Part shown: one piece after another, positions 1 to 64,000 of the stretch | Layout of the letters: the number at the start of each line of letters is the position of its first letter | Numbering within the stretch: position 1 is the first letter of the stretch | Notes under the pieces: model-generated | Databases searched by the model: none | What the model was told of the DNA's origin: nothing | What the model saw: the letters and a program-made list of their open reading frames with translations, nothing else | Program-made: the position numbers and the translations under genes | Assembly (NCBI RefSeq): GCF_000355805.1 | Contig: NZ_CM001837.1 | Span: 718,409-782,408, forward strand | Direction: 5' to 3' | Source of the DNA: Dokdonia sp. PRO95 | GTDB lineage: Bacteria > Bacteroidota > Bacteroidia > Flavobacteriales > Flavobacteriaceae | Length of the DNA: 64,000 nucleotides

Positions 1-91
1 TACCTCATGAGTAGTATGCATAGTATACTTGTATTTCCCTAGCTTGGTTAACGTTTTATTTTCATTAATACTAACCAAAATTCTAATACAC

Positions 92-751
92 ATGAAAACA
101 TGTAAATTTCTAACCTTCCTTTTATTGGGCGGATTCATAATGCTAAGCTGCGGCGGTGAAACCAAGGGTACGCCTCACACAGATGACCACGATGAAGAAC
201 CTCTGGCTGTACCTAGCACCATAATTTCATTGCAAGAAGCAGAAGATATGTACCACAGGTTTGGGAACCAAAGAGTACCACTTATAGAAAAATCAGTAAA
301 CATCGATAAAGAAGGTGACTCTATTAAGCCGGAAGATGATCGTTATATACAAGCAACTCGCTCATTATCTATGGAGTACAAAGACCTTAAGGCATACCTA
401 GCTTTTATTGAGGAACAAGCAAAACTGGCAAATGATACTAAAATCTCAGGCTTACGTATTTATTTTTCTCAGTATAAGAAAGGTAAAAATGATGGCAGGG
501 CGACCGTTTTTTTAAACCCTATAATGGAGGCAGGACAAAAAGGAGACATTAGAGATGATGTAGCTTTTGCAATAAAAACAGACGGTAATAAAAGTACAGC
601 TGTACCTGTAGGGAAGCTTATTAAGATTCCATCTGAAAAATCTAATAGAGCAGACTTAACAATGCCCATACAGAATGGCGTACAGAGTTTAGCGGGGAAT
701 AGTTTGCCTTGGAATCCACCACCAAAAAATGATCCAGATGATTTTCAATAA
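92..751 (+). CDS. Hypothetical lipoprotein
   Basis: Product of 219 residues that I do not recognise. It opens with a lysine-containing start, a hydrophobic run and the lipobox-like LSC at about residues 16-18 (MLSCGG), so it is probably a lipidated exported protein. The start at 92 is chosen because that signal begins there; an upstream in-frame start at 29 would add a tail that does not suit a signal peptide. The mature part is hydrophilic with acidic stretches (TDDHDEE near the N-terminus, DPDD at the end) and no cysteine pattern or catalytic motif that I can name. It lies 16 bases before a seven-helix membrane protein on the same strand and may share its transcript. Lipoprotein call moderately sure; function unknown. 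Confidence 0.6.
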   Translation: MKTCKFLTFLLLGGFIMLSCGGETKGTPHTDDHDEEPLAVPSTIISLQEAEDMYHRFGNQRVPLIEKSVNIDKEGDSIKPEDDRYIQATRSLSMEYKDLKAYLAFIEEQAKLANDTKISGLRIYFSQYKKGKNDGRATVFLNPIMEAGQKGDIRDDVAFAIKTDGNKSTAVPVGKLIKIPSEKSNRADLTMPIQNGVQSLAGNSLPWNPPPKNDPDDFQ

Positions 752-767
752 AACTAAGCCGTTTTAA

Positions 768-1415
768 ATGTATGAAGAATTCAAAATTGCAGTAATAACA
801 TCTGAATATATAGCAGCAATATTTGCGGCTATATATTTCTATAAGTATCGGAATTCAAAACTCAAATTGCTACTAATTATAATGTGGTACATACCTATTA
901 ATGAGGTATTAGGTCAGTACTTATTTGCAAGAACTGAAACTGGATACCTACTTTACAATTTGTATCGCATCATAGTACCTGCAAGTTTTGTATATCTGAT
1001 TGGCACACAAATTTCAGATTCATTGAGAAAGAAAATTGTATTTGCACTTTCTGCTTTTTGTTTTCTCACTTTTTTGATAAGTATCTATTTTTCAAACCCA
1101 CTTAAACAATTCTCGAGAACTACTTTCACCATTTTTACAAGTGCTGTGTTAATTTCATTATTAATCTATTTCATAGAGTTATTAAATTCTGACAAAGTAT
1201 TAAATATGAGTAAAAATTTATTTCTATGGATTGCTCTCGGTTTTCTAATATTTTTTATTTCATTCCCTGTAATCTTACTCGCAAGAGAGTTTGTAAGTGA
1301 CGGAGATAAAATACATAGATCGTTAAATTATATTCAATTTACAGTGTCCATTTTATCATACCTCACTATTGCCTTTGGCTTCTATTATGGAAATAAGATA
1401 GAAATGGACAAGTAA
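768..1415 (+). CDS. Seven-helix membrane protein, paralog 1 of 3
   Basis: A 215-residue integral membrane protein with about seven hydrophobic segments (roughly residues 8-25, 33-50, 62-80, 90-107, 118-138, 150-172, 188-208). It is clearly paralogous to the products at 1452-2105 and 2396-3037. Shared features are an aromatic-KY element after helix 1 (YFYKYRNS here), a W followed by a conserved E in helix 2 (MWYIPINE), LFLWIALGFLIF in helix 6 and TIAFGFYYG at the end. I recognise no enzymatic motif. The three paralogs stand before a histidine kinase with no obvious sensory domain, so a role as sensory input is possible but is inference only. Confidence 0.75.
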   Translation: MYEEFKIAVITSEYIAAIFAAIYFYKYRNSKLKLLLIIMWYIPINEVLGQYLFARTETGYLLYNLYRIIVPASFVYLIGTQISDSLRKKIVFALSAFCFLTFLISIYFSNPLKQFSRTTFTIFTSAVLISLLIYFIELLNSDKVLNMSKNLFLWIALGFLIFFISFPVILLAREFVSDGDKIHRSLNYIQFTVSILSYLTIAFGFYYGNKIEMDK

Positions 1416-1451
1416 AACAGTCTTACTTAAAAACAACACACTGTACACCCT

Positions 1452-2105
1452 GTGGACTACCTAATATACATAGTGCTATTATTTGAGTTTGCTGCCGCAA
1501 TCTCTGCAACTGTATATTATAAAAAGTACAAGTCAACCCCATTAAAATGGATGCTACCGCTGTTATGGTATATCGCCATTAATGAGTTTGCTTGTCACAT
1601 ACTACTAGCACCCTATAGGTTTGAGATACTTTATAATTTTTACGAGGTTATCGTTTGTTTAGGCTTATTAATAATCACAAGATTGCATTTATCACATCAT
1701 ATACGCATCGCTATAGCAAATGTATTAATTGTAATAAGCGCTATCGCATTTACTATTACTGCGATTACTCAAGACCCTTTTAATGAATGGCCTGTATACT
1801 CATTTACGTTATCTACCATATTAATCATTATAGCACTCACGCTATACCTAATAGAGCAACTAAGAAGTAATAAAATTGGAGCATATAGCAGAGATATCTT
1901 TTTGTGGGTGAGTATTGGTTTTTTGATATTCCACATTTCATATCCCGTTATAATGTTTTCGAGATACTTTCTTGTTACGGATAGTGTTTTTCTATATGAG
2001 GCAATTTTTCTTATTCAATTCATTGCAGTAATTGCGTGTTATGGCACGATTGCATTTGGTTTTTATAGAGGAGTACATTCAGCAACTTTAATAAGGCGTA
2101 CCTAA
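1452..2105 (+). CDS. Seven-helix membrane protein, paralog 2 of 3
   Basis: A 217-residue paralog of the preceding gene with the same seven-helix layout. Matching motifs are YYKKYKSTPLKW after helix 1, LLWYIAINEF in helix 2, DIFLWVSIGFLIF in helix 6 and TIAFGFYRG at the end. The start is a GTG at 1452, picked because the alignment with paralog 1 begins there and no ATG lies nearby. Its stop overlaps the next start (TAATG at 2103-2107), which suggests translational coupling with the 43-residue reading frame that follows. Function unknown. Confidence 0.72.
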   Translation: MDYLIYIVLLFEFAAAISATVYYKKYKSTPLKWMLPLLWYIAINEFACHILLAPYRFEILYNFYEVIVCLGLLIITRLHLSHHIRIAIANVLIVISAIAFTITAITQDPFNEWPVYSFTLSTILIIIALTLYLIEQLRSNKIGAYSRDIFLWVSIGFLIFHISYPVIMFSRYFLVTDSVFLYEAIFLIQFIAVIACYGTIAFGFYRGVHSATLIRRT

Positions 2106-2236
2106 TGATTAAGGAAGAAGTTCTTGTCATATGGCTGGTCTGTGCGACCATTTTGTTTCTACTTTTTTTAGTGGCGACTCTATTTTGTGCGATTGCTCTG
2201 TATTATCGTTTTGATAACAAGCCGCGAGTGCCGTAA
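2105..2236 (+). CDS. Small single-helix membrane peptide
   Basis: A 43-codon reading frame starting in the TAATG overlap with the previous gene. The peptide begins MIKEEVLVIWLVCATILFLL, continues hydrophobic to about residue 33, and ends with a charged tail (YYRFDNKPRVP). This is a credible single-span membrane protein with a cytoplasmic basic end. Support is the start-stop overlap, the membrane-like composition and its place between two 7TM paralogs. There is no recognised family, and chance remains possible for so short a frame. Confidence 0.5.
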   Translation: MIKEEVLVIWLVCATILFLLFLVATLFCAIALYYRFDNKPRVP

Positions 2237-2282
2237 ATACAGTTTTCTCTTAATTTAATATGAAATTTTAGTGTCGAGTACA

Positions 2283-2297
2283 CTTTCGCGAAAGCGT
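2283..2297. repeat. Palindromic repeat, intergenic copy
   Basis: CTTTCGCGAAAG followed by CGT: the perfect 12-base centre of the window-wide palindrome, with only the right flank of the 20-base form kept. It lies between the 43-residue peptide gene and the third 7TM paralog. Confidence 0.85.
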
Positions 2298-2395
2298 AAC
2301 ACACCACACCACGAGTATAATATTTTACAAGTTCACTCTTTATAATTTATTACCTTACAGCACTAACTTAAAGAAACCCCTACTTGAGTACTCTA

Positions 2396-3037
2396 ATGTA
2401 TATCTCAGAAATTATAGTGGCACTTGTGGCAACTATCTACTTTTCTAAGTACAAACACCTCCCTATAAAAACCATACTGTATATTCTCTGGGTTGCGGTC
2501 ATTACTGAGAGTATGGCTAAAATATACTCACACTACTACCACAATAATCACTGGGCATATAACCTTTATGCATTCTTGTTTTACATCTTGTTTTATAAAA
2601 TGGTGTATGATCATATAGAAAACACGACTCGAAAACGCATTGTAAAGTGGTTATCTACAGTGATGATTATAGCCATTATTATTAGAGCCTTTACAGTGCC
2701 TGTGGTCACTCACTATATGAGTATCATCTATAATATTGCCATGGTTTTATTGGTCGTTTTATTAATGTACTATGCCATAGACCGCCTTAAGAGCGATGCA
2801 CCGCTTAGGCTTAAAAACCAACTTGAACTCTTTGTGTTTGCTGGGTACTTATTATTTGGAATCACCTTTATCCCATTAGCTCCATTTGTGGTAGGCCAAC
2901 TGGATTTTCAGTATTCACGAGAGGTATTAAGCACCTTACGAGCAGTACAGACATTTTCTCTTGTAGTAACTAATATTATTTTAGTGTTTGGATTTATATG
3001 GACAGACCCTAAGAAAGTAAGTGCTTACGAAATGTAG
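2396..3037 (+). CDS. Seven-helix membrane protein, paralog 3 of 3
   Basis: A 213-residue membrane protein, the most divergent of the three 7TM paralogs. The element after helix 1 reads YFSKYKHLPIKT, helix 2 reads ILWVAVITES, and the last helix ends in NIILVFGFIW. I prefer the ATG at 2396; a TTG at 2384 would add four residues. It is separated from paralog 2 by about 290 bases that hold the 43-codon frame and one palindromic repeat, and from the kinase gene by 133 bases that hold a full 20-base palindrome. Function unknown. Link to the two-component pair downstream rests on position only. Confidence 0.7.
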   Translation: MYISEIIVALVATIYFSKYKHLPIKTILYILWVAVITESMAKIYSHYYHNNHWAYNLYAFLFYILFYKMVYDHIENTTRKRIVKWLSTVMIIAIIIRAFTVPVVTHYMSIIYNIAMVLLVVLLMYYAIDRLKSDAPLRLKNQLELFVFAGYLLFGITFIPLAPFVVGQLDFQYSREVLSTLRAVQTFSLVVTNIILVFGFIWTDPKKVSAYEM

Positions 3038-3047
3038 TTGTTTATAG

Positions 3048-3067
3048 TACGCTTTCGCGAAAGCGTA
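3048..3067. repeat. Palindromic repeat, full 20-base form
   Basis: A perfect copy of TACGCTTTCGCGAAAGCGTA between the third 7TM gene and the histidine kinase gene, 10 bases after the stop codon. It can fold into a hairpin in RNA, but no T-run follows, so it does not look like an intrinsic terminator. Confidence 0.95.
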
Positions 3068-3170
3068 TTCTTAAAACCATTAAACCTTGACTTTGGGGTA
3101 AATGCCCTATGGGTAATCAATATCAAAATAAGTACCTTCAACATTCATTATAATTACTCCAATCCAAATT

Positions 3171-3956
3171 ATGCTTCTTATCCAAAATCAAGATAATGGC
3201 ACACTATTTATAGTCCTAGTGGCTATTACCATATTACTATTGCTTCTAGTTGTTGTTGTAGTGCTCTTCTCTGTATTTATGAAACGTAAGAACACCTTAC
3301 TCTTAGAACAGGAGAAAACAAAGAAAAAGTTTGAAAAAGAAATTGCAGAGACGCAGATAGAAATACGTGAAGAGACACTACGTAATATAAGCTGGGAGCT
3401 CCATGATAACATAGGGCAGCTACTTACGCTAGCCAAAATACAAACTCAAAATTGTGGTGGTAGTCAGCAAGATCTTGACGAGGCAGCAGCTACTATAGGC
3501 AAAGGTCTTACAGAAATAAGAGCACTCTCTAAGCTCATAAATCCAGAGGCACTAAAAAATATGTCCCTTCCAGAAGCTTTAAACTTAGAGTTAGAACGCT
3601 TTAACAGAATGGCGTATCTAAAACCATCTCTCAAAATTACAGGAACCCCAATTACTATAGATAAAAAGATTGAGACCATCATCTTTAGAATCTTACAAGA
3701 GTTTTTTACAAACACCATCAAGCACTCCAAAGCAACTAACCTTGACGTTAACCTACTCTATAAATCTGATACACTGCATGTCACTATAAAAGATAATGGC
3801 GTAGGCTTTAACTACGATCAAGCAAGAGCAAAAAACGGCATAGGGCTCACTAATATTGAAACCCGTACAAAACTTATAGGCGCAACAATAGACTATAAAT
3901 CAAACGTAGGCGAGGCCACAACGCTATCGCTTACTTACAAACCACAACCACAATGA
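3171..3956 (+). CDS. Sensor histidine kinase, NarL/HisKA_3 class
   Basis: A 261-residue membrane kinase that should autophosphorylate and pass phosphate to the regulator encoded next. One transmembrane segment spans about residues 11-37, followed by a charged coiled-coil linker. The dimerisation box ISWELHDNIGQLL carries the phospho-accepting histidine at about residue 78, as in the HisKA_3 family. The ATPase domain shows the N box (EFFTNTIKHSKA), G1 (DNGVGF) and G2 (NGIGLTNIETR). There is almost no extracytoplasmic sensor, so the stimulus may come through another protein, perhaps the adjacent 7TM paralogs (inference). It overlaps the regulator gene by 4 bases (ATGA). Confidence 0.9.
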   Translation: MLLIQNQDNGTLFIVLVAITILLLLLVVVVVLFSVFMKRKNTLLLEQEKTKKKFEKEIAETQIEIREETLRNISWELHDNIGQLLTLAKIQTQNCGGSQQDLDEAAATIGKGLTEIRALSKLINPEALKNMSLPEALNLELERFNRMAYLKPSLKITGTPITIDKKIETIIFRILQEFFTNTIKHSKATNLDVNLLYKSDTLHVTIKDNGVGFNYDQARAKNGIGLTNIETRTKLIGATIDYKSNVGEATTLSLTYKPQPQ

Positions 3957-4582
3957 AAACTATCGTTATTGTAGATGACCACACCTTATTAAGCCAGGCA
4001 ATAAGCGGCCTAGTGAATTCTTTTGAAAATTTTAAAGTACTCTACACTTGTAAAAATGGTCAAGAACTTCTGGATAATCTTCGTTTTGAAAACAAGCGCC
4101 CAGACATCATCTTGATGGATGTAAACATGCCTATAATGGACGGTATAGAAGCTACCACACAGGTAAAAGAGCTCTACCCTACTATTCTCATACTCGCGCT
4201 CTCTGTAGAAGAGGATGACCACACTATCTTACAAATGATACGCGCTGGCGCAAAAGGATATTTACTTAAAGACACAGAAAAAAAGACACTTGAAAATGCT
4301 CTCAACGAACTTGCAGTAAACGGTTATTATCACACAAATACGGTAAGCCAGCTCCTTGTAAAAAGTCTAAATGGTAACAACAAAGATGCATTGCGAGATC
4401 GAGAGATCGAATTTATAAAACACGCTTGTACAGAGATGACCTATAACGAGATTGCAGATGTTATGTTTTTAAGTCCAAAAACTGTACAAGGATATCGTGA
4501 TAGCGTATTCTCAAAACTCAACTTAAAAAACAGGACTGGCTTAGTGATTTATGCACTTAAAAATGGGCTATTTAGACCCTAA
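3953..4582 (+). CDS. Response regulator, NarL/LuxR family
   Basis: A 209-residue transcription regulator, cognate partner of the kinase that it overlaps by 4 bases. The receiver domain (about 1-120) shows the acidic pair VDDH near residue 8, phospho-acceptor Asp56 in ILMDVNMPIMDG, a Ser at 84 and the conserved lysine in YLLKDTEK (about 106). The C-terminal LuxR-type helix-turn-helix contains EIADVMFLSPKTVQGYRDSV followed by FSKLNLKNRTGL. Full length for the family. Targets cannot be read from the sequence; autoregulation of the 7TM/kinase locus would be a reasonable first guess. Confidence 0.93.
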   Translation: MKTIVIVDDHTLLSQAISGLVNSFENFKVLYTCKNGQELLDNLRFENKRPDIILMDVNMPIMDGIEATTQVKELYPTILILALSVEEDDHTILQMIRAGAKGYLLKDTEKKTLENALNELAVNGYYHTNTVSQLLVKSLNGNNKDALRDREIEFIKHACTEMTYNEIADVMFLSPKTVQGYRDSVFSKLNLKNRTGLVIYALKNGLFRP

Positions 4583-4599
4583 TAAGGTGAAAATATAGA

Positions 4600-4944
4600 T
4601 TAAGTTAAACTAGCCACTGCTTTGAGTACTTCCTCTAGCTTACGCACATCAATGTCCTCTGGAGCATGATATCTAAGCGAGCGTAATTGCTTGCGGCCTT
4701 CTCCAGCGATTAATACATCATCAAAGCCCCGTATGAGTATCCCCTTAGGAAAGCCGACATCTACAAATGTCTTTCTGAAATTTAAAAAGCAGAACATCTT
4801 ACCCTTTAAGCTATAAAACGGCAAATGCCATTTATAACTTTCCTCTACGTCAGGAACGGTATGCTTAATTACAGCTTGTAGCTCCATAAGCATAGAACGC
4901 CAAGGCTCTGGTTTAGCGAGGATGTATTCTTCGGCTGGGTTCAT
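4600..4944 (-). CDS. DUF1801 domain protein
   Basis: A 114-residue soluble protein of the DUF1801 (YdhG-like) family. Recognisable features are the N-terminal MNPAEEYILAKPEPWR, the W-containing YKWHLPFYSL stretch and the FLNFRKTFVDVGFPKG core. The biochemical role of the family is not established. It is convergent with the response regulator gene (18 bases apart) and divergent from the next gene. Confidence 0.75.
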   Translation of the reverse strand: MNPAEEYILAKPEPWRSMLMELQAVIKHTVPDVEESYKWHLPFYSLKGKMFCFLNFRKTFVDVGFPKGILIRGFDDVLIAGEGRKQLRSLRYHAPEDIDVRKLEEVLKAVASLT

Positions 4945-4981
4945 TGTTTTGTTTTATATTTAGTTTTTAAAACTAAAGATC

Positions 4982-5962
4982 TTGAAAATAAAACATTTAG
5001 CAATCGCATTTCTTTTTTTCTCACTCCTTGCAAACAGTCAGACAATTGAAGAACTAGAACAGCAGGTTAGCACTTATCCAAAAACACTAAATACCATTGA
5101 AGACATTGCTTATAGAATCCACAATGACTTTAACTCAAAAGAACTACAAGCAAGAGCTGTCTACACTTGGATTAGTAAGAATATCGCATATGATTTAAGC
5201 AGGTATTACAGCATTAGATCTTCTCCATTAATGATATATCGTTCGCCAAAAGAACAAGCGAGACAATTGAGAAACTTAGAGAGGCAAAGAATCACTAAAA
5301 CTCTAAAAAGCAAAAAAGGAATTTGCGCTGATTATGCATCATTATTTGTTGCGATTTGCGAAAAATTAGAAATTCCCGCTAAAAAAATTAGTGGTTATTC
5401 AAAACTAAATCCAAATTTTATTGGGGCAGGTCCTGGCATGAAAGATCATGTATGGAACGCTGTATACTTGGATGAGGAGTGGCACTTGGTAGATACTACG
5501 TGGGGAGCTGGCTATGAAGTAGAGTATAAAACGAAATGGGAATTCAATTTTTCAAATAAATTTTATAAAGCTCCACCAGAGGTTTTTATTCAGCACCACT
5601 ACCCTGGAAATCCAACCTGGCAATTACTCGAAAAACCAATATCAAAAAAAACATTTTTCTCAAAACCAGTATTTTACACCTACTACAGCTCATCAGATAT
5701 TCATCTAGCTGATGATCACGAAGGTATTTTAACAGAATATAAAAATGACACTTATCTAATTTATTTTGATAAGCTCCCAAAAGGAAAGGAAATTTATTAC
5801 CAAAATGCATCATTTAAATTTGCTAAAAAGCTTTTTATCCATAGAAAAAACAACAAATTGGTAGCAAAAGTTAAAGTCAAAAATCCCAGCCAACCTTTTC
5901 TTACACTCTTTACTGATAACAAAGCAATTGTAAATTTTAAATTAGAAAGGGCATCTCAATAA
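4982..5962 (+). CDS. Exported transglutaminase-like protein
   Basis: A 326-residue protein with a signal peptide (KIKHLAIAFLFFSLLANSQ) and a transglutaminase-like cysteine-protease fold. The apparent triad is Cys115 in KKGICADYASLF, His156 in DHVWNAVYL and Asp171 in EWHLVDTTWGAG, the usual spacing of the transglut_core family. Such proteins cleave or cross-link peptide bonds, and the actual substrate is unknown. The start codon is a TTG at 4982, chosen because the signal peptide begins immediately there and no ATG is available. The C-terminal half (about 200-326) is beta-rich and unrecognised. It is monocistronic by appearance. Confidence 0.8.
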   Translation: MKIKHLAIAFLFFSLLANSQTIEELEQQVSTYPKTLNTIEDIAYRIHNDFNSKELQARAVYTWISKNIAYDLSRYYSIRSSPLMIYRSPKEQARQLRNLERQRITKTLKSKKGICADYASLFVAICEKLEIPAKKISGYSKLNPNFIGAGPGMKDHVWNAVYLDEEWHLVDTTWGAGYEVEYKTKWEFNFSNKFYKAPPEVFIQHHYPGNPTWQLLEKPISKKTFFSKPVFYTYYSSSDIHLADDHEGILTEYKNDTYLIYFDKLPKGKEIYYQNASFKFAKKLFIHRKNNKLVAKVKVKNPSQPFLTLFTDNKAIVNFKLERASQ

Positions 5963-6024
5963 ATATAGATGCTATTTTAAATCATTATCTTCCTACTCTG
6001 ATTCACCATACATTCTTCTTTTTT

Positions 6025-7836
6025 ATGATTGACTTATCTGGCTTAGATATTGCCATTATTATTGCTCTTTTTGTAATTATTTTGGGCGTAGGTTTTTACG
6101 TAGGCAAAAGCGCAGGAAAAAACACTACACAATACTTTCTATCGGGTCGTAATATGCCGTGGTGGCTTTTAGGGCTTTCTATGGTCGCTACTACCTTTTC
6201 CACAGACACGCCTAATCTGGTTACAGATATTGTGCGTACTAACGGTGTCTCAGGTAATTGGGTATGGTGGGCATTTCTCGTTACTGGATTACTAACGGTA
6301 TTTGTCTATGCAAAACTATGGCGTAAGTCTGAGGTAAAAACAGATATTGAGTTCTATGAGCTGCGTTATGGTGGTGCTCCTGCTCGTTTTTTACGAGGAT
6401 TCAGAGCGATTTATTTAGGTATTGTTTTTAACGTACTGGCTATGGCGGGTGTTACACTAGCTGCCATAAAAATAGGCGAAGTGATGCTAGGTCTCGACCC
6501 AGTAACAACGGTGATAGTTGCTGGAGTGATTACCGTTGTCTTTAGTGCCATAGGCGGCTTTAAAGGAGTGGTTTATACAGATTTTATATTATTCTTTGTT
6601 GCAATTGCAGGAGCATTTGGTGCTGCATATTACATCGTAGGTATGCCAGAAATAGGCGGGCTAGAAGCATTAATTTCTCATGAAAATGTAAAAGATAAAA
6701 TCAATCTCCTTCCAGATTTTAACGATACAGAGATGCTTATTACACTTCTCATCATCCCGCTAGCGGTACAATGGTGGAGTTCTTGGTATCCAGGTTCTGA
6801 GCCTGGAGGTGGTGGATATGTGGCGCAACGTATGCTTGCTGCCAAGGATGAAAACCACGCCATAGGAGCAACCTTTTTCTATAACATCATGCACTACGCA
6901 TTACGCCCATGGCCGTGGATTCTGGTTGCACTTGCTTCTCTTATTATCTTTCCAGACCTAGCAAGTATTCAAGAGGCTTTCCCAAATATATCTGAAGATA
7001 AACTAGGACAAGATCTAGCATACTCTGCCATGCTTACCATGTTACCTAGCGGGTTGTTAGGCCTCGTGCTCGCATCACTATCTGCCGCATATATGAGTAC
7101 CATAAGTACGCACCTCAACTGGGGAGCATCTTACGTGGTTAATGATGTTTATGCACAACAAATTAAACCTGACGCCACCGAAAAGGAACTCGTTGCTGTA
7201 GGTCGTATTACCACGGTAATTCTAATGGTGATAAGCGCACTCATTGCCTTGGCACTTACAAATGCGCTACAACTCTTTAATATCATACTGATGTTTGGTG
7301 CAGGTACGGGACTCATATTTATACTAAGATGGTTCTGGTGGCGCATTAATGCGTGGACAGAGATAAGCGCCATGCTTGCCTCTGGTGTAATTTCTATCCT
7401 CATAGAATTTACTTCACTGGGTGAAACACTCTTTGGAGCTAGTGGGATGTTACCAGCGTATGCCAAGTTTCCTTTTGTGGTTTTTAGCTCAACGCTTATT
7501 TGGCTTATTGTTACTTATCTCACACAACCAGAAACTAAAGAAACACTTTATGCGTTCTATAAAAAAACACAACCTGGAGGCCCAGGATGGAAAAAAATTA
7601 TAATAAAAGCAAACCAAGAACAAGTAAACATTATAAAAACTACAGAAAACTGGAGTGTACCTATGGGTATTGTCGCAATGCTGCTGGGATGTGTATTAAT
7701 TTACGGAACGTTATTTACCACCGGTTACTTCATTTATGGCCAACTGACTAATGCACTTATTGGATTGAGCATTTGCGTTGTATCTGCAGGACTACTACTC
7801 AGTGTTTGGAAAAAAATAAAAGGAAAAGTACTATAA
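6025..7836 (+). CDS. Sodium:solute symporter (SSS family)
   Basis: A 603-residue polytopic membrane transporter of the SSS family with about 14-15 helices. Typical landmarks are the first helix followed by a GRNMPWWLLGLSMVATTFST motif, WVWWAFLVTG, and a sugar-transporter-like GGFKGVVYTDFILFF segment. Substrate cannot be read from sequence; sugars, amino acids or organic acids are all possible. Sodium coupling would suit a marine cell with an Nqr pump, which is encoded elsewhere in this window. Its stop overlaps the start of the next gene (TAATG). Confidence 0.9.
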   Translation: MIDLSGLDIAIIIALFVIILGVGFYVGKSAGKNTTQYFLSGRNMPWWLLGLSMVATTFSTDTPNLVTDIVRTNGVSGNWVWWAFLVTGLLTVFVYAKLWRKSEVKTDIEFYELRYGGAPARFLRGFRAIYLGIVFNVLAMAGVTLAAIKIGEVMLGLDPVTTVIVAGVITVVFSAIGGFKGVVYTDFILFFVAIAGAFGAAYYIVGMPEIGGLEALISHENVKDKINLLPDFNDTEMLITLLIIPLAVQWWSSWYPGSEPGGGGYVAQRMLAAKDENHAIGATFFYNIMHYALRPWPWILVALASLIIFPDLASIQEAFPNISEDKLGQDLAYSAMLTMLPSGLLGLVLASLSAAYMSTISTHLNWGASYVVNDVYAQQIKPDATEKELVAVGRITTVILMVISALIALALTNALQLFNIILMFGAGTGLIFILRWFWWRINAWTEISAMLASGVISILIEFTSLGETLFGASGMLPAYAKFPFVVFSSTLIWLIVTYLTQPETKETLYAFYKKTQPGGPGWKKIIIKANQEQVNIIKTTENWSVPMGIVAMLLGCVLIYGTLFTTGYFIYGQLTNALIGLSICVVSAGLLLSVWKKIKGKVL

Positions 7837-8321
7837 TGAGACTATCAATATTTATCACCATTTTGTGTTTGAGCTTAGGGCTTCAAGCACAAGAAACTAC
7901 AGAGACATATCAAAAAGCTGTCGATTTAATTAAAAAAACGCCTGAATTTAAACAGACGGGAGCCACTGCAATTGCAGCATCGGCAGGGACCGTAAGTTTT
8001 ACAAATCAAGCTTATGCATTCTGGCTAGATGGTATGGACACTCGTTTTGCAGATAAGGATTTTGAGAACTTCTTTGGTGATTTATATCAACCAATTGAGA
8101 TTCCTGCTTTTAAAAAAGTACGAGATAAAAGAAGATCACGCTACCATCTTTATGTTTCTGAAACCGAGAATGATATGTTTGTGATAGAAATGCTTTCGCG
8201 AAAGCGTAAACGTACCGCAAAGTATCCTACGTTTTATCAAGGAGGAAGTACGTCGTTTCTATTTGAAAAAACAGCAACAGGCGTTCGACTTGTTGAGACA
8301 CTAACATTGCAGAATAATTAG
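7836..8321 (+). CDS. Exported hypothetical protein
   Basis: A 161-residue protein with a clear signal peptide (MRLSIFITILCLSLGLQAQ) and no family that I recognise. The start is the ATG in the TAATG overlap with the symporter gene, preferred over an upstream in-frame ATG that would remove the signal peptide from the N-terminus. It contains a palindromic repeat core at 8194-8203, read in a frame that gives MLSRKRKR, a very basic patch unlike the rest of the protein. It sits 3 bases before glutaminase and is presumably cotranscribed. Confidence 0.65.
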   Translation: MRLSIFITILCLSLGLQAQETTETYQKAVDLIKKTPEFKQTGATAIAASAGTVSFTNQAYAFWLDGMDTRFADKDFENFFGDLYQPIEIPAFKKVRDKRRSRYHLYVSETENDMFVIEMLSRKRKRTAKYPTFYQGGSTSFLFEKTATGVRLVETLTLQNN

Positions 8322-8324
8322 AGA

Positions 8325-9242
8325 ATGATAGATTGCCAAAACATACTAGACAACACCTATCAAAAGGTGTTGAAAATGGAAAATAAAGGAGCCGTTGCTA
8401 GCTATATTCCTGAGCTATCTACAGTAGATTCAGATCAATTTGGCGTATGTCTCATCACAAAAAGCGGAGAACGGTTTACTTGTGGTGATTCCACGGTAAA
8501 GTTTTCTATACAAAGTATCGCTAAGGTATTATCCCTGAGCCTAGTGCTTTCAAAAATAGATGATAAACTTTGGGAGCGCATGGATTTTGAACCTTCTGGA
8601 ACTGCTTTTAATTCGCTGGTACAACTGGAGAGTGAGAACGGAATCCCCAGAAATCCTCTTATTAATGCTGGGGCGATTGTAATGTGTGATATTATTTGTG
8701 ACCTGTTTGATGATCCTAAAACGGCTTTATTAGATTACGTGCGAGAAGTATCAGGAATTAAAGATTTACAATACGCTACCGACATTGCTGCCTCAGAGCA
8801 GGCAACAGGATATCGAAATTATGCACTAGCAAATTTTATAAAATCCTTTAAGAACATTCATAACACATGTAATCAAGTAACAGATTTATACTTTCACCTC
8901 TGCTCCATAGAGATGACGTGCGAGCAACTGGCTTATACCTTTGGATTTCTAGCAAATCAAGGTAAGCAGATTCAAACAGATATGAAAGTAGTAAAACCCG
9001 CTCAGGCAAAACGCATAAACGCCATTATGCAAACCTGCGGCTTTTATGATGAGGCTGGTGAGTTTGCCTTCCGTGTGGGTCTTCCAGGCAAGAGTGGTGT
9101 GGGTGGTGGCATGGTTGCCATTTTGCCTAACTCCTTCTCCATTGCTGTGTGGAGTCCAAAACTCAATAAACACGGTAACTCTTACCGTGGGATGAAATTT
9201 CTAGAGTATTTTACAGACGAGACTCAGGATACGGTTTTTTAA
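8325..9242 (+). CDS. glsA: Glutaminase
   Basis: A 305-residue serine-dependent glutaminase (glutamine to glutamate plus ammonia). The catalytic S-x-x-K is SIAK at about residues 64-67. Other family motifs are NPLINAGAIV, the ATGYRNYALA-type segment with the NFIKSF helix, and the glycine-rich GLPGKSGVGGGMVAI near the end. Length matches the family. Cytosolic, no signal peptide. It is last in a tight run with the symporter and the exported 161-residue protein; whether the symporter carries glutamine or glutamate is speculation. Confidence 0.93.
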   Translation: MIDCQNILDNTYQKVLKMENKGAVASYIPELSTVDSDQFGVCLITKSGERFTCGDSTVKFSIQSIAKVLSLSLVLSKIDDKLWERMDFEPSGTAFNSLVQLESENGIPRNPLINAGAIVMCDIICDLFDDPKTALLDYVREVSGIKDLQYATDIAASEQATGYRNYALANFIKSFKNIHNTCNQVTDLYFHLCSIEMTCEQLAYTFGFLANQGKQIQTDMKVVKPAQAKRINAIMQTCGFYDEAGEFAFRVGLPGKSGVGGGMVAILPNSFSIAVWSPKLNKHGNSYRGMKFLEYFTDETQDTVF

Positions 9243-9289
9243 GAATCCCCTGCCCTTTTTTACATTCATTCTTTCTTTTTTGAGCAGAA

Positions 9290-9400
9290 GGGACTTTGTT
9301 TATTTTGCGAGGTACCACCCGCTTTACATTACAATTCCTCATTGCGCTAGCGCGCCATTGCGGGATTTTCATTGCAATCGGGGCTATGGAGTCATGCAGT
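9290..9400 (-). ncRNA. Candidate structured RNA downstream of glsA
   Basis: In a 350-base stretch without a convincing gene, the minus strand shows nested pairing. CCCCG (from 9383) faces CGGGT (to 9317), enclosing an inner stem built on GGCGC and GCGC around 9345-9357. The flanking segments GATTGCAATGAAAATCC and GGAATTGTAATG look like repeats of each other. From memory, similar CCCCGAT...AAATCC / GATTG...GCGGGG elements recur in flavobacterial genomes, and the Flavo-1 motif is one candidate identity. Strand and function are uncertain. A covariance-model search would decide. Confidence 0.35.
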
Positions 9401-9565
9401 TGTTTCTTAACGCATGCCTTATCTATCTAAGAATAAGCAATAACAGCTTCTTTCCAAGAGTCTACATTCCCCCATCACCTACCTAGATTACCACTAAGCA
9501 CATATCCTACAAACACTTAGAAAAAAAATAATTTATAATGTTTGCTGAAATTCAAAATTAAAGTT

Positions 9566-9573
9566 TAACTTTG
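9566..9573 (+). promoter_or_regulatory. Putative -7 element TAACTTTG
   Basis: Matches the Bacteroidetes -7 consensus TAnnTTTG, 20 bases before the membrane protein start at 9593. It overlaps the operator palindrome at 9568-9584, an arrangement suited to repression. Confidence 0.45.
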
Positions 9574-9584
9574 AATTTCAAAGT
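9568..9584. promoter_or_regulatory. Operator-like palindrome ACTTTGAATTTCAAAGT
   Basis: A perfect 8+1+8 inverted repeat upstream of the gene at 9593. A near copy with one mismatched pair stands at 10611-10627 before the gene at 10639, and both are followed by ACTTT. The winged-helix regulator encoded between them is the natural candidate to bind. Confidence 0.6.
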
Positions 9585-9592
9585 ACTTTATT

Positions 9593-10243
9593 ATGGAGTC
9601 ATCAAAATATCTAGAAGACATTGCCAGCATCAAAACGATGATGAGTAAATCTTCACGTTTTATGTCATTAAGTGGCCTTTCTGGCATACTTGCTGGAGTA
9701 TATGCTCTTGTAGCTGCCGTTATTGCTCATTATTTAATACAAGGTCATATTCAATTATTTGCTTCAAGTAGAGAAGATTTTTTAAATCTTATTATGCGCA
9801 TGTTTGCCTCTGTAGAATTGGCTGGAAACTTAATCATATTATTTCTCGTTACATTACTTCTTGCAATAGGCACAGGAATTATTTTAACCTACAAGAAAGC
9901 GGCTAAAAACAAAGAATCCATCTGGGACAGTTCGTCAAAACGACTTATTGCAAATTTTGCTATTCCATTAGTTGCGGGAGGTATTTTCTCTATCGTACTA
10001 ATTCAATATGGTATTGTTGGTCTTATTGCTCCAGCAACGCTTATCTTCTATGGCCTTGCCTTAGTAAACGCAAGTAAATACACACTAGGAGATATTAAAT
10101 ACCTAGGACTTGCAAATGTGATTATTGGTCTCGTTGCCACTCAATTTATAGGTTACGGGTTGTATTTTTGGGCATTGGGATTTGGTGTATTTCATATCAT
10201 CTATGGAGCAATCATGTATAATAAATATGATAGAAGCAACTAA
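9593..10243 (+). CDS. Membrane protein next to winged-helix regulator
   Basis: A 216-residue protein with about six hydrophobic helices and no named family that I can assign. The soluble N-terminus (SSKYLEDIASIKTMMSKSSRF) precedes a first helix rich in glycine and alanine. The ATG at 9593 follows an A/T-rich leader with a -7 element and a palindromic operator. The gene is followed by a 98-residue winged-helix regulator and then a Coq4-like gene under a second copy of the operator. I infer that the regulator controls both its own membrane-protein partner and the downstream genes. Confidence 0.65.
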   Translation: MESSKYLEDIASIKTMMSKSSRFMSLSGLSGILAGVYALVAAVIAHYLIQGHIQLFASSREDFLNLIMRMFASVELAGNLIILFLVTLLLAIGTGIILTYKKAAKNKESIWDSSSKRLIANFAIPLVAGGIFSIVLIQYGIVGLIAPATLIFYGLALVNASKYTLGDIKYLGLANVIIGLVATQFIGYGLYFWALGFGVFHIIYGAIMYNKYDRSN

Positions 10244-10246
10244 TAT

Positions 10247-10260
10247 TTTCGCGAAAGCGT
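10247..10260. repeat. Palindromic repeat, intergenic half copy
   Basis: TTTCGCGAAA followed by GCGT: perfect core with the right flank only. It lies 4 bases after the membrane protein stop codon and before the regulator gene, so it would be inside a shared transcript. Confidence 0.85.
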
Positions 10261-10294
10261 ATACCACATCATATAGACGCCACAAAACACAACA

Positions 10295-10591
10295 ATGTCC
10301 ATCATAAACAACATAAATAAAGCTTTTGATCATCGTATCCGCCTAGGGATTATGAGCGTGCTTATGGTGAATGAAAAGGCAGATTTTAAAGAATTAAAAG
10401 AGCTTCTAGGAGCCACAGATGGTAACCTTGCTAGCCACGCAAAAGCATTAGAAAAAGAAGCCTATATAGTGGTCCAAAAAGCGTTCATTGGCCGCAAGCC
10501 TAATACGAGTTATAGCGTCACATCAAAGGGCAAGGAAGCATTTAAAAAGCACATAGAAGCACTTGAAAAATTATTAGGCAAGAACTCATAA
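10295..10591 (+). CDS. Winged-helix transcriptional regulator
   Basis: A 98-residue DNA-binding protein of the small winged-helix type (HTH_34-like). Motifs are AFDHRIRLGIMSVLM at the start, the recognition-helix segment GATDGNLASHAKALEKE and the wing GRKPNTSYSVTSKGKEAF. No metal-binding or ligand domain is visible. The palindrome ACTTTGAATTTCAAAGT at 9568-9584 and its near copy at 10611-10627 flank this gene's neighbourhood and overlap or adjoin promoter-like sequence. This makes autoregulated repression of both units likely (inference). Confidence 0.85.
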   Translation: MSIINNINKAFDHRIRLGIMSVLMVNEKADFKELKELLGATDGNLASHAKALEKEAYIVVQKAFIGRKPNTSYSVTSKGKEAFKKHIEALEKLLGKNS

Positions 10592-10610
10592 TATATTTTT
10601 TTATCATTTT

Positions 10611-10627
10611 ACTTTGAAATACAAAGT
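10611..10627. promoter_or_regulatory. Second operator-like palindrome
   Basis: ACTTTGAAATACAAAGT, matching the operator at 9568-9584 at 15 of 17 positions and followed by the same ACTTT. It lies 11 bases before the start of the Coq4-like gene, so bound protein would block transcription or early elongation. Confidence 0.55.
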
Positions 10628-10638
10628 ACTTTTAGATT

Positions 10639-11109
10639 ATGAAAACACTTCGTTATTTACTACTAGAACGCCTCTACGAGTGGAGTAAAGTCCCGTATAA
10701 ATTGCTTTTTAAGCAAGACGATGCGTGGGGTATATCTGTAAACCAATTATTACAATACGCACCATCATCACTAGGTTATCACCTAGGCTGCTTTTTACTT
10801 AGCCACAACTTCACTCCAGAACCTCAACTAGAAGATCACGACGTGTTTCACGTACTTACCACTACTAGTATTGCTGTGCCTGACGAAATTGCAATGCAAT
10901 GGTTACTTCTTGGTAATGGCAAGCGATCTCTATACCTCTTTATTGTACTCACCGTAGGTACAACATTATTTATAGATCATTTTAAGTCATTTATAAAAGC
11001 TTTCAAGAGAGGAAAAAAAGCAAATCGATTTTATAATCTCAATTACTTAAATCTACTCACAGAACCACTCACAGATTTACAACATACTTTAAAAATCAAA
11101 CCTTTATGA
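10639..11109 (+). CDS. Coq4-like protein
   Basis: A 156-residue protein with the hallmark HDxxH-x11-E motif of the Coq4 family: His67, Asp68, His71 and Glu83 in EDHDVFHVLTTTSIAVPDE. An upstream YHLGCFLL segment is also typical. In ubiquinone makers, Coq4 acts in quinone head-group processing. Flavobacteria generally use menaquinone, so a ubiquinone role is not expected here and the true substrate is unknown. The C-terminal third is basic and amphipathic, possibly membrane-associated. The gene overlaps the next by 4 bases and starts just after the second operator copy. Confidence 0.7.
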   Translation: MKTLRYLLLERLYEWSKVPYKLLFKQDDAWGISVNQLLQYAPSSLGYHLGCFLLSHNFTPEPQLEDHDVFHVLTTTSIAVPDEIAMQWLLLGNGKRSLYLFIVLTVGTTLFIDHFKSFIKAFKRGKKANRFYNLNYLNLLTEPLTDLQHTLKIKPL

Positions 11110-12530
11110 AAACTTCAATAATCAGATGTTTAGGCGCTATACTTTTTAGTCTTCTATTTTACGGTCAAAGCCTTGGCCTCAATATGCTATTATTTTCAAT
11201 AATTGCAGTAGTAGCGGTTCTTATCATTCGTCCGGAAACCAAGTCGAACAAATCATTTTTCCTTGCATCAGGGCTCTATGTATTGAGTGCCGTGTTTGTA
11301 TTTACAGTAAATAGTTTGCTTGCAATCATCACTTGTATTTTTGCTTTTATTGTATTTGCAGGTAGTATATCGGGAATTAAAAACGCAGTATATGTACAGT
11401 GGCTCAACGGACTGTATCAATCTTTGCTAGGTGCTTTACATAGTACGGTGAATCCTAATAAAGACATCCCTAAGACAAAAAAAAATCACAATTATAAATT
11501 TATCATCCTTACCACAGCTATTGTCACTACGCTGGTAGTGGTTTTTGCGATGCTTTATGGTAAAGCAAACCCTATACTAGGTGAATGGATTTCGGCTATT
11601 AATCTTGATTTTGTAAACTTTAATTGGCTACTCACTGCAGGTATGGGGTATTACTTACTTATAAACCTCACCTCTAGGGCAGAGCTAGACATCATTACTT
11701 CTATAGATCGCGATGCTTCCACTACTCTATCTGAACAACCTATATCTGACATTAAAGCTACTACCCTTAATAGAGAACAACTACTAGGCACTATTCTATT
11801 AGGAGCACTTAATGCGCTCATTATAATATTTATCACTACAGATATTTGGTATATACTTCACGACCCCCTTGCGGATGCAGCTACACTTTCCACCACGGTA
11901 CACGATGGCGTGAGTGCACTTATTACTTCCATTATTATTGCGATTACTACGATATTAATTCTCTTTCGCAGTGATCTTAATTTTTACAAAAAAAGTGAGA
12001 CGCTAAGGCGTTTTACCTATGTCTGGATTGCGCTTAACATAATGATCATCTTATTTACGGCTTATAAAAATTATATGTACAGTAGTGGTTTCGGGCTCAC
12101 TTATAAAAGAATAGGAGTGTTTATTTACCTCGCACTATGTATTGCTGGTATGATCACTACTTATGTAAAAATCGTGCGTAAAAACAACCTACTATTTATC
12201 GTAAAAGCAAATACTCGTATTGCATTTATAATTCTGATTGTCGTTTCAGGTTTTAACTGGGATCGTGCGATTACTACATATAATCTGCATGAAGTAGCCT
12301 CTCCAGATGTCAATTACCTCCTCTCTATGGGGAATAGCAATGGAGATATTTTATACGCTTTCGCAAAAGCGCACCCAGAAAAACCTATGAATCGTACAAG
12401 TATTCAAAATAGATATGAGCAATGGCAAACTTCTTTATCTGAAGAAACCTGGCAATCCAAAACACTTCTAGGCCTAATAAACCCAAACACATCAAGCTAT
12501 GAAATTACCGACACCGCAGCACGCAATTAA
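11106..12530 (+). CDS. Multi-helix membrane protein, DUF4153/DUF4173-like
   Basis: A 474-residue polytopic membrane protein, about 11-12 helices. The segment GFGLTYKRIGVFIYLALCIA followed by TTYVKIV is what I associate with the DUF4153/DUF4173 group. A shorter hydrophilic C-terminus follows. A one-mismatch copy of the window-wide palindrome lies at 12354-12373 and is read as YAFAKAHPEK. It overlaps the Coq4-like gene by 4 bases and the next small membrane protein by 32 bases, so the run 10639-13846 is probably one operon. Function unknown. Confidence 0.65.
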   Translation: MKTSIIRCLGAILFSLLFYGQSLGLNMLLFSIIAVVAVLIIRPETKSNKSFFLASGLYVLSAVFVFTVNSLLAIITCIFAFIVFAGSISGIKNAVYVQWLNGLYQSLLGALHSTVNPNKDIPKTKKNHNYKFIILTTAIVTTLVVVFAMLYGKANPILGEWISAINLDFVNFNWLLTAGMGYYLLINLTSRAELDIITSIDRDASTTLSEQPISDIKATTLNREQLLGTILLGALNALIIIFITTDIWYILHDPLADAATLSTTVHDGVSALITSIIIAITTILILFRSDLNFYKKSETLRRFTYVWIALNIMIILFTAYKNYMYSSGFGLTYKRIGVFIYLALCIAGMITTYVKIVRKNNLLFIVKANTRIAFIILIVVSGFNWDRAITTYNLHEVASPDVNYLLSMGNSNGDILYAFAKAHPEKPMNRTSIQNRYEQWQTSLSEETWQSKTLLGLINPNTSSYEITDTAARN

Positions 12531-12804
12531 TCGATTTGCGATAAAGCTAGCAGCATTTAGTGCCTGTCTTGGGATCTTATTTGTATTTGTATATATGATC
12601 ACAAAAGATAGTGAAGTTGCTATGGTAGGTTACTTACACTTAATCCCAACAATAATCGTACATCTCGTGGTTTTTATATGGGTATTCTTTAATGCTGCAA
12701 TACATCGCAATGAACTTCCAGAGCATTTTTTGACACTAGTCATTATGCTATTAAATATTCCGCTAGCTTTTGCATGCGGGGCAATTGTTCTTAATTTTTT
12801 ATAG
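12499..12804 (+). CDS. Small four-helix membrane protein
   Basis: A 101-residue protein with about three or four hydrophobic helices and no recognised family. It starts at an ATG inside the end of the previous gene (32-base overlap). The N-terminus MKLPTPQHAINRFAIKL is basic, then hydrophobic segments continue to the stop. It stands 2 bases before the DUF1361 gene. Its operon position is the only functional hint. Confidence 0.6.
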   Translation: MKLPTPQHAINRFAIKLAAFSACLGILFVFVYMITKDSEVAMVGYLHLIPTIIVHLVVFIWVFFNAAIHRNELPEHFLTLVIMLLNIPLAFACGAIVLNFL

Positions 12805-12806
12805 TC

Positions 12807-13469
12807 ATGGAAAAAATTATCATCTCAAAACTTAGAGAGTTCTATATTCTCATAGGAGGTCTTTTACTATGCTTCATTTTACTTGCAATACGCATTAAGA
12901 TGACTGGTTCATTTTTCTTTCTCTTTTTAGTGTGGAATCTGTTTCTTGCATTTATACCCTATGCTTGCTCACTACTTTTAGTAACAAAAAAACAATGGAT
13001 GCAATCTAGCTGGAAGTGGATTCCAATAGCAATACCATGGTTACTTTTTTTGCCTAATACGCCTTATTTAATAAGTGATTTACAGCACTTACAGCATAGC
13101 TCCCCAGATGTTATTTGGTACGATATCTTAATGCTTATAGCTTTTGTTTGGTATGCGCTATTTATAATGTACTTAACGGTAAGTGACATGCAAAAGCTCC
13201 TCATTTTAAAATTGAGATCTCAATATATTTCTTATGTTACCATAGGCATATTTATCCTTTGTGGCTTTGGTATTTATCTAGGTAGATTTTTAAGATGGAA
13301 TAGCTGGGATATTATTCAAAACCCCTCAGGTCTTACTAACGACATATGGAATCAAATTAGTCATCCATATATAAATAGTAAAACCTGGATGGTCACATTT
13401 GGTTACGCAGCTATCATGATTCTATCCTTTTTTGGACTACAATTCACTCATTCAAAACACAAAAACTAA
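12807..13469 (+). CDS. DUF1361 membrane protein
   Basis: A 220-residue membrane protein of the DUF1361 family. Landmarks are LFLPNTPYLISDLQHL (a conserved polar loop), PDVIWYDILMLIAFVW and GIYLGRFLRWNSWDI. About six to seven helices. The family has no established biochemical role. Its stop shares a base with the next start at 13469, fitting an operon of small membrane proteins of unknown task. Confidence 0.78.
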   Translation: MEKIIISKLREFYILIGGLLLCFILLAIRIKMTGSFFFLFLVWNLFLAFIPYACSLLLVTKKQWMQSSWKWIPIAIPWLLFLPNTPYLISDLQHLQHSSPDVIWYDILMLIAFVWYALFIMYLTVSDMQKLLILKLRSQYISYVTIGIFILCGFGIYLGRFLRWNSWDIIQNPSGLTNDIWNQISHPYINSKTWMVTFGYAAIMILSFFGLQFTHSKHKN

Positions 13470-13846
13470 TGCGCTTATCACTTAAATACATCATCGCATT
13501 CTTAGTCCTACTAGCAATAGGAATATTTATTGCCATTTATGTACACGACAATTTCATTAGACCTTACTTAGGCGATAGTATCGTTGTAGTGCTAATCTAT
13601 GTGCTTATAATGGGATTGTTTAATATCCCGAGAAGTTTTAAAAGCAAAAATATCACTGCGCTAGCGGTATTACTATTTGCTTTTATAGTAGAAGGTTTAC
13701 AAGCAATTTCTTTTATAAACTACACAGGTCTAGCCGACAATAAATTTGCTCGCATTATTCTAGGCACCTCTTTCTCTTGGTGGGATATGCTCGCTTATGT
13801 AGGTGGATATCTCTTTATTATAATTATAGAAAAACTTAGAGAGTAA
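13469..13846 (+). CDS. DUF2809 membrane protein
   Basis: A 125-residue protein with four helices that fits DUF2809: an N-terminal helix with acidic and aromatic loop residues, the FAFIVEGLQAI segment and the closing FSWWDMLAYVGGYLF helix. It ends the operon. Its last 11 bases overlap the 3' end of the convergent mnmD gene, leaving no room for a terminator between the two outside coding sequence. Confidence 0.72.
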   Translation: MRLSLKYIIAFLVLLAIGIFIAIYVHDNFIRPYLGDSIVVVLIYVLIMGLFNIPRSFKSKNITALAVLLFAFIVEGLQAISFINYTGLADNKFARIILGTSFSWWDMLAYVGGYLFIIIIEKLRE

Positions 13847-14519
13847 GCTTTGTAGCTCTTAACATCTCGCGTTTGCCCGGAGGTCCTGGCAGTCGCTCTA
13901 CTAGAAAACCTACAGCTTGCATTGCTCTCCTTGCAGCTCCTTGAGCACAATAAGTTGTCAAAACACCATTTGGTTTTAGTGCTTTAAACATTTTTGCAAA
14001 GATCTCTTCGGTCCATAATGTAGGCTGAACTCTTGGTCCAAAGGCATCGAAATAGATCAAATCAAAAACCTCGTTATCCGTAATATCTTCAAAACGCTGC
14101 TTGCGTTTTGTAAGCATAAAATGGTCACTTATTCTAATTTCCTTTTCCCAAGCAGCGTCGTGCATCTCGTTGTAAACCTCTGTAGCATCCTCTTCCTCTA
14201 GCTGACTAGCATAATCCATTGCTGAAGCTTCCTCTGATGTAACGGGATAGGCTTCTGCTCCCACGTAATTAAAAGAAACTTGATGCTTTTGTGCCTCAAA
14301 ATAGGTAAGCAAGGCATTGAGCCCTGTACCAAATCCCATTTCTAGTATTGCAATTTCTTTTTGATCTCGATGTTGTGTAACATAGTGCTCTACTCCAGTC
14401 ATTAAAAACACGTGACGTGCTTCTTGTATCGCTCCATGTTTAGAATGATACTGCTCATCCCACTCTGCAATATGTATCGTCTTTGAGCCGTCTCCTGTAG
14501 TTATAATTTCTCTCTTCAT
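13836..14519 (-). CDS. mnmD: tRNA 5-methylaminomethyl-2-thiouridine methyltransferase
   Basis: A 227-residue SAM-dependent methyltransferase corresponding to the methyltransferase half of MnmC, working at tRNA wobble uridine 34. The SAM-binding loop is LEMGFGTGLNALL, the acidic post-motif is FDLIYFDAFGPRVQP, and the signature C-terminal stretch is VERLPGPPGKREMLRA. The oxidase domain of fused MnmC is absent, as expected for MnmD-type proteins. Monocistronic on the minus strand, with convergent overlap of 11 bases with the DUF2809 gene. Confidence 0.85.
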   Translation of the reverse strand: MKREIITTGDGSKTIHIAEWDEQYHSKHGAIQEARHVFLMTGVEHYVTQHRDQKEIAILEMGFGTGLNALLTYFEAQKHQVSFNYVGAEAYPVTSEEASAMDYASQLEEEDATEVYNEMHDAAWEKEIRISDHFMLTKRKQRFEDITDNEVFDLIYFDAFGPRVQPTLWTEEIFAKMFKALKPNGVLTTYCAQGAARRAMQAVGFLVERLPGPPGKREMLRATKLTL

Positions 14520-14592
14520 TTCTGTTAGGTAATACTAGTAAAAAAGGGTAAGCATACGCCTACCCTTTTTTAATGATTTTATAAAGTGTGGC

Positions 14593-15117
14593 TTAGTCTG
14601 CTTTAATTAACACACCATCTGCCATAAAGCGTAACTCGCGCTCCGGTTTAGTAATCGCAGCTATCTCTTCTTTAGATTTTCCAGCATCTTCTGCCATGTG
14701 ACGCAGTTCATCTACAGATACTTCCTCTAGGTAAGCTTTTCCTTCTACAACGGCATTTCCATCTTTAGTATCTGTAGGCACAAAGAATCCGTAATCTTTA
14801 AACTTTACAAAAACTTGTTCCTCATCTGCGATATCTAAGCGCATCCAGCAACCTTTTGAAGCGCAAACATCATTAATAGGTGCTTCAAATTTTACGATAG
14901 CCGTATCACCTTCGGCAAGAGCTGCATACCTTTCTGAGATCTCATTTTTGGTCATTGCACCGTCTACAGATATCTTTTCTCCGTAGCTCGCATACGCCTG
15001 TTGAGCTTCTTTATTTTCAGTTTCCGCTTTCGCGAAAGCGTTATCACCCTCATTGTTAACTTCTTTACAACTTAGTATTGTCAAGAAAATTAAGAATATC
15101 GTTGCATATATTTTCAT
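14593..15117 (-). CDS. DUF4920 lipoprotein
   Basis: A 174-residue predicted lipoprotein: MKIYATIFLIFLTILSC puts the lipidated cysteine at residue 17. The ATG at 15117 is chosen because the signal sequence begins there. The mature domain contains ASKGCWMRLD and VFVKFKDYGFFVP, which I associate with DUF4920, a Bacteroidetes family without assigned activity. The palindromic repeat at 15025-15040 is read as NAFAKAETE in the linker just after the lipid anchor, a place that tolerates insertions. Divergent from ilvE. Confidence 0.72.
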   Translation of the reverse strand: MKIYATIFLIFLTILSCKEVNNEGDNAFAKAETENKEAQQAYASYGEKISVDGAMTKNEISERYAALAEGDTAIVKFEAPINDVCASKGCWMRLDIADEEQVFVKFKDYGFFVPTDTKDGNAVVEGKAYLEEVSVDELRHMAEDAGKSKEEIAAITKPERELRFMADGVLIKAD

Positions 15118-15185
15118 AATAGATTGGTTTTTAGTTGAACATCGTAAAATTATGCAAAAATCACTCGACAAGGATGACAAATCAT

Positions 15186-15193
15186 TAAATTTG
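15186..15193 (+). promoter_or_regulatory. Putative -7 element TAAATTTG
   Basis: Matches TAnnTTTG and lies only 6 bases before the ilvE ATG, so if used the message would be nearly leaderless. The closeness makes this call weak. Confidence 0.25.
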
Positions 15194-15198
15194 TTGCT

Positions 15199-16263
15199 AT
15201 GGAAACAACCTCTACACTTCGTATTACAAAGCGTGACAACAGTAAAATTGCTGATGTTGATTTTAGTAACCTTGCTTTTGGTAGCGTATTTACAGACCAC
15301 ATGTTTTCTGTAGAATATGCAGATGGCAAGTGGCAACAACCAGAAATAGTTCCTTACGGCCCTATCTCTATGGATCCTAGTGCAAAAGTTTTTCACTATG
15401 GACAGGCTGTTTTTGAAGGAATGAAAGCATTTAAGGATGACAATGGAGATATCTTCTTATTTCGTCCAGAAGATAACTGGGAGCGTATCAATACCTCATC
15501 TGCACGTCTAGCAATGCCAGAACTTCCTAAAGAAGTTTTTATGGAAGGTCTTATGGAGCTTCTTAAACTAGACGAAGCTTGGATAAAAGCTGGAGATGGT
15601 AATTCTTTGTATATACGCCCTTTTCACATTGCAACACAACCAGGAGTATCTGCATCACCATCAGACAGGTACAAGTTTATGATTATTCTTGCGCCTGCTC
15701 AATCATATTACTCTGGTGAAGTAAGCGTAGTATTTGCCGAAAAGTATAGCCGTGCCGCGAGTGGTGGTGTAGGTTATGCAAAAGCTGCAGGTAACTATGC
15801 TGCACAATTTTACCCTACTAATCTTGCAAAAGAAGAAGGATACCAGCAGGTAATCTGGACAGATGCAAATACACACGAATACCTAGAAGAAGCAGGTACG
15901 ATGAATGTATTTTTCCGTGTGGGAGATAAACTTCTTACAGCACCTACTAATGACACTATCCTTAATGGTATCACACGTAAGAGTATTATACAACTGGCAG
16001 AAGCAGCAGGTATTACTGTAGAAGTAAGACCAGTGGCTGTAAAAGACATTGTAGAAGCTGCACAAGCTGGTGAGCTTAAAGAAATTTTTGGCGTAGGTAC
16101 TGCTGCAGTAGTAGTTCCTTTTAAGAGCTTTGCTTACAAGGGTGAAGATCACAAACTCAATGCACCAGAAAACAGTTATGGAGTACAGTTTAAAAAAGAC
16201 TTAAACGACATACAATATAACCGCACAGAAGATAAATACGGGTGGAGAGTTGCTGTAAAATAG
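15199..16263 (+). CDS. ilvE: Branched-chain amino acid aminotransferase
   Basis: A 354-residue PLP-dependent class IV aminotransferase that interconverts branched-chain amino acids and their 2-oxo acids. The PLP lysine is in GGVGYAKAAGNYAAQF. Other motifs are FHYGQAVFEGMKAF, FRPEDNWERINTS, EYLEEAGTMNVFF, and TNDTILNGITRKSI binding the phosphate. Full length for the long BCAT form. Monocistronic, with a strong hairpin after the stop. Confidence 0.95.
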   Translation: METTSTLRITKRDNSKIADVDFSNLAFGSVFTDHMFSVEYADGKWQQPEIVPYGPISMDPSAKVFHYGQAVFEGMKAFKDDNGDIFLFRPEDNWERINTSSARLAMPELPKEVFMEGLMELLKLDEAWIKAGDGNSLYIRPFHIATQPGVSASPSDRYKFMIILAPAQSYYSGEVSVVFAEKYSRAASGGVGYAKAAGNYAAQFYPTNLAKEEGYQQVIWTDANTHEYLEEAGTMNVFFRVGDKLLTAPTNDTILNGITRKSIIQLAEAAGITVEVRPVAVKDIVEAAQAGELKEIFGVGTAAVVVPFKSFAYKGEDHKLNAPENSYGVQFKKDLNDIQYNRTEDKYGWRVAVK

Positions 16264-16284
16264 TACTTCAACATACATAAACAA

Positions 16285-16314
16285 AAACCGGAATAGCAGC
16301 TGCTGTTCCGGTTT
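16285..16314. terminator. Hairpin after ilvE
   Basis: CCGGAATAGCA and TGCTGTTCCGG form an almost perfect stem, flanked by AAAAA and TTT. The stronger T-run is on the minus strand. It sits 25 bases after the ilvE stop. Confidence 0.65.
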
Positions 16315-16398
16315 ACGAGTTTCTACAAGGCTATTATACTAAGAGACTACAGACTTTTTATTACCTTGTAAGCATTAATAAAAACAACCATCTAGATT

Positions 16399-17184
16399 AT
16401 GAAAAGAGGTAGCGGTCTTAAGATCAGGTTACTTATAGGAGTTGCCATTGTTGCATTTGCACTTTTAAAAAACTGCAGCAATAGAGAAGAAAATCCATAT
16501 ACAGGCAAAGTACAAGCAATAAGCATGTCACCCGATGAGGAGATTGCAATGGGAATACAGTATGCCCCACAGATGGCAGAGCAGCATGGCGGTTTACACC
16601 CAGACCAGCAACTGCAAGCCTTTGTAGATCAAGTAGGAAATAAGCTAGTACAGGAAAGTATGGCTCGTGAGACCCCTTATAGATACGACTTTCACTTATT
16701 ACGAGATGAACAGACAGTAAATGCATTTGCACTTCCTGGAGGACAAATTTTTATCACCTATGCCCTACTTTCAAAACTTGAAAATGAAGATCAAGTCGCA
16801 GGTGTACTAGGTCACGAGATAGGTCACGTACTTGGAAAACACAGCGCAGAGCGCGCCGAAAACTCTAGCATGTGGTCTACCATCTCCATGGGTGCAGAAG
16901 TAGGCGGCGGCATGGGCGGTGCTGCAGGTTCTATAGGCCAGAGTGTCTTGTTAGGTAATGGTCGTGATGACGAGTTAGAGAGTGATGATCTAGGCGTACG
17001 CTTTATGATACGCGCTGGTTATGACCCATACCAGATGATAGGTGTGATGAAAATACTTAAAGCGGCAAGTGGCGGCAGTAGTCAGCCAGAATTCTCTAGC
17101 ACACACCCAGATCCAGAAAATCGTATAGAACAAATCAAGGAGAGCATCCAGAAATATGGTTATACGGGACCAGCGACTATGTAA
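16399..17184 (+). CDS. M48-family zinc metalloprotease
   Basis: A 261-residue protease with the zinc motif HEIGH at residues 139-143 (VLGHEIGHVLGKH) and the third ligand region DELESDDLGVRFM. NAFALPGGQIFI is the conserved edge strand. An N-terminal hydrophobic segment ending LLKNCSN could be a lipid anchor or an uncleaved signal, so it likely acts in the periplasm or at the outer membrane like YcaL/LoiP-type quality-control proteases. The C-terminal STHPDPENRIEQI motif is typical. A clean terminator follows. Confidence 0.9.
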   Translation: MKRGSGLKIRLLIGVAIVAFALLKNCSNREENPYTGKVQAISMSPDEEIAMGIQYAPQMAEQHGGLHPDQQLQAFVDQVGNKLVQESMARETPYRYDFHLLRDEQTVNAFALPGGQIFITYALLSKLENEDQVAGVLGHEIGHVLGKHSAERAENSSMWSTISMGAEVGGGMGGAAGSIGQSVLLGNGRDDELESDDLGVRFMIRAGYDPYQMIGVMKILKAASGGSSQPEFSSTHPDPENRIEQIKESIQKYGYTGPATM

Positions 17185-17222
17185 TAATATACTCGCAACC
17201 GTTTTCGTTAAAACCCTTTTAA

Positions 17223-17250
17223 AACCTCGCACCCGCGAGGTTTTGTTTTT
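17223..17250 (+). terminator. Intrinsic terminator after the M48 protease
   Basis: CCTCGC-ACCC-GCGAGG stem followed by TTTTGTTTTT, 40 bases after the stop codon and just before gpmI. Confidence 0.85.
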
Positions 17251-17274
17251 ATCTTTACTACTCAACCTAAGACG

Positions 17275-18789
17275 ATGAATAAAAAAACAATCCTAATGAT
17301 ACTAGATGGCTGGGGTATGGCTCCAGACAAAAAAGTATCTGCCGTAGACCAGGCACAAACGCCTTTTATAGACAGCCTTTACAATAAGTACCCCCACGCA
17401 CAGCTACTCACCCACGGTGAGAATGTAGGCCTGCCAGAGGGCCAGATGGGTAATAGCGAAGTGGGCCATATGAACCTAGGCGCCGGGAGGATTGTTTATC
17501 AAGACTTTGCTAAGATCAACAAAGCACTTAAAGAAGATACGCTCAAAGATGAGCAAGCGCTTAAGGATGCTTTCGCTTTCGCGAAAGAAAACAACAAGTC
17601 TGTTCACTTTCTCGGTCTCGTTTCTGATGGAGGTGTACATTCACACATTGAGCATCTTAAAGGACTTATTCTCGCTGCCGAAAATGCAGGAGTGCCACAA
17701 TCTTTCATTCACGCTTTTTCTGATGGTAGAGATGTAGATCCAAAATCTGGAAAAAAGATGATAGGTGATATTTCTGCTTTCGCGAAAGCACACAACGCAC
17801 AACTAGCATCTGTCATAGGTCGCTACTACGCAATGGACAGAGATAAACGATGGGAACGCGTTGCACTAGCATATAATTTAATTACCAAAGGAGCGGGAAC
17901 ACCTACTAAAGATATAGAACAAGCTATACAAGCCAGCTATGACGCAGGTAAAACAGATGAGTTTATAGATCCGCTTTTTGTAACTCAAGATGGGGAGACT
18001 ATCTCTACCGTGCAAGAAGGTGACGTAGTGATTTTCTTTAATTTTAGAACAGATCGTGGTCGCGAACTAACAGAGATGTTATCTCAAAAAGATTTTGCAG
18101 AGCAAGACACAAAAAAGCTTGACCTGTATTATGTTACAATGACTAACTATGATGACACCTTTAAAGGCATTAAAGTTATTTACGACAAAGACAATCTCGT
18201 AAATACCCTTGGTGAAGTTTTAGAAAGCGCAGGTAAGAAACAAATACGCATCGCAGAAACAGAAAAATATCCTCACGTAACCTTCTTCTTTTCTGGAGGG
18301 CGTGAAGAACCGTTTAATGGAGAGTCTAGATTACTAGCTCCCTCGCCAAAGGTTGCCACCTACGACCTGCAGCCAGAAATGAGCGCTTTTGAGATACGTG
18401 ACAAAATTGTTCCGGAAATAAACAAAGGAGACGTAGACTTTGTATGTCTTAACTTTGCAAATCCAGATATGGTAGGTCACACGGGTGTAATGGAAGCCGC
18501 AATAAAAGCCTGCGAAACAGTAGATAGCTGTACAAAAGATATTGTAACCGCCGCCGAAGAAAATGATTATACTGTAATCATCATTGCAGACCACGGTAAT
18601 GCAGAGGTGATGATCAACCCAGATGGATCGCCTAATACGGCACACACGACAAATCCAGTACCGGTGATACTAGTCGATAAAGACATCAAGAAAATCAACA
18701 ATGGTATTCTATCTGATGTGGCGCCTACAGTTTTAAAGCTACTAGGCGTAGACCAACCAGCTGTTATGGATTGTACACCTCTAATATAA
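17275..18789 (+). CDS. gpmI: 2,3-bisphosphoglycerate-independent phosphoglycerate mutase
   Basis: A 504-residue glycolytic enzyme converting 3-phosphoglycerate to 2-phosphoglycerate with two manganese ions. Metal and catalytic motifs: LDGWG (Asp11), MGNSEVGHMNLGAG with nucleophile Ser61, FSDGRDVDPKSG, YAMDRDKRWER, and the C-terminal IIADHGNAE and AHTTNPVP. It carries two perfect palindromic repeat cores, at 17577-17586 and 17778-17787. They are read as AFAFAKENN and SAFAKAHN, both in the phosphotransfer insert domain. Probably cotranscribed with the two thioredoxin-like genes that follow. Confidence 0.97.
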   Translation: MNKKTILMILDGWGMAPDKKVSAVDQAQTPFIDSLYNKYPHAQLLTHGENVGLPEGQMGNSEVGHMNLGAGRIVYQDFAKINKALKEDTLKDEQALKDAFAFAKENNKSVHFLGLVSDGGVHSHIEHLKGLILAAENAGVPQSFIHAFSDGRDVDPKSGKKMIGDISAFAKAHNAQLASVIGRYYAMDRDKRWERVALAYNLITKGAGTPTKDIEQAIQASYDAGKTDEFIDPLFVTQDGETISTVQEGDVVIFFNFRTDRGRELTEMLSQKDFAEQDTKKLDLYYVTMTNYDDTFKGIKVIYDKDNLVNTLGEVLESAGKKQIRIAETEKYPHVTFFFSGGREEPFNGESRLLAPSPKVATYDLQPEMSAFEIRDKIVPEINKGDVDFVCLNFANPDMVGHTGVMEAAIKACETVDSCTKDIVTAAEENDYTVIIIADHGNAEVMINPDGSPNTAHTTNPVPVILVDKDIKKINNGILSDVAPTVLKLLGVDQPAVMDCTPLI

Positions 18790-18801
18790 ATTACATATAC
18801 A

Positions 18802-19413
18802 ATGAAGCATTTTTATATAACACTCGCACTTCTTGCACTTATGTCAAGTTGTGATAGCTCAAAAAAAACAGTAGAAGCTACTCCTGCACCGCAGGTTACA
18901 GAGACTTTAGAAACAGAAACTCCTACTAAACCTGCACTGCCAGCAGTGGTTGCAAAACCCGCCCCTAAAGTGAAAACAATGTTAGTAGGTAAAGAAGATA
19001 GAACTGCCTTAGAACAAGCACCTTTTGATAGTTGGTTCAATCCTAACTATGCTAAATATGCAGTAAATGGAGATTACATAAAAGAAATAGAACAAGGACT
19101 AAAAGACGTTACTATCACCACTTTTATGGGAACTTGGTGTAGTGATAGTAAGCGTGAAACTCCAAGAATGTTTAAAATTCTAGATGAAGCTTCTTTTAAA
19201 AATCAAGACTTAGAACTTATTACTGTAGATCGTACAAAAAAGAAACCAACAATATATACTGACGGTAATAACATCATACGCGTACCTACTTTCATCTTTA
19301 AAAAAGATGGTAAAGAAATAGGCCGTATTGTGGAGCGTCCAGTAGAAAGTCTGGAAGAAGACATGCTTAAGATCTTAAATCAACAACCTTACAAACACTC
19401 TTATGAAAACTAA
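18802..19413 (+). CDS. Thioredoxin-like lipoprotein, paralog A
   Basis: A 203-residue lipoprotein (lipobox LMSSC, Cys17) with a Pro/Thr-rich linker to about residue 57 and a thioredoxin fold. Where a CxxC pair would stand, the sequence is FMGTWCSDSKRETP, so only one cysteine (about 113) is present. The cis-proline element VPTFIF is intact. It therefore cannot do normal dithiol chemistry alone and may act as a peroxidase-like, mixed-disulfide or binding protein. Shares its architecture with the next gene, which it overlaps by 11 bases. Confidence 0.8.
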   Translation: MKHFYITLALLALMSSCDSSKKTVEATPAPQVTETLETETPTKPALPAVVAKPAPKVKTMLVGKEDRTALEQAPFDSWFNPNYAKYAVNGDYIKEIEQGLKDVTITTFMGTWCSDSKRETPRMFKILDEASFKNQDLELITVDRTKKKPTIYTDGNNIIRVPTFIFKKDGKEIGRIVERPVESLEEDMLKILNQQPYKHSYEN

Positions 19414-19975
19414 TATTATAGCCTTAGCTACTATTATAGCACTTACTTTTTCTTGTAAAGAAAAGACCACCACCGAAGAAGTTGTGGTTGTTGAAGAAGT
19501 AGAAGTTGTAGATGAAAATGTAGACGACAATGGGGTTGCTATCCTTTTAGGCGCGCAAGAACGAGAAACCTTAGAGTCTGAGCCATATAACGAATGGTTT
19601 ATGAACAGTTACAAAAATCATACTATAAATACGGAGTCCCTTACGGCTGTTAAGGAAGGTCTTAAAGATGTAAGGGTCACTATATTTATGGGAACTTGGT
19701 GTGAGGACAGCCAGCGTGAAGTGCCTGCATTTTTCAAAATCCTTGATGAGGTAGATTATGAAAGTGAGACTGTAAAACTTATCACTGTTTCGCAAGATAA
19801 AACAGCTCCAGAAGAACTAGTAAAAGGGAAAGATATAACAAATGTGCCTACATTCATTTTTATGAAAGATGGTCAAGAACTTGGTCGTATTGTAGAGTAT
19901 CCTCTAGAAAGCTTAGAGAAAGATATGGCAAAGATTCTATCTGGCGCAGATTATCAACATGCTTATGCCGAGTAA
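19403..19975 (+). CDS. Thioredoxin-like lipoprotein, paralog B
   Basis: A 190-residue tandem paralog of the preceding product. Signal and lipobox LTFSC (Cys18), an unusual linker of Thr, Val and Glu repeats (about 20-45), then EPYNEWFMNSY, FMGTWCEDSQREVP with a single cysteine, VPTFIF and a shared end (YQHAYAE versus YKHSYEN). Both copies keep the motif WCxDS, arguing that the single-cysteine form is selected and not decay. Followed by a strong terminator. Confidence 0.8.
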   Translation: MKTNIIALATIIALTFSCKEKTTTEEVVVVEEVEVVDENVDDNGVAILLGAQERETLESEPYNEWFMNSYKNHTINTESLTAVKEGLKDVRVTIFMGTWCEDSQREVPAFFKILDEVDYESETVKLITVSQDKTAPEELVKGKDITNVPTFIFMKDGQELGRIVEYPLESLEKDMAKILSGADYQHAYAE

Positions 19976-19997
19976 ATAAACAACAGTTATTAATTTC

Positions 19998-20030
19998 AAA
20001 CCCCTCATCTTCATGAGGGGTTTTATTTTA
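19998..20030 (+). terminator. Intrinsic terminator after the thioredoxin-like pair
   Basis: AAACCCCTCAT-CTTC-ATGAGGGGTTTT followed by ATTTT; a perfect 7-base G/C-rich stem with A/T extension. Confidence 0.88.
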
Positions 20031-20104
20031 AACATAATTTTTAAGGGAGCTATATATATTTATTAGCTTAGCGCATTAAACATTGATCAAAAAACAATTA
20101 ATTT

Positions 20105-20491
20105 ATGAAATGGTATTTAAAAGTAGTAGGAGATAATTATGCAAACTTTGAAGGAAGAGCACGTAGGGAAGAGTATTGGATGTTTGCGCTTTTTAATGTT
20201 ATTTTCGTCATGCTTGCTTATATTCCACTTATTGCTGGTGCTGCAATGGAAAGTGAGGCACTAATTATGGTAGGGAGTCTATTACTTTTTCTTTACATAG
20301 TCGCTCTATTTATACCTAGTATTGCGGTAGCAGTACGCAGGCTTCACGATCAGGGTAAAAGCGGTACTTGGTATTTTATAAACTTTGTTCCATTTATAGG
20401 TGGCATTTGGTTTCTTATACTAATGATAACAGAAGGAACTCATGGTACTAATCAATATGGCCCAGACCCTAAGGGTGACCTGATACAATAA
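20105..20491 (+). CDS. DUF805 inner-membrane protein
   Basis: A 128-residue protein of the DUF805 (YhaH-like) family, about four helices. The N-terminal YANFEGRARREEYWMFALFN, RRLHDQGKSGTWYF and the C-terminal GTNQYGPDPKG are hallmark segments. Function unknown. Stands alone between two terminators. Confidence 0.88.
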   Translation: MKWYLKVVGDNYANFEGRARREEYWMFALFNVIFVMLAYIPLIAGAAMESEALIMVGSLLLFLYIVALFIPSIAVAVRRLHDQGKSGTWYFINFVPFIGGIWFLILMITEGTHGTNQYGPDPKGDLIQ

Positions 20492-20506
20492 TAATTATTA
20501 ACTTAT

Positions 20507-20545
20507 AACAAAGGGCTTCTATAAAACTTATAGAAGCCCTTTGTT
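20507..20545. terminator. Bidirectional terminator
   Basis: AACAAAGGGCTTCTATAA pairs perfectly with TTATAGAAGCCCTTTGTT around an AAC loop, following the DUF805 stop. Confidence 0.85.
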
Positions 20546-20608
20546 ATTATATAAACGTAACCGTAGTTCTTTTTGTAATTTTGCATAAACTTTAAAACAA
20601 TCGAAACA

Positions 20609-21060
20609 ATAAAAACCATAGCAGTAGATTTTGATGGTACCATTGTAGAAAATGCGTATCCAGGGATTGGTAAGCCTATGTTATTTGCTTTTGTAATACT
20701 CATAAAAAATTACAACAAGAAGGAAACAGACTCATCTTGTGGACTTATAGAAGTGGTGCTCGCTTAGATGAAGCCGTACAGTTCTGTGCGGATAATGGCA
20801 TTACATTTTATGCCATAAATAAAAGCTATCCAGAGGAAGTTTTAAGTGAAGATATAAGCCGCAAGATCAACGCAGATATTTTTATTGACGATCGCGATGT
20901 ACGTGGTATGATGGGATGGGGTGAGATCTATCAAATATTAGGCAGCAGTGATGAGAAATCACCCTCGCTAAAACAGAAGCGCAGTAAACCTGCTAGAAAA
21001 CAATCAAAAAAGAGCTTTATGTCTCGCATAGAGGAGCTTTTTAAAGACGAAAACGCATAA
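20609..21060 (+). pseudogene. Broken HAD-like hydrolase (BT0820 type)
   Basis: The reading frame from 20609 gives IKTIAVDFDGTIVENAYPGI and then GKPMLFAF, the catalytic start of a small HAD-like hydrolase family. Homology then continues one frame lower, from about 20695: NTHKKLQQEGNRLILWTYRS, then DEAVQFCADNGITFYAINKS and IFIDDRDVRGMMGWGE, to the stop at 21060. A one-base loss near 20690-20697 (TTTTGTAATACT) explains the shift. In addition, the codon where the family has its initiating ATG is ATA (20609). Two independent lesions argue for a decayed gene, though the rest is well preserved. The last codon overlaps the map start (TAATG). Confidence 0.75.
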
Positions 21061-21881
21061 TGGCAATTATACAGAAAACAAGAGAAGAGATTGAGTTAAT
21101 GCGTGAGAGTGCGCTAGTAGTATCCCGCACCTTAGGTATGCTTGCCGCCGAAGTAAAGCCAGGAGTCACTACGCTATATCTAGACAAACTTGCCGAAGAA
21201 TATATAAGATCACAAGATGCCATTCCTGGTTTCTTGGGGCTATATGATTTCCCTAACACCTTATGCATGAGTCCTAATGAGCAAGTTGTACATGGTATCC
21301 CAAATGACAAACCTCTTATAGAAGGTGACATTATATCTATAGATTGTGGTGCTATAAAAAATGGATTTTATGGTGATCACGCTTATACGTTTGAGGTAGG
21401 AGAAGTAAGCACTGAAGTAAAGAAATTACTTGAAGTCACTAAGCAATCTCTTTATGTAGGTATAGAGCAGCTTAAAGTAGGAAATCGCGTAGGTGACGTA
21501 GGGTATGCTATTCAGAAATTTACCGAAGACCACGGTTATGGTGTAGTGCGCGAACTCGTAGGTCACGGTCTAGGAACTACCATGCATGAAGATCCAGAAA
21601 TGCCTAACTACGGTAAACGTGGACGCGGTAAAAAATTTATAGAAGGTATGGTAGTAGCCATCGAGCCTATGACTAATATGGGAACTCGCAATATCACACA
21701 GCACAATGACGGCTGGACGATAACTACACGCGACAATAAACCAAGTGCCCACTTTGAGCATGATGTTGCTATATTAGATGGTAAACCTGAATTATTATCC
21801 ACTTTTGCATACATCTACAAGGCCTTAGGGATTGAGAGCGATGAGGAAAGTCCTTTTCGTCAGCAAGCATTAGTGCTGTAA
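21060..21881 (+). CDS. map: Methionine aminopeptidase, type I
   Basis: A 273-residue dinuclear metallopeptidase removing the initiator methionine. Metal-ligand motifs: SIDCGAIKNGFYGDHAYTF with both aspartates, VGHGLGTTMHEDPEMPNYG with the histidines, VVAIEPM and the final FEHDVAIL glutamate. EQVVHGIPND is the substrate-binding segment. Full length for the family. It starts in the TAATG overlap with the decayed hydrolase gene and is followed 4 bases later by a methyltransferase gene. Confidence 0.96.
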   Translation: MAIIQKTREEIELMRESALVVSRTLGMLAAEVKPGVTTLYLDKLAEEYIRSQDAIPGFLGLYDFPNTLCMSPNEQVVHGIPNDKPLIEGDIISIDCGAIKNGFYGDHAYTFEVGEVSTEVKKLLEVTKQSLYVGIEQLKVGNRVGDVGYAIQKFTEDHGYGVVRELVGHGLGTTMHEDPEMPNYGKRGRGKKFIEGMVVAIEPMTNMGTRNITQHNDGWTITTRDNKPSAHFEHDVAILDGKPELLSTFAYIYKALGIESDEESPFRQQALVL

Positions 21882-21884
21882 CTA

Positions 21885-22649
21885 GTGAAAAAGCTTTTCA
21901 AATTTTTCTTAAATGCCATTCCGCGACCTTTGTTAATAAGGGCTAGTTATGTGGTGAGACCAATTATGGCTACCTTTTTAAAAGGTGTCCGTTACGAAGA
22001 CCCTATTGACAGAAAAACATTTAAGAAATTTTTACCGTACGGTTATGGTACGCCAAGAGAGAATGTCCTGTCTCCATCTACACTTTCACTCGAACGTCAC
22101 AGACTTTTGTGGCTATGGTTACAACGAGAAACAGATTTCTTTACCTCCCCTAGAAAAGTGTTGCATTTTGCTCCAGAGCAAGCATTTTATAAACGCTTTC
22201 GCGAAAGCGCACACCTAGATTACACCACTACAGATTTAAACTCTCCACTAGCAGATGTAAAAGCAGATATATGTGATTTGCCTTTCGGCGAAAATAGTTA
22301 TGATCTCATATTCTGTAATCATGTATTAGAGCATATCCCAGATGACACTAAAGCCATGCAAGAATTATATCGCGTATTAAGACCAGGTGGGATGGCTATT
22401 TTACAAATACCGCAAGAACTTGATAGAGCCCTAACTTTTGAGGATGACACCATCACAGATCGTGAAGAACGCGCTAAAATATTTGGACAATATGACCATG
22501 TACGTGTCTATGGTCGTGACTACTTTGACAAACTAAGAAGCATAGGATTTAAAGTAGATGAAGTAGATTATACAAACACCTTATCTCAAGATGAAGTAGA
22601 TCGCTATAGACTAGCTCAAGGAGAGATATTACCAGTTTGTTATAAATAA
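21885..22649 (+). CDS. Class I SAM-dependent methyltransferase
   Basis: A 254-residue methyltransferase with a GTG start. The core shows YTTTDLNSPLADVKADICDL (SAM pocket), SYDLIFCNHVLEHIPDDTKA and LYRVLRPGGMAILQIP. Substrate unknown; the hydrophobic, basic N-terminus (KKLFKFFLNAIPRPLL) suggests membrane association. The palindromic repeat at 22194-22209 is read here as KRFRESAH, a different frame from the AFAKA copies. The gene sits 4 bases after map, likely cotranscribed. Confidence 0.85.
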   Translation: MKKLFKFFLNAIPRPLLIRASYVVRPIMATFLKGVRYEDPIDRKTFKKFLPYGYGTPRENVLSPSTLSLERHRLLWLWLQRETDFFTSPRKVLHFAPEQAFYKRFRESAHLDYTTTDLNSPLADVKADICDLPFGENSYDLIFCNHVLEHIPDDTKAMQELYRVLRPGGMAILQIPQELDRALTFEDDTITDREERAKIFGQYDHVRVYGRDYFDKLRSIGFKVDEVDYTNTLSQDEVDRYRLAQGEILPVCYK

Positions 22650-22684
22650 TCGTATTTTCATGCTTTGCTAACTAATCTAACCCA

Positions 22685-24229
22685 ATGGGACATCAAGCTA
22701 AAGCAATTTATTTGTTACTCTTTTTTAGCTTTTACGTCTCGTTTGGACAAACTTCAAATGACTGTATAAATGCCATACAAGTATGTGGCAGTTTACAATT
22801 AGGTATAGAACCTGCGGGAGTGGGATTTGACGAATTCTCAGAATCTGCTAATACTCCCCCACCTTGTTTTTTTGGTCTTTCTGACACAATCTGGCTAAGT
22901 TTTACATTTACATCTGACGGCACATTTGGTTTTACCATCACCCCTACTAACAATACAGATGACTATGATTTTGCTGTTTATGGCCCCACAGATGATTGTA
23001 GCTCACTAGGTGATGCCATAAGGTGCTCTACTACAAACCCACGAGCTGCAGGAGTAAGTGCAGCCACAGGGTTATCTCTAGCAGAACCTAATGATGATAT
23101 ATCAGAGGGACCAGGAGCAGATGGCGATGGTTTTTTAAGCGGTCTAAATGTTCTCGCTGGTCAGACATATTATGTTTTAATTGATCGTGCAATAGGTAAT
23201 CAAAGTTTTGATATTGAAACTACAGGAACCTCACAATTACCTGAAACTCCAACTATAAATCCAATCCAAAATCAAGAGTTATGTGATCTTGACGGTCCTG
23301 TAGACGAGAAAACAAGATTTGACCTTGCTTCACTCATTCCATCGATAAATAATCAAAACAATGTAGCTGTGACATTTCATGAAACTTTGGATAATGTAAG
23401 CACAGGTGCAGATCCTATTGAATTAGATTATGTCAACATAGCTAACCCACAAACGCTTTATTATCGTGTAGAAAACACCCTCACAGGCTGTTTCAATATT
23501 GATGAATTTGATTTATCTGTAGCTATACCATTTGATGTGACCTTACCTCAAGACTTACAAATTTGCACTAACGATGCGCAACCTATAATACTTACTACAG
23601 AAGCTAATTATGCTTTCTACGAATGGAGTAATGGTCAATCTGGAGAAAATCTCAATGAAATCACAGTTAATGCTCCTGGAACTTATAGCGTTAATATAAC
23701 AGATATCAGTGGTTGTAGAGCCACACAGAGCACTACGATTGTTGGAAGTTCCATAGCAAATATCACAGAGATATCAGTTACTAGTTTTGCACAGAATAAT
23801 AATACCGCCATAGTAAATACAGAAGGTTTAGGTGAATATGAGTATGCAATTGACGTGCCAAGCAACTTCCAAGACAGCAATACTTTTACAGGACTAACTA
23901 ACGGTTATTATAACTTTTATGTAAGAGATAAAAAGGGATGTGGCACCAGCACAGAAAGACAACTCATTTTAGATTATCCTCGCTACTTCACACCTAATGG
24001 TGATGGATATCATGATAAGTGGAAAATAATAGGCATTGGCGATATAGAAGATATAGCATCCATATACATATTTGACCGATACGGCAAATTATTAAAGCAG
24101 CTATCTCCGCAATCCAGTGGATGGGATGGAACGTACAGAGGGAAGCTACTTCCTTCTAGTGATTATTGGTTTTTATTAAAGTTTAATAACCGAGAAGACG
24201 TTGCTGGACATTTTCTATTAAAACGTTAA
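22685..24229 (+). CDS. T9SS type B cargo protein
   Basis: A 514-residue secreted protein. After a signal peptide (FYVSFGQT cut region) comes a beta-rich domain with paired cysteines (NDCINAIQVCGSLQLG, PPCFFGLSDTIWLSF). Immunoglobulin-like repeats follow, and a C-terminal gliding-type sorting domain (about 430-514) contains YPRYFTPNGDGYHDKW, YIFDRYGKLL, GWDGTYRGKLLPSSDYWF and the ending FLLKR. That tail is the type B signal for type IX secretion and surface attachment in Bacteroidetes. Ligand or function of the repeats is unknown. Tail-to-tail with apbE, overlapping by 4 bases. Confidence 0.9.
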   Translation: MGHQAKAIYLLLFFSFYVSFGQTSNDCINAIQVCGSLQLGIEPAGVGFDEFSESANTPPPCFFGLSDTIWLSFTFTSDGTFGFTITPTNNTDDYDFAVYGPTDDCSSLGDAIRCSTTNPRAAGVSAATGLSLAEPNDDISEGPGADGDGFLSGLNVLAGQTYYVLIDRAIGNQSFDIETTGTSQLPETPTINPIQNQELCDLDGPVDEKTRFDLASLIPSINNQNNVAVTFHETLDNVSTGADPIELDYVNIANPQTLYYRVENTLTGCFNIDEFDLSVAIPFDVTLPQDLQICTNDAQPIILTTEANYAFYEWSNGQSGENLNEITVNAPGTYSVNITDISGCRATQSTTIVGSSIANITEISVTSFAQNNNTAIVNTEGLGEYEYAIDVPSNFQDSNTFTGLTNGYYNFYVRDKKGCGTSTERQLILDYPRYFTPNGDGYHDKWKIIGIGDIEDIASIYIFDRYGKLLKQLSPQSSGWDGTYRGKLLPSSDYWFLLKFNNREDVAGHFLLKR

Positions 24230-25224
24230 TCTTGTATATATTTACTAAACCCTAGAGTCATAAAAACTCCTCCATCATACACGAGGTAAGCTTCTATATT
24301 TTGACCTTTTAAGGCCTCTTTTGAGCGCTCAAGCCCCATTGCCATACAAGAAGTTGCCCAAGCATCTGCCGTGGCACAATCATCTGCAATAATGGTTGCA
24401 CTGAGCACATCACTACGCTCTGCAGAACCCGTAAGTGGGTTTATGGTATGTACGTATTGTTTACCCGTAGCTTCGTCAACGCGATTCTTTCGGTAATTTC
24501 CAGAGCCAGCCATCGCCTTGTTTGTAAGGTTTACGAGAACTGATGCCGTTCTGTCTGTCACTTTAGAATCTAGATTTTCTATTCCTACTGTCCAGCGTTG
24601 TTCTTTATTAAGGTTGGTCCCTGCGGCCACTATCTCTCCACCTATATCTACGAGGTAGTTATTAAACCCCTTTGAACCCATATAAGCTGCCACTCTATCT
24701 ACTCCATACCCTTTTGCGATAGCATTAAAGTCAAAATAAATAGTTGAAGCGGTCTTGCTTATCGTTCCATCTTCTTGTAATTGTACTTTACTCCAACCTA
24801 CATACTGCATTAATGAGTCTAATGTAGGCCCATCTAATGTTTCTAAGGCCTCTGTATCCCCAAAACCGTACGCATTGCGCAATGTGCCTACTGTAGGATC
24901 AAAGTAGTCTGATGTGACTTTATTTAGCTTTCGCGAAAGCGTAAATACATCCTTAAACATAGCATCTACAACAACGGTAGTATCGCCTCTATTTATTTTT
25001 GAGATATCACTTTCCGGAATGTACGTGCTTAGTGACTGGTTTACCACTGCTACCACAGAGTCTATACCCTTTTTAATTTGTGGAGCCTCTGCTACCTCTC
25101 CAAAGTATTTTACTCCATAACTAGTGCCAAAAGCGTTGCCTGCGATTGTAATCTCGTCTGGGGTTTGTGACTGTTTACAAGCTAGAAAACTTACAGCAAT
25201 AAGAAATGATAGAAGTATGCGCAT
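24226..25224 (-). CDS. apbE: FAD:protein FMN transferase
   Basis: A 332-residue lipoprotein (lipobox VSFLAC, Cys16) that transfers FMN from FAD onto threonines of NqrB and NqrC. Motifs: GTSYGVKYFGE, DFNAIAKGYGVDRVA, NYLVDIGGEIVAAG, and DDCATADAWATSCMAMG binding the metal. It lies at the downstream end of the nqr gene run, where its product is needed. The palindrome at 24927-24944 is read as TLSRKLN, close to the DYFDPTVGTL segment. Overlaps its upstream neighbour by one base. Confidence 0.95.
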   Translation of the reverse strand: MRILLSFLIAVSFLACKQSQTPDEITIAGNAFGTSYGVKYFGEVAEAPQIKKGIDSVVAVVNQSLSTYIPESDISKINRGDTTVVVDAMFKDVFTLSRKLNKVTSDYFDPTVGTLRNAYGFGDTEALETLDGPTLDSLMQYVGWSKVQLQEDGTISKTASTIYFDFNAIAKGYGVDRVAAYMGSKGFNNYLVDIGGEIVAAGTNLNKEQRWTVGIENLDSKVTDRTASVLVNLTNKAMAGSGNYRKNRVDEATGKQYVHTINPLTGSAERSDVLSATIIADDCATADAWATSCMAMGLERSKEALKGQNIEAYLVYDGGVFMTLGFSKYIQD

Positions 25225-25586
25225 TATTGTATCTCTTGAAGTCCGTTATAAATCTCTCTGTAAGCCGAATCTTTTTCGACCGGTTTTTGATAATTGTCTC
25301 CGTGACCTAGTCCTACCCCAGCATAAAATGTACGTGCTTCAAACTTGAGTGCGTGATCACGCATTTTTATCATAAAAGCTTCATCATACACATTTGCATC
25401 TTCTGGAAATGTACGCGCTCTTACGATTACAAAATGTAATTTTTTATCCTTGAGAGCCACAAACTGCGGGTCCTTTTTAAGCTTAGAATTTACTGCCATA
25501 AACTCAAAGCCTTGACTCTTTAAATCTTCTCCTACGATATTCATCGCAAGGTTGTGAAGCTCTTGTTCTGTAAGAAGTTCTGCCAT
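25224..25586 (-). CDS. Conserved hypothetical protein between nqrF and apbE
   Basis: A 120-residue soluble protein that I cannot assign to a named family. The ATG at 25586 begins MAELLTEQELHNLAMNIVGE. An earlier in-frame start is possible but adds a tail without support. Segments of note: FVALKDKKLHFVIVRARTF and FYAGVGLGHGDNYQKPV. The placement between nqrF and apbE, with a one-base overlap to apbE, suggests a role in Nqr maturation or assembly, by position only. Confidence 0.65.
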   Translation of the reverse strand: MAELLTEQELHNLAMNIVGEDLKSQGFEFMAVNSKLKKDPQFVALKDKKLHFVIVRARTFPEDANVYDEAFMIKMRDHALKFEARTFYAGVGLGHGDNYQKPVEKDSAYREIYNGLQEIQ

Positions 25587-25659
25587 ATTACAAAGATAAT
25601 ATTCACAGTTAACTGTACCTAACTGCAGCATAGTTTTGAAAGTAACAATATATCTAAAA

Positions 25660-25697
25660 ACACAAAACCCGATACATTGCTGTATCGGGTTTTTAGG
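25660..25697. terminator. Hairpin after nqrF
   Basis: AAAACCCGATACA-TTGC-TGTATCGGGTTTTT forms a near-perfect stem with A and T runs on both sides, just downstream of nqrF. It could separate nqrA-F from the two genes that follow. Confidence 0.8.
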
Positions 25698-25710
25698 TTT
25701 TCGCGAAAGC
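25698..25710. repeat. Palindromic repeat, intergenic copy
   Basis: Perfect TTTCGCGAAA core followed by GC, 12 bases downstream of the nqrF stop on the minus strand. It is next to the hairpin ACCCGATA...TATCGGGT (25666-25694), and the two may act together as a transcript end. Confidence 0.8.
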
Positions 25711-25721
25711 GAAATTATATA

Positions 25722-27029
25722 CTATCCTCCAAAGTCATCAAAACGGATGTTCTCATCTGGAATTCCATAATCTTCTCCCATTTTCTGAACAGCGTTGTTC
25801 ATAAGTGGAGGACCACAGAAATAAAGTTCGATATCTTCTGGTGACTCGTGCTTACTTAAGTACTGGTCTATTACTACCTGGTGAATGAAACCTACAAAAC
25901 CGTCTCCTTCTCCATCTGTAGAGTCTTTTACTTGCCAGTTATCTTCTTCCATAGGCTCAGAAAGCGCTAGATAGAATTTAAAATTAGGGAATTCTCTCTC
26001 TAACTCACGGAAATGCTCTAAGTAGAATAACTCACGCTTAGAACGTCCTCCATACCAGTAAGTAACCGTACGTCCCGTCTTAAGGGTTTTGAAAAGGTGA
26101 TACAGGTGTGAACGCATAGGTGCCATTCCTGCTCCTCCTCCTACGTAAAGCATTTCTGCTTCAGATTCATTTATGAAGAATTCTCCATAAGGCCCAGAGA
26201 TTACTACTTTATCACCTGGCTTTTGTGCAAATATGTATGATGATGCAACCCCAGGGTTTACATCCATCCATTGGTTTTTAGCACGATCCCACGGCGGCGT
26301 AGCAATACGCACGTTAAGCATAATCTCGCGTCCCTCTGCTGGGAAAGAAGCCATAGAGTATGCACGCTCTACAGTCTCATTATTTTTCATTGTAAGTGGC
26401 CATAGACCAAACTTATCCCACTCTGCTTGAAACTTATCTGGTGTTTCGTGCTCTTCTGGGTGAGCAGTGATATCTATATCCTTGTAGTTAATCGTACACT
26501 CAGGGATTTCAATCTGGATATATCCTCCAGCTTTATACCCCATATCTTCTGGTATCTCAACTACAAATTCTTTAATGAATGATGCTACGTTATAGTTACG
26601 TACAACTGTTGCATCCCATTTCTTAATTCCAAAAACTTCTTCTGGAATCGTGATATTCATATTTTGCTTCACCTTTACTTGACAAGCAAGACGTGCTCCG
26701 TGAGCAAGCTCCTTACGAGAGAAGTGTGGTGTTTCTGTAGGTAATGCTTCTCCACCTCCTTCAAGAACGTGACACTCACATTGTATACAAGTACCTCCAC
26801 CTCCACAAGCAGATGGTAAGAATATTTTATTGTTTCCAAGAGTTGATAAGAGCGTACCTCCAGAGGCAACTTCAACTTCTTTTTCACCATTTATAGTAAT
26901 TGTTACAGGTCCTGATGGAGATAACTTTTGCTTAGTAAAAAGCAATAAGCCCACAAGGATTAACGTAAGCACTAAAAAGGCAGCGATTGTGGCGATAACA
27001 ACGCCAGACATTGATGCAGCTAGTAACAT
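25722..27029 (-). CDS. nqrF: Na+-NQR subunit F, NADH-oxidising
   Basis: A 435-residue membrane-anchored flavoprotein that takes electrons from NADH into the Na+-translocating NADH:quinone reductase. An N-terminal helix (about 9-31) is followed by a 2Fe-2S ferredoxin domain with Cys75, 81, 84 and 116 (SACGGGGTCIQCECHVL, RLACQVKV). The FAD domain shows RAYSMASFPAE, and the NADH part shows YVGGGAGMAPMRSHLYHLF and YFCGPPLMNNAV. Last structural gene of the nqr operon, 2 bases after nqrE. Confidence 0.97.
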   Translation of the reverse strand: MLLAASMSGVVIATIAAFLVLTLILVGLLLFTKQKLSPSGPVTITINGEKEVEVASGGTLLSTLGNNKIFLPSACGGGGTCIQCECHVLEGGGEALPTETPHFSRKELAHGARLACQVKVKQNMNITIPEEVFGIKKWDATVVRNYNVASFIKEFVVEIPEDMGYKAGGYIQIEIPECTINYKDIDITAHPEEHETPDKFQAEWDKFGLWPLTMKNNETVERAYSMASFPAEGREIMLNVRIATPPWDRAKNQWMDVNPGVASSYIFAQKPGDKVVISGPYGEFFINESEAEMLYVGGGAGMAPMRSHLYHLFKTLKTGRTVTYWYGGRSKRELFYLEHFRELEREFPNFKFYLALSEPMEEDNWQVKDSTDGEGDGFVGFIHQVVIDQYLSKHESPEDIELYFCGPPLMNNAVQKMGEDYGIPDENIRFDDFGG

Positions 27030-27031
27030 AA

Positions 27032-27766
27032 TTAGTTTTCTTTTTCGTTAGCAATTTCAACCTCGATCATAGCTACGGGTTGCGTATTTTCTTCTTGTAA
27101 CTCTATTTGAGCAGCTTCGGTAGCAGGTGCAGCTTCTTCTTCGTCACCACCTGTAAGCATTCCTCCAAAACTCATAAAACCTATTGCCATAAGACCTGTA
27201 ATGATAAAAGTAATACCAAGACCTCTTAATGGAGCAGGAACATTTGAGTAACGTATTTTCTCACGTATCGCTGCAATTGCAAGAATTGCAAGGAACCACC
27301 CTATACCTGAAGATATACCATAGTTAAAGGCAAGACCTAACGTTTGGATATCTCTAGATTGCATAAATAATGACCCTCCTAAGATGGCACAGTTTACTGC
27401 AATAAGTGGTAAGAAAATACCAAGTGAGTTATATAATGACGGAGAGAACTTCTCTACTACAATCTCTACTAGTTGTACCATTGTTGCAATAGTTGCAATA
27501 AATAGTATGAATGATAAGAAACTTAAGTCATAATCTGCATACTCTGGTCCTAACCACGCTAGTGCGCCATCACGAAGAATATACTGGTCAAGTAGCCAGT
27601 TTATAGGCACTGTTACTGCTAGTACAAATATGACAGCAGCACCAAGACCAACAGCGGTTGACACTTTTTTAGACACGGCTAGGTAAGAACACATTCCTAA
27701 GAAAGTGGCAAATACCATATTGTCTATGAAAATCGATTTGAAAAATAATTCAATATGCTCTAACAT
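27032..27766 (-). CDS. nqrE: Na+-NQR subunit E with C-terminal extension
   Basis: A 244-residue membrane subunit of Na+-NQR (six helices, FVDNMVFATFLGMC-like start, here FIDNMVFATFLGMCSYL, and VNCAILGGSLFM). The usual protein is about 200 residues. This one ends with an extra acidic tail (GGDEEEAAPATEAAQIELQE and onward) of about 40 residues, on the side expected to face water. Its cysteine-bearing helices are conserved. Separated from nqrD by a 51-base gap holding a palindromic repeat. Confidence 0.95.
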   Translation of the reverse strand: MLEHIELFFKSIFIDNMVFATFLGMCSYLAVSKKVSTAVGLGAAVIFVLAVTVPINWLLDQYILRDGALAWLGPEYADYDLSFLSFILFIATIATMVQLVEIVVEKFSPSLYNSLGIFLPLIAVNCAILGGSLFMQSRDIQTLGLAFNYGISSGIGWFLAILAIAAIREKIRYSNVPAPLRGLGITFIITGLMAIGFMSFGGMLTGGDEEEAAPATEAAQIELQEENTQPVAMIEVEIANEKEN

Positions 27767-27785
27767 ATCTTTGATTTTATAGGTT

Positions 27786-27805
27786 TACGCTTTCGCGAAA
27801 GCGTG
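27786..27805. repeat. Palindromic repeat inside the nqr operon
   Basis: TACGCTTTCGCGAAAGCGTG: 19 of 20 bases of the full form, in the 51-base gap between nqrD and nqrE. It would be transcribed within the operon message, so it is unlikely to be a terminator and could instead be an RNA hairpin in the operon message. Confidence 0.93.
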
Positions 27806-27817
27806 ATAATTCATTTT

Positions 27818-28465
27818 CTAGTTCTCTTCTACGAGTGCAGGGTTCTTACTACGCTGTACCCAAATAATGAGTCCAACTACGATAAGTGCCATAGGTGATA
27901 ATAACATAAAACCGTTGTTCTCGTAGCCTATGCTGTATAATCCTGTCTTTTCTATTGGATCTCCTAGTACTTTAACACCTAGAAGCGTTCCTGAACCTAA
28001 TAGCTCTCTAAAGAAACCTACTATGATTAAGATTACACCATAACCAAGTGCGTTACCTATCCCGTCTAAAAATGATCTGTATGGACCGTTACCTAAAGCA
28101 AAAGCTTCAAAACGTCCCATAATGATACAGTTTGTAATGATAAGACCTACAAAGACTGAAAGTTCTTTACTAAGCTCATAAGCAAATGCCTTGAGCGTCT
28201 GGTCTACTACAATTACAAGTGTTGCCACAACGATAAGTTGTACAATAATTCTAATTTTTGATGGTATGATGTTACGCATAAGCGATATCACTACGTTACC
28301 AATACCTAGTACAAATAGTACAGATACTGCCATTACGATAGACGCTTTAAGCTGAGCAGTAATTGCTAGTGCCGAACAGATACCTAATACTTGAATAGTA
28401 ATTGGGTTATCATCTGCTAATGGATCAAGAATGAGTCGTTGATCTTTTTTTGATAGTATCGCCAT
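27818..28465 (-). CDS. nqrD: Na+-NQR subunit D
   Basis: A 215-residue, six-helix subunit, homologous to NqrE and RnfA/E. Landmarks: NPITIQVLGICSALAIT, with the cysteine of the membrane iron site, and VGLIITNCIIMGRFEAFA, with the second. GNALGYGVILIIVGFFRELL follows. The gene overlaps nqrC by one base. Confidence 0.97.
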   Translation of the reverse strand: MAILSKKDQRLILDPLADDNPITIQVLGICSALAITAQLKASIVMAVSVLFVLGIGNVVISLMRNIIPSKIRIIVQLIVVATLVIVVDQTLKAFAYELSKELSVFVGLIITNCIIMGRFEAFALGNGPYRSFLDGIGNALGYGVILIIVGFFRELLGSGTLLGVKVLGDPIEKTGLYSIGYENNGFMLLSPMALIVVGLIIWVQRSKNPALVEEN

Positions 28466-29211
28466 TATGCTTTGGTTTTAAAATCTTTAATTACTGGAAC
28501 GTAGCTTTTAAGTGTGCTTTTAATCATTGCACTCACACCGTCACCAGTGATAGTTGCACCTGCTAGAGCATCTACTTTATTATCGTCCTTACGTTCATTT
28601 TTTGGATCATTGTTACCTTTTGCAACTGTGATACCTGAGTACTGAGTTTTTGACATAATCTGCTCACCAGTAAAGTCGTCCATAAAGTAACGCTCTTTAA
28701 TGTTTGCACCTAGACCAGGAGTCTCTCCTTTGTGATCAAAAAACACACCTTGAACAACTAGATCTTTATCTAGCGCCACATATCCCCAGATAGCATCCCA
28801 AAGTCCTTTACCGTACATAGGCACAACAAAAAATTGTTTACCATCACGCTCTCCCACAAAAAGAGGCATCTTGCGCTCATTTTTAGGCAACTTGCTTTGC
28901 TTCTTCATATCTACAGTAAATGCCTCATCACTTTGAGTCACTTTACCATTCTGGATGATGTAAGCTTCTTTAATGTACTTATCGTACTCTGCTTCTACCT
29001 TATCAGTAGGGATGAAGTTTACACCTCCATCACCTTCTACATTCTCATTTACGCCCATAGCATAAAGAATGTTTTGCTGCTTTTCAAAGCGCTCATTTTC
29101 TTTAATAGCAGGCTTAAGACCTTGTGCTAGTCCTGCTAGAACTCCTCCTACTACGACTACCATAATAGTCGCAAAGAGAATTGTATATCCGTTTCCGTCT
29201 GTCTTTGCCAT
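28465..29211 (-). CDS. nqrC: Na+-NQR subunit C, covalent FMN
   Basis: A 248-residue subunit with one N-terminal helix (YTILFATIMVVVVGGVLAG) and a periplasmic FMN domain. The flavinylation site is AGATIT, with the acceptor threonine at about residue 222 (consensus SGATxT). The matching FMN transferase gene apbE lies at the end of this gene cluster. GLWDAIWGYVALDKD and GETPGLGANI are typical. Confidence 0.96.
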   Translation of the reverse strand: MAKTDGNGYTILFATIMVVVVGGVLAGLAQGLKPAIKENERFEKQQNILYAMGVNENVEGDGGVNFIPTDKVEAEYDKYIKEAYIIQNGKVTQSDEAFTVDMKKQSKLPKNERKMPLFVGERDGKQFFVVPMYGKGLWDAIWGYVALDKDLVVQGVFFDHKGETPGLGANIKERYFMDDFTGEQIMSKTQYSGITVAKGNNDPKNERKDDNKVDALAGATITGDGVSAMIKSTLKSYVPVIKDFKTKA

Positions 29212-29213
29212 CG

Positions 29214-30437
29214 TTATGCTGTTTTAAGTTTAAGACGCTTCATTCTCTTCTTCACATTCCCTTGTACCACGTAGTGATCAATTGTAGGAGCAAATACGTT
29301 CATTAATAATATCGCAAGGAAAACTCCTTCTGGGTATGCTGGGTTAAATACACGAATCATGATAGATATAAATCCTATTAAGAATCCGTAGATGTATTTT
29401 CCTTTATTAGTTTGTGAACCTGTAACGGGATCTGTTGCCATAAATACAGCACCAAATAAGATACTACCTATGATAAGGTGTTGCCAGAAAGGAACACTCA
29501 TCAATCCGTAAAACTTACTTGAATTATCAATCCATCCTGCGTCAACTACTCCGTTAAAGATAAGCCCCATCACTAGTGCTCCTGCTACTGCAGAAAGTAT
29601 AATTCTCCAGCTTGCTATTTTTGAAAAGATCAAGAATGCAGCACCAAAAATGATTAAAAGTTTTGATGTCTCTCCTACAGAACCTGGTATAAAACCAGCA
29701 AACATATCCCAATAGTCGTAAGCAACAGTACTATTCTGTGCATAACTACCTAAGATAGTTTCCCCAGAGATTGCATCTGGCTGCCCAGCCATATCTACTG
29801 CTTGGTGTACCCATACTTTATCTCCAGACATCCATGTAGGATATGCAAAGAATAAGAAAGCACGTATAGTAAGTGCAGGGTTAAGGATATTCATCCCTGT
29901 TCCTCCAAATACTTCTTTACCTATTACTACACCAAAGATTACCGCTACTGCAAGCATCCATAATGGAATATCAATAGGAACAATAAGTGGCACAAGCATT
30001 CCAGTTACTAGGTAACCTTCTTCTACTTCGTGTCCTTTTATAACTGCAAAAATAAATTCTACAAGAAGACCTACACCGTACGAAACCACCACAAGCGGTA
30101 ATACTGTCCAAGCTCCCATTGCAAAGTTATCCCAGTTCCAGAAATTTCCATCAAAGAAACCTACAGCTTTATACTCTGCTGCTGTTCCAGCAACCTCTGC
30201 AACTGCATAGTAATGCTGGTATCCAGCATTAAATATTCCAAATAACAAACAAGGAATCAATGCGATGATTACCGTGTTCATTGTTCGCTTTAAATCATCT
30301 ACCGCTCTAATGTGACCACCACTATGTGTTGTCTCATTAGGAGCGTATAAAAAAGTGTGAAGTGCGTTGAAAGCCGGAGCCATCTTCTTCCCTTCATACT
30401 TCATTTTAAGCTTATGTAAACTTTCTTTCATTCCCAT
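29214..30437 (-). CDS. nqrB: Na+-NQR subunit B, covalent FMN
   Basis: A 407-residue membrane subunit (about ten helices) binding riboflavin and covalent FMN. Motifs: VIGKEVFGGTGMNILNPALT, FMATDPVTGSQTNKGKYIYG, and the FMN segment DAISGETIL with Thr227 as the likely acceptor. The usual SGAT is SGET here, a change worth noting. It is 3 bases after nqrA and 2 before nqrC. Confidence 0.96.
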   Translation of the reverse strand: MGMKESLHKLKMKYEGKKMAPAFNALHTFLYAPNETTHSGGHIRAVDDLKRTMNTVIIALIPCLLFGIFNAGYQHYYAVAEVAGTAAEYKAVGFFDGNFWNWDNFAMGAWTVLPLVVVSYGVGLLVEFIFAVIKGHEVEEGYLVTGMLVPLIVPIDIPLWMLAVAVIFGVVIGKEVFGGTGMNILNPALTIRAFLFFAYPTWMSGDKVWVHQAVDMAGQPDAISGETILGSYAQNSTVAYDYWDMFAGFIPGSVGETSKLLIIFGAAFLIFSKIASWRIILSAVAGALVMGLIFNGVVDAGWIDNSSKFYGLMSVPFWQHLIIGSILFGAVFMATDPVTGSQTNKGKYIYGFLIGFISIMIRVFNPAYPEGVFLAILLMNVFAPTIDHYVVQGNVKKRMKRLKLKTA

Positions 30438-30440
30438 AAC

Positions 30441-31787
30441 TTATCCTATTTCTTTATACATAACATCTAATCCCTTTCTGATAATTTCTTGATGTGGCTG
30501 TTTAGACACACACATAAACTCAGTAAGTGCAAAATCTTCTGGAGCTACTTCGTACATCCCAAGTGCTTCCATCTCATCTAAATCTTCTACCATACAAGCC
30601 TTAAGGATTTGCATAGGGTAGATATCTAGAGGAAAAACCTCTTCGTAGTTTCCTGTTACAACAAACGCACGGTGCTCACCATTTGTATTGGTATCAAGAT
30701 CATATTTTTTATTAGGTTGCATCCATGAGAACGTAAGCGCTCTAGATGGCGATATCTTATCAAAAACAGGCTTATTCCACCCAAAGAATTCATAATCATC
30801 ACCTTCTGGGATAGCAACAAACTCAGTTGCATAAAAACCAAGAGCTCCATCTGGACTCACTTTATTACCCGTAAGTACGTTACCAGAAATAAAACGGTTG
30901 TTATCTCCTTCTACCCCTGCAGCATAAGCAAATGTAGAAACCTCAGCCCCTATCATTGTCTTGTAATACTTAGGCGCTTTGATCGATGATCCAGATACAG
31001 ATATAACACGCTGTGCATTAAACTTACCTGTAAGCAACAACTCTCCAATAACAGCAAGATCTTGTGCAGCAATCGTCCACGCAGTTTCTCCCTTATTGAT
31101 TGGGCTTGTTTTATTAATTAAAGTTCCAACATTCCCAGCCGGGTGTGGTCCTTTTACTGTATGAGTTACAACATCTTTAAGTCCAGAAAATATAGAAGAG
31201 CTTGCTCCTATAGAAACATGAACACCTCCGGAAGTAAGCGTTGCAAGCGCAGAAACTGCTGCTTGTAAGTGTGCTTCCTTACCTGCAAGAACAAAATCAA
31301 GGTCTGCAGCGAGTGGTCCCGTGTTTAATCCAGAGATAAAGATCGCCTTTGGAGTTACTGTTGGATTTGCAACAACATCATAAGGACGTTGCTTAATAAA
31401 TGGCCAAACTCCTCCTTCAAGTAATCTCGCTTTTACTGCCTCTGCGCTTGCAGATGCTCCTAAAGCTCCTAGATCACGAGTAGCACCAGCATAATCTGCT
31501 TCAATCACAATATCAGTAATCACACGGCGAGCGCCACGCTTGATTTCTGTAATTGTTCCAGCAACTGGAGATACAAATTTGATTTCTTCTTGAGACTTTG
31601 AGTAAAATATTACATCTCCTGCCTGTAGGGTCGCTCCTTCTTTTACGACCATTTTAGGAGTAATGAGATGAAAATCTGAAGGTCTAATAGTAATGGTACG
31701 CGATCTTGGCGCCTCAGAAATTGTTTTTTCTGCTTCGCCTACTAATCGGATATCAAGACCTTTTTTGATTCTGATGTCTTTTGACAT
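30441..31787 (-). CDS. nqrA: Na+-NQR subunit A
   Basis: A 448-residue cytoplasmic subunit that opens the operon nqrABCDEF. Typical stretches: KGLDIRLVGEAEKTI at the start, VKEGATLQAGDVIFYSK (biotinyl-lipoyl-like), and GPHPAGNVGTLINK. No covalent cofactor. The upstream 430-base stretch holds a -7-like element on this strand. Confidence 0.95.
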   Translation of the reverse strand: MSKDIRIKKGLDIRLVGEAEKTISEAPRSRTITIRPSDFHLITPKMVVKEGATLQAGDVIFYSKSQEEIKFVSPVAGTITEIKRGARRVITDIVIEADYAGATRDLGALGASASAEAVKARLLEGGVWPFIKQRPYDVVANPTVTPKAIFISGLNTGPLAADLDFVLAGKEAHLQAAVSALATLTSGGVHVSIGASSSIFSGLKDVVTHTVKGPHPAGNVGTLINKTSPINKGETAWTIAAQDLAVIGELLLTGKFNAQRVISVSGSSIKAPKYYKTMIGAEVSTFAYAAGVEGDNNRFISGNVLTGNKVSPDGALGFYATEFVAIPEGDDYEFFGWNKPVFDKISPSRALTFSWMQPNKKYDLDTNTNGEHRAFVVTGNYEEVFPLDIYPMQILKACMVEDLDEMEALGMYEVAPEDFALTEFMCVSKQPHQEIIRKGLDVMYKEIG

Positions 31788-32194
31788 ATGTCAGTAGATT
31801 TATGTTATCTAAAATCCTCTTAAATTGAGGTTTGCAAATTTACATAATACGGTCCGTATTTCCGAGTGTGACTAAGTGAAAGTATTATTTATAACATTTC
31901 TAAATAACGTTTTACACAACTCATTAAACAAAGCTTCTCAAAACACTATATTTCAAACGTTTTCACCTCAGAAAAATCTATATTTTAAGATTATTGTTAA
32001 GCCTATTTGCTTTAGCCTGCTCAAAAATAATTTTTAAGCAACCATAAGCTAGGGGCTAAAATCTTTAAAAATCTATTCAAAAAGTAGGCAGTGATACACT
32101 TCCCGTTATCACATTTTCGCGTAAGCGTAATCATCAAACATCATAATTTGCCATGCCATATAGATCGACGCAATATCTCGGCATCAAAATTGTT
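31788..32194. other. Gene-free divergent region nqrA / plug-domain gene
   Basis: About 400 A/T-rich bases between divergent genes. Contents that I can see: the nqrA promoter candidate, the inverted repeat at 31847-31859 and a one-mismatch palindrome copy (TTTCGCGTAAGCGTAA) at 32115-32130. No credible gene or folded RNA. Confidence 0.5.
31835..31842 (-). promoter_or_regulatory. Putative nqr operon -7 element
   Basis: On the minus strand the sequence is TAAATTTG, a match to TAnnTTTG, giving a leader of about 40 bases before nqrA. The inverted repeat ATACGG-TC-CGTAT at 31847-31859 stands just upstream and could be an operator. No clear -33 box seen. Confidence 0.4.
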
Positions 32195-32202
32195 TATATT
32201 TG
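32195..32202 (+). promoter_or_regulatory. Putative -7 element TATATTTG
   Basis: Matches TAnnTTTG, 18 bases before the ATG of the T9SS plug-domain gene. Confidence 0.4.
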
Positions 32203-32220
32203 GTAACCATTCATATTTTT

Positions 32221-33474
32221 ATGAGACCATATTTTACCATATTCTTACTTGCTCTTTCGTTATCTGCCGCTGCTCAAGCAGTGCAAGAACTTCCCGAACC
32301 TGCTTTTATTAAAACCGTACAGTTTAATGAAAACAGCACAACCGGCACCTCACTCCCTATTATCAAACTAGGAAGTCGTTTACGCCTTTCCTTTGACGAT
32401 ATTATAGGTGATGAACGTGATTATTATTACAAAATAACTCACCATAATGCAGATTGGACTCCTAGCGATCTCGTACGCTCTGAGTTTATGGAAGGTATGG
32501 ACAATGTGCGTATTCTTGGGTTTGAGAATTCGGTGGCTACATTACAACTCTATACTCATTACGACTTAAGTATACCTAATAAGATAACAAAGAGACTCAC
32601 TAAAACAGGTAATTATCTTTTAAGTATTTACGATGAGGATGACCAACTAGTTTTTTCTCGTAAGTTTATGATTTACAACCCAAAATATAGTGTAGGAGCA
32701 GAAGTTAAGAGGTCTCGAGATTTACGTTATATAGATAGTAAGCAAGTACTACGCTTCTTTGTAGACTCTGGAGACGACCTCATTATCAACCCTAAAAACA
32801 ACCTGCATACTGTTCTTATCCAGAACAACAACTTAAAAACAGCTATCACAGGCGTAGACCCTCAATACAATATAGGGAGTAAGCTTGAGTACCGCTATGA
32901 TCAAGAAACAGCTTTCTGGGGCGGTAATGAGTTTTTTAACTTTGAAAACAAAGACGTACGATCATCTACTTTTGCAATACGCAGCATAGAGCTTAAAAGT
33001 CTTTACCACAATTACCTCTACACGAATCCAGCTCGCTATGATGAGCCATACACCTACAATCCAGACATTAACGGTAATTTCTTAATCAACACCTTAGAAG
33101 GTCGCACACCACTCACAGAGGCAGAGTATGTGTGGATTCATTTCTCTTTGCAATATCCAGAAATTAACGAAGGACAGTCCATACATGTCTATGGAAACTT
33201 TAATAATTATGTAATCGACAAGAGCACTGCCCTTACTTACAATAGCGACTCGCGTCGTTATGAGTTACCTTATTTGCTTAAACAAGGATTTTACAACTAT
33301 CGATATATACTGGTAAACGCAGATGGAAGTATTGAAGAGAAGAATAATATAGATGGCAACTTCTGGCAGACAGAAAATGATTATCAGATTCTCGTGTACT
33401 ACCGCAAGCCTGGCGGACGATTTGATGAACTCCTAGGATATGGCGCCACAAACTCTAGCCAGATTACAAACTAA
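32221..33474 (+). CDS. T9SS plug-domain protein (DUF5103)
   Basis: A 417-residue exported protein with signal peptide MRPYFTIFLLALSLSAAAQA. It matches the Bacteroidetes DUF5103 family, which is linked to type IX secretion as a plug-type component. Recognised stretches: LGSRLRLSFDDIIGDERDYY, YYKITHHNADW and IHVYGNFNNY. The ATG at 32221 is preferred because the signal peptide begins there. It is on the outer-membrane side of secretion and so relates to the T9SS cargo protein at 22.7 kb. Monocistronic, followed by a full palindromic repeat. Confidence 0.8.
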   Translation: MRPYFTIFLLALSLSAAAQAVQELPEPAFIKTVQFNENSTTGTSLPIIKLGSRLRLSFDDIIGDERDYYYKITHHNADWTPSDLVRSEFMEGMDNVRILGFENSVATLQLYTHYDLSIPNKITKRLTKTGNYLLSIYDEDDQLVFSRKFMIYNPKYSVGAEVKRSRDLRYIDSKQVLRFFVDSGDDLIINPKNNLHTVLIQNNNLKTAITGVDPQYNIGSKLEYRYDQETAFWGGNEFFNFENKDVRSSTFAIRSIELKSLYHNYLYTNPARYDEPYTYNPDINGNFLINTLEGRTPLTEAEYVWIHFSLQYPEINEGQSIHVYGNFNNYVIDKSTALTYNSDSRRYELPYLLKQGFYNYRYILVNADGSIEEKNNIDGNFWQTENDYQILVYYRKPGGRFDELLGYGATNSSQITN

Positions 33475-33504
33475 TCGTATGGTACTTATTTAGTGTTATT
33501 TCTT

Positions 33505-33524
33505 TACGCTTTCGCGAAAGCGTA
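33505..33524. repeat. Palindromic repeat, full 20-base form
   Basis: Perfect TACGCTTTCGCGAAAGCGTA between the plug-domain gene and the DUF3667 gene, 30 bases from each. Confidence 0.95.
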
Positions 33525-33551
33525 TCCTTCTAAAAATCCTATATTTATATC

Positions 33552-34745
33552 GTGAAGGAAACAGAAATCAAACCAACTAGCCGAAAGGCGATGCGATATC
33601 GAGGGGTAGAATGCTTAAACTGTAAGCATCCGCTAGAACTTTCTGACCGTTTTTGTGCATACTGCGGTCAAATAAACACCACCAAAAGACTTACGCTCAA
33701 AGATTTTTTTAATGAATTTATACTGAGCGTATTTACTTATGATTCTCGATTTAGATACACAGTAAAAGATTTATTGTTTAAACCAGGCACCATCACTAGG
33801 TATTATGTAGATGGGAAACGTCTTAAATATGCAAACCCTTTTCGGTTCTTTCTAAGCGCCTCTATTTCTTACTTTATAATACTAGCCATCATAGGCTTTA
33901 TAAATGGCAATAATGATCTAGACTTCACAGATGATGGAGTCATCCAATTCAATGTTGATGAAGCACAAGGAGATATTGACGCAATAAAAGACATTACCAA
34001 AGACATCAACATAAATGAACTTCAAAATCTCAATCAAGAAGATGCAGATCTGCTAGAAGAAAGAATTAATAATACTATTGAAAATAGCGTCTCAAAACTT
34101 AAAGAGCGAAAAAAGACAAAGGACTCCACAAAGAGAGCCGTCAAGAAAGTTCCTTACAGCACCCGTTCTGAAGCCTCTATTGACGGGATGTATCTTTCTA
34201 GAATCGCAACAAAGGGCGAGATTTTTTATGATTTCTTTGAGTATACAGAAATAAGTGATCCAGTAACTGCTCTCGATAGCTTAAACTTTAGCAAGACTAG
34301 AACAAACATTTTTTTATATAGCAAGAATGAAGATATAAAACGTGTAAAAGATAATCCAGCACGTTTTATTAGGTTCTTAGCTTCAAAAATTCCTTTCTTC
34401 TTATTCTTTTTCGCACCTATTTTTGCACTCTTTTTGTGGCTGATATATTCAAAAAAGCGATTCAACTATATGGAGCATCTAGTGTTCATATTCCACATTT
34501 TTAGTTGGGTCTTTTTAGTACTACTTATAGCCATCATTCCAGACCTACTTATTGGGGATGAAATAGTTGCATCACTCCTACTTCTATTAGTCGGTCCATT
34601 TTACTTTTACAAGGCACTTCGCAATTTTTATAAACAAAAAAGAAGGTGGACGCTACTAAAATTTGTATTTTTAAATATCATATTCTATTTAGGAGCAACA
34701 ATATTTGCCGTAATTTTCTTTGCAATCACTGCATTTTTATTTTAA
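33552..34745 (+). CDS. DUF3667 membrane protein with zinc ribbon
   Basis: A 397-residue protein. The N-terminal zinc ribbon (CLNCKHPLELSDRFCAYCGQ) and the SVFTYDSRFRYTVKDLLFKP segment define DUF3667. Hydrophobic helices follow at about 98-117, and four more in the C-terminal third. A central charged, coiled-coil-like region (about 130-210) lies between. Start is GTG at 33552. Function unknown. It stands 2 bases before apaG. Confidence 0.82.
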   Translation: MKETEIKPTSRKAMRYRGVECLNCKHPLELSDRFCAYCGQINTTKRLTLKDFFNEFILSVFTYDSRFRYTVKDLLFKPGTITRYYVDGKRLKYANPFRFFLSASISYFIILAIIGFINGNNDLDFTDDGVIQFNVDEAQGDIDAIKDITKDININELQNLNQEDADLLEERINNTIENSVSKLKERKKTKDSTKRAVKKVPYSTRSEASIDGMYLSRIATKGEIFYDFFEYTEISDPVTALDSLNFSKTRTNIFLYSKNEDIKRVKDNPARFIRFLASKIPFFLFFFAPIFALFLWLIYSKKRFNYMEHLVFIFHIFSWVFLVLLIAIIPDLLIGDEIVASLLLLLVGPFYFYKALRNFYKQKRRWTLLKFVFLNIIFYLGATIFAVIFFAITAFLF

Positions 34746-34747
34746 GA

Positions 34748-35134
34748 ATGGTACAACAAGTTACACGAGGAATCAAGATTTCTGTAGAGACTACCTTTGA
34801 GGGCACATTTTATAAAAATCATAAAATGCGCTATGCCTTTGGCTATAAAATAACGATAGCAAACCAGAGTAAAGACAGCGTGCAACTCATGGCTCGTCAT
34901 TGGAGAATCACAGATGCCCTTAGCGCACCAGAGACCGTTGCTGGAGAAGGTGTAATAGGTAAAAAACCTGTTCTCAAACCTGGCGAAAGCCACACATACA
35001 GTTCTGGATGCTTGCTCAACTCTGCCTTTGGGGCAATGCAAGGTTTTTACCAGATGGTAAACTTTACTACTACACGTAATTTTAGGGTAAAAATCCCAGT
35101 TTTTAAGCTGAGTGCGCCTTTTGCTCTAAACTAA
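34748..35134 (+). CDS. apaG: ApaG-domain protein
   Basis: A 128-residue protein of the ApaG family (immunoglobulin-like beta fold), historically linked to cobalt/magnesium efflux. Motifs: YAFGYKITIANQSKDSVQLM, HWRITDA and KPGESHTYSSGCLL. The ATG at 34748 fits the family start. Its last 32 bases overlap the end of the convergent DUF6695-like gene. Confidence 0.9.
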   Translation: MVQQVTRGIKISVETTFEGTFYKNHKMRYAFGYKITIANQSKDSVQLMARHWRITDALSAPETVAGEGVIGKKPVLKPGESHTYSSGCLLNSAFGAMQGFYQMVNFTTTRNFRVKIPVFKLSAPFALN

Positions 35135-36113
35135 TATCCGAGAATTCTTGAGAAGTAAGCTCAAGGCGAAAAAGTGAATCTCCCTGCTCAAGCGTGCAAT
35201 ATACGCAGTTACTATCATACACAAAACGATAATCACTCACCACCGAGAAACCCTCTGGAAATACAGTAACACCTTGAAAATCCTGCTCGCCAAACTCAGT
35301 AAACCTTCTTACAACACCTTTTACCTCAGAGAGAATCTCAAGGTGAAAATACGCACTACTACCTGTGCCCTCTAGAAAGTAAACGTTTTCTGGCAACACA
35401 CCCTCATCTTCAACAGTGTACGCAGCGGGAACTCGTCTGTCAAAGTAATTTGTAAGATTCTCGCGTAGCGCAGTTGAGTTATATGGAGCAATCTCACCAT
35501 TAAAAACTTGATAAACTCCTTCTTCTGAAGCGCTTTTCTCAACATTACCTACGGTACTCGGTGTAAACTTCTTGTTACGCTTAAGGTATTTAATAATAGC
35601 CTTATCCTCAGTACTAGCTAGGATCGTCTCTGTAACAAAACGAGCGCAATTACTTCCTATTTTTCCAAAGGCTTTATAAGGAACACTGCCTTGACTTTGT
35701 AGTGAATTAATGTAAGCAAGTGCTTTCTCATAATTAATAGCCGAGCAAAGCGAGGCTACAAGTCTGCCTGACCCGTGCGTTTTTTCTGGATGTGCATCAA
35801 GCCACAATAATAGCTCATCTAGATTTTCAAGCGTTCCATTATTTACAATTGCCGTTACGGGTACTTTAAGTTCTATATCTGTATTTGCACCACGCACACG
35901 ACCTTTTCCTTTGGGAGTAATATATCTGCCAAAATCAAAATATTGCGCTTTACCAGTCTCATTTTCTATAAGCACAAGCGCAGCGTGACCTGCTTTGATA
36001 TGGGTGCGGGTACCTAGCCCCATGAGAGGTAAAATTTTACACATGAGCTCATCAGACATTTTTACAAACGTATCTGGAAAAGCGAGCACTATAATCTTTC
36101 CGTTATATATCAC
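35103..36113 (-). CDS. DUF6695-like conserved protein
   Basis: A 336-residue soluble protein that I associate, from memory, with DUF6695. It opens MIYNGKIIVLAFPDTFVKMS, then GLGTRTHIKAGHAALVLIEN, with a Cys-containing IGSNCARFVTETI segment. The pattern of a His (AGHAA) and a later Cys (GSNCARFV) resembles papain-like NlpC/P60-type or DUF4105-type folds, but no activity is shown. Its start overlaps the NRDE gene by 4 bases, so the two are probably cotranscribed. The convergent overlap with apaG is unusually long. Confidence 0.6.
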   Translation of the reverse strand: MIYNGKIIVLAFPDTFVKMSDELMCKILPLMGLGTRTHIKAGHAALVLIENETGKAQYFDFGRYITPKGKGRVRGANTDIELKVPVTAIVNNGTLENLDELLLWLDAHPEKTHGSGRLVASLCSAINYEKALAYINSLQSQGSVPYKAFGKIGSNCARFVTETILASTEDKAIIKYLKRNKKFTPSTVGNVEKSASEEGVYQVFNGEIAPYNSTALRENLTNYFDRRVPAAYTVEDEGVLPENVYFLEGTGSSAYFHLEILSEVKGVVRRFTEFGEQDFQGVTVFPEGFSVVSDYRFVYDSNCVYCTLEQGDSLFRLELTSQEFSDISLEQKAHSA

Positions 36114-36826
36114 GCAGGTATCATTTCAAATTGAGCGGTGTGAACTTCCTCCTTTTGAAGGTCATTATACGTCATCACGCATGTATCATCTATTTTCTCC
36201 ACCTGAGTAACACTTACTGTTTTTAAAAGTCCGCGATTGATTTGCAGATCTATATGCGCATCACCTTCTCCTGCCTTGGTATGAAAGTTAAATAAACTTT
36301 CCTTACTCCAGTCTGTAGTCTCCTTAAAAGCAGCAAACCATGTCTTCCGTTTTTCTTTCATGGTGGCGTCATATAATGTAGAGGACGACCATATTTTTGG
36401 CTCATGATCTAGCACTGTTATATGTGCTTTCTCACCATCCCAAACGAGTTCTGTAGCCTTAAGTGCACTACTCCAGTCTATAGCTACAATCGTGAAAGGC
36501 TCAATACCCTTATAATTGAACGTATCGATAGCCTCAGACAAATCGGCTGCCTTGAGAAGTTCTTTTACAACGATGCCTCGACTCATGGTATAACTTTCCT
36601 TTCTCACGTGTATTTCAAAACCACCGTTAAGCAAGCATATCATCCTATTTTTTTCGGAAATGCCTATCCACGTACCGCCCGCGACAGCGTCTTTTGGAAA
36701 TAGCATCTTTGTTCCATCTACATCATAAAAGTCTGGAACGAGGGTGGTTCTACCCACCGCTTCATCGCGATTAGACGTAAGAATGAACGTATTATTTTCT
36801 TTCGGAATATAGGTTACAGTACACAT
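36110..36826 (-). CDS. NRDE/TANGO2 family protein
   Basis: A 238-residue protein whose N-terminal MCTVTYIPKENNTFILTSNR followed by DE gives the NRDE signature. GGTWIGISEKNRMICLLNGG is the second family segment. The N-terminal Cys2 could act as a nucleophile in an Ntn-like fold. TANGO2 relatives are linked to metabolism of haem or lipids in eukaryotes; the bacterial role is unclear. It is upstream of, and overlaps, the DUF6695-like gene. Confidence 0.82.
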   Translation of the reverse strand: MCTVTYIPKENNTFILTSNRDEAVGRTTLVPDFYDVDGTKMLFPKDAVAGGTWIGISEKNRMICLLNGGFEIHVRKESYTMSRGIVVKELLKAADLSEAIDTFNYKGIEPFTIVAIDWSSALKATELVWDGEKAHITVLDHEPKIWSSSTLYDATMKEKRKTWFAAFKETTDWSKESLFNFHTKAGEGDAHIDLQINRGLLKTVSVTQVEKIDDTCVMTYNDLQKEEVHTAQFEMIPA

Positions 36827-36903
36827 TAAGGGATAAGTCGCAGTTTAATGGGTGAAATTACGAAAAAAAGATTGGCAGAGTTTCATAAGATATGTTTCTA
36901 AGT

Positions 36904-36923
36904 TACGCTTTCGCGAAAGCGTA
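36904..36923. repeat. Palindromic repeat, full 20-base form
   Basis: Perfect TACGCTTTCGCGAAAGCGTA, extended by one matching base on each side, in the divergent gap between the NRDE gene and pruA, upstream of the promoter candidate at 36972. Confidence 0.95.
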
Positions 36924-36971
36924 AAAATCCCACTTGTTACACTCTTCCCAAAGACCTGTATCATCCTATCT

Positions 36972-36979
36972 TAAATTTG
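36972..36979 (+). promoter_or_regulatory. Putative pruA -7 element
   Basis: TAAATTTG, a TAnnTTTG match, leaving a leader of about 35 bases to the pruA ATG. Confidence 0.45.
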
Positions 36980-37018
36980 TAACTTTACAACTCGTAAAAA
37001 ACAAAACAAAAAAACATC

Positions 37019-38650
37019 ATGGGAAAAGGATTTTTTCAAGTTCCAGTTGCTGTAAACGAAGAGGTAAAATCTTATGCTCCAGGCTCTCCAGAACGCGAGG
37101 CGGTAGCAGCAGCTTATAAAGAATTATTTAATGCACACACAGAAGTACCGATGTACATCAACGGTAAAGAAGTGCGCACAAAAAATACACGCACGATCAC
37201 TCCACCACACGATCACAAGAAAGTGGTAGGTGAGTATCATCTTGCAGAAAAAACACATATTGATCAAGCAATTGCTGGAGCTCTAGAGGCTCGTACAGAG
37301 TGGGCAGAGCTTCCATGGGAGCAGCGTGCAGGCATCTTTCTTAAAGCTGCAGAGCTTATTGCAGGGCCATACCGTGCAAAGATTAATGCTGCAACGATGA
37401 TCAACCAGTCTAAGACTATCTACCAAGCTGAGATTGATGCTGCTTGTGAACTTATAGACTTTTTACGTTTTAACGTGCAGTTTATGACAGACATCTATAA
37501 TGAGCAGCCAGAGTCTACTTCTGGAGCTTGGAATAGATTAGAATACCGTCCACTAGAAGGGTTTATCTATGCGATTACTCCTTTTAACTTTACTGCAATT
37601 GCTGCAAACCTTCCTGCTGCCTGTGCACTTATGGGGAATGTAGTAGTATGGAAGCCTTCTGATAGCCAGATGCTTTCGGCTAAGATTATTCTTGACATCT
37701 TCCGTGAGGCTGGTGTGCCAGATGGTGTAATCCAAGTTGTACACGGAGATCCTATCATGATTACAGATACCGTACTTGCAAGCCCAGATTTTTCTGGACT
37801 ACACTTCACAGGATCTACTCATGTATTTAAGGATATCTGGAAAAAAATAGGTGAGAACATTCACAATTACAAGACATACCCACGTATCGTAGGTGAAACT
37901 GGTGGTAAAGATTTTATCGTTGCTCACCCTACTGCTCCTGCTAAGCAAGTTGCAACAGCAATCTCGCGTGGTGCTTTTGAATTCCAAGGACAGAAATGTA
38001 GTGCAGCAAGTCGCGGTTACATTCCTGCTTCTATCTGGGAAGAAGTAAAAGAGTACGTTATAGAGGATGTGAAGTCTTTTAAAATGGGTTCTCCAGAGGA
38101 CATGACTAACTTTATTACTGCGGTAATACATGAAGGATCTTTTGACAAGCTTGCAAAATATATTGACCAAGCAAAAGAAGATGCAAATGCAGAGATCATC
38201 GTAGGTGGTGGACACGACAAGAAGAAAGGTTACTTTATTGAGCCTACTGTTATCGTAACTACAGATCCTAACTATACAACAATGCACACAGAGCTTTTTG
38301 GCCCAGTGATGACTATCTATGTATATGAAGATAAAGACTGGAGCGAGATGCTTAAGCTTGTAGACAGCACTAGTGAGTATGCACTTACTGGAGCAATACT
38401 AGCAACAGATCGTTATGCTGTACAAGAGGCTACTAAGGCTCTTAAAAATGCAGCAGGTAACTTCTATATTAATGACAAGCCTACTGGAGCAGTTGTAGGG
38501 CAACAACCTTTTGGTGGAGCTCGTGCATCTGGAACTAATGATAAGGCTGGTTCTATGCTTAACTTACTACGCTGGGTAAGCCCACGTATGATTAAGGAAA
38601 CATTTGTAACTCCTACAGATTACAGATACCCTTTCTTAGCAAAAAAGTAA
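37019..38650 (+). CDS. pruA: L-glutamate gamma-semialdehyde dehydrogenase
   Basis: A 543-residue aldehyde dehydrogenase oxidising glutamate semialdehyde (from proline) to glutamate with NAD+. Catalytic cysteine in EFQGQKCSAASRG; glutamate base in PRIVGETGGKDF; NAD-binding ITPFNFTAIAANLPAAC and HFTGST. Length and motifs match the single-domain enzyme, with no proline dehydrogenase fusion. A strong terminator follows. It feeds glutamate, as does the glutaminase gene. Confidence 0.96.
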   Translation: MGKGFFQVPVAVNEEVKSYAPGSPEREAVAAAYKELFNAHTEVPMYINGKEVRTKNTRTITPPHDHKKVVGEYHLAEKTHIDQAIAGALEARTEWAELPWEQRAGIFLKAAELIAGPYRAKINAATMINQSKTIYQAEIDAACELIDFLRFNVQFMTDIYNEQPESTSGAWNRLEYRPLEGFIYAITPFNFTAIAANLPAACALMGNVVVWKPSDSQMLSAKIILDIFREAGVPDGVIQVVHGDPIMITDTVLASPDFSGLHFTGSTHVFKDIWKKIGENIHNYKTYPRIVGETGGKDFIVAHPTAPAKQVATAISRGAFEFQGQKCSAASRGYIPASIWEEVKEYVIEDVKSFKMGSPEDMTNFITAVIHEGSFDKLAKYIDQAKEDANAEIIVGGGHDKKKGYFIEPTVIVTTDPNYTTMHTELFGPVMTIYVYEDKDWSEMLKLVDSTSEYALTGAILATDRYAVQEATKALKNAAGNFYINDKPTGAVVGQQPFGGARASGTNDKAGSMLNLLRWVSPRMIKETFVTPTDYRYPFLAKK

Positions 38651-38674
38651 TAGACTAAGACAACTACTAATGAT

Positions 38675-38712
38675 AAAGCCCATTCTTTAAAAAGAATGGG
38701 CTTTGTTTTTTT
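38675..38712 (+). terminator. Intrinsic terminator after pruA
   Basis: AAAGCCCATTCTTT-AA-AAAGAATGGGCTTT stem followed by GTTTTTTTA; also serves against the convergent cysN side. Confidence 0.9.
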
Positions 38713-38732
38713 AATACGCTGTGCTAGTTAAA

Positions 38733-39977
38733 TTACTTTATGAATCCAACTCCAGCTGTTGTATTTGTAATGGGATCAATAATAATGAATGAGCCTCCTT
38801 GCTTATGATCTATGTAACGATCATAAAAAAGTGATTTAGCAAGTTTAAAATGTACCGTTGCAATTTCGTTAATTGTAACTTCACTTGCTCCAGAGTCTCG
38901 TGTTGAGTAATCTGTCGGGATGATTTCTTGTATTTGAGATACCTTTGCAAGTATGCGTTGGGTCATATGCTGCAATTCATATTTTTTTCCAGCAGTAAGT
39001 ACTGTATCATCCATCCAGCATACCGTAGCTTTAAGCTCTTTTGTTTGCTCAGGAATGTCACTAGACTTCACAATAATATCACCTCTAGTGACATTAATAT
39101 CATCTTCTAGCGTGAGTGTTATAGAATTACCCGCTTGGGCTTCTTTAAATGAGTCTTTGTAGCTGAATATATCTTGAACTTTTGATGACTTTAAGCTAGG
39201 TAGTACTGTTATGTCATCTCCTACTGCAATGGAACTCCCATACACCTTACCTGCATATCCTCTAAAGTCATGAAAAGCATTGGTTTTTGGTCGTATTACT
39301 GTTTGCACAGGAAAACGCATAGGCGTATCGCTAGCTGCTTCTGGTGTTACGTTTTCTAAATATCCTAAAATAGATGGTCCTTCATACCAGCTCATTTTCG
39401 CGGAAGCGGAAGCCACATTATCCCCTGTAAGTGCACTTATAGGAATAAACGTTATCTCTTGATCTTTATAACCACTCTTTGCTCGAAGTGCATCAATGTC
39501 ATTTTTAATACTATCAAAAACAGACTGATCATAATCTACCAAGTCCATTTTATTTACTGCAATTACCACGTGCTTAACTTGTAAAAGCGCATTGATAAAG
39601 AAATGCCTAAATGTTTGCTCGATAACGCCTTTTCTAGCATCTATAAGAATAATAGACACAGAAGCATTTGACGCTCCAGTAATCATATTACGAGTGTACT
39701 CTACATGCCCAGGGCTGTCTGCTATAATATAACTTTTAGTAGGCGTCGAAAAATAAATGTGAGCTACATCAATCGTGATTCCTTGCTCACGTTCTGCCAC
39801 TAATCCATCTGTTGCTAGTGAAAAGTCTAGGTAATCATACCCTAACTTTTTACTGCTTTTTTCTATAGCCTCAAGTTTATCATCAGTAAGTGATTGCGTG
39901 TCGTATAACAATCTACCTATTAAAGTACTCTTTCCATCATCTACACTTCCAGCAGTTGCCAGTTTCAATACTTCCAT
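38733..39977 (-). CDS. cysN: Sulfate adenylyltransferase GTPase subunit
   Basis: A 414-residue GTPase that drives sulfate activation (ATP sulfurylase with CysD). G1 GSVDDGKSTLIGRLLYD, G3 DSPGHVEYTRNM, G4 NKMDLVD are intact. No APS kinase (CysC) domain is fused. An in-gene palindrome relative with one change lies at 39396-39409. Last gene of the run DUF2061-cysH-cysD-cysN. Confidence 0.95.
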   Translation of the reverse strand: MEVLKLATAGSVDDGKSTLIGRLLYDTQSLTDDKLEAIEKSSKKLGYDYLDFSLATDGLVAEREQGITIDVAHIYFSTPTKSYIIADSPGHVEYTRNMITGASNASVSIILIDARKGVIEQTFRHFFINALLQVKHVVIAVNKMDLVDYDQSVFDSIKNDIDALRAKSGYKDQEITFIPISALTGDNVASASAKMSWYEGPSILGYLENVTPEAASDTPMRFPVQTVIRPKTNAFHDFRGYAGKVYGSSIAVGDDITVLPSLKSSKVQDIFSYKDSFKEAQAGNSITLTLEDDINVTRGDIIVKSSDIPEQTKELKATVCWMDDTVLTAGKKYELQHMTQRILAKVSQIQEIIPTDYSTRDSGASEVTINEIATVHFKLAKSLFYDRYIDHKQGGSFIIIDPITNTTAGVGFIK

Positions 39978-39980
39978 AAT

Positions 39981-40880
39981 CTAAAAATAACCTTGTTGTT
40001 TACGTTTTTCCATTGCTGCCTCGCTACGTTTATCATCTATACGCGCGCCTCGTTCGGAAATACGGCTTACTTTAATTTCGTTTACTATCTGCTGTATAGT
40101 AACTGCCTCAGAAGCTACAGCTGCAGTACATGTCATATCACCTACGGTTCTAAAACGCACTACACGATCTTCTACCTCTTCATTGTCATCTCTATACACA
40201 CAATCTGAAGCGCTCCATATCATCCCATCACGCTCAAATGTTTTTCTTGTATGTGAGAAGTAAATACTTGGAATTTCGATATTTTCTTGTTGTATGTAGC
40301 TCCATACATCAAGCTCTGTCCAGTTTGAGATAGGAAAAACACGCACGTTTTGTCCTAATTCTATATTACCATTAAGCAAATCGAATAATTCTGGTCGCTG
40401 GTTTTTTTCATCCCACTGTCCAAAATCATCTCGTACGGAGAAGATACGTTCTTTTGCACGTGCCTTTTCCTCATCACGACGAGCGCCACCTATACATGCA
40501 TCAAACTTAAACTCCTCAATAGCATCAAGTAATGTAGTTGTTTGTAAGCTATTTCTACTAGCATACTTTCCAGTTTCTTCTGTCACTTTCCCCTGATCAA
40601 TAGCATCTTGCACATTACGCACAATTAAATTAAGCCCGAGTTCCTTTACTAGATCATCTCTAAATTTGATGGTCTCTGGGAAGTTGTGACCCGTATCTAC
40701 ATGTAGTAATGGAAATGGTATGGCAGCTGGATAAAATGCTTTTTGGGCAAGTCTCACCAAGGTAATACTATCTTTACCTCCTGAAAATAATAATACTGGA
40801 TTTTCAAACTGAGCAACTACCTCTCTAAATATATAAATGGACTCACTCTCGAGTGCATTAGTCTTTAATATCTCTTTCAT
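39981..40880 (-). CDS. cysD: Sulfate adenylyltransferase subunit 2
   Basis: A 299-residue PP-loop ATPase making adenosine 5'-phosphosulfate (APS). The PP-loop is LLFSGGKDSITLVRLA; other motifs are HVDTGHNFPETIKFRD, IGGARRDEEKARAKER and the R-rich end GARIDDKRSEAAMEKRKQQG. Lies 3 bases before cysN and 12 after cysH. Confidence 0.97.
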   Translation of the reverse strand: MKEILKTNALESESIYIFREVVAQFENPVLLFSGGKDSITLVRLAQKAFYPAAIPFPLLHVDTGHNFPETIKFRDDLVKELGLNLIVRNVQDAIDQGKVTEETGKYASRNSLQTTTLLDAIEEFKFDACIGGARRDEEKARAKERIFSVRDDFGQWDEKNQRPELFDLLNGNIELGQNVRVFPISNWTELDVWSYIQQENIEIPSIYFSHTRKTFERDGMIWSASDCVYRDDNEEVEDRVVRFRTVGDMTCTAAVASEAVTIQQIVNEIKVSRISERGARIDDKRSEAAMEKRKQQGYF

Positions 40881-40892
40881 ATGTCTCTCTGC

Positions 40893-41516
40893 TTAGAGAT
40901 GTAAACCACATTCTCTATGTTCTAAAACTTTTGTTGGATCATTATAATTATGTTCATTAGGCAAGTTATGATCTACTAAGTACTTGTCTAACTCACTATC
41001 TGACCAATAATAAAAAGGGCTTACTTTAAGAACGCCATCTTTGCTTAAACTTAAAATATCTAAGTTATCTCTATGTGCCGTTTGCCCCTGCCTTAAATTA
41101 GTAAACCACACATCTGGCTTATGGACTTCCATAGCTCTACGGAAAGGTTCTAATTTTACCTGCTCTGTAAACTCTTTATGACTTTCATCTGTGACAGATG
41201 GATTACCCATAACAACATCACGATGTGCACGTGTTTGTCTTGGAACATATAAATCAACAGAAAGTGCTAGTTGATTAATAACCTCTTCTGCATGACTATA
41301 GGTTTCTGGAGTATTGTAACCTGTATCACACCATACTACATTAATCTTATCAAACTCTTGAGAAACCACGTGTAAGATGGCTGCCTCATAAGGCCTGAAA
41401 TTTGTTGTTATCACAGGTTTTTCAGCATGTTCTAATGCCCATTTTACAACGTCTGATGGACTTTGTGATTTTAAAGCACTATTAAATTGTGTTATTTGCT
41501 CTTGAGTAAACTTCAT
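40893..41516 (-). CDS. cysH: Phosphoadenylyl-sulfate reductase-like CysH
   Basis: A 207-residue PP-loop reductase that turns activated sulfate into sulfite. The C-terminal catalytic motif is RECGLHL; WCDTGYNTPETY is the nucleotide-binding segment. It lacks the paired cysteines (CCxxRK, CxxC) that bind a 4Fe-4S cluster in APS reductases (VKLEPFRRAM is at that place), so by family logic it should prefer PAPS. Yet no APS kinase is seen in this window. The start at 41516 overlaps the DUF2061 stop (TAATG). Confidence 0.9.
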   Translation of the reverse strand: MKFTQEQITQFNSALKSQSPSDVVKWALEHAEKPVITTNFRPYEAAILHVVSQEFDKINVVWCDTGYNTPETYSHAEEVINQLALSVDLYVPRQTRAHRDVVMGNPSVTDESHKEFTEQVKLEPFRRAMEVHKPDVWFTNLRQGQTAHRDNLDILSLSKDGVLKVSPFYYWSDSELDKYLVDHNLPNEHNYNDPTKVLEHRECGLHL

Positions 41517-41779
41517 TATTTTCCCCATTTTATTAAATTCCAAACACGCTCATGAAAAAAATAGAGCGCCATTTTTGATACTAGTTCTACTGCCCCTATG
41601 CTCAACGCTAAGGATAGCGTACCCGTAACAAACCATGAAATAGCTATTGTATCAAGTGTCCCTATTGCTCTCCAGCTTATGGACTTCACAATACTGCGCA
41701 TAGGTTTTTCTGCCGAGGCAGGAGTTTTCTCTTTAGAAGTATTTTTTGATTGTTTTAAAACAAGCGAATCGATAATCAT
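41516..41779 (-). CDS. DUF2061 membrane protein
   Basis: A small membrane protein with the DUF2061 pattern RSIVKSISWRAIGTLDTIAI, a helix pair and the end FHERVWNLIKWGK. The ATG at 41779 gives 87 residues; a TTG at 41824 would give 102. The family often stands next to cys genes, and a link to sulfate metabolism or transport has been suggested only by such context. TAATG overlap with cysH implies coupled translation. Confidence 0.75.
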   Translation of the reverse strand: MIIDSLVLKQSKNTSKEKTPASAEKPMRSIVKSISWRAIGTLDTIAISWFVTGTLSLALSIGAVELVSKMALYFFHERVWNLIKWGK

Positions 41780-41891
41780 TTCAGAATTATTTATTCCTAT
41801 CGGATTACTAGGGTTAATCGGCAAATGTAAAATTATTAACTTAGGTTAACAAGAATTATTGTTGTTTTAAAGAAAAAGCTAACAAATAGGA

Positions 41892-42317
41892 CTAAGAACT
41901 GGCAGCCGCCACAAGGTCTGCAAGCGTGTTCTTTTCTAACACAAGAAGTGTATTGTCTCGTATTTGAATCATTAGACTATGAACGGAACATGCATCCTCA
42001 TCTTTACAGTCTGCACAACGTTCATAATAATTGAGAGACACACATGGTAGCATGGCAACGGGTCCTTCAAGTACTCTCATGACCTCAACCATTTTAATAT
42101 CCTTAGGCTCACGTCGCAGTTGATATCCGCCTCCTTTACCTTTTCGGCTAGATACGAAACCTGCTTTTTTAAGCGTAAGCATAATACTTTCAAGAAATTT
42201 TTGAGAGATATTCTCACTTTCAGCAATCGTGCCTATTTGCACCATTGCATCTTCCCGTTGTTCACGGGCGATGTACGTTAAGGCTTTAATACCATATTTA
42301 GTTTTTCGCGAGAGCAT
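41892..42317 (-). CDS. Rrf2-family transcriptional regulator
   Basis: A 141-residue winged-helix regulator. The N-terminal helix-turn-helix includes YGIKALTYIAREQ, ISQKFLESIMLTLKKAGFV and SSRKGKGGGYQLRR. Four cysteines (92, 101, 104, 110 in PCVSLNYYERCADCKDEDAC) could bind an Fe-S cluster, as in IscR/NsrR types, or sense sulfur compounds. It is upstream of and on the same strand as the cys genes, making cys regulation the first guess (CymR/CysR-like role). The N-terminal codons contain a diverged palindrome (LSRK). Confidence 0.9.
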   Translation of the reverse strand: MLSRKTKYGIKALTYIAREQREDAMVQIGTIAESENISQKFLESIMLTLKKAGFVSSRKGKGGGYQLRREPKDIKMVEVMRVLEGPVAMLPCVSLNYYERCADCKDEDACSVHSLMIQIRDNTLLVLEKNTLADLVAAASS

Positions 42318-42535
42318 ATCTAGAACGAAAGTACTAAAAAACTCTACTTTGAAATAGGGATAATTTATAATTAAAAAATACTGGCATACACGTATTGAAT
42401 ATTAATTCCAAAATAATGTTATCTAATCATGAGCTTTAAAATGTTTAACGACACCGAAAAACCATAGATTATTCACACCGAAAAATTTCTACAAAATTCC
42501 CCTAACTTATTTATTACAAGTACATAAAGAACCTT

Positions 42536-42543
42536 TACTTTTG
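42536..42543 (+). promoter_or_regulatory. Putative -7 element TACTTTTG
   Basis: TAnnTTTG match, 30 bases before the secreted fibrinogen-like protein gene. Confidence 0.42.
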
Positions 42544-42572
42544 ATAAAAGAAAAATCCCTCAACTTCCTTAA

Positions 42573-43712
42573 ATGTTTAAAAATTTCTTTTTTTTATTCC
42601 TTTTTGCATTAACTCTCTCCCATTCTAATGCGCAAGTTGGCATAAACACTACAAATCCAGATCCGTCATCAGTTCTTGATATATCTTCGTCAAACCGAGG
42701 ATTATTATTACCTAGAATGACGGCTGCAGAAAGAGATGCAATTGCAGCACCAGCAGAAGGATTATTTATTTTTAATACAGACAGTACCTGTTTCCAATTT
42801 TACAAAGCTACTGGTTGGTCTGACTGTCTTGCCGAAGCTCCCACTAACTCCTTAGATTGTACTTCTCCAGTAGCAAATGGTACTTTTGCAACAGGAATAC
42901 CTCTTGCTGGAAATGGCTCCATCACCATAGATGTTCTCGTAAATGTAGTAGGACCGTACTTAATTACAACAAACACCGTTAATGGCTATAGTTTTACTGG
43001 AGCAGGTGTATTTACAAATGCGGGATTAACAAGTGTTACGCTAACTGGTGTTGGCATACCGCTTATTACTCAAACAGATACTTTCACAATATCCCTCGCT
43101 GGAAATTCCAACTTATGTACTGTAGACGTCACTACAGATTCTATACTACGCAACTGCCTAGAATATCGAAATAGCGGATCTACAACAGATGGCATATATA
43201 CTATTGACACAGATGGCGCTGGTCCTCTAGCACCATACGACTGTTACTGTGATATGACAAATGACGGCGGAGGCTGGACTCTTGTCTTTAATCATAACAT
43301 TGCAGGAGGATACTGGCTAAATGATACCCAAGCTAGCGAGTTCAATGTACTACTACCAGGACTTACAACATCTAAATATTCTATTTTGAGTAGACTAGAT
43401 GACATTAAGAGTGACACTTCCTATGAGTTTAGAATCTACTATCCCACGCTTAATTTAAGAAACCACTGGAAACAAGATTTTGACCCTAGAAGCGGCGGAG
43501 GAACAAGTCCAGTTGCTGGTTATGTACCTATAACTCTCGATATGACTCAAAACGGTTGGGGAGGATTAGAGAGATCCGGAGGCAGTACATACCTTGACGG
43601 CTCTGTAGGTTTTGGAAATTGGTTCTATTCAATAGGCAGTAGATACTCGTGGAACGGCGGATTACCGGCAAATGGCAATGCAGTTAATGAGGTACAACTC
43701 TACATTAGGTAA
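42573..43712 (+). CDS. Secreted protein with fibrinogen-like domain
   Basis: A 379-residue exported protein. Signal peptide to about residue 20, then the Bacteroidetes pattern QVGINTTNPDPSSVLDIS and RGLLLPRMTAAERDAI, common in cell-surface and tail-fibre-like proteins. A middle beta domain follows (NGSITIDVLVNVVGPYLI). The C-terminus is a fibrinogen-type fold: NCLEYRNSGSTTDGIYTIDT, then DCYCDMTNDGGGWTLVF and a W-rich end. No T9SS tail is visible, so the route across the outer membrane is unclear. Role could be adhesion or glycan binding (inference). Confidence 0.75.
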   Translation: MFKNFFFLFLFALTLSHSNAQVGINTTNPDPSSVLDISSSNRGLLLPRMTAAERDAIAAPAEGLFIFNTDSTCFQFYKATGWSDCLAEAPTNSLDCTSPVANGTFATGIPLAGNGSITIDVLVNVVGPYLITTNTVNGYSFTGAGVFTNAGLTSVTLTGVGIPLITQTDTFTISLAGNSNLCTVDVTTDSILRNCLEYRNSGSTTDGIYTIDTDGAGPLAPYDCYCDMTNDGGGWTLVFNHNIAGGYWLNDTQASEFNVLLPGLTTSKYSILSRLDDIKSDTSYEFRIYYPTLNLRNHWKQDFDPRSGGGTSPVAGYVPITLDMTQNGWGGLERSGGSTYLDGSVGFGNWFYSIGSRYSWNGGLPANGNAVNEVQLYIR

Positions 43713-43738
43713 TTGCTTTGGTTTCAAAAATTTAGAAA

Positions 43739-44308
43739 ATGTCAAAAACTACTTTCACCTGCATAGCTTCCTTACTTTGGTTAAGTATAAGCTTCTCTCA
43801 AATTGGCATCAACACCACAACTCCAGACCCATCTGCTGCACTAGATATTGTATCTAAAGATAAAGGAGTTTTACTCCCCTCATTGACCACTCAACAGCGT
43901 GATGCAATACCTTCACCTATAGCTGGACTCTTTATATATAATAGTGATGATAATTGTTTTCAGTATTACAAAGGAACAGCGTGGTCTACTTGTCTTGCCG
44001 AACGTGGTGAAAATAATTTAGATTGTACGTCAATAATAGTAAGTGGAAATTACATAACCGGTATTGCTCTCAACACAAACAATACCATCACTATTGATGT
44101 GTTAGTCAAAGTCATTACTCCCTACACAATAAGCACAAACACTACTAACGGATATAGTTTTAGTGCAAGCGGAATATTTCCTCATTTAGGAGTGAATTCG
44201 ATCACCTTATCAGCCACTGGAATCCCTAAAGCTAATCAGACAGATACTTTTACCATCACTTTAGCTGGCAATCCAAATACATGTAATGCAACTGTTGTCG
44301 TAAATTGA
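43739..44308 (+). CDS. Secreted paralog lacking the fibrinogen-like domain
   Basis: A 189-residue paralog of the preceding protein. It repeats the same order: signal peptide ending SISFSQIGINTTTPDPS, KGVLLPSLTTQQRDAI, FQYYKGTAWSTCLAE, and the middle domain NNTITIDVLVKVITPYTIST to TDTFTITLAGNPNTC. It stops exactly where the other continues into the CLEYRN fibrinogen-like domain. It may be a true short form or a copy that lost its 3' end. 26 bases after its neighbour, presumably cotranscribed. Confidence 0.72.
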   Translation: MSKTTFTCIASLLWLSISFSQIGINTTTPDPSAALDIVSKDKGVLLPSLTTQQRDAIPSPIAGLFIYNSDDNCFQYYKGTAWSTCLAERGENNLDCTSIIVSGNYITGIALNTNNTITIDVLVKVITPYTISTNTTNGYSFSASGIFPHLGVNSITLSATGIPKANQTDTFTITLAGNPNTCNATVVVN

Positions 44309-44330
44309 TAGTAACAACCAATACTAAACC

Positions 44331-45296
44331 TTAAAAAACAGCCGCTGCTATCTGTCTAATATTATCACTTTTACCCATTGAGTAATAATGTAACACGGGT
44401 ACGCCAGCAGCTTGCAACTCCTTGCTTTGCTGTATGCACCACTCTATCCCTATCTGGCGTATGGCAGCAGTGTCTTTGGCTTTTACAACTTCCATTACTA
44501 GTGCATCTGGCACGTCTACACTAAAGCGTTGCGGAATTAAATTGAGTTGCTTCTTTGTCGCCAGCGGCTTGAGTCCTGGTATAATAGGTTTTGTGATACC
44601 CGCGGCTCTACATTTTTCTACAAAGTCGAAGTATTTCTGATTGTCAAAAAACATTTGGGTCACCACATAACAGGCCCCAGCTTCTAGCTTTTTCTTTAAA
44701 AAATGAATATCACTTTCAAGACTGGGCGCTTCTAGGTGCTTTTCTGGATATCCCGCTACTCCTATGCAAAAGTCTGTCTTTGCACTGTTCTGCAAATCTT
44801 CATCTAAGTAGGTGCCGTTGTTCAAATCAATAATTTGCTCTACGAGATCCTGCGCATAGATATTTCCGTTTTTATTGGGCTTGTAGTAAGTCTCACTCTT
44901 TACCGCATCACCACGTAAGGCCATCACATTCTCAATACCTAGAAAATCCATATCTATCAAAAAATTCTCAGTATCTTCTTTTGAAAAACCACCACACAAC
45001 ACGTGCGGCACTGCATCTACTTGATAGCGGTTTTGTATCGCAGCACAAATACCCACGGTACCAGGGCGTTTACGCACTACCTTTTTCTCTAGCAACCCAT
45101 CCTCACGCTCCTTATAAATATATTCCTCACGGTGATAAGTTACATCTATAAAAGGCGGCTTAAATTCCATAAGCGGATCTATATTATCAAAAATGGTATT
45201 GATATTTTGCCCTTTGAGAGGTGGCAAGATTTCAAAAGAAAAATCGGTTCTCTTCGCTGCTATTGCTTCTGCTATGTGATCTCGTACTTTTGTCAT
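44331..45296 (-). CDS. metF: Methylenetetrahydrofolate reductase
   Basis: A 321-residue FAD enzyme that makes 5-methyltetrahydrofolate for MetH. Motifs: FSFEILPPLKG at the start, PFIDVTYHREEY, VMALRGDAV and VTQMFFDNQKYFDFVEKCRA. A family-typical TIM barrel. It ends the met run on the minus strand and lies 3 bases after the C-terminal metH gene. Confidence 0.95.
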   Translation of the reverse strand: MTKVRDHIAEAIAAKRTDFSFEILPPLKGQNINTIFDNIDPLMEFKPPFIDVTYHREEYIYKEREDGLLEKKVVRKRPGTVGICAAIQNRYQVDAVPHVLCGGFSKEDTENFLIDMDFLGIENVMALRGDAVKSETYYKPNKNGNIYAQDLVEQIIDLNNGTYLDEDLQNSAKTDFCIGVAGYPEKHLEAPSLESDIHFLKKKLEAGACYVVTQMFFDNQKYFDFVEKCRAAGITKPIIPGLKPLATKKQLNLIPQRFSVDVPDALVMEVVKAKDTAAIRQIGIEWCIQQSKELQAAGVPVLHYYSMGKSDNIRQIAAAVF

Positions 45297-45299
45297 AAT

Positions 45300-47990
45300 C
45301 TACTCTGCTATATTTGGGGTGAGCCATTTTTCCGCTTTCGCGAAAGCAATATTCTTGCGGCTCGCATAGTCCTTTACTTGATCTTCTTTTATTTTACCTA
45401 AACCAAAATACCTCGCCTCAGGATGCCCGAAATAATATCCGCTCACACTTGCCGCCGGCCACATTGCCAAACTTTCGGTAAGGGTAACACCTATGGACTC
45501 TTCCACGCCAAGCAATTTCCAGATAGTCTCTTTCTCCAAATGATCTGGACAAGCGGGATAACCTGGCGCTGGACGTATTCCTTGGTATTTTTCTTTAATT
45601 AAATCTGTATTTGCTAGTGCTTCTCTAGTGGCATATCCCCAGTGTTTTGTGCGCACTTCCTTATGTAGATATTCGGCAAAGGCTTCTGCGAGTCTATCTG
45701 CAAGTGCTTTAATCATTATAGCGCTGTAATCATCTAGCGCATCTTCAAACTCTTTTGCCTTTCTGGCTGTTCCGAATCCTGCTGTAACACAAAAAGCACC
45801 CATATAATCTTGCAATCCACTATCTAGCGGAGCAATGAAATCTGATAGCGCGATATTGGGCTTGCCCGCTGCCTTTTTTGATTGTTGCCTGAGCGTTCTA
45901 AAAACCACCGAACCCTCTACTCGCTCCTGATTTACTACAATATCATCTTGGTTATTTGCATTTGCTTTGAAAAGACCAAAAGTCGCTTTGGCAGTGAGCC
46001 ATTTTTCGGTAATGATTTTTTTGAGCATTTGTTGTGCATCGTCAAATAGTTCGCTGGCTTGTTTTCCTACCACCTCATCTGTCAAAATCTCTGGGTACTT
46101 ACCGTGCAAATCCCAACTCCTAAAAAATGGACTCCAATCTATATAAGGCACCAGTTCGTTGAGATCTAAATGTTCAATCACCTGTACACCTAGTTCTTTT
46201 GGAGCGACAATATCCTCGGCTTTGAAATCTATTTTTAATTTATTTGCTCTCGCCTGCTCAATCGTCACATATTCCTTAATGCGTTGTCTTGAGTTAAAAT
46301 TTTCGCGAAAGCGGGCGTATTCCTCTTTGAGTTTATTTTTAAAAAGAACACTTGTATCTTTCTGTAATAAATCACCCACAATAGTTGCCGCCCTGCTGGC
46401 ATCGTTTACGTGCACAACGGCACTCTCATAATGCGTGTCAATTTTCACAGCGGTGTGTGCCTTGCTTGTGGTCGCACCACCTATCAAAACTGGGATTTTG
46501 ATATCTTGTCTTGCTAGCTCTTTGGCTAGATAAACCATCTCATCGAGGCTAGGTGTAATTAAACCACTTAGACCTATGATGTCTGCATTTTCGGCAAGAG
46601 CGGTGGCTATGATTTTTTCTGGTGGCACCATCACACCTAGGTCTATAATTTCATAATTATTGCACGCTAGCACAACGCTCACGATGTTTTTACCTATGTC
46701 GTGCACATCTCCTTTTACGGTTGCCATTACAATTTTACCCGCACTCTGACTCGCGGCTTGGGTACCGTTTCTCAACTTCTCTTCTTCTATGTAGGGCAAT
46801 AAACAAGCAACGGCTTTTTTCATCACTCTGGCAGATTTTACTACTTGAGGTAAAAACATCTTACCACTGCCAAAAAGGTCTCCCACTACATTCATACCCG
46901 TCATTAAGTGGCCTTCTATCACTTTGATAGGAGCATCTACAGCTTGTCTGGCCTCTTCTACATCTTGTAGAATATAGGCATCTATTCCTTTTACTAGTGC
47001 TCTGGTGATACGGCTCTGCACATCCTCTGTTCGCCAGGCTTCGGTTTCTTTTTGTGTAGATTCTTTTTGACCTACGGTCTCTGCAAATGTGAGTAGGCGC
47101 TCTGTTGCATCATCTCTTCTATTGAGTATTACATCTTCTACACGCTCTAGTAAATCTGCTGGAATATCATCATACACCTCCAGCAAGGCGGGATTAACGA
47201 TACCCATATTCATCCCTGAATCAATAGCGTGATACAAAAACACCGAGTGCATCGCCTCGCGCACGGCATTATTTCCTCTAAAACTAAAAGACACATTGCT
47301 TACACCACCACTCACACTACAATGAGGTAAATTATTTTTTACCCATCGCGTGCTCTCTATAAAGTCTAATGCATTGCGTTTATGCTCATCCATACCCGTC
47401 GCCACAGGAAAAATATTGAGATCAAAAATGATATCTTCTGCCGGGAAGTTTACCTCATTAACTAAAATCTCGTAGCTGCGCTTTGCAATCTCAATGCGAC
47501 GCTCATAAGTATCTGCCTGACCTACTTCGTCAAATGCCATTACAATCACAGCGGCACCATAACGTTTGATTGCCTTTGCTTGTTGTATAAAAATGGCTGC
47601 TCCTTCTTTTAAAGAAATAGAGTTTACAACACATTTACCTTGTACTACTTGCAAGCCAGCCTCTATAATCTCCCATTTTGAACTATCTATCATAATGGGC
47701 ACTCTCGCGATATCTGGCTCTGCAATCACAAGATTTAAAAAGGTAACCATCGCCTCCTTGCCATCTATGAGACCGTCATCCATATTAATATCGATGATCT
47801 GCGCACCGTTTTCTACTTGATCTCTAGCGACAGAAAGTGCTTCTTCAAATTGTCGTTCTTTAATGAGTCTCAAGAACTTTCTTGACCCCGCGACATTAGT
47901 ACGTTCTCCTACATTTATAAAATTACTTTCTGGCGTAATCACTAAAGGCTCAAGACCAGAAAGTCGCATATATCTAGGAGTCACATTCAT
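45300..47990 (-). CDS. metH: Methionine synthase, folate/cobalamin part
   Basis: An 896-residue protein with the folate-binding, cobalamin and reactivation domains of B12-dependent methionine synthase. Pterin domain from [17 protein letters not shown]; cobalamin-binding [14 protein letters not shown] in the central part, with the axial histidine; C-terminal AdoMet domain with [12 protein letters not shown]. The homocysteine domain is encoded separately just upstream and overlaps by one base. Carries two perfect palindrome cores, at 45336-45345 (read AFAKAEKW) and 46301-46310 (read RFRENFN). Confidence 0.95.
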
Positions 47991-48988
47991 TATAGCTTAC
48001 ATTTTCTAGGGGTTACATTGGCTACTAGTTGAGCAATGGCTTTAATGTGTGCAGGTGTGGTGCCACAGCAGCCACCCACAATATTTACAAGGTTTTTATC
48101 TATGTATTTTTTAATCTGCGTTGCCATTTGCTCTGGTGTTTCATCATACTCCCCAAAGGCATTAGGCAATCCCGCATTAGGATGTGCAGAAACACCCACC
48201 TCTGTTTTACTTGCTATGGCTTCTAGATGTGGCTGCAGCTGACTAGCACCTAGCGCACAGTTAAAACCAACAGACAACAGCGGAATATGAGATACTGAAA
48301 TTAAAAATGCCTCTGCCGTTTGCCCAGAAAGCGTTCTACCAGAGGCGTCTGTTATGGTGCCAGAAATCATTACTGGCGTGTCTACCCCTCGCTCCTCTTT
48401 TACCTGATCTATCGCAAAGAGCGCAGCCTTTGCATTGAGCGTGTCAAACACAGTTTCTACCAGCAGCAAATCCACACCACCGTCTAGCAAGGCTTCTACT
48501 TGCTGCTTATAAGCAACTCTAAGTTCTTCAAAACTCACCGCACGATAACCCGGGTCATTTACATCTGGCGACATACTCGCTGTCTTGTTTGTAGGGCCTA
48601 TGCTCCCTGCTACAAATCGTGGTTTGTGAGGTTCTTTTGTGGTTATGGATTGAGCGACATTTTTGGCAATTTTCGCGGAAGCGTAATTCAAATCATACAC
48701 ATACTCCTCCATCTCATAATCTGCCATTGCGATGGTGGTACTCGAGAAGGTATTAGTCTCCACAATATCTGCTCCCGCTTCAAAATACTTGCGGTGCACC
48801 TCTGCAATTGCGGCAGGCTGCGTGAGTGACAGTAAATCATTATTACCTTTTACAGACCGATGAAAATCTTTAAAGCGCTCTCCTCTAAAATCTTCTTCAC
48901 TAAAGTTATATGCCTGTAGCATCGTTCCCATCGCACCATCTAGCACGAGGATACGCTCCTTTAGTGCGTTTGTAATTGCCGTGCTCAT
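47990..48988 (-). CDS. metH: Methionine synthase, homocysteine-binding part
   Basis: A 332-residue homocysteine S-methyltransferase domain: [14 protein letters not shown] at the start, [16 protein letters not shown], and zinc cysteines in [10 protein letters not shown] and [12 protein letters not shown]. Corresponds to the first domain of full-length MetH, here as its own gene. One-base overlap with the larger part suggests balanced translation of the two halves. An in-gene variant of the palindrome lies at 48671-48686. Confidence 0.93.
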
Positions 48989-48990
48989 AA

Positions 48991-50079
48991 CTAATTAAGG
49001 CTTGTCGTGATTTTTAAAATATCAGTCAGCACGCCTCTTGCCGTCACTGCCTTTCCTGCGCCAGCTCCTTGTATCACAAGTGGGTGGTCGCCGTAGGAGT
49101 CTGTATAAATTTCAAAAACGGCATCTGCACCTTGCGTTTGCCCCAGTGCTGTGTGCTTAGACTCTTGCACTAGTTTTACTTCAAGCTGTTGTGTTTTTAA
49201 ATCTAACTCACCTACGTGTCTCAACACTTCATTTGCTCCTAGTTGGGATTTACTTTTCTCAAAAATGGCATCAAGGGTTTTTACGCTTTCGCGAAACTGA
49301 GGTAAGGTAGTGGTACCATTTAAAGCTTTAGGCACTAGTGATTGTACTTTTACATCGTCAAACTCTTTTGTGAGTCCTACCTCTCTCCCTAAAATCAAGA
49401 GCTTGCGTGCCACGTCTTTACCAGATAGATCTTCTCTAGCATCTGGCTCAGTGAGTCCCAACGCATCTGCCTCAAGTAATATGTCTGAAAAACTCTTATC
49501 CTCTGCCGAAAAGGTGTTAAACAAATAACTAAGAGAGCCAGAAAATACACCTCGTACCTTATGTATTTCTTCACCACTATCGTATAAACTTTTTATGGTC
49601 TCAATGATAGGCAGTCCTGCTCCTACGTTTGTTTCGTATAAGAACTTCTTGTTGTGCTGTTTTAAGGATTTACGCAGGGTTTTATAAAAATCATACGAGC
49701 GTGTGTTTGCAATTTTATTTGCCGTTACAATATGAAATCCATTTTCGACGAGAGCTACATAGTTTTCTACAAACTGCTGACTCGCAGTTACATCTACCGC
49801 GATAAACGAGCTTTTATCATCGTGATTTGACTCTTGTTGTTGTTTTAATTTTTTCGCGTAAGCGTAAATATCATCAAGTGTGTATGGATGTGCCTGGTTC
49901 TCAAAATCTGCACTCCAGCTGCCTGTCGTCTCATTTTGAAATAATGCCAGTGTAGAGTTTGCAATACAAAAAATGTTAAGTTGCTTACTAGAAGACTTTT
50001 TATTAAAATCTGTAATCTGTGTGATGAGCGTGCTCCCCACATTACCTATACCAAAAATGGCGATGTTTATTTGTGACAT
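48991..50079 (-). CDS. hom: Homoserine dehydrogenase
   Basis: A 362-residue NAD(P)-dependent enzyme making homoserine from aspartate semialdehyde. Rossmann start [42 protein letters not shown]; catalytic region [15 protein letters not shown] and [19 protein letters not shown]. There is no fused aspartokinase, unlike ThrA. A palindrome core lies at 49287-49296 (read QFRESVKT) and a variant at 49852-49867. The gene overlaps the end of the metX-like gene by 13 bases. Confidence 0.92.
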
Positions 50080-51038
50080 AATTGTGTTGAAAAAATGGGT
50101 TTTACAAAGCTTGATAACTGCTCATATTCTATTAAAAAGGCATCGTGACCGTGTATGGATTTAATCTCATCATAGGTAGATGAGACACCCATCTCTTGTA
50201 ATTGCAAGTGGGTCTCATACATCTCATCTGCTAGAAAAAGTCCATCTGTATCTATAGCTACTTGATGCACGGTACCGGTAAAGTCACACAGGGACTCTTT
50301 AAAATCTTTGCTTCCTTGTGTAATATCTGCACTAAGCAATAACTGATTCATAAGCCTATATGCCGATAGCGAAAATCGTTCTGAGAGCTTTATGCCGTGG
50401 TGATTAAGCCAGCTTTGTGTATTATATAATTGCTCATCGCGCTTACTGCGATTAAACTTCTCTTTAAAAGAAGCTGGTGTGCGATAAAAGGTCATTGCGT
50501 GCATACGCGCATCTGCTACGGGCTGGCTAGAATGGGTAAGAAAGCTGTCTTGTATGTGACATTGTGCTATCACCCAGTCTGTCGCTTTCCAGTCTGTCGC
50601 AATGGGTATTAAATGTTTTATAAGCTGCGGCTGTTGGCTTGCGAGTTCCCAGGCTATCTGCCCTCCTAAGGAACCACCTACAACGGCAAAAAGTGATGTT
50701 ATGTTAAGATGCTGTAGCACCTCCCCGTGTATGCGTGCGATGTCATAATTTGTAAACTCTTTATAAGCTGTAATGCGCTGCGTGCTTGCGTGGCCATTAC
50801 CTGGTATATCTATAGATAGTATGGTGTAGCAACCTGTATCTATAGCTTTTTCTTTACCTATCAAATCACTCCACCAGCCCTTATTACCGGTTATGGTAGA
50901 GTTACCCGTGAGCGCGTGATTAACCAGTACTACAGGTGCCGTACCTAGTACCTGACCCGCCAGCTGGTATGACACTTCGAGATCACAATGATAACCAGAA
51001 CGTGTGGTAAAAGATGATATGGATACTATGTTAAGCAT
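50067..51038 (-). CDS. metX: Homoserine O-acetyltransferase-like
   Basis: A 323-residue alpha/beta hydrolase-fold enzyme expected to acetylate homoserine. Signature segments: NHALTGNSTITGNKGWWSDL, IDTGCYTILSIDIPGNG, the nucleophile serine in VVGGSLGGQIAWELA, and SIHGHDAFLIEYEQL with the catalytic His. It is shorter than typical MetX. Context (followed by hom and metH, preceded by metY) strongly supports the role. A terminator-like hairpin separates it from metY. Confidence 0.85.
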   Translation of the reverse strand: MLNIVSISSFTTRSGYHCDLEVSYQLAGQVLGTAPVVLVNHALTGNSTITGNKGWWSDLIGKEKAIDTGCYTILSIDIPGNGHASTQRITAYKEFTNYDIARIHGEVLQHLNITSLFAVVGGSLGGQIAWELASQQPQLIKHLIPIATDWKATDWVIAQCHIQDSFLTHSSQPVADARMHAMTFYRTPASFKEKFNRSKRDEQLYNTQSWLNHHGIKLSERFSLSAYRLMNQLLLSADITQGSKDFKESLCDFTGTVHQVAIDTDGLFLADEMYETHLQLQEMGVSSTYDEIKSIHGHDAFLIEYEQLSSFVKPIFSTQLCHK

Positions 51039-51085
51039 ATGTATTGCAGTTTAAGATGGGGTGAAAGGCTACTTATTGTAAAAAA

Positions 51086-51121
51086 GCTCCAACTAGCTCT
51101 GGCAAAAAAGCTAGCTGGAGC
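51086..51121 (-). terminator. Terminator-like hairpin between metY and metX
   Basis: Minus strand GCTCCAGCTAGCT ... AGCTAGTTGGAGC followed by TTTTTT: a 13-base stem with one G-U-type mismatch and a T-run. It would end or attenuate transcripts coming from metY. Confidence 0.8.
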
Positions 51122-51132
51122 ATCACAATTAA

Positions 51133-52425
51133 TTACACTAAAACAGTTTTATCTACGCGCGCAAAAGCCGCTACGAGATCTTCTTTAAGATCTTCTATAT
51201 TCTCAAGACCTACAGAAAGACGCACGAGATCTTTAGTCACTCCAGTTGCCTCTTGCTCTTGGTCTGAGAGTTGCTGGTGTGTGGTACTCGCTGGGTGTAT
51301 AATGAGTGATTTACTATCACCTATATTTGCGAGTAGTGAGAAAAGCTTAGTCTCGTTTGCAATAGTTTTTGCACTTTCAAAACCACCTTTTATACCAAAG
51401 GTGACAATCCCACTCTGTCCCTTAGGCAAGTATTGCTTTGCAAGATCATTGTACTTACTTGACTCAAGGCCTGGGTAGTTTACCCACGCCACCTCATCAC
51501 GAGTTTCTAGCCACTGCGCAAGTGCAAGTGCATTTTGCGAGTGCTTTTGCAATCTAATTTCTAGTGTTTCTAGCCCTTGTAATATTTGGAATGCATTAAA
51601 TGGGCTCAACGCCGCACCGTGATCTCTCAATCCTTCTATGCGCACCTTTGCAATAAACGCTGCCTCTGCTAGTGCATCGTGGTACACTAAGCCGTGGTAA
51701 CCTGCAGAAGGCTCTGTAAACTCAGGAAATTTACCATTACTCCAATCAAATTTTCCTGCATCTATGATTACTCCACCTAGTGCGGTACCATTACCGTTTA
51801 TGTATTTTGTAAGAGAGTGAATCACGATATCTGCCCCGTGCTCAATTGGGTTAAGAAGCGCTGGAGTTGCCACTGTGTTATCTACAATGAAAGGCACTTT
51901 GTGCGCTTTCGCGAAAGCGGAAATACCTTTTAAATCTAATACATCCAGCTTAGGATTACCTAGTGACTCCACAAAGAAGGCACGGGTATTTTCTTGTGCT
52001 GCGTTTTTAAAATTTTCTGGATCTGAAGGATCTACAAAAGTGGTTGTAATCCCAAAACGAGGAAGCGTCACACTTAGTAAATTATACGTTCCTCCATAGA
52101 GACTACTTGAGGCTACTACGTGGTCCCCTTGCTTTAACAGTGTAAGTAGCGTGGTGTTAATTGCCGCAGTACCAGATGCGGTTACTACAGCTGCCAGCCC
52201 TCCTTCTATCTCTGTGAGGCGCTTCTCTAGCACATCATTTGTAGGATTATTAAGACGTGTGTAGATAAAACCTGGCTCAGAGAGGTTAAAAAGGTTTGCT
52301 GCGTGGTCTGCATCATTAAAAACGTAGGCAGTGCTCTGGTAAATAGGCACGGCTCTTGTTCCTCCGTTTGCTGCATAATCGTGTCCTGCGTGCAACGCTT
52401 TGGTTGCTAATTTTTGTGTACTCAT
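51133..52425 (-). CDS. metY: O-acetylhomoserine sulfhydrylase
   Basis: A 430-residue PLP enzyme of the Cys/Met metabolism family, expected to convert O-acetylhomoserine and sulfide to homocysteine. Motifs: VPIYQSTAYVFNDADHA, FIYTRLNNPTNDVLEKRL, ASSSLYGGTYNLL, and VIHSLTKYINGNGTALGG with the PLP lysine. The ATG at 52425 matches the family start; an upstream in-frame start lies in the leader. The palindrome at 51904-51919 is read as SAFAKAHK. A SAM-I riboswitch precedes it. Confidence 0.93.
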   Translation of the reverse strand: MSTQKLATKALHAGHDYAANGGTRAVPIYQSTAYVFNDADHAANLFNLSEPGFIYTRLNNPTNDVLEKRLTEIEGGLAAVVTASGTAAINTTLLTLLKQGDHVVASSSLYGGTYNLLSVTLPRFGITTTFVDPSDPENFKNAAQENTRAFFVESLGNPKLDVLDLKGISAFAKAHKVPFIVDNTVATPALLNPIEHGADIVIHSLTKYINGNGTALGGVIIDAGKFDWSNGKFPEFTEPSAGYHGLVYHDALAEAAFIAKVRIEGLRDHGAALSPFNAFQILQGLETLEIRLQKHSQNALALAQWLETRDEVAWVNYPGLESSKYNDLAKQYLPKGQSGIVTFGIKGGFESAKTIANETKLFSLLANIGDSKSLIIHPASTTHQQLSDQEQEATGVTKDLVRLSVGLENIEDLKEDLVAAFARVDKTVLV

Positions 52426-52583
52426 TTTTCTTTTTTTTGAGTTTAATAGATTCCCTCTCACCCTGTGTGAAAGGATTAAAAACAAAAGCCAAACGTCTCT
52501 TAAACCTTTTTACAGGCTCTCAAGATTTTTAAGAAAAATATTATAAGAAAAAACATAAGCACGTACCTGAGCGGTACTGCTCG

Positions 52584-52705
52584 ATGTTATCTATCCTCAA
52601 GATTCGGTAATGAGCGACTCTTGGGTAGAATGTAGCACCTTCTTTCTAAGTGAAAGGGTTGCTAAGGCTTCATAGGGTCATTCCCTCAGCCTTTCTTGAT
52701 AACAT
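52584..52705 (-). promoter_or_regulatory. SAM-I (S-box) riboswitch
   Basis: Read on the minus strand, the closing stem is ATGTTATC (52705-52698) with GATAACAT (52591-52584). Inside are the conserved S-box parts in order: AAGAAAGGCTGAGGGAATGA, CCTATGAAGCC, TTAGCAACCC, then AAGGTGCTACATTC and CTTGAGGATAGATAA. This is a near-complete match to the SAM-I aptamer, 160 bases before metY. The downstream leader has a short GTACC-GCTCA-GGTAC hairpin with T-run and a CCTTTCAC/GTGAGAGG stem nearer metY as possible switching parts, so the expression platform is unclear. Confidence 0.93.
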
Positions 52706-52966
52706 TTCAATAAGTTGTTGAACTTTGTGAGCACAAATATTGTAAAAACAATTTTAGAAAAACAAACTTTTTAGAATAATTTTCTAAATAAAGTTATGTT
52801 AAATTCATTTAGACAAAAATTAAACTGTATTTAATCTATATAAAAAACTATTTTTCTAATACCTCCATAAAAGCAGAAAATAGGTCTTAGAAAATTTTCA
52901 CAAAAAAATAACATTACCCTACCAGATTGGTAGGGTAATAGATTATTTATATCATTAAAGTTTCTT
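52706..52966. other. Divergent gap between SAM-I and SAM-II-like leaders
   Basis: About 260 A/T-rich bases between the metY and metK leaders. CTACCAGATTGGTAGGG at 52919-52935 holds a small inverted repeat (CTACCA/TGGTAG). No gene or further folded element recognised. Confidence 0.45.
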
Positions 52967-52974
52967 TACTTTTG
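52967..52974 (+). promoter_or_regulatory. Putative metK -7 element
   Basis: TACTTTTG, a TAnnTTTG match. Transcription would begin close to 52981, a few bases before the aptamer, as expected for a leader RNA that starts with its aptamer. Confidence 0.55.
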
Positions 52975-52987
52975 TCCCCATAATAAC

Positions 52988-53038
52988 GAGGACAGATTTG
53001 ACTGCTTGCAACCTCAAAAAAAAATGGCTAAAATCAAA
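52988..53038 (+). promoter_or_regulatory. SAM-II-like riboswitch aptamer before metK
   Basis: Stem P1 is GAGG (52988-52991) with CCTC (53012-53015). The loop reads AGATTTGACTGCTTGCAA, and the 3' arm ATGGCTAAAATCAAA, matching the SAM-II order GATTTaAC...TTGCAA...stem...GCTAAAA. A pseudoknot helix can form between TTTGA (52997-53001) and TCAAA (53034-53038). SAM-V shares this core, so the subclass is open. It lies 78 bases before metK, a sensible target for SAM feedback. Confidence 0.72.
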
Positions 53039-53101
53039 CACAAGACTTTAACATTTCTTGTGTTATGTTTCTACCCAGCACTCGTCAAATCTACTTCTTG
53101 A
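53024..53101 (+). CDS. Possible 25-codon leader frame in metK leader
   Basis: ATG at 53024 opens MAKIKHKTLTFLVLCFYPAL and ends VKSTS at a TGA at 53099-53101, 14 bases before metK. The first codons coincide with the conserved GCTAAAA of the aptamer, so the start may be coincidence. If translated, ribosomes would disrupt the aptamer's pseudoknot and the following hairpin. No Met-rich stretch, so not a standard attenuator peptide. Confidence 0.25.
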   Translation: MAKIKHKTLTFLVLCFYPALVKSTS

Positions 53102-53102
53102 C
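53037..53102 (+). promoter_or_regulatory. Switching region of the metK leader
   Basis: AACACAAGA (53037-53045) pairs with TCTTGTGTT (53056-53064). Downstream, GTCAA (53084-53088) can pair with TTGAC (53098-53102) just before the metK start, or the longer GTCAAATCT (53084-53092) can pair with AGATTTGAC (52994-53002) in the aptamer loop. The last two pairings exclude each other, as expected of an expression platform. Confidence 0.5.
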
Positions 53103-53115
53103 AAAAAATTAAAAA

Positions 53116-54369
53116 ATGGCTTATTTATTTACCTCAGAATCTGTTTCTGAAGGACACCCTGATAAAATTGCAGATCAGATTTCTGACGCACTTATCGATA
53201 ACTTTCTTGCTTTTGACACGCAGTCTAAAGTTGCTTGCGAGACCCTAGTTACAACTGGGCAGGTAGTTCTTGCAGGAGAAGTAAAGTCTAATGCATACCT
53301 AGATGTTCAAAAAATTGCCCGTGAGACTATTAATAAAATAGGATACACAAAGGGGGAGTATATGTTTGACGGTAACTCTTGTGGTGTACTGTCTGCCATA
53401 CACGAGCAGTCTGACGATATAAATCGTGGTGTAGACCGCGAGAGCAAAGAAGAGCAAGGTGCAGGAGACCAAGGTATGATGTTTGGCTATGCGACTAAGG
53501 AAACTGAAAACTATATGCCACTAGCTCTCGAGCTATCACATAGACTACTCATTGAACTAGGTAAACTACGCCGTGAGGATGATGAGATTACCTACCTACG
53601 TCCAGATGCCAAAGCACAAGTTACTATTGAGTATAGTGATGATAATGTGCCGCAACGCATTGAAGCTATTGTGGTGTCTACACAACACGACGACTTTGAT
53701 GAAGATGAGGCAATGCTAGGCCGCATACGTGGTGACATACAAGACATTCTTATACCGCGCGTAGTAGGAATGCTACCAGAAAATATCGCTGCGCTCTTTA
53801 ATGATGATATTAAGTATCACATCAACCCAACGGGCAAGTTTGTGATAGGTGGACCTCACGGAGACACAGGTCTTACAGGTCGTAAAATTATAGTAGATAC
53901 GTACGGTGGTAAAGGAGCTCACGGTGGTGGTGCTTTTTCTGGAAAAGACCCATCAAAGGTAGACCGCTCTGCAGCTTATGCAACGCGTCACATTGCAAAA
54001 AACTTAGTAGCTGCCGGAGTAGCAGATGAGATACTTGTACAAGTATCTTATGCAATAGGTGTTGTTGAGCCTATGGGAATCTTTGTAGATACCTACGGCT
54101 CATCAAATGTGTCGCTATCTGATGGTGAGATTGCTCAAAAGGTGACCGAACTTTTTGATATGAGACCAGCTGCAATAGAAAGCAGATTAAAACTGCGCTC
54201 TCCTATATACAGCGAGACTGCAGCATATGGACATATGGGACGTACAAACGAAGTGGTGACAAAAACTTTTGAAAGCTTTGACGGTAAGAAAAAGGAAGTT
54301 GAAGTAGAACTCTTTACTTGGGAAAAACTAGATTATGTAGAGGAAGTAAAAAAAGCTTTTAACCTATAA
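53116..54369 (+). CDS. metK: S-adenosylmethionine synthetase
   Basis: A 417-residue enzyme that makes SAM from methionine and ATP. Motifs: [20 protein letters not shown] at the start, [13 protein letters not shown], the loop [20 protein letters not shown], and [19 protein letters not shown]. Full length. Divergent from metY and preceded by the SAM-II-like leader, hence likely repressed by its own product. Strong terminator downstream. Confidence 0.97.
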
Positions 54370-54387
54370 TCTATCCGTATAGATAGT

Positions 54388-54418
54388 AAAAAAGGGAGCC
54401 TAGTGGCTCCCTTTTTTT
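54388..54418 (+). terminator. Intrinsic terminator after metK
   Basis: AAAAAAGGGAGCC-TAGT-GGCTCCCTTTTTTT: perfect stem and T-run, 19 bases after the stop. Confidence 0.92.
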
Positions 54419-54460
54419 GTTTTGTATGTTATCACTCATATGCGCTCAATGTGATGTGAT

Positions 54461-54489
54461 TTCTCGGCAGGCTCAAAATGACAGAAATG
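54461..54489. repeat. Short intergenic element TCTCGGCAGGCTCAAAATGA
   Basis: Resembles a short sequence (CTCGGCAGGCTCAAAATGACA type) that I recall recurring between genes in many Bacteroidetes genomes. A partial relative, CTTCGGCAGGCT, lies at 58661-58672. Origin unknown. Confidence 0.35.
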
Positions 54490-54492
54490 TAG

Positions 54493-55035
54493 TTACTCAA
54501 ATATGATTTTATCTACTTCTATCTCAAAATCTGTTGCGGCTTTTGTATTTGAGATCAGTCCGAGACGTATAATCTCTGCAAGATCTTCTTTATCGGGCTG
54601 CCCTTCCAGAGGTTGCCCCAGTCTGTAGGTGCCAAAATCTGCGAGATTATAGGTGACGGTTTTCCACTCCCCTTGAGTGATGGGTAGGTTTATTTTATAA
54701 TTCGGTCTCCAGAATCTTTTATACTTATTGAGCGTGAGCCCAAAATCTTGCCCTGTGGATTTATATCGCACAGTCACGGTCGTATAACCCGACAAATCAT
54801 ACGACTGGTAAGGAGTTCTCAATGATGCAAAACCACCATTATTCTCCAGACTTACGCTTCCGCGAAAGATGATACTTTCCTTAGTTTGCTCAATACTACC
54901 CGTAGATAATCCTCCCATCACACCATCAAGCACGACAAACCAGTCATCACAAGTATTGCAAGTAGTTCCAAAATCAAAAGAGAGCGGTGTCGTGTTCATA
55001 GTAGTTGTGATCAGTAAGGCTAAGAGATATTTCAT
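54493..55035 (-). CDS. CIA30 family protein
   Basis: A 180-residue exported protein with an N-terminal hydrophobic segment and a CIA30 (NDUFAF1-like) jelly-roll domain. Motifs: WFVVLDGVMGGLSTGSIE, NNGGFASLRT, YDLSGYTTVTVRYKSTG. In mitochondria the family helps assemble complex I; bacterial members bind unknown partners. A palindrome variant at 54852-54867 lies in the coding part. Just upstream of its start is a full palindrome copy. Confidence 0.85.
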   Translation of the reverse strand: MKYLLALLITTTMNTTPLSFDFGTTCNTCDDWFVVLDGVMGGLSTGSIEQTKESIIFRGSVSLENNGGFASLRTPYQSYDLSGYTTVTVRYKSTGQDFGLTLNKYKRFWRPNYKINLPITQGEWKTVTYNLADFGTYRLGQPLEGQPDKEDLAEIIRLGLISNTKAATDFEIEVDKIIFE

Positions 55036-55053
55036 AGCTTTTTTCTTTAAAGT

Positions 55054-55073
55054 TACGCTTTCGCGAAAGCGTA
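55054..55073. repeat. Palindromic repeat, full 20-base form
   Basis: Perfect TACGCTTTCGCGAAAGCGTA, extended by one base on each side, 19 bases upstream of the CIA30 gene start and downstream of the TMEM175-like gene. Confidence 0.95.
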
Positions 55074-55100
55074 AACCTTATACTTACCACATTTTTAACA

Positions 55101-55721
55101 CTACTCGGCAAGTGTCATTTTCTTCTTAAAACGACGATCAATAAGAAATTGAACAACAAAAAGAAGTAAAAATATAAAACGTGAGAGGCTAGGCATAGAG
55201 CTTGCTATAAGACCAGCAATTACCCAAATAATCATCACATTAAGACCCCTAGCTCTGTACCAACGATATCGTAACCTAGTAAAACCCGAGAGTTGCTTTT
55301 CTGAGTGATACACATATCGCAACATCACTATATTAAAAAACCCTATCACACTAAGATTAATACAATAAAATATGAAAGGACCAGCTTGGTCAAAACCATT
55401 TATATACATCGCAGTTGAGAATGGTAATACGACGATAGCGAGTAGAAAAAAGATGTTTATCCAAAGTAATTTACCTGAAATCACATTTACGTAACGCATT
55501 AATTTTATGTGACCCATCCAGTAGAGCGCACTAACCATAAAACTCACAAAAAGCCCAATAAAATCTGGTATTCTAGCAGATAGAACACTTTTGAAAGGTT
55601 TTGTATTAATCTCACTTATAGTAGGGACACCCACCTCGAGAATGAGAAGTGTCATTACAATAGAAAATACAGCGTCTGAAAAGTTGATTACCCGTGTTTT
55701 ATCATAAGTTTCTTGTATCAT
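55101..55721 (-). CDS. TMEM175-like membrane protein (DUF1211)
   Basis: A 206-residue protein with six helices. The first helix contains VINFSDAVFSIVMTLLILEV, the signature (RxxxFSDAVFAIxxTLLVL) of the TMEM175/DUF1211 family, whose characterised members are potassium channels. Only one of the usual repeat units is present, typical of prokaryotic forms that work as tetramers. A terminator hairpin lies upstream, between it and the barrel gene. Confidence 0.85.
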   Translation of the reverse strand: MIQETYDKTRVINFSDAVFSIVMTLLILEVGVPTISEINTKPFKSVLSARIPDFIGLFVSFMVSALYWMGHIKLMRYVNVISGKLLWINIFFLLAIVVLPFSTAMYINGFDQAGPFIFYCINLSVIGFFNIVMLRYVYHSEKQLSGFTRLRYRWYRARGLNVMIIWVIAGLIASSMPSLSRFIFLLLFVVQFLIDRRFKKKMTLAE

Positions 55722-55745
55722 TTTTCTAAAGTAATTAAAAAAAGT

Positions 55746-55778
55746 AAAAGCGACCTCATAAAGAATGAAGTCGCTTTT
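55746..55778. terminator. Terminator hairpin after the barrel gene
   Basis: AAAAGCGAC...GTCGCTTTT with a loop CATAAAGAATG and one bulge, 24 bases from the stop of the barrel gene; A and T runs on both sides. Confidence 0.75.
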
Positions 55779-55801
55779 AAAAAGTGTTTCTTGTAGATAT
55801 A

Positions 55802-58567
55802 CTACAAACTATACTGTACTGTGAACATTACAATACGAGGCTGCACAAAATACTCTGTATTTGAGATGGTAAAATCATTTACACTATTTGTACTTATCAC
55901 ATCTACATCTAGCAAGTTTGTGGCCTGTATTCTAAACTCCCACTTACTTTCTGGTTTTTTATAGTACAGATTTGCTTCTAAGAAAGAATATCTATTTTCT
56001 ATCTCAGTACTATCGTCATTATCGTCATAGTTATACAAGCTCCAGTCTGCAGCAATTGTAAATCCTTTACCAAAACTCCACTCTGCATTTGCAAATGGTC
56101 TATTTGTAAAGAAGGTTCTATCTGTCACCCCATTATCTGAGTTTGTGCTCGTAAAGTTATAACCTATTTCAAAATTGGGACCTTCTTTAAAATTAGTCTC
56201 TGCACTCGTTGTATAGTTTTGGGTTAAGTTTTTTGTATTACGGTCTTCTGTATTTACAATGTTATTAAGATCACTGTAGCTACCTCTTGCGCTTGCATTA
56301 AATTTCCACTTTTTAAAACGTTTTGAGAAGCGCGCATTTGCACTTAACGTCTGGTCTGCAAAATTTGTATTATTTACAGGCCTTGATATTCTGTTTATAC
56401 CTATAAAGTCACCGGCTGTCTTAATAGGATCTACACGACGGCTATAATTAACACCCCCAAAAAGACTCGTAAAGTTGAACATACTGAAGCTAAAATAATT
56501 TAAACTCACGTCGTGATAGATGGCATTTTCTATATCTCGATTACCTCTAAAGAGGCTGTTGTAGTTATTAAACAACAAGCCTTCGGCAAAGTTATTTACG
56601 TCTGTATACTGGGCAGTCATCTGGTAATTAAAACGCAAGCTTTTACCTTGAGAAAACTCCACTACAGTATATAAATCTGGTAGTACCATCCACTCACTAT
56701 CTTCTGTTGTGCTCCCTAGTTGTGTACTTTTAGTAGTATAATTATGTACTGTAAGCCCTGGTGTGATTGTAAATATGCCAGTCTTTATTTTATAATGAAG
56801 ACCTAAAAACACATCGCTAAAATTAAAACGCACATCATTACCTATAGGTGTACCATCTTCTGTCTCGTTGAGATCTTGACTGCTACCATTTTCTAAAATT
56901 TCAAATAAATTAGAATTAAAGTCTTGACGACTCAAAGTGGTTCCTAGTGTAAAGTTGAGATTACTTTTATTATTAAGAACATAGTAGTAATCTATCTTTG
57001 CGTCAAGCTTGTTTGAGATGACGCTTTTATTTTGATTAATATCAAAAAGCCCGTCTGCTCCTGCTGTAAAATCTATGGCCTCAAAAGGATTATCAGGATC
57101 ATCTGGGTTAGGAGACGTAAAAGGCTCTTGAGATAATAACGCACTATAAAATGGATTTTCATCCTGATATAAATGCTGGAAGGTACCAGAGAATATGTTA
57201 TTCTCATCTAGCGTATAATAAACGTTTGCATTTTGATTTATAGAAAATGGTTCATTTTCCTTATTCTGGTCTACAATATCTGTTGTGGTCTCTCCATCTT
57301 GCGTAATAATACTTGCGCCATCAGAAAATTCTGTTTGTTTTGACTTTTTAAGCAGTACATCATAATCTACCTGCAGGCTCGCATTAGGCTTAAATTTTGA
57401 GCTTAGTTTTGCCATACCCAGCTGGTTGCGCTGGTCTGTCACTTCATTAAAACCTTGAGTAAACCCTTGATTGATAAATGTGTTGAGAGAGTTATTTACA
57501 AAGTTGGTTTTATTATCGCTTAGTAGCGCAAAGCCGCTAAGGTCCCACTTAGGTGAGGCTGCATAGGTGAAATTTGCTGCTACAAAATTAGACTCAATCT
57601 CATTTGCTCTATTATTTTGAGTAGTCAAAAAGCCTAAACCGCTATCGCTTACATTAAATCCAGTACCACCTCGTCTATTAAAACCTCTAAAACCGCCTGT
57701 AAAGTTGAAATAATCACGAAAAGTAAAAGGAACATCTCCCGTATTATTAAAGTTAGATATAACATTAATACTCCCCTTAGGGCTGTAATAAAACAGTTTT
57801 GCCTTACCCAGATAGCGCGTCTTCTCACCATCTCCTAGACCGGCAGTCACATCACCAAACCAAAAATTAGTCTTTCCTTCTTTAAGTCTTAAGTTTATCG
57901 CGACATTATCTTGGTCATTACCCAAACCTCGCATCTGGTCTACTTCATTATAATTTTTAAGTACTTCTACTTTTTTGAGTGCATCTGCAGGTATATTTTT
58001 TGTTGCTAGCTTAGAGTCTCCGTCAAAAAACTCCTTCCCTTCTATCATCACTTTGCTTACGACCTGTCCTTCTACCTCAATCTCACCATCATCATTTACC
58101 TCAACACCCGGTAATTTTTTAAGTACATCGCCTAGCTTGCGTTCTGTACCATTTGTAAAACTGTCTGTATTATAAACAATGGTATCGCCTTTTATAGTAA
58201 CCGGCATCTCATAGACAAGCTCTACATTATCAAGCTGATTTGGATCCTCTTTAAGTACAAAATCTTTAACTACCTCATCTGCATCTTGGGCAGGTGTAAA
58301 CTCTTCTAGTATAGACTGTAATCCCAAGTAACTTACTTTAAGATCGTAAGTAACACCCGTAGCAAGATCCAGCTTATATCTACCAGATTGATCTGTAATA
58401 CCGTAAGACTCTAGGGTACCTTCAGCTTTGTTTGTAGCAATAATATTTGCTAACTCAAGCGGGTTCCCTATGCTGTCTTTAACCACACCTTTGAGTGTCA
58501 TACTTTGGGCAAAAATAATGCTGGGCAATGCAAGCAGCACTGCCAAAAGAAGTTGGGTATTTTTCAT
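55802..58567 (-). CDS. Outer-membrane beta-barrel, TonB-receptor-like
   Basis: A 921-residue outer-membrane protein. After the signal peptide comes a carboxypeptidase-regulatory-like domain (LKGVVKDSIGNPLELANIIA, then SYGITDQSGRYKLDL). A plug-like region with VMIEGKEFFDGDSKLATKNI and AINLRLKEGKTNFWFG follows. A long barrel fills the rest and ends in an aromatic strand (RIVMFTVQYSL). This fits the OMP_b-brl_3 type found in Bacteroidetes without SusD partners. No TonB box recognised. The ATG at 58567 fits the signal peptide. Downstream of two GLPGLI genes on the same strand. Confidence 0.85.
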   Translation of the reverse strand: MKNTQLLLAVLLALPSIIFAQSMTLKGVVKDSIGNPLELANIIATNKAEGTLESYGITDQSGRYKLDLATGVTYDLKVSYLGLQSILEEFTPAQDADEVVKDFVLKEDPNQLDNVELVYEMPVTIKGDTIVYNTDSFTNGTERKLGDVLKKLPGVEVNDDGEIEVEGQVVSKVMIEGKEFFDGDSKLATKNIPADALKKVEVLKNYNEVDQMRGLGNDQDNVAINLRLKEGKTNFWFGDVTAGLGDGEKTRYLGKAKLFYYSPKGSINVISNFNNTGDVPFTFRDYFNFTGGFRGFNRRGGTGFNVSDSGLGFLTTQNNRANEIESNFVAANFTYAASPKWDLSGFALLSDNKTNFVNNSLNTFINQGFTQGFNEVTDQRNQLGMAKLSSKFKPNASLQVDYDVLLKKSKQTEFSDGASIITQDGETTTDIVDQNKENEPFSINQNANVYYTLDENNIFSGTFQHLYQDENPFYSALLSQEPFTSPNPDDPDNPFEAIDFTAGADGLFDINQNKSVISNKLDAKIDYYYVLNNKSNLNFTLGTTLSRQDFNSNLFEILENGSSQDLNETEDGTPIGNDVRFNFSDVFLGLHYKIKTGIFTITPGLTVHNYTTKSTQLGSTTEDSEWMVLPDLYTVVEFSQGKSLRFNYQMTAQYTDVNNFAEGLLFNNYNSLFRGNRDIENAIYHDVSLNYFSFSMFNFTSLFGGVNYSRRVDPIKTAGDFIGINRISRPVNNTNFADQTLSANARFSKRFKKWKFNASARGSYSDLNNIVNTEDRNTKNLTQNYTTSAETNFKEGPNFEIGYNFTSTNSDNGVTDRTFFTNRPFANAEWSFGKGFTIAADWSLYNYDDNDDSTEIENRYSFLEANLYYKKPESKWEFRIQATNLLDVDVISTNSVNDFTISNTEYFVQPRIVMFTVQYSL

Positions 58568-58712
58568 CTTTGGATTGGTTGTTTTTTTACACCGCAACGT
58601 CCCGCAATTAAGGGTCGTCGTGTATAAAATAATTATGAATGTTAGTCCTACGCTTTCGTACTTCGGCAGGCTTTGTATAGACTACAGCAAACTGAAAGCG
58701 ATGATAGCTTTT

Positions 58713-59588
58713 CTAAAATCTGCCACCGCCTTGACCACGTCTTCCTCCTCTGCCAAAACGCTCTGCCATTTCTTTTCCTTTTTCTTCAAGGATTTTTGTG
58801 TACTCCTCGCGGCTTACTTCCTTACCTTTTACAGGAGCCTCAATAGTTACAGGCTCTTTTGGGTTTAACACCACCTTTGTGCATAAAATAGTGGTATTAC
58901 TTGTGCTTAACTCTAGTATTAAACCTGGTAACCCGCCAAACTCGTCTGGGCCGTGACTTGCAGGAATCATAGGTGTGTACCAAGCTACGATTTCTTCAGT
59001 CTTAGGCTCCTCTTCGGCAACGGTTCCTCCAGCCTTTTTAATAGAGTCATTTTTTTCTTGCAACTCTCTTGCTCTTCTCCCCATTCTAGACCACAGGTTG
59101 GTCTCAAGGCTGCGCGTTGCAACTGCCTTAAAAACGGGATACTGCCCTATCATCTTACTTTCTTTTACAAGCTCCCAGTTAAGGTTATTTAAGGTGTCTT
59201 TTACAAGAAAAGTTTTACCCATCATATCATTCTCACGTGCATAGTCATTACTTGCACGGTTAGAATAAATACCTCCTTGTGTAAAACCACCGCCAAAACC
59301 ACGGCCTCCTCCACCTTGCCCTGGAGTTTCCAACTTTGCCTCTTCCTTATAAAAAGACTCATCTTTTGTAAAGCTTAGTGTATATTCTTTTTCTAAGAAG
59401 CGCTTCATACGCTCCATCATTTGCTTTTTCTGAGCTTCGCTCATTTGCTGACCACGACGTCCAAAATTAGACATATCTACCGTGCGTTTGCTCTGGTAAG
59501 TAGCCATCCCAGTAATCTCCTGCGCAGTAACCACTGCCGAAAAAAGGAATGTGCAAATCATTAAAAAAGAAAAGGTAGCTTTACTCAT
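58713..59588 (-). CDS. GLPGLI family protein, copy 1
   Basis: A 291-residue exported protein with the family signature GGLPGLILELS. Signal peptide FLMICTFLFSAVVTAQE. The middle holds a low-complexity Gly-rich stretch (GQGGGGRGFGGGFTQGG) and the end RFGRGGRRGQGGGRF is Gly/Arg-rich. The C-terminal part (VLNPKEPVTIEAPVKGKEVS) aligns with copy 2. The family is Bacteroidetes-specific, and its function is unknown. Confidence 0.85.
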   Translation of the reverse strand: MSKATFSFLMICTFLFSAVVTAQEITGMATYQSKRTVDMSNFGRRGQQMSEAQKKQMMERMKRFLEKEYTLSFTKDESFYKEEAKLETPGQGGGGRGFGGGFTQGGIYSNRASNDYARENDMMGKTFLVKDTLNNLNWELVKESKMIGQYPVFKAVATRSLETNLWSRMGRRARELQEKNDSIKKAGGTVAEEEPKTEEIVAWYTPMIPASHGPDEFGGLPGLILELSTSNTTILCTKVVLNPKEPVTIEAPVKGKEVSREEYTKILEEKGKEMAERFGRGGRRGQGGGRF

Positions 59589-59653
59589 ATCATCTGTGTT
59601 TAAAACTTTAGACTATAAAGCTAGCTAATAGTTTAATACGGGTTAAAAATTAT

Positions 59654-60481
59654 TTATCCCTGTATCTCAATACTGATGTGATTACCTCCCTTTTTACCTT
59701 TAGTTTGGTAACGCTCCATCATCTCTTTTGCTTTTGCGGTAGAAATTTCTTCATACTCATCTGCACTTACTTTTTTACCTTTTGTAGGTGGTATTATGTT
59801 AAGTTTTTCGCTTGGATTGAGCACTACCTTTGTACACATCATAGCCATCTTACCGTCATTTACCTCGAGTATAAGTCCTGGCAATCCCCAGAAACGATCT
59901 GGCCCTTGCTGCACAGGTATGTCTAGCGTGTACCAGGCTGTTGTGACTTTTGTTTCTTTTGTTGGGGCAGTTTCTTCTCCATTAACCATATTAATAGTCT
60001 CCTTCTCTTCTGTAAGTGTCGCTTTAAAACAGGTGTATTGCCCTATATTTTTAATCTCTTTCTCAAGTTTCCACTCAGGCTTTTTTAAGCTGTCTTCTAT
60101 AAGGAAGTCTTTTCCCATTAAATTGGTCTTATTTGTAAAGCTTTGCTCTTCTATATTATTAAACAGCTCATCATTACTAGTAGATACTTGAATTTGTATC
60201 CCGTTACTTGAAGGCGCTTGTGGCTTGTCTAATGTTGTGTTTTCTTTCCACAAAGACTTTTTACCATTAAAGGTGAGTGTGTATTCTTTTTGAAACTGCT
60301 TGCGTAGCTGCTCTTGTAAGGTCTTCTGTATATCACTAGTAATACCAGAGGTGCTGTCCATCTTCATTTCTATATGACGCTGCGTTTGGTAAGTTGCCAC
60401 TCCAGATACTTGTTGTGAGTACGCTTTCGCGAAAGCGCAAACCATCACAAGCGCTAGTAAAGTTTTGGTTATAGATTTCAT
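59654..60481 (-). CDS. GLPGLI family protein, copy 2
   Basis: A 275-residue paralog of copy 1 with FWGLPGLILEVNDGKMAMMC, TTAWYTLDIPVQQGPDRFWG and VVLNPSEKLNIIPPTKGKKV. Its signal peptide contains a palindromic repeat at 60420-60439, read as CAFAKAYSQ, so the repeat forms the signal-peptide end. The central region has Thr/Glu-rich variable parts. Stands between copy 1 and the 157-residue gene. Confidence 0.85.
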   Translation of the reverse strand: MKSITKTLLALVMVCAFAKAYSQQVSGVATYQTQRHIEMKMDSTSGITSDIQKTLQEQLRKQFQKEYTLTFNGKKSLWKENTTLDKPQAPSSNGIQIQVSTSNDELFNNIEEQSFTNKTNLMGKDFLIEDSLKKPEWKLEKEIKNIGQYTCFKATLTEEKETINMVNGEETAPTKETKVTTAWYTLDIPVQQGPDRFWGLPGLILEVNDGKMAMMCTKVVLNPSEKLNIIPPTKGKKVSADEYEEISTAKAKEMMERYQTKGKKGGNHISIEIQG

Positions 60482-60491
60482 AGTTTTTATG

Positions 60492-60965
60492 TTATTTGTT
60501 ATTCTTTTTATTTTGTTGCTCTAGCTTTTCAAGCCTTGATTTTAGTTCTAAAAAGGATGGGCTTTTTTCAAATATGCGTGCCGCTTCTGAAAGTTTTCTC
60601 TCAATGTCACTTAAGTCCTTCTTAGTGAGCCCGGCGAGTGAGGCCTGATCATCCTCATCTAGATTTATGGTAAATTTTATTTTTTTTGTAACCTTAGCAT
60701 TGAGACTGTCCAGAGTAACATCTTCTTTTTCGAGAGTGTAACTTATTTTCTGACTTACCTCTTCCATCTTAGTCTGTAATTTTACTATATCTGACTTTGA
60801 AAAGAACTCATTGCTCTCTACATCTTCAAGCTTTTCAGAAAGAACTGTGAGCGCCTCTTTTAGTTCTTCTTTAAATTCTTGAGACACTTCGAGCTTCAAC
60901 TCTTTTTGTTGAGCAAAAGAAACACTCACTAGTAAGGATAGAATGATTGTGATAATTGTTTTCAT
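60492..60965 (-). CDS. Exported coiled-coil protein
   Basis: A 157-residue protein: signal peptide MKTIITIILSLLVSVSFAQ, then a mostly charged, helical body with heptad-like spacing (SEKLEDVESNEFFSKSDIVK, KLQTKMEEVSQKISY and RLEKLEQQNKKNN). No named family. First gene of the minus-strand run with the two GLPGLI proteins and the barrel; divergent from the kinase gene at 61100. Function unknown; envelope stress sensing with the adjacent two-component system is possible (inference). Confidence 0.65.
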   Translation of the reverse strand: MKTIITIILSLLVSVSFAQQKELKLEVSQEFKEELKEALTVLSEKLEDVESNEFFSKSDIVKLQTKMEEVSQKISYTLEKEDVTLDSLNAKVTKKIKFTINLDEDDQASLAGLTKKDLSDIERKLSEAARIFEKSPSFLELKSRLEKLEQQNKKNNK

Positions 60966-61099
60966 AATAGATTGATTTTAAAATGTTTGTTGTATTGAAC
61001 AGTACAAATATGGAGAACATCTATGGCTATTTGAGTTAACAAGCGTTAACGAGTGTTAAGCGATTTGGTAACAGCTAGTTAACCCAGTACATTTGAACT

Positions 61100-62704
61100 A
61101 TGCAAGAAAGACATTATAAAACCATATTGTATTTTATAAGCGCCGTCATAATATGCACACTCGCAGTGCAGATTTATTGGAATTATAAAAATTATCAAGT
61201 GGGAAAAGCACAGCTCAAACGTGATATGCAAACCAGTATTGATAATGCTGTAAGCGCTTATTATGAAGGCATCACGGCTTCTAACACTATAGGATTTCTG
61301 GGAGATGACCAAAATCTAGATTTATTTTTTAAATCAGATAAAATGCAGAATCTAGGTAAGCGTGTAGACAGTGGTCTTACTATAAATAGTATTAAAATAG
61401 AAGAGACTAATAATGATGATAACATTATAGTGGAAGGTGCAAGCCCAACAGAACTAGACAGCATTTTTGCAAGCCGTGTTGTTAAGGTAGACACCACATA
61501 TGCTCAAGAGTTTAAACGCAACATACCTACATCGAGTGCTCATACTACTTTTAAAGTTTTTGGCGAAAGTGAAAAAGCAGTAGAAGTACTCTCAAAAAGA
61601 ATAAAAAACAACCTACTTACCTCACAACAGGTAACAGACTCTTCACAAACAGCATTACCAGATAGACTTGAAGCACTTACAGAACTTACAACTAGTATTG
61701 TTTTGTCATTTAAAGATGATAAGATAAACGTGCCTACCCTAGATAGCCTCATTAACCTAGAGCTTACGCGAAAAAACCTCAACAACACACAATATACTAT
61801 TGCTTACAACGCAGCAGAAAGTGATACCACACAAACACTCAATAATCACGATCTAGCTATCGTCTCTACCTCAAATTTGCTCCCTAAGAAGAGTAGCCTA
61901 GCCGTAGGTTTTAAAAATGTAGCCAGTATCGTTTTACAACGTAATTTACTAGGGATGCTCCTCTCCCTACTACTTGTAGGTGCTGTAATAGCCAGCCTAC
62001 TCTACCTCCTTAAAATCATACAGGAGCAAAAGCAGCTTGCCGAGATTAAAAATGACTTTATAAGCAACATCACCCACGAGTTTAAAACACCCATAGCCAC
62101 CATAGGTGTAGCTATAGAGAGTATACAACACTTTAATGAGGCAGACAGTAAAGAGATAACAAAAAAGTATCTTGAGATGTCATCACAGCAAGTATCAAAA
62201 CTCAACACAATGGTTGAGAAGCTACTTGAGACCGCCACTCTAGACAGCGAAGCTTTAGAACTTAATAAACAAGAGACTAACCTCGCTGAGCTACTTGAGC
62301 ACATCACACAATCACATCAAGAAACCACAAATGGTAAGGCACTAACCTTTACCACCCAAGACAGAAATATAAGCGCATCTATAGATGTTTTTCACCTAGA
62401 AAACGCGCTAGATAATATTATAGATAACGCCATAAAATATGGCGGAGATACCATAAAAATAACTCTTAACAGCACAAAAGAAAATATACAAATCACCATC
62501 GCAGACGATGGTAACAAGCTTACAAAACAACAAGCTCAACACATTTTTGATAAGTTCTACAGAGTGCCAAAGGGAAATAAGCACGACGTAAAAGGTTTTG
62601 GTATAGGTCTCTACTATACAAAGACCATTATAGAAAAACACAGTGGTAATATTACGGTACAAACCCAACCCACCACTTTTAAAATCACACTGCCTTATGT
62701 CTAA
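61100..62704 (+). CDS. Sensor histidine kinase with extracytoplasmic domain
   Basis: A 534-residue kinase. Helix 1 (about 9-27) and helix 2 (about 278-302) bracket an extracytoplasmic sensor of about 250 residues without recognised fold. HisKA box: NDFISNITHEFKTPIATIGV with the His at about 330. N box: LDNIIDNAIKYGG, G1 IADDGNKLTKQ, and G2 KGFGIGLYYTKTIIEKHSG. Overlaps the OmpR-type regulator by 8 bases. The neighbour run (coiled-coil, GLPGLI, barrel) is divergently placed and may be its target. Confidence 0.93.
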   Translation: MQERHYKTILYFISAVIICTLAVQIYWNYKNYQVGKAQLKRDMQTSIDNAVSAYYEGITASNTIGFLGDDQNLDLFFKSDKMQNLGKRVDSGLTINSIKIEETNNDDNIIVEGASPTELDSIFASRVVKVDTTYAQEFKRNIPTSSAHTTFKVFGESEKAVEVLSKRIKNNLLTSQQVTDSSQTALPDRLEALTELTTSIVLSFKDDKINVPTLDSLINLELTRKNLNNTQYTIAYNAAESDTTQTLNNHDLAIVSTSNLLPKKSSLAVGFKNVASIVLQRNLLGMLLSLLLVGAVIASLLYLLKIIQEQKQLAEIKNDFISNITHEFKTPIATIGVAIESIQHFNEADSKEITKKYLEMSSQQVSKLNTMVEKLLETATLDSEALELNKQETNLAELLEHITQSHQETTNGKALTFTTQDRNISASIDVFHLENALDNIIDNAIKYGGDTIKITLNSTKENIQITIADDGNKLTKQQAQHIFDKFYRVPKGNKHDVKGFGIGLYYTKTIIEKHSGNITVQTQPTTFKITLPYV

Positions 62705-63374
62705 AATAAATCTACTACTCGCCGAAGATGAGCCTGCGCTAGGCCAGATTGTAAAAGAGAGTCTTGAGACTAGGGACTTCACCGTCACACTATGTCCAGA
62801 TGGTGAGATTGCTTTTGAAAAATTTAAACAAGACACTCCAGACATACTCGTACTCGATGTAATGATGCCTAAGATGGATGGTTTTACTCTAGCCAAAGAA
62901 GTAAGAGCTATAAATGATGAAATCCCCATTATATTTCTCACAGCAAAGTCTCAACCAGCAGATGTTGTAGAGGGGTTTAGCATAGGTGGTAATGACTACC
63001 TAAAGAAACCCTTTAGTATGGAAGAACTCATCGTGCGTATTAAAAACTTATTGAATCGCTCTGCACAACAAAAAAAGTCAGAGGTACTTAAGGTGGGTAA
63101 CTACAGCTTCGACTTTCCGAGGCAAGAATTACATTACAATAATGACGTCACCCGTCTCACACATAGAGAAGCTCATCTTCTTTTTAATCTGGTAAAAAAT
63201 AAGAATCAAGTGCTGGACCGCAGCCTGATTTTAAAAAAGCTATGGGGCAATGATGATTTTTTCAACGCACGTAGTATGGATGTCTTTATCACAAAACTTC
63301 GCAAGAAACTCAAAGACGACCCTCAGGTTGAGATTGTAAACGTGCGTGGCTATGGTTATAAATTGCTGTGCTAG
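62697..63374 (+). CDS. Response regulator, OmpR family
   Basis: A 225-residue regulator with receiver domain (LLAEDEP acidic pair, phospho-acceptor in ILVLDVMMPKMDGF, Lys in NDYLKKPF) and a winged-helix output (LTHREAHLLFNLVKNKNQVL, then ITKLRKKLKDDP and VRGYGYKL). The ATG at 62697 overlaps the kinase stop. Pairs with the preceding kinase. Target sites are not visible. Confidence 0.95.
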   Translation: MSKINLLLAEDEPALGQIVKESLETRDFTVTLCPDGEIAFEKFKQDTPDILVLDVMMPKMDGFTLAKEVRAINDEIPIIFLTAKSQPADVVEGFSIGGNDYLKKPFSMEELIVRIKNLLNRSAQQKKSEVLKVGNYSFDFPRQELHYNNDVTRLTHREAHLLFNLVKNKNQVLDRSLILKKLWGNDDFFNARSMDVFITKLRKKLKDDPQVEIVNVRGYGYKLLC

Positions 63375-63408
63375 ATTTATATTTAACGCAAAGTATTAGT
63401 TGCTGTGT

Positions 63409-63428
63409 TACGCTTTCGCGAAAGCGTA
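63409..63428. repeat. Palindromic repeat, full 20-base form
   Basis: Perfect TACGCTTTCGCGAAAGCGTA, extended by one base on each side, in the 55-base gap between the convergent regulator and globin genes. Here it could act as a bidirectional hairpin. Confidence 0.95.
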
Positions 63429-63429
63429 A

Positions 63430-63822
63430 TTATTCCACTCCTGGTTTTGCCTGAAACATATTTACTAGAAAGAAAGTTCCAATCTTACGAGCTCTAAACT
63501 TTGCCATCTCTGCAAGGTCTCCTTCATATAATTCATCTACCGTTTGCACCCAGTGATTGAGCCACACGCCAAAGTGTTGCTCATTTATAGTATAACCCTC
63601 ATCTCTATCTACACGTTTGTGAGCTTGTAAAGGTCTTCCTGTAAAAATGCGCTTTTGAAACAGGTTCCCTTCCCAAAAATCTGTGAGATGCTCAAAGTGA
63701 TGTGGCCAGTCTGTAATGTGTTTATTGAAAATAGGTCCCAGATAAACATCACTACGTATGCGACCATAAAAAGTGGTAACCAGTTTATATACGTCTTCTC
63801 TATTTTTAATCTCTTTTCTCAC
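63430..63822 (-). CDS. Group III truncated haemoglobin
   Basis: A 130-residue haem protein. Features: VTTFYGRIRSDVYLGPIF, DWPHHFEHLTDFWEGNLF, the GRPLQAHKRVDRDEGYTINE segment bearing the likely proximal histidine, and EQHFGVWLNHWVQTVDELYE. This is the group III layout. Family members bind oxygen or NO, or act in detoxification. The stop is 1-2 bases from a palindromic repeat. Confidence 0.9.
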   Translation of the reverse strand: MRKEIKNREDVYKLVTTFYGRIRSDVYLGPIFNKHITDWPHHFEHLTDFWEGNLFQKRIFTGRPLQAHKRVDRDEGYTINEQHFGVWLNHWVQTVDELYEGDLAEMAKFRARKIGTFFLVNMFQAKPGVE

Positions 63823-63872
63823 ATTACAAAGGTATTAACTATAACGGCTAGATTTTTGTACTTTGCTTACTA

Positions 63873-64000
63873 ATGCACAAACTGATTTACATACTATTAT
63901 TTCTTGCTTCTATCACAGCTACAAGCCAGAGCTACTCCCTAGAGAAGATAAATGAGGTCACACTAGACACAGACACCTTTATAGCTGTAGATGCTTTTAA
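63873..64000 (+). CDS. Exported protein, cut by window end
   Basis: The first 42 codons of a gene: signal peptide MHKLIYILLFLASITATSQS, then YSLEKINEVTLDTDTFIAVD and onward, reaching the window end in frame. Not assignable from this fragment. Divergent from the globin gene with a gap of 50 bases. Confidence 0.6.
   Translation, partial: MHKLIYILLFLASITATSQSYSLEKINEVTLDTDTFIAVDAF

Follow-up and report, generated by a model that had tools for sequence, protein, structure and literature searches.

In Dokdonia sp. PRO95, metY and metK are separated by a gap of 690 bases that was found to carry two S-adenosylmethionine (SAM) riboswitch aptamers of different class: SAM-I, on the minus strand, faces metY, and SAM-II, on the plus strand, faces metK. 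The interpretation favored here, to which a probability of about 0.7 is assigned, is that divergent expression from this gap is controlled by two leaders, each responding to SAM independently of the other, with SAM-I acting on the methionine genes and SAM-II switching folds on metK. Computation shows the two aptamers and the genes, the recurrence of these in relatives, the complementarity behind the anti-aptamer stem and the SAM-I hairpin, and from these we infer SAM binding, operon structure, the direction of control and whether it acts on transcription or translation.

The open reading frames of the window, the whole 64,000-nucleotide stretch of DNA that was analyzed, place the metY start at position 52425 (minus strand) and the metK start at 53116 (plus strand), bearing out the gap length given in a preliminary description of this DNA. 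The metY product (51133–52425, minus strand) was assigned as O-acetylhomoserine sulfhydrylase by TIGR01326 (635.6 bits; cut-off 495.1) and the metK product (53116–54369, plus strand) as S-adenosylmethionine synthetase by TIGR01034 (501.5 bits; cut-off 309.4). metY is the first of a minus-strand run of genes behind SAM-I, followed by a MetX-like acyltransferase (50067–51038, best model MetX), then by a homoserine dehydrogenase-like protein (48991–50079, best model homoserine dehydrogenase or a bifunctional enzyme's domain) and by MetH in two reading frames (47990–48988 and 45300–47990, best model MetH); the best-model scores of these four frames mostly lay below the full-length cut-offs. Given these genes, SAM-I faces methionine synthesis and SAM-II faces the SAM synthetase. 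MetH is split within 45300–48988, the two frames covering residues 10–337 and 340–1230 of the full-length model. The PRO95 genome, a single contig of 3.3 Mb, contained one SAM-I and one SAM-II.

A search of the whole window with Rfam 15 at curated thresholds returned exactly two matches, RF00162 and RF01726. The SAM-I (S-box) aptamer (52705–52584, minus strand), upstream of metY and the following genes on the same strand, matched the full RF00162 model (1–108) with 83.5 bits (E 3e-18; cut-off 44.4), as had been proposed from the sequence beforehand. The plus-strand element (52982–53041) matched the full model (1–60) of RF01726, the Bacteroidetes long-loop form of SAM-II, with 61.6 bits (E 2.1e-9; cut-off 44). 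When 801 bases were searched permissively, the alpha-proteobacterial SAM-II model RF00521 gave only 11.7 bits (cut-off 36), and SAM-V did not appear among the matches listed, for which E values up to 10 were allowed. The earlier label ‘SAM-II-like’ was thus right in the sense of the Bacteroidetes long-loop form, and assignment of the metK leader to SAM-V instead was rejected on the same search.

Directly 3′ of the SAM-I aptamer lies a terminator-like hairpin (GAGC.GUACC / GGUAC.GCUU, then AUGUUUUUUC; 52547–52582, minus strand), which was absent from the output of a plain terminator scan of the window. Across ten aligned Dokdonia leaders the hairpin directly after P1 was kept despite sequence change, and AUGUUUUUUC followed it in eight, with variants in loci L212 and L215. 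Double-sided changes were present in 4 of the 13 consensus pairs, with a slightly unfavorable covariation energy term (+0.13). The 3′ strand of P1, AACAU, can alternatively pair with AUGUU, and this suggests that the leader is an OFF switch working through termination. Most likely, the SAM-bound P1 would leave the short hairpin and a free U-tract as a terminator, while without SAM the P1 3′ strand would lengthen the hairpin into the U-tract, such that high SAM would shut off the metY, metX-like, hom-like and metH run. Upstream of SAM-I a conserved element, GAACTTTGTGAGCACAAATATTG, was noticed by eye at 52720–52742 and at the same place in L088, L089, L103 and L110, representing several genera; it is probably the SAM-I promoter (ATATTTG, minus strand).

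Between the two promoters the window also contains a perfect 12-bp palindrome, ATTACCCTACCA-GAT-TGGTAGGGTAAT (52913–52939), followed by TTATTTTTTT on the minus strand, for which a terminator or an operator are candidate roles. As a part of the switch it was rejected, since inspection of the Dokdonia gaps by eye showed it to be imperfect in L148, L151 and L153 and did not reveal it in L154, L149, L145, L157 or L152.

Just ahead of the SAM-II aptamer, the metK leader has TACTTTTG (52967–52974, plus strand), a match to TAnnTTTG, which we take to be the Bacteroidetes-type −7 box consensus. In 78 of 81 loci TAnnTTTG ended 15–30 nt upstream of the loop motif, compared with 120 of 4050 shuffles, and from this position the metK RNA would begin at about the aptamer. 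Beyond the aptamer is a hairpin, H (AACACAAGA / UCUUGUGUU; 53037–53064, plus strand), which carries a compensatory change to AACAUAAGA / UCUUAUGUU in L148, and then a segment termed here the D-box (GUCAAAUCU), which ends 23 nt before the metK AUG. The D-box and its extension (53084–53100, plus strand) form the 3′ arm of a predicted anti-aptamer stem, the 5′ arm of which (CGAGGA-c-AGAUUUGAC; 52987–53002, plus strand) overlaps P1 and the loop of SAM-II. The window leader folded at −27.2 kcal/mol (shuffles −19.8 ± 3.2; z −2.33; 5 of 200 as good), and the stem in this predicted fold, CGAGGA-c-AGAUUUGAC / GUCAAAUCU-ac-UUCUUG, is incompatible with the aptamer. The complementarity of the D-box to the SAM-II binding loop, which is new here, therefore points to a SAM-free fold that excludes the aptamer. 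Positioned at the extreme 5′ end of the metK mRNA, SAM-II would then pick between two mutually exclusive folds, the pseudoknot with SAM and, without it, the long anti-aptamer stem in which the AGAUUUGAC loop is paired with the D-box just upstream of metK. A SAM-dependent change would be expected at GAUUUGAC/CUAAA, together with release of the D-box.

Segments complementary to the ligand loop were recognized by eye between aptamer and metK in other leaders as well, as GUCAAAUC in many lineages and UUGCAAUC in others. Exact complements of at least 8 nt between aptamer and platform occurred in 40 of 80 leaders, against 3 for direct repeats, 4 for reversed sequence and 7 for plain complement among the same number; no exact complement of 8 nt was found in the other half. 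For 30 of the 80 leaders the best aptamer–platform helix placed among the top 5 when ranked with 100 shuffles, and for 12 it fell in the lower half. Among the 33 leaders with a D-box, the pair neighboring it was A-U in 12 and G-C in 12, and the flank formed 67 contiguous pairs with its own aptamer versus 39.6 ± 6.8 with swapped ones (0 of 5000 permutations). Covariation of the flank on the metK tree (45 leaves) was weak, with two double changes where 0.9 were expected (p 0.21), and so the argument leans on the complementarity and conservation tests. Across 15 Dokdonia leaders, CGTCAAATC of the D-box was invariant in 9 of 9 columns, compared with 6 of the 73 other window-occupied platform columns (P 1.7e-8).

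The state of the pseudoknot itself has to be judged separately, because the Rfam structure line for SAM-II contains no pseudoknot and the RF01726 score is thus silent on P2. Outside Dokdonia, at least 75 of 79 relatives have a CAG, able to pair with the loop CUG, no more than 2 nt after CUAAA, and among Dokdonia leaders the count is 0 of 16; the script caught a wrong site in L085, L126, L140 and L157, the last of which is without CAG by eye. The 15 distinct Dokdonia leaders all read AUGGCUAAA or AUGCCUAAA, their relatives mostly AUGCUAAA, and the genus has one additional base ahead of CUAAA. When the pairing was worked through by hand, P2a was still possible with one bulge and distal P2 was not. 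The inserted base and the missing CAG together indicate a weakened pseudoknot, in which SAM binding is not assured. It could be, then, that SAM-I alone is active and that the Dokdonia SAM-II is an altered relic, a poor SAM binder whose leader sits constitutively in the anti-aptamer stem, and the stability of the SAM-free fold given above would fit such a state. This is considered improbable, however, as GAGGA, AGAUUUGAC, GCUUGCAACCUC, CUAAA and the D-box are conserved genus-wide while the remainder of the leader diverges, and as the CAG-less CUGCUUGC loop was also seen by eye in Bacteroidales loci, often with metK right behind GCUAAAAAG.

Under the favored interpretation, that of a SAM-II fold switch on metK, SAM would lower metK expression. 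The terminator scan of the window gave no terminator-like site between the SAM-II aptamer and metK, so that SAM most likely acts on metK translation, and translation is our best guess for the Dokdonia read-out. Imposing the aptamer on the window leader reduced the predicted accessibility of the start from 0.74 to 0.65, an effect too small for the SAM-bound fold to be retained as directly occluding the metK start there. Over 95 leaders the mean changed from 0.57 to 0.54, with lower values in 65 (by more than 0.1 in 18 of these) and values higher by more than 0.1 in 8, which amounts to a weak predicted drop. No start-blocking hairpin common to the Dokdonia metK leaders was seen by eye. Twelve of 80 leaders, compared with 3 of 160 controls, pair the post-aptamer strand with the metK start region over at least 8 nt; 11 of the twelve come from small genomes (1.3–2.7 Mb). 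This platform looks more clearly translational, and it fits translational repression in those lineages. Two further kinds of metK leader were distinguished by eye in loci L158–L206, which are mostly Bacteroidales: the first often has the metK start directly behind GCUAAAAAG, after the pseudoknot, and the second has a U-tract hairpin, in at least several cases with CAGTC complementary to the aptamer GACTG. Platforms so unlike one another indicate that the read-out varies by lineage.

Termination by Rho is known elsewhere as a riboswitch output. One alternative to translational control is that SAM-II is read by Rho-dependent termination or by mRNA decay, the SAM-bound state exposing the C-rich, G-poor D-box strand. 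The lack of a terminator-like site in the window metK platform would suit this mechanism, as would the platform strand, which looked pyrimidine-rich in many leaders. We regard it as unlikely, though the least so of the alternatives weighed for metK; direct evidence for it was not found, and the start-proximal hairpin of the small-genome clade points to translation.

Another alternative is a leader peptide. The AUG within the pseudoknot (53024) opens a 25-codon reading frame (53024–53101) whose end lies 14 nt upstream of metK; by blocking this frame, SAM could uncouple metK translation. Such an AUG was present in 82 of 95 leaders, and 27 of the 82 frames ended near the metK AUG, at most 30 nt upstream or 10 nt downstream of it, a count that was made without a control. 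There is also a precedent in S. meliloti metA, where SAM-II governs translation that starts at an AUG 74 nt further downstream (PMC9373788). Nevertheless, the frames ranged from 3 to 54 codons, seven had no stop within 200 codons, 13 of the 95 leaders had no such AUG, and the frames of L145, L155 and L156, from the same genus, stopped after 3–6 codons; moreover, the AUG overlaps structural bases. A leader peptide starting inside the pseudoknot was therefore rejected for want of a conserved length, and is thought very improbable.

The two classes were next counted in relatives. Among 249 Flavobacteriaceae genomes SAM-II was present in 235 (228 over the cut-off), SAM-I in 199 and both in 193, the last figure from tables compared by eye. 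For 80 genomes of the family, one per genus (G001–G080) and all with the listed coordinates available, the counts were 77, 63 and 61, respectively. The nearest SAM-I/SAM-II pair was divergent within 400 nt in 10 of these genera, a number that rises to 11 at a limit of 1 kb and to 16 at 3.5 kb, such that the divergent pair of the metY–metK gap recurs in relatives. In 11 further genera SAM-I was found on the same strand 1.4–3.0 kb downstream of SAM-II, with metK between the two and, after SAM-I, metY or another methionine gene (as in L072, L075, L128 and L131–L134). The 18 Dokdonia genomes had SAM-II in 16, SAM-I in 15 and both in 15; sorted by hand, 11 of the 15 pairs were divergent within 1 kb, two were within 3 kb and two were split between contigs. 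When 60 genomes from across the class were sampled, SAM-II was present in 7, SAM-I in 43 and both in 6 (the window genome and 5 of the 59 others), and co-occurrence is therefore much rarer outside the Flavobacteriaceae. Sequence and recurrence together support the view, put forward in the preliminary description, that two receptors of different class serve two arms of the pathway. To that description the analysis adds the run of methionine genes behind SAM-I, the wide spread of the pairing in the family and the expression platforms.

Of the 80 relatives for which the locus was fetched, 79 had SAM-II upstream of metK; counted from where the loop motif begins, the metK start lay 87–153 nt downstream. 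L079, from a small genome without a SAM-I match, is the exception: its SAM-II, the second in that genome, is followed by metY, metX-like and hom-like genes and stands in place of SAM-I. Behind the SAM-I pattern, the nearest recognized gene was metY, metX, MetH or a metY relative (32–35% identity) in every fetched locus where the pattern matched except L152, where the contig ends; six window proteins were the only queries in this recognition, and a gap of ~500 nt in L085 may hide another gene. In L145 and L149, from Dokdonia relatives, the first recognized gene behind SAM-I was metX-like and not metY. Several small genomes without a SAM-I match carried SAM-II, metK, metY and metX as a single run (L063, L065, L067, L070, L071, L074, L104 and L106, among others); some of these genomes are incomplete, with L063, L065 and L104 being at least 95% complete. 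Such runs suggest that SAM-I and SAM-II can substitute for one another.

The difference in affinity raised as a possibility in the preliminary description would rest on exemplars from other organisms, the SAM-I of yitJ having a Kd of ~4 nM and the SAM-II of metA one of ~10 μM (PMC1273637). A tentative extension, held to be possible and rather less probable than not, is a two-threshold SAM circuit in the Flavobacteriaceae, in which a tight SAM-I would end transcription of the methionine genes at low SAM, and a loose SAM-II would throttle metK translation through the loop-competing D-box only at high SAM. The classes would be evolutionarily interchangeable, small-genome lineages having lost SAM-I and moved metY–metX behind the SAM-II–metK leader. 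Why bacteria evolved several unrelated SAM receptors is an open question, and two classes in one cell, at two steps of one pathway and sometimes in one gap, make it testable by a leader swap.

Both sensors are of known kinds. Long-loop SAM-II in Bacteroidetes, and the presence of both aptamer classes within the phylum, have been published (PMC2864571 and PMC2258182), and the 2007 survey (PMC2258182) found no species with both SAM-I and SAM-II. A literature search, with most subscription journals and supplements outside its coverage, yielded no paper describing the divergent pair or both classes in one flavobacterium or species. The earlier suggestion that the pairing is undescribed stands in this respect for the divergent pair; it does not extend to pairing as such, since tandems of SAM-II with SAM-I/IV in one transcript were already on record, as seven and two examples (PMC9481103). 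The paired use is thus a recurrent arrangement for which no description was found.

Compared with known systems, the SAM-I leader resembles RF00162 in its full-model match, its downstream methionine genes and its U-tract hairpin after P1, and differs by a 25-nt insert near the 3′ side where the consensus stretch is 11 nt, with nothing else notable. The metK leader shares with the RF01726 long-loop SAM-II (PMC2864571) P1, the GAUUUGACUG loop, UUGCAACCUC, the A-rich strand, CUAAA and the downstream metK; unlike it, the Dokdonia element has CUGC for CUGA and an extra base ahead of CUAAA, lacks the CAG that would supply the distal P2 pairs, and carries the D-box in its platform. The S. meliloti metA SAM-II (PMC9373788) likewise affects translation, with the start codon lying tens of bases further on, but there the riboswitch Shine-Dalgarno is needed and a terminator lies between, whereas in the window the binding loop is predicted to pair with the D-box and no terminator was seen. 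Finally, the tandem SAM-II/SAM-V and SAM-II plus SAM-I/IV arrangements, as described in PMC9481103, also place SAM receptors of two classes near each other; theirs lie in one transcript, whereas those described here stand back to back, on two transcripts and two arms of the pathway.
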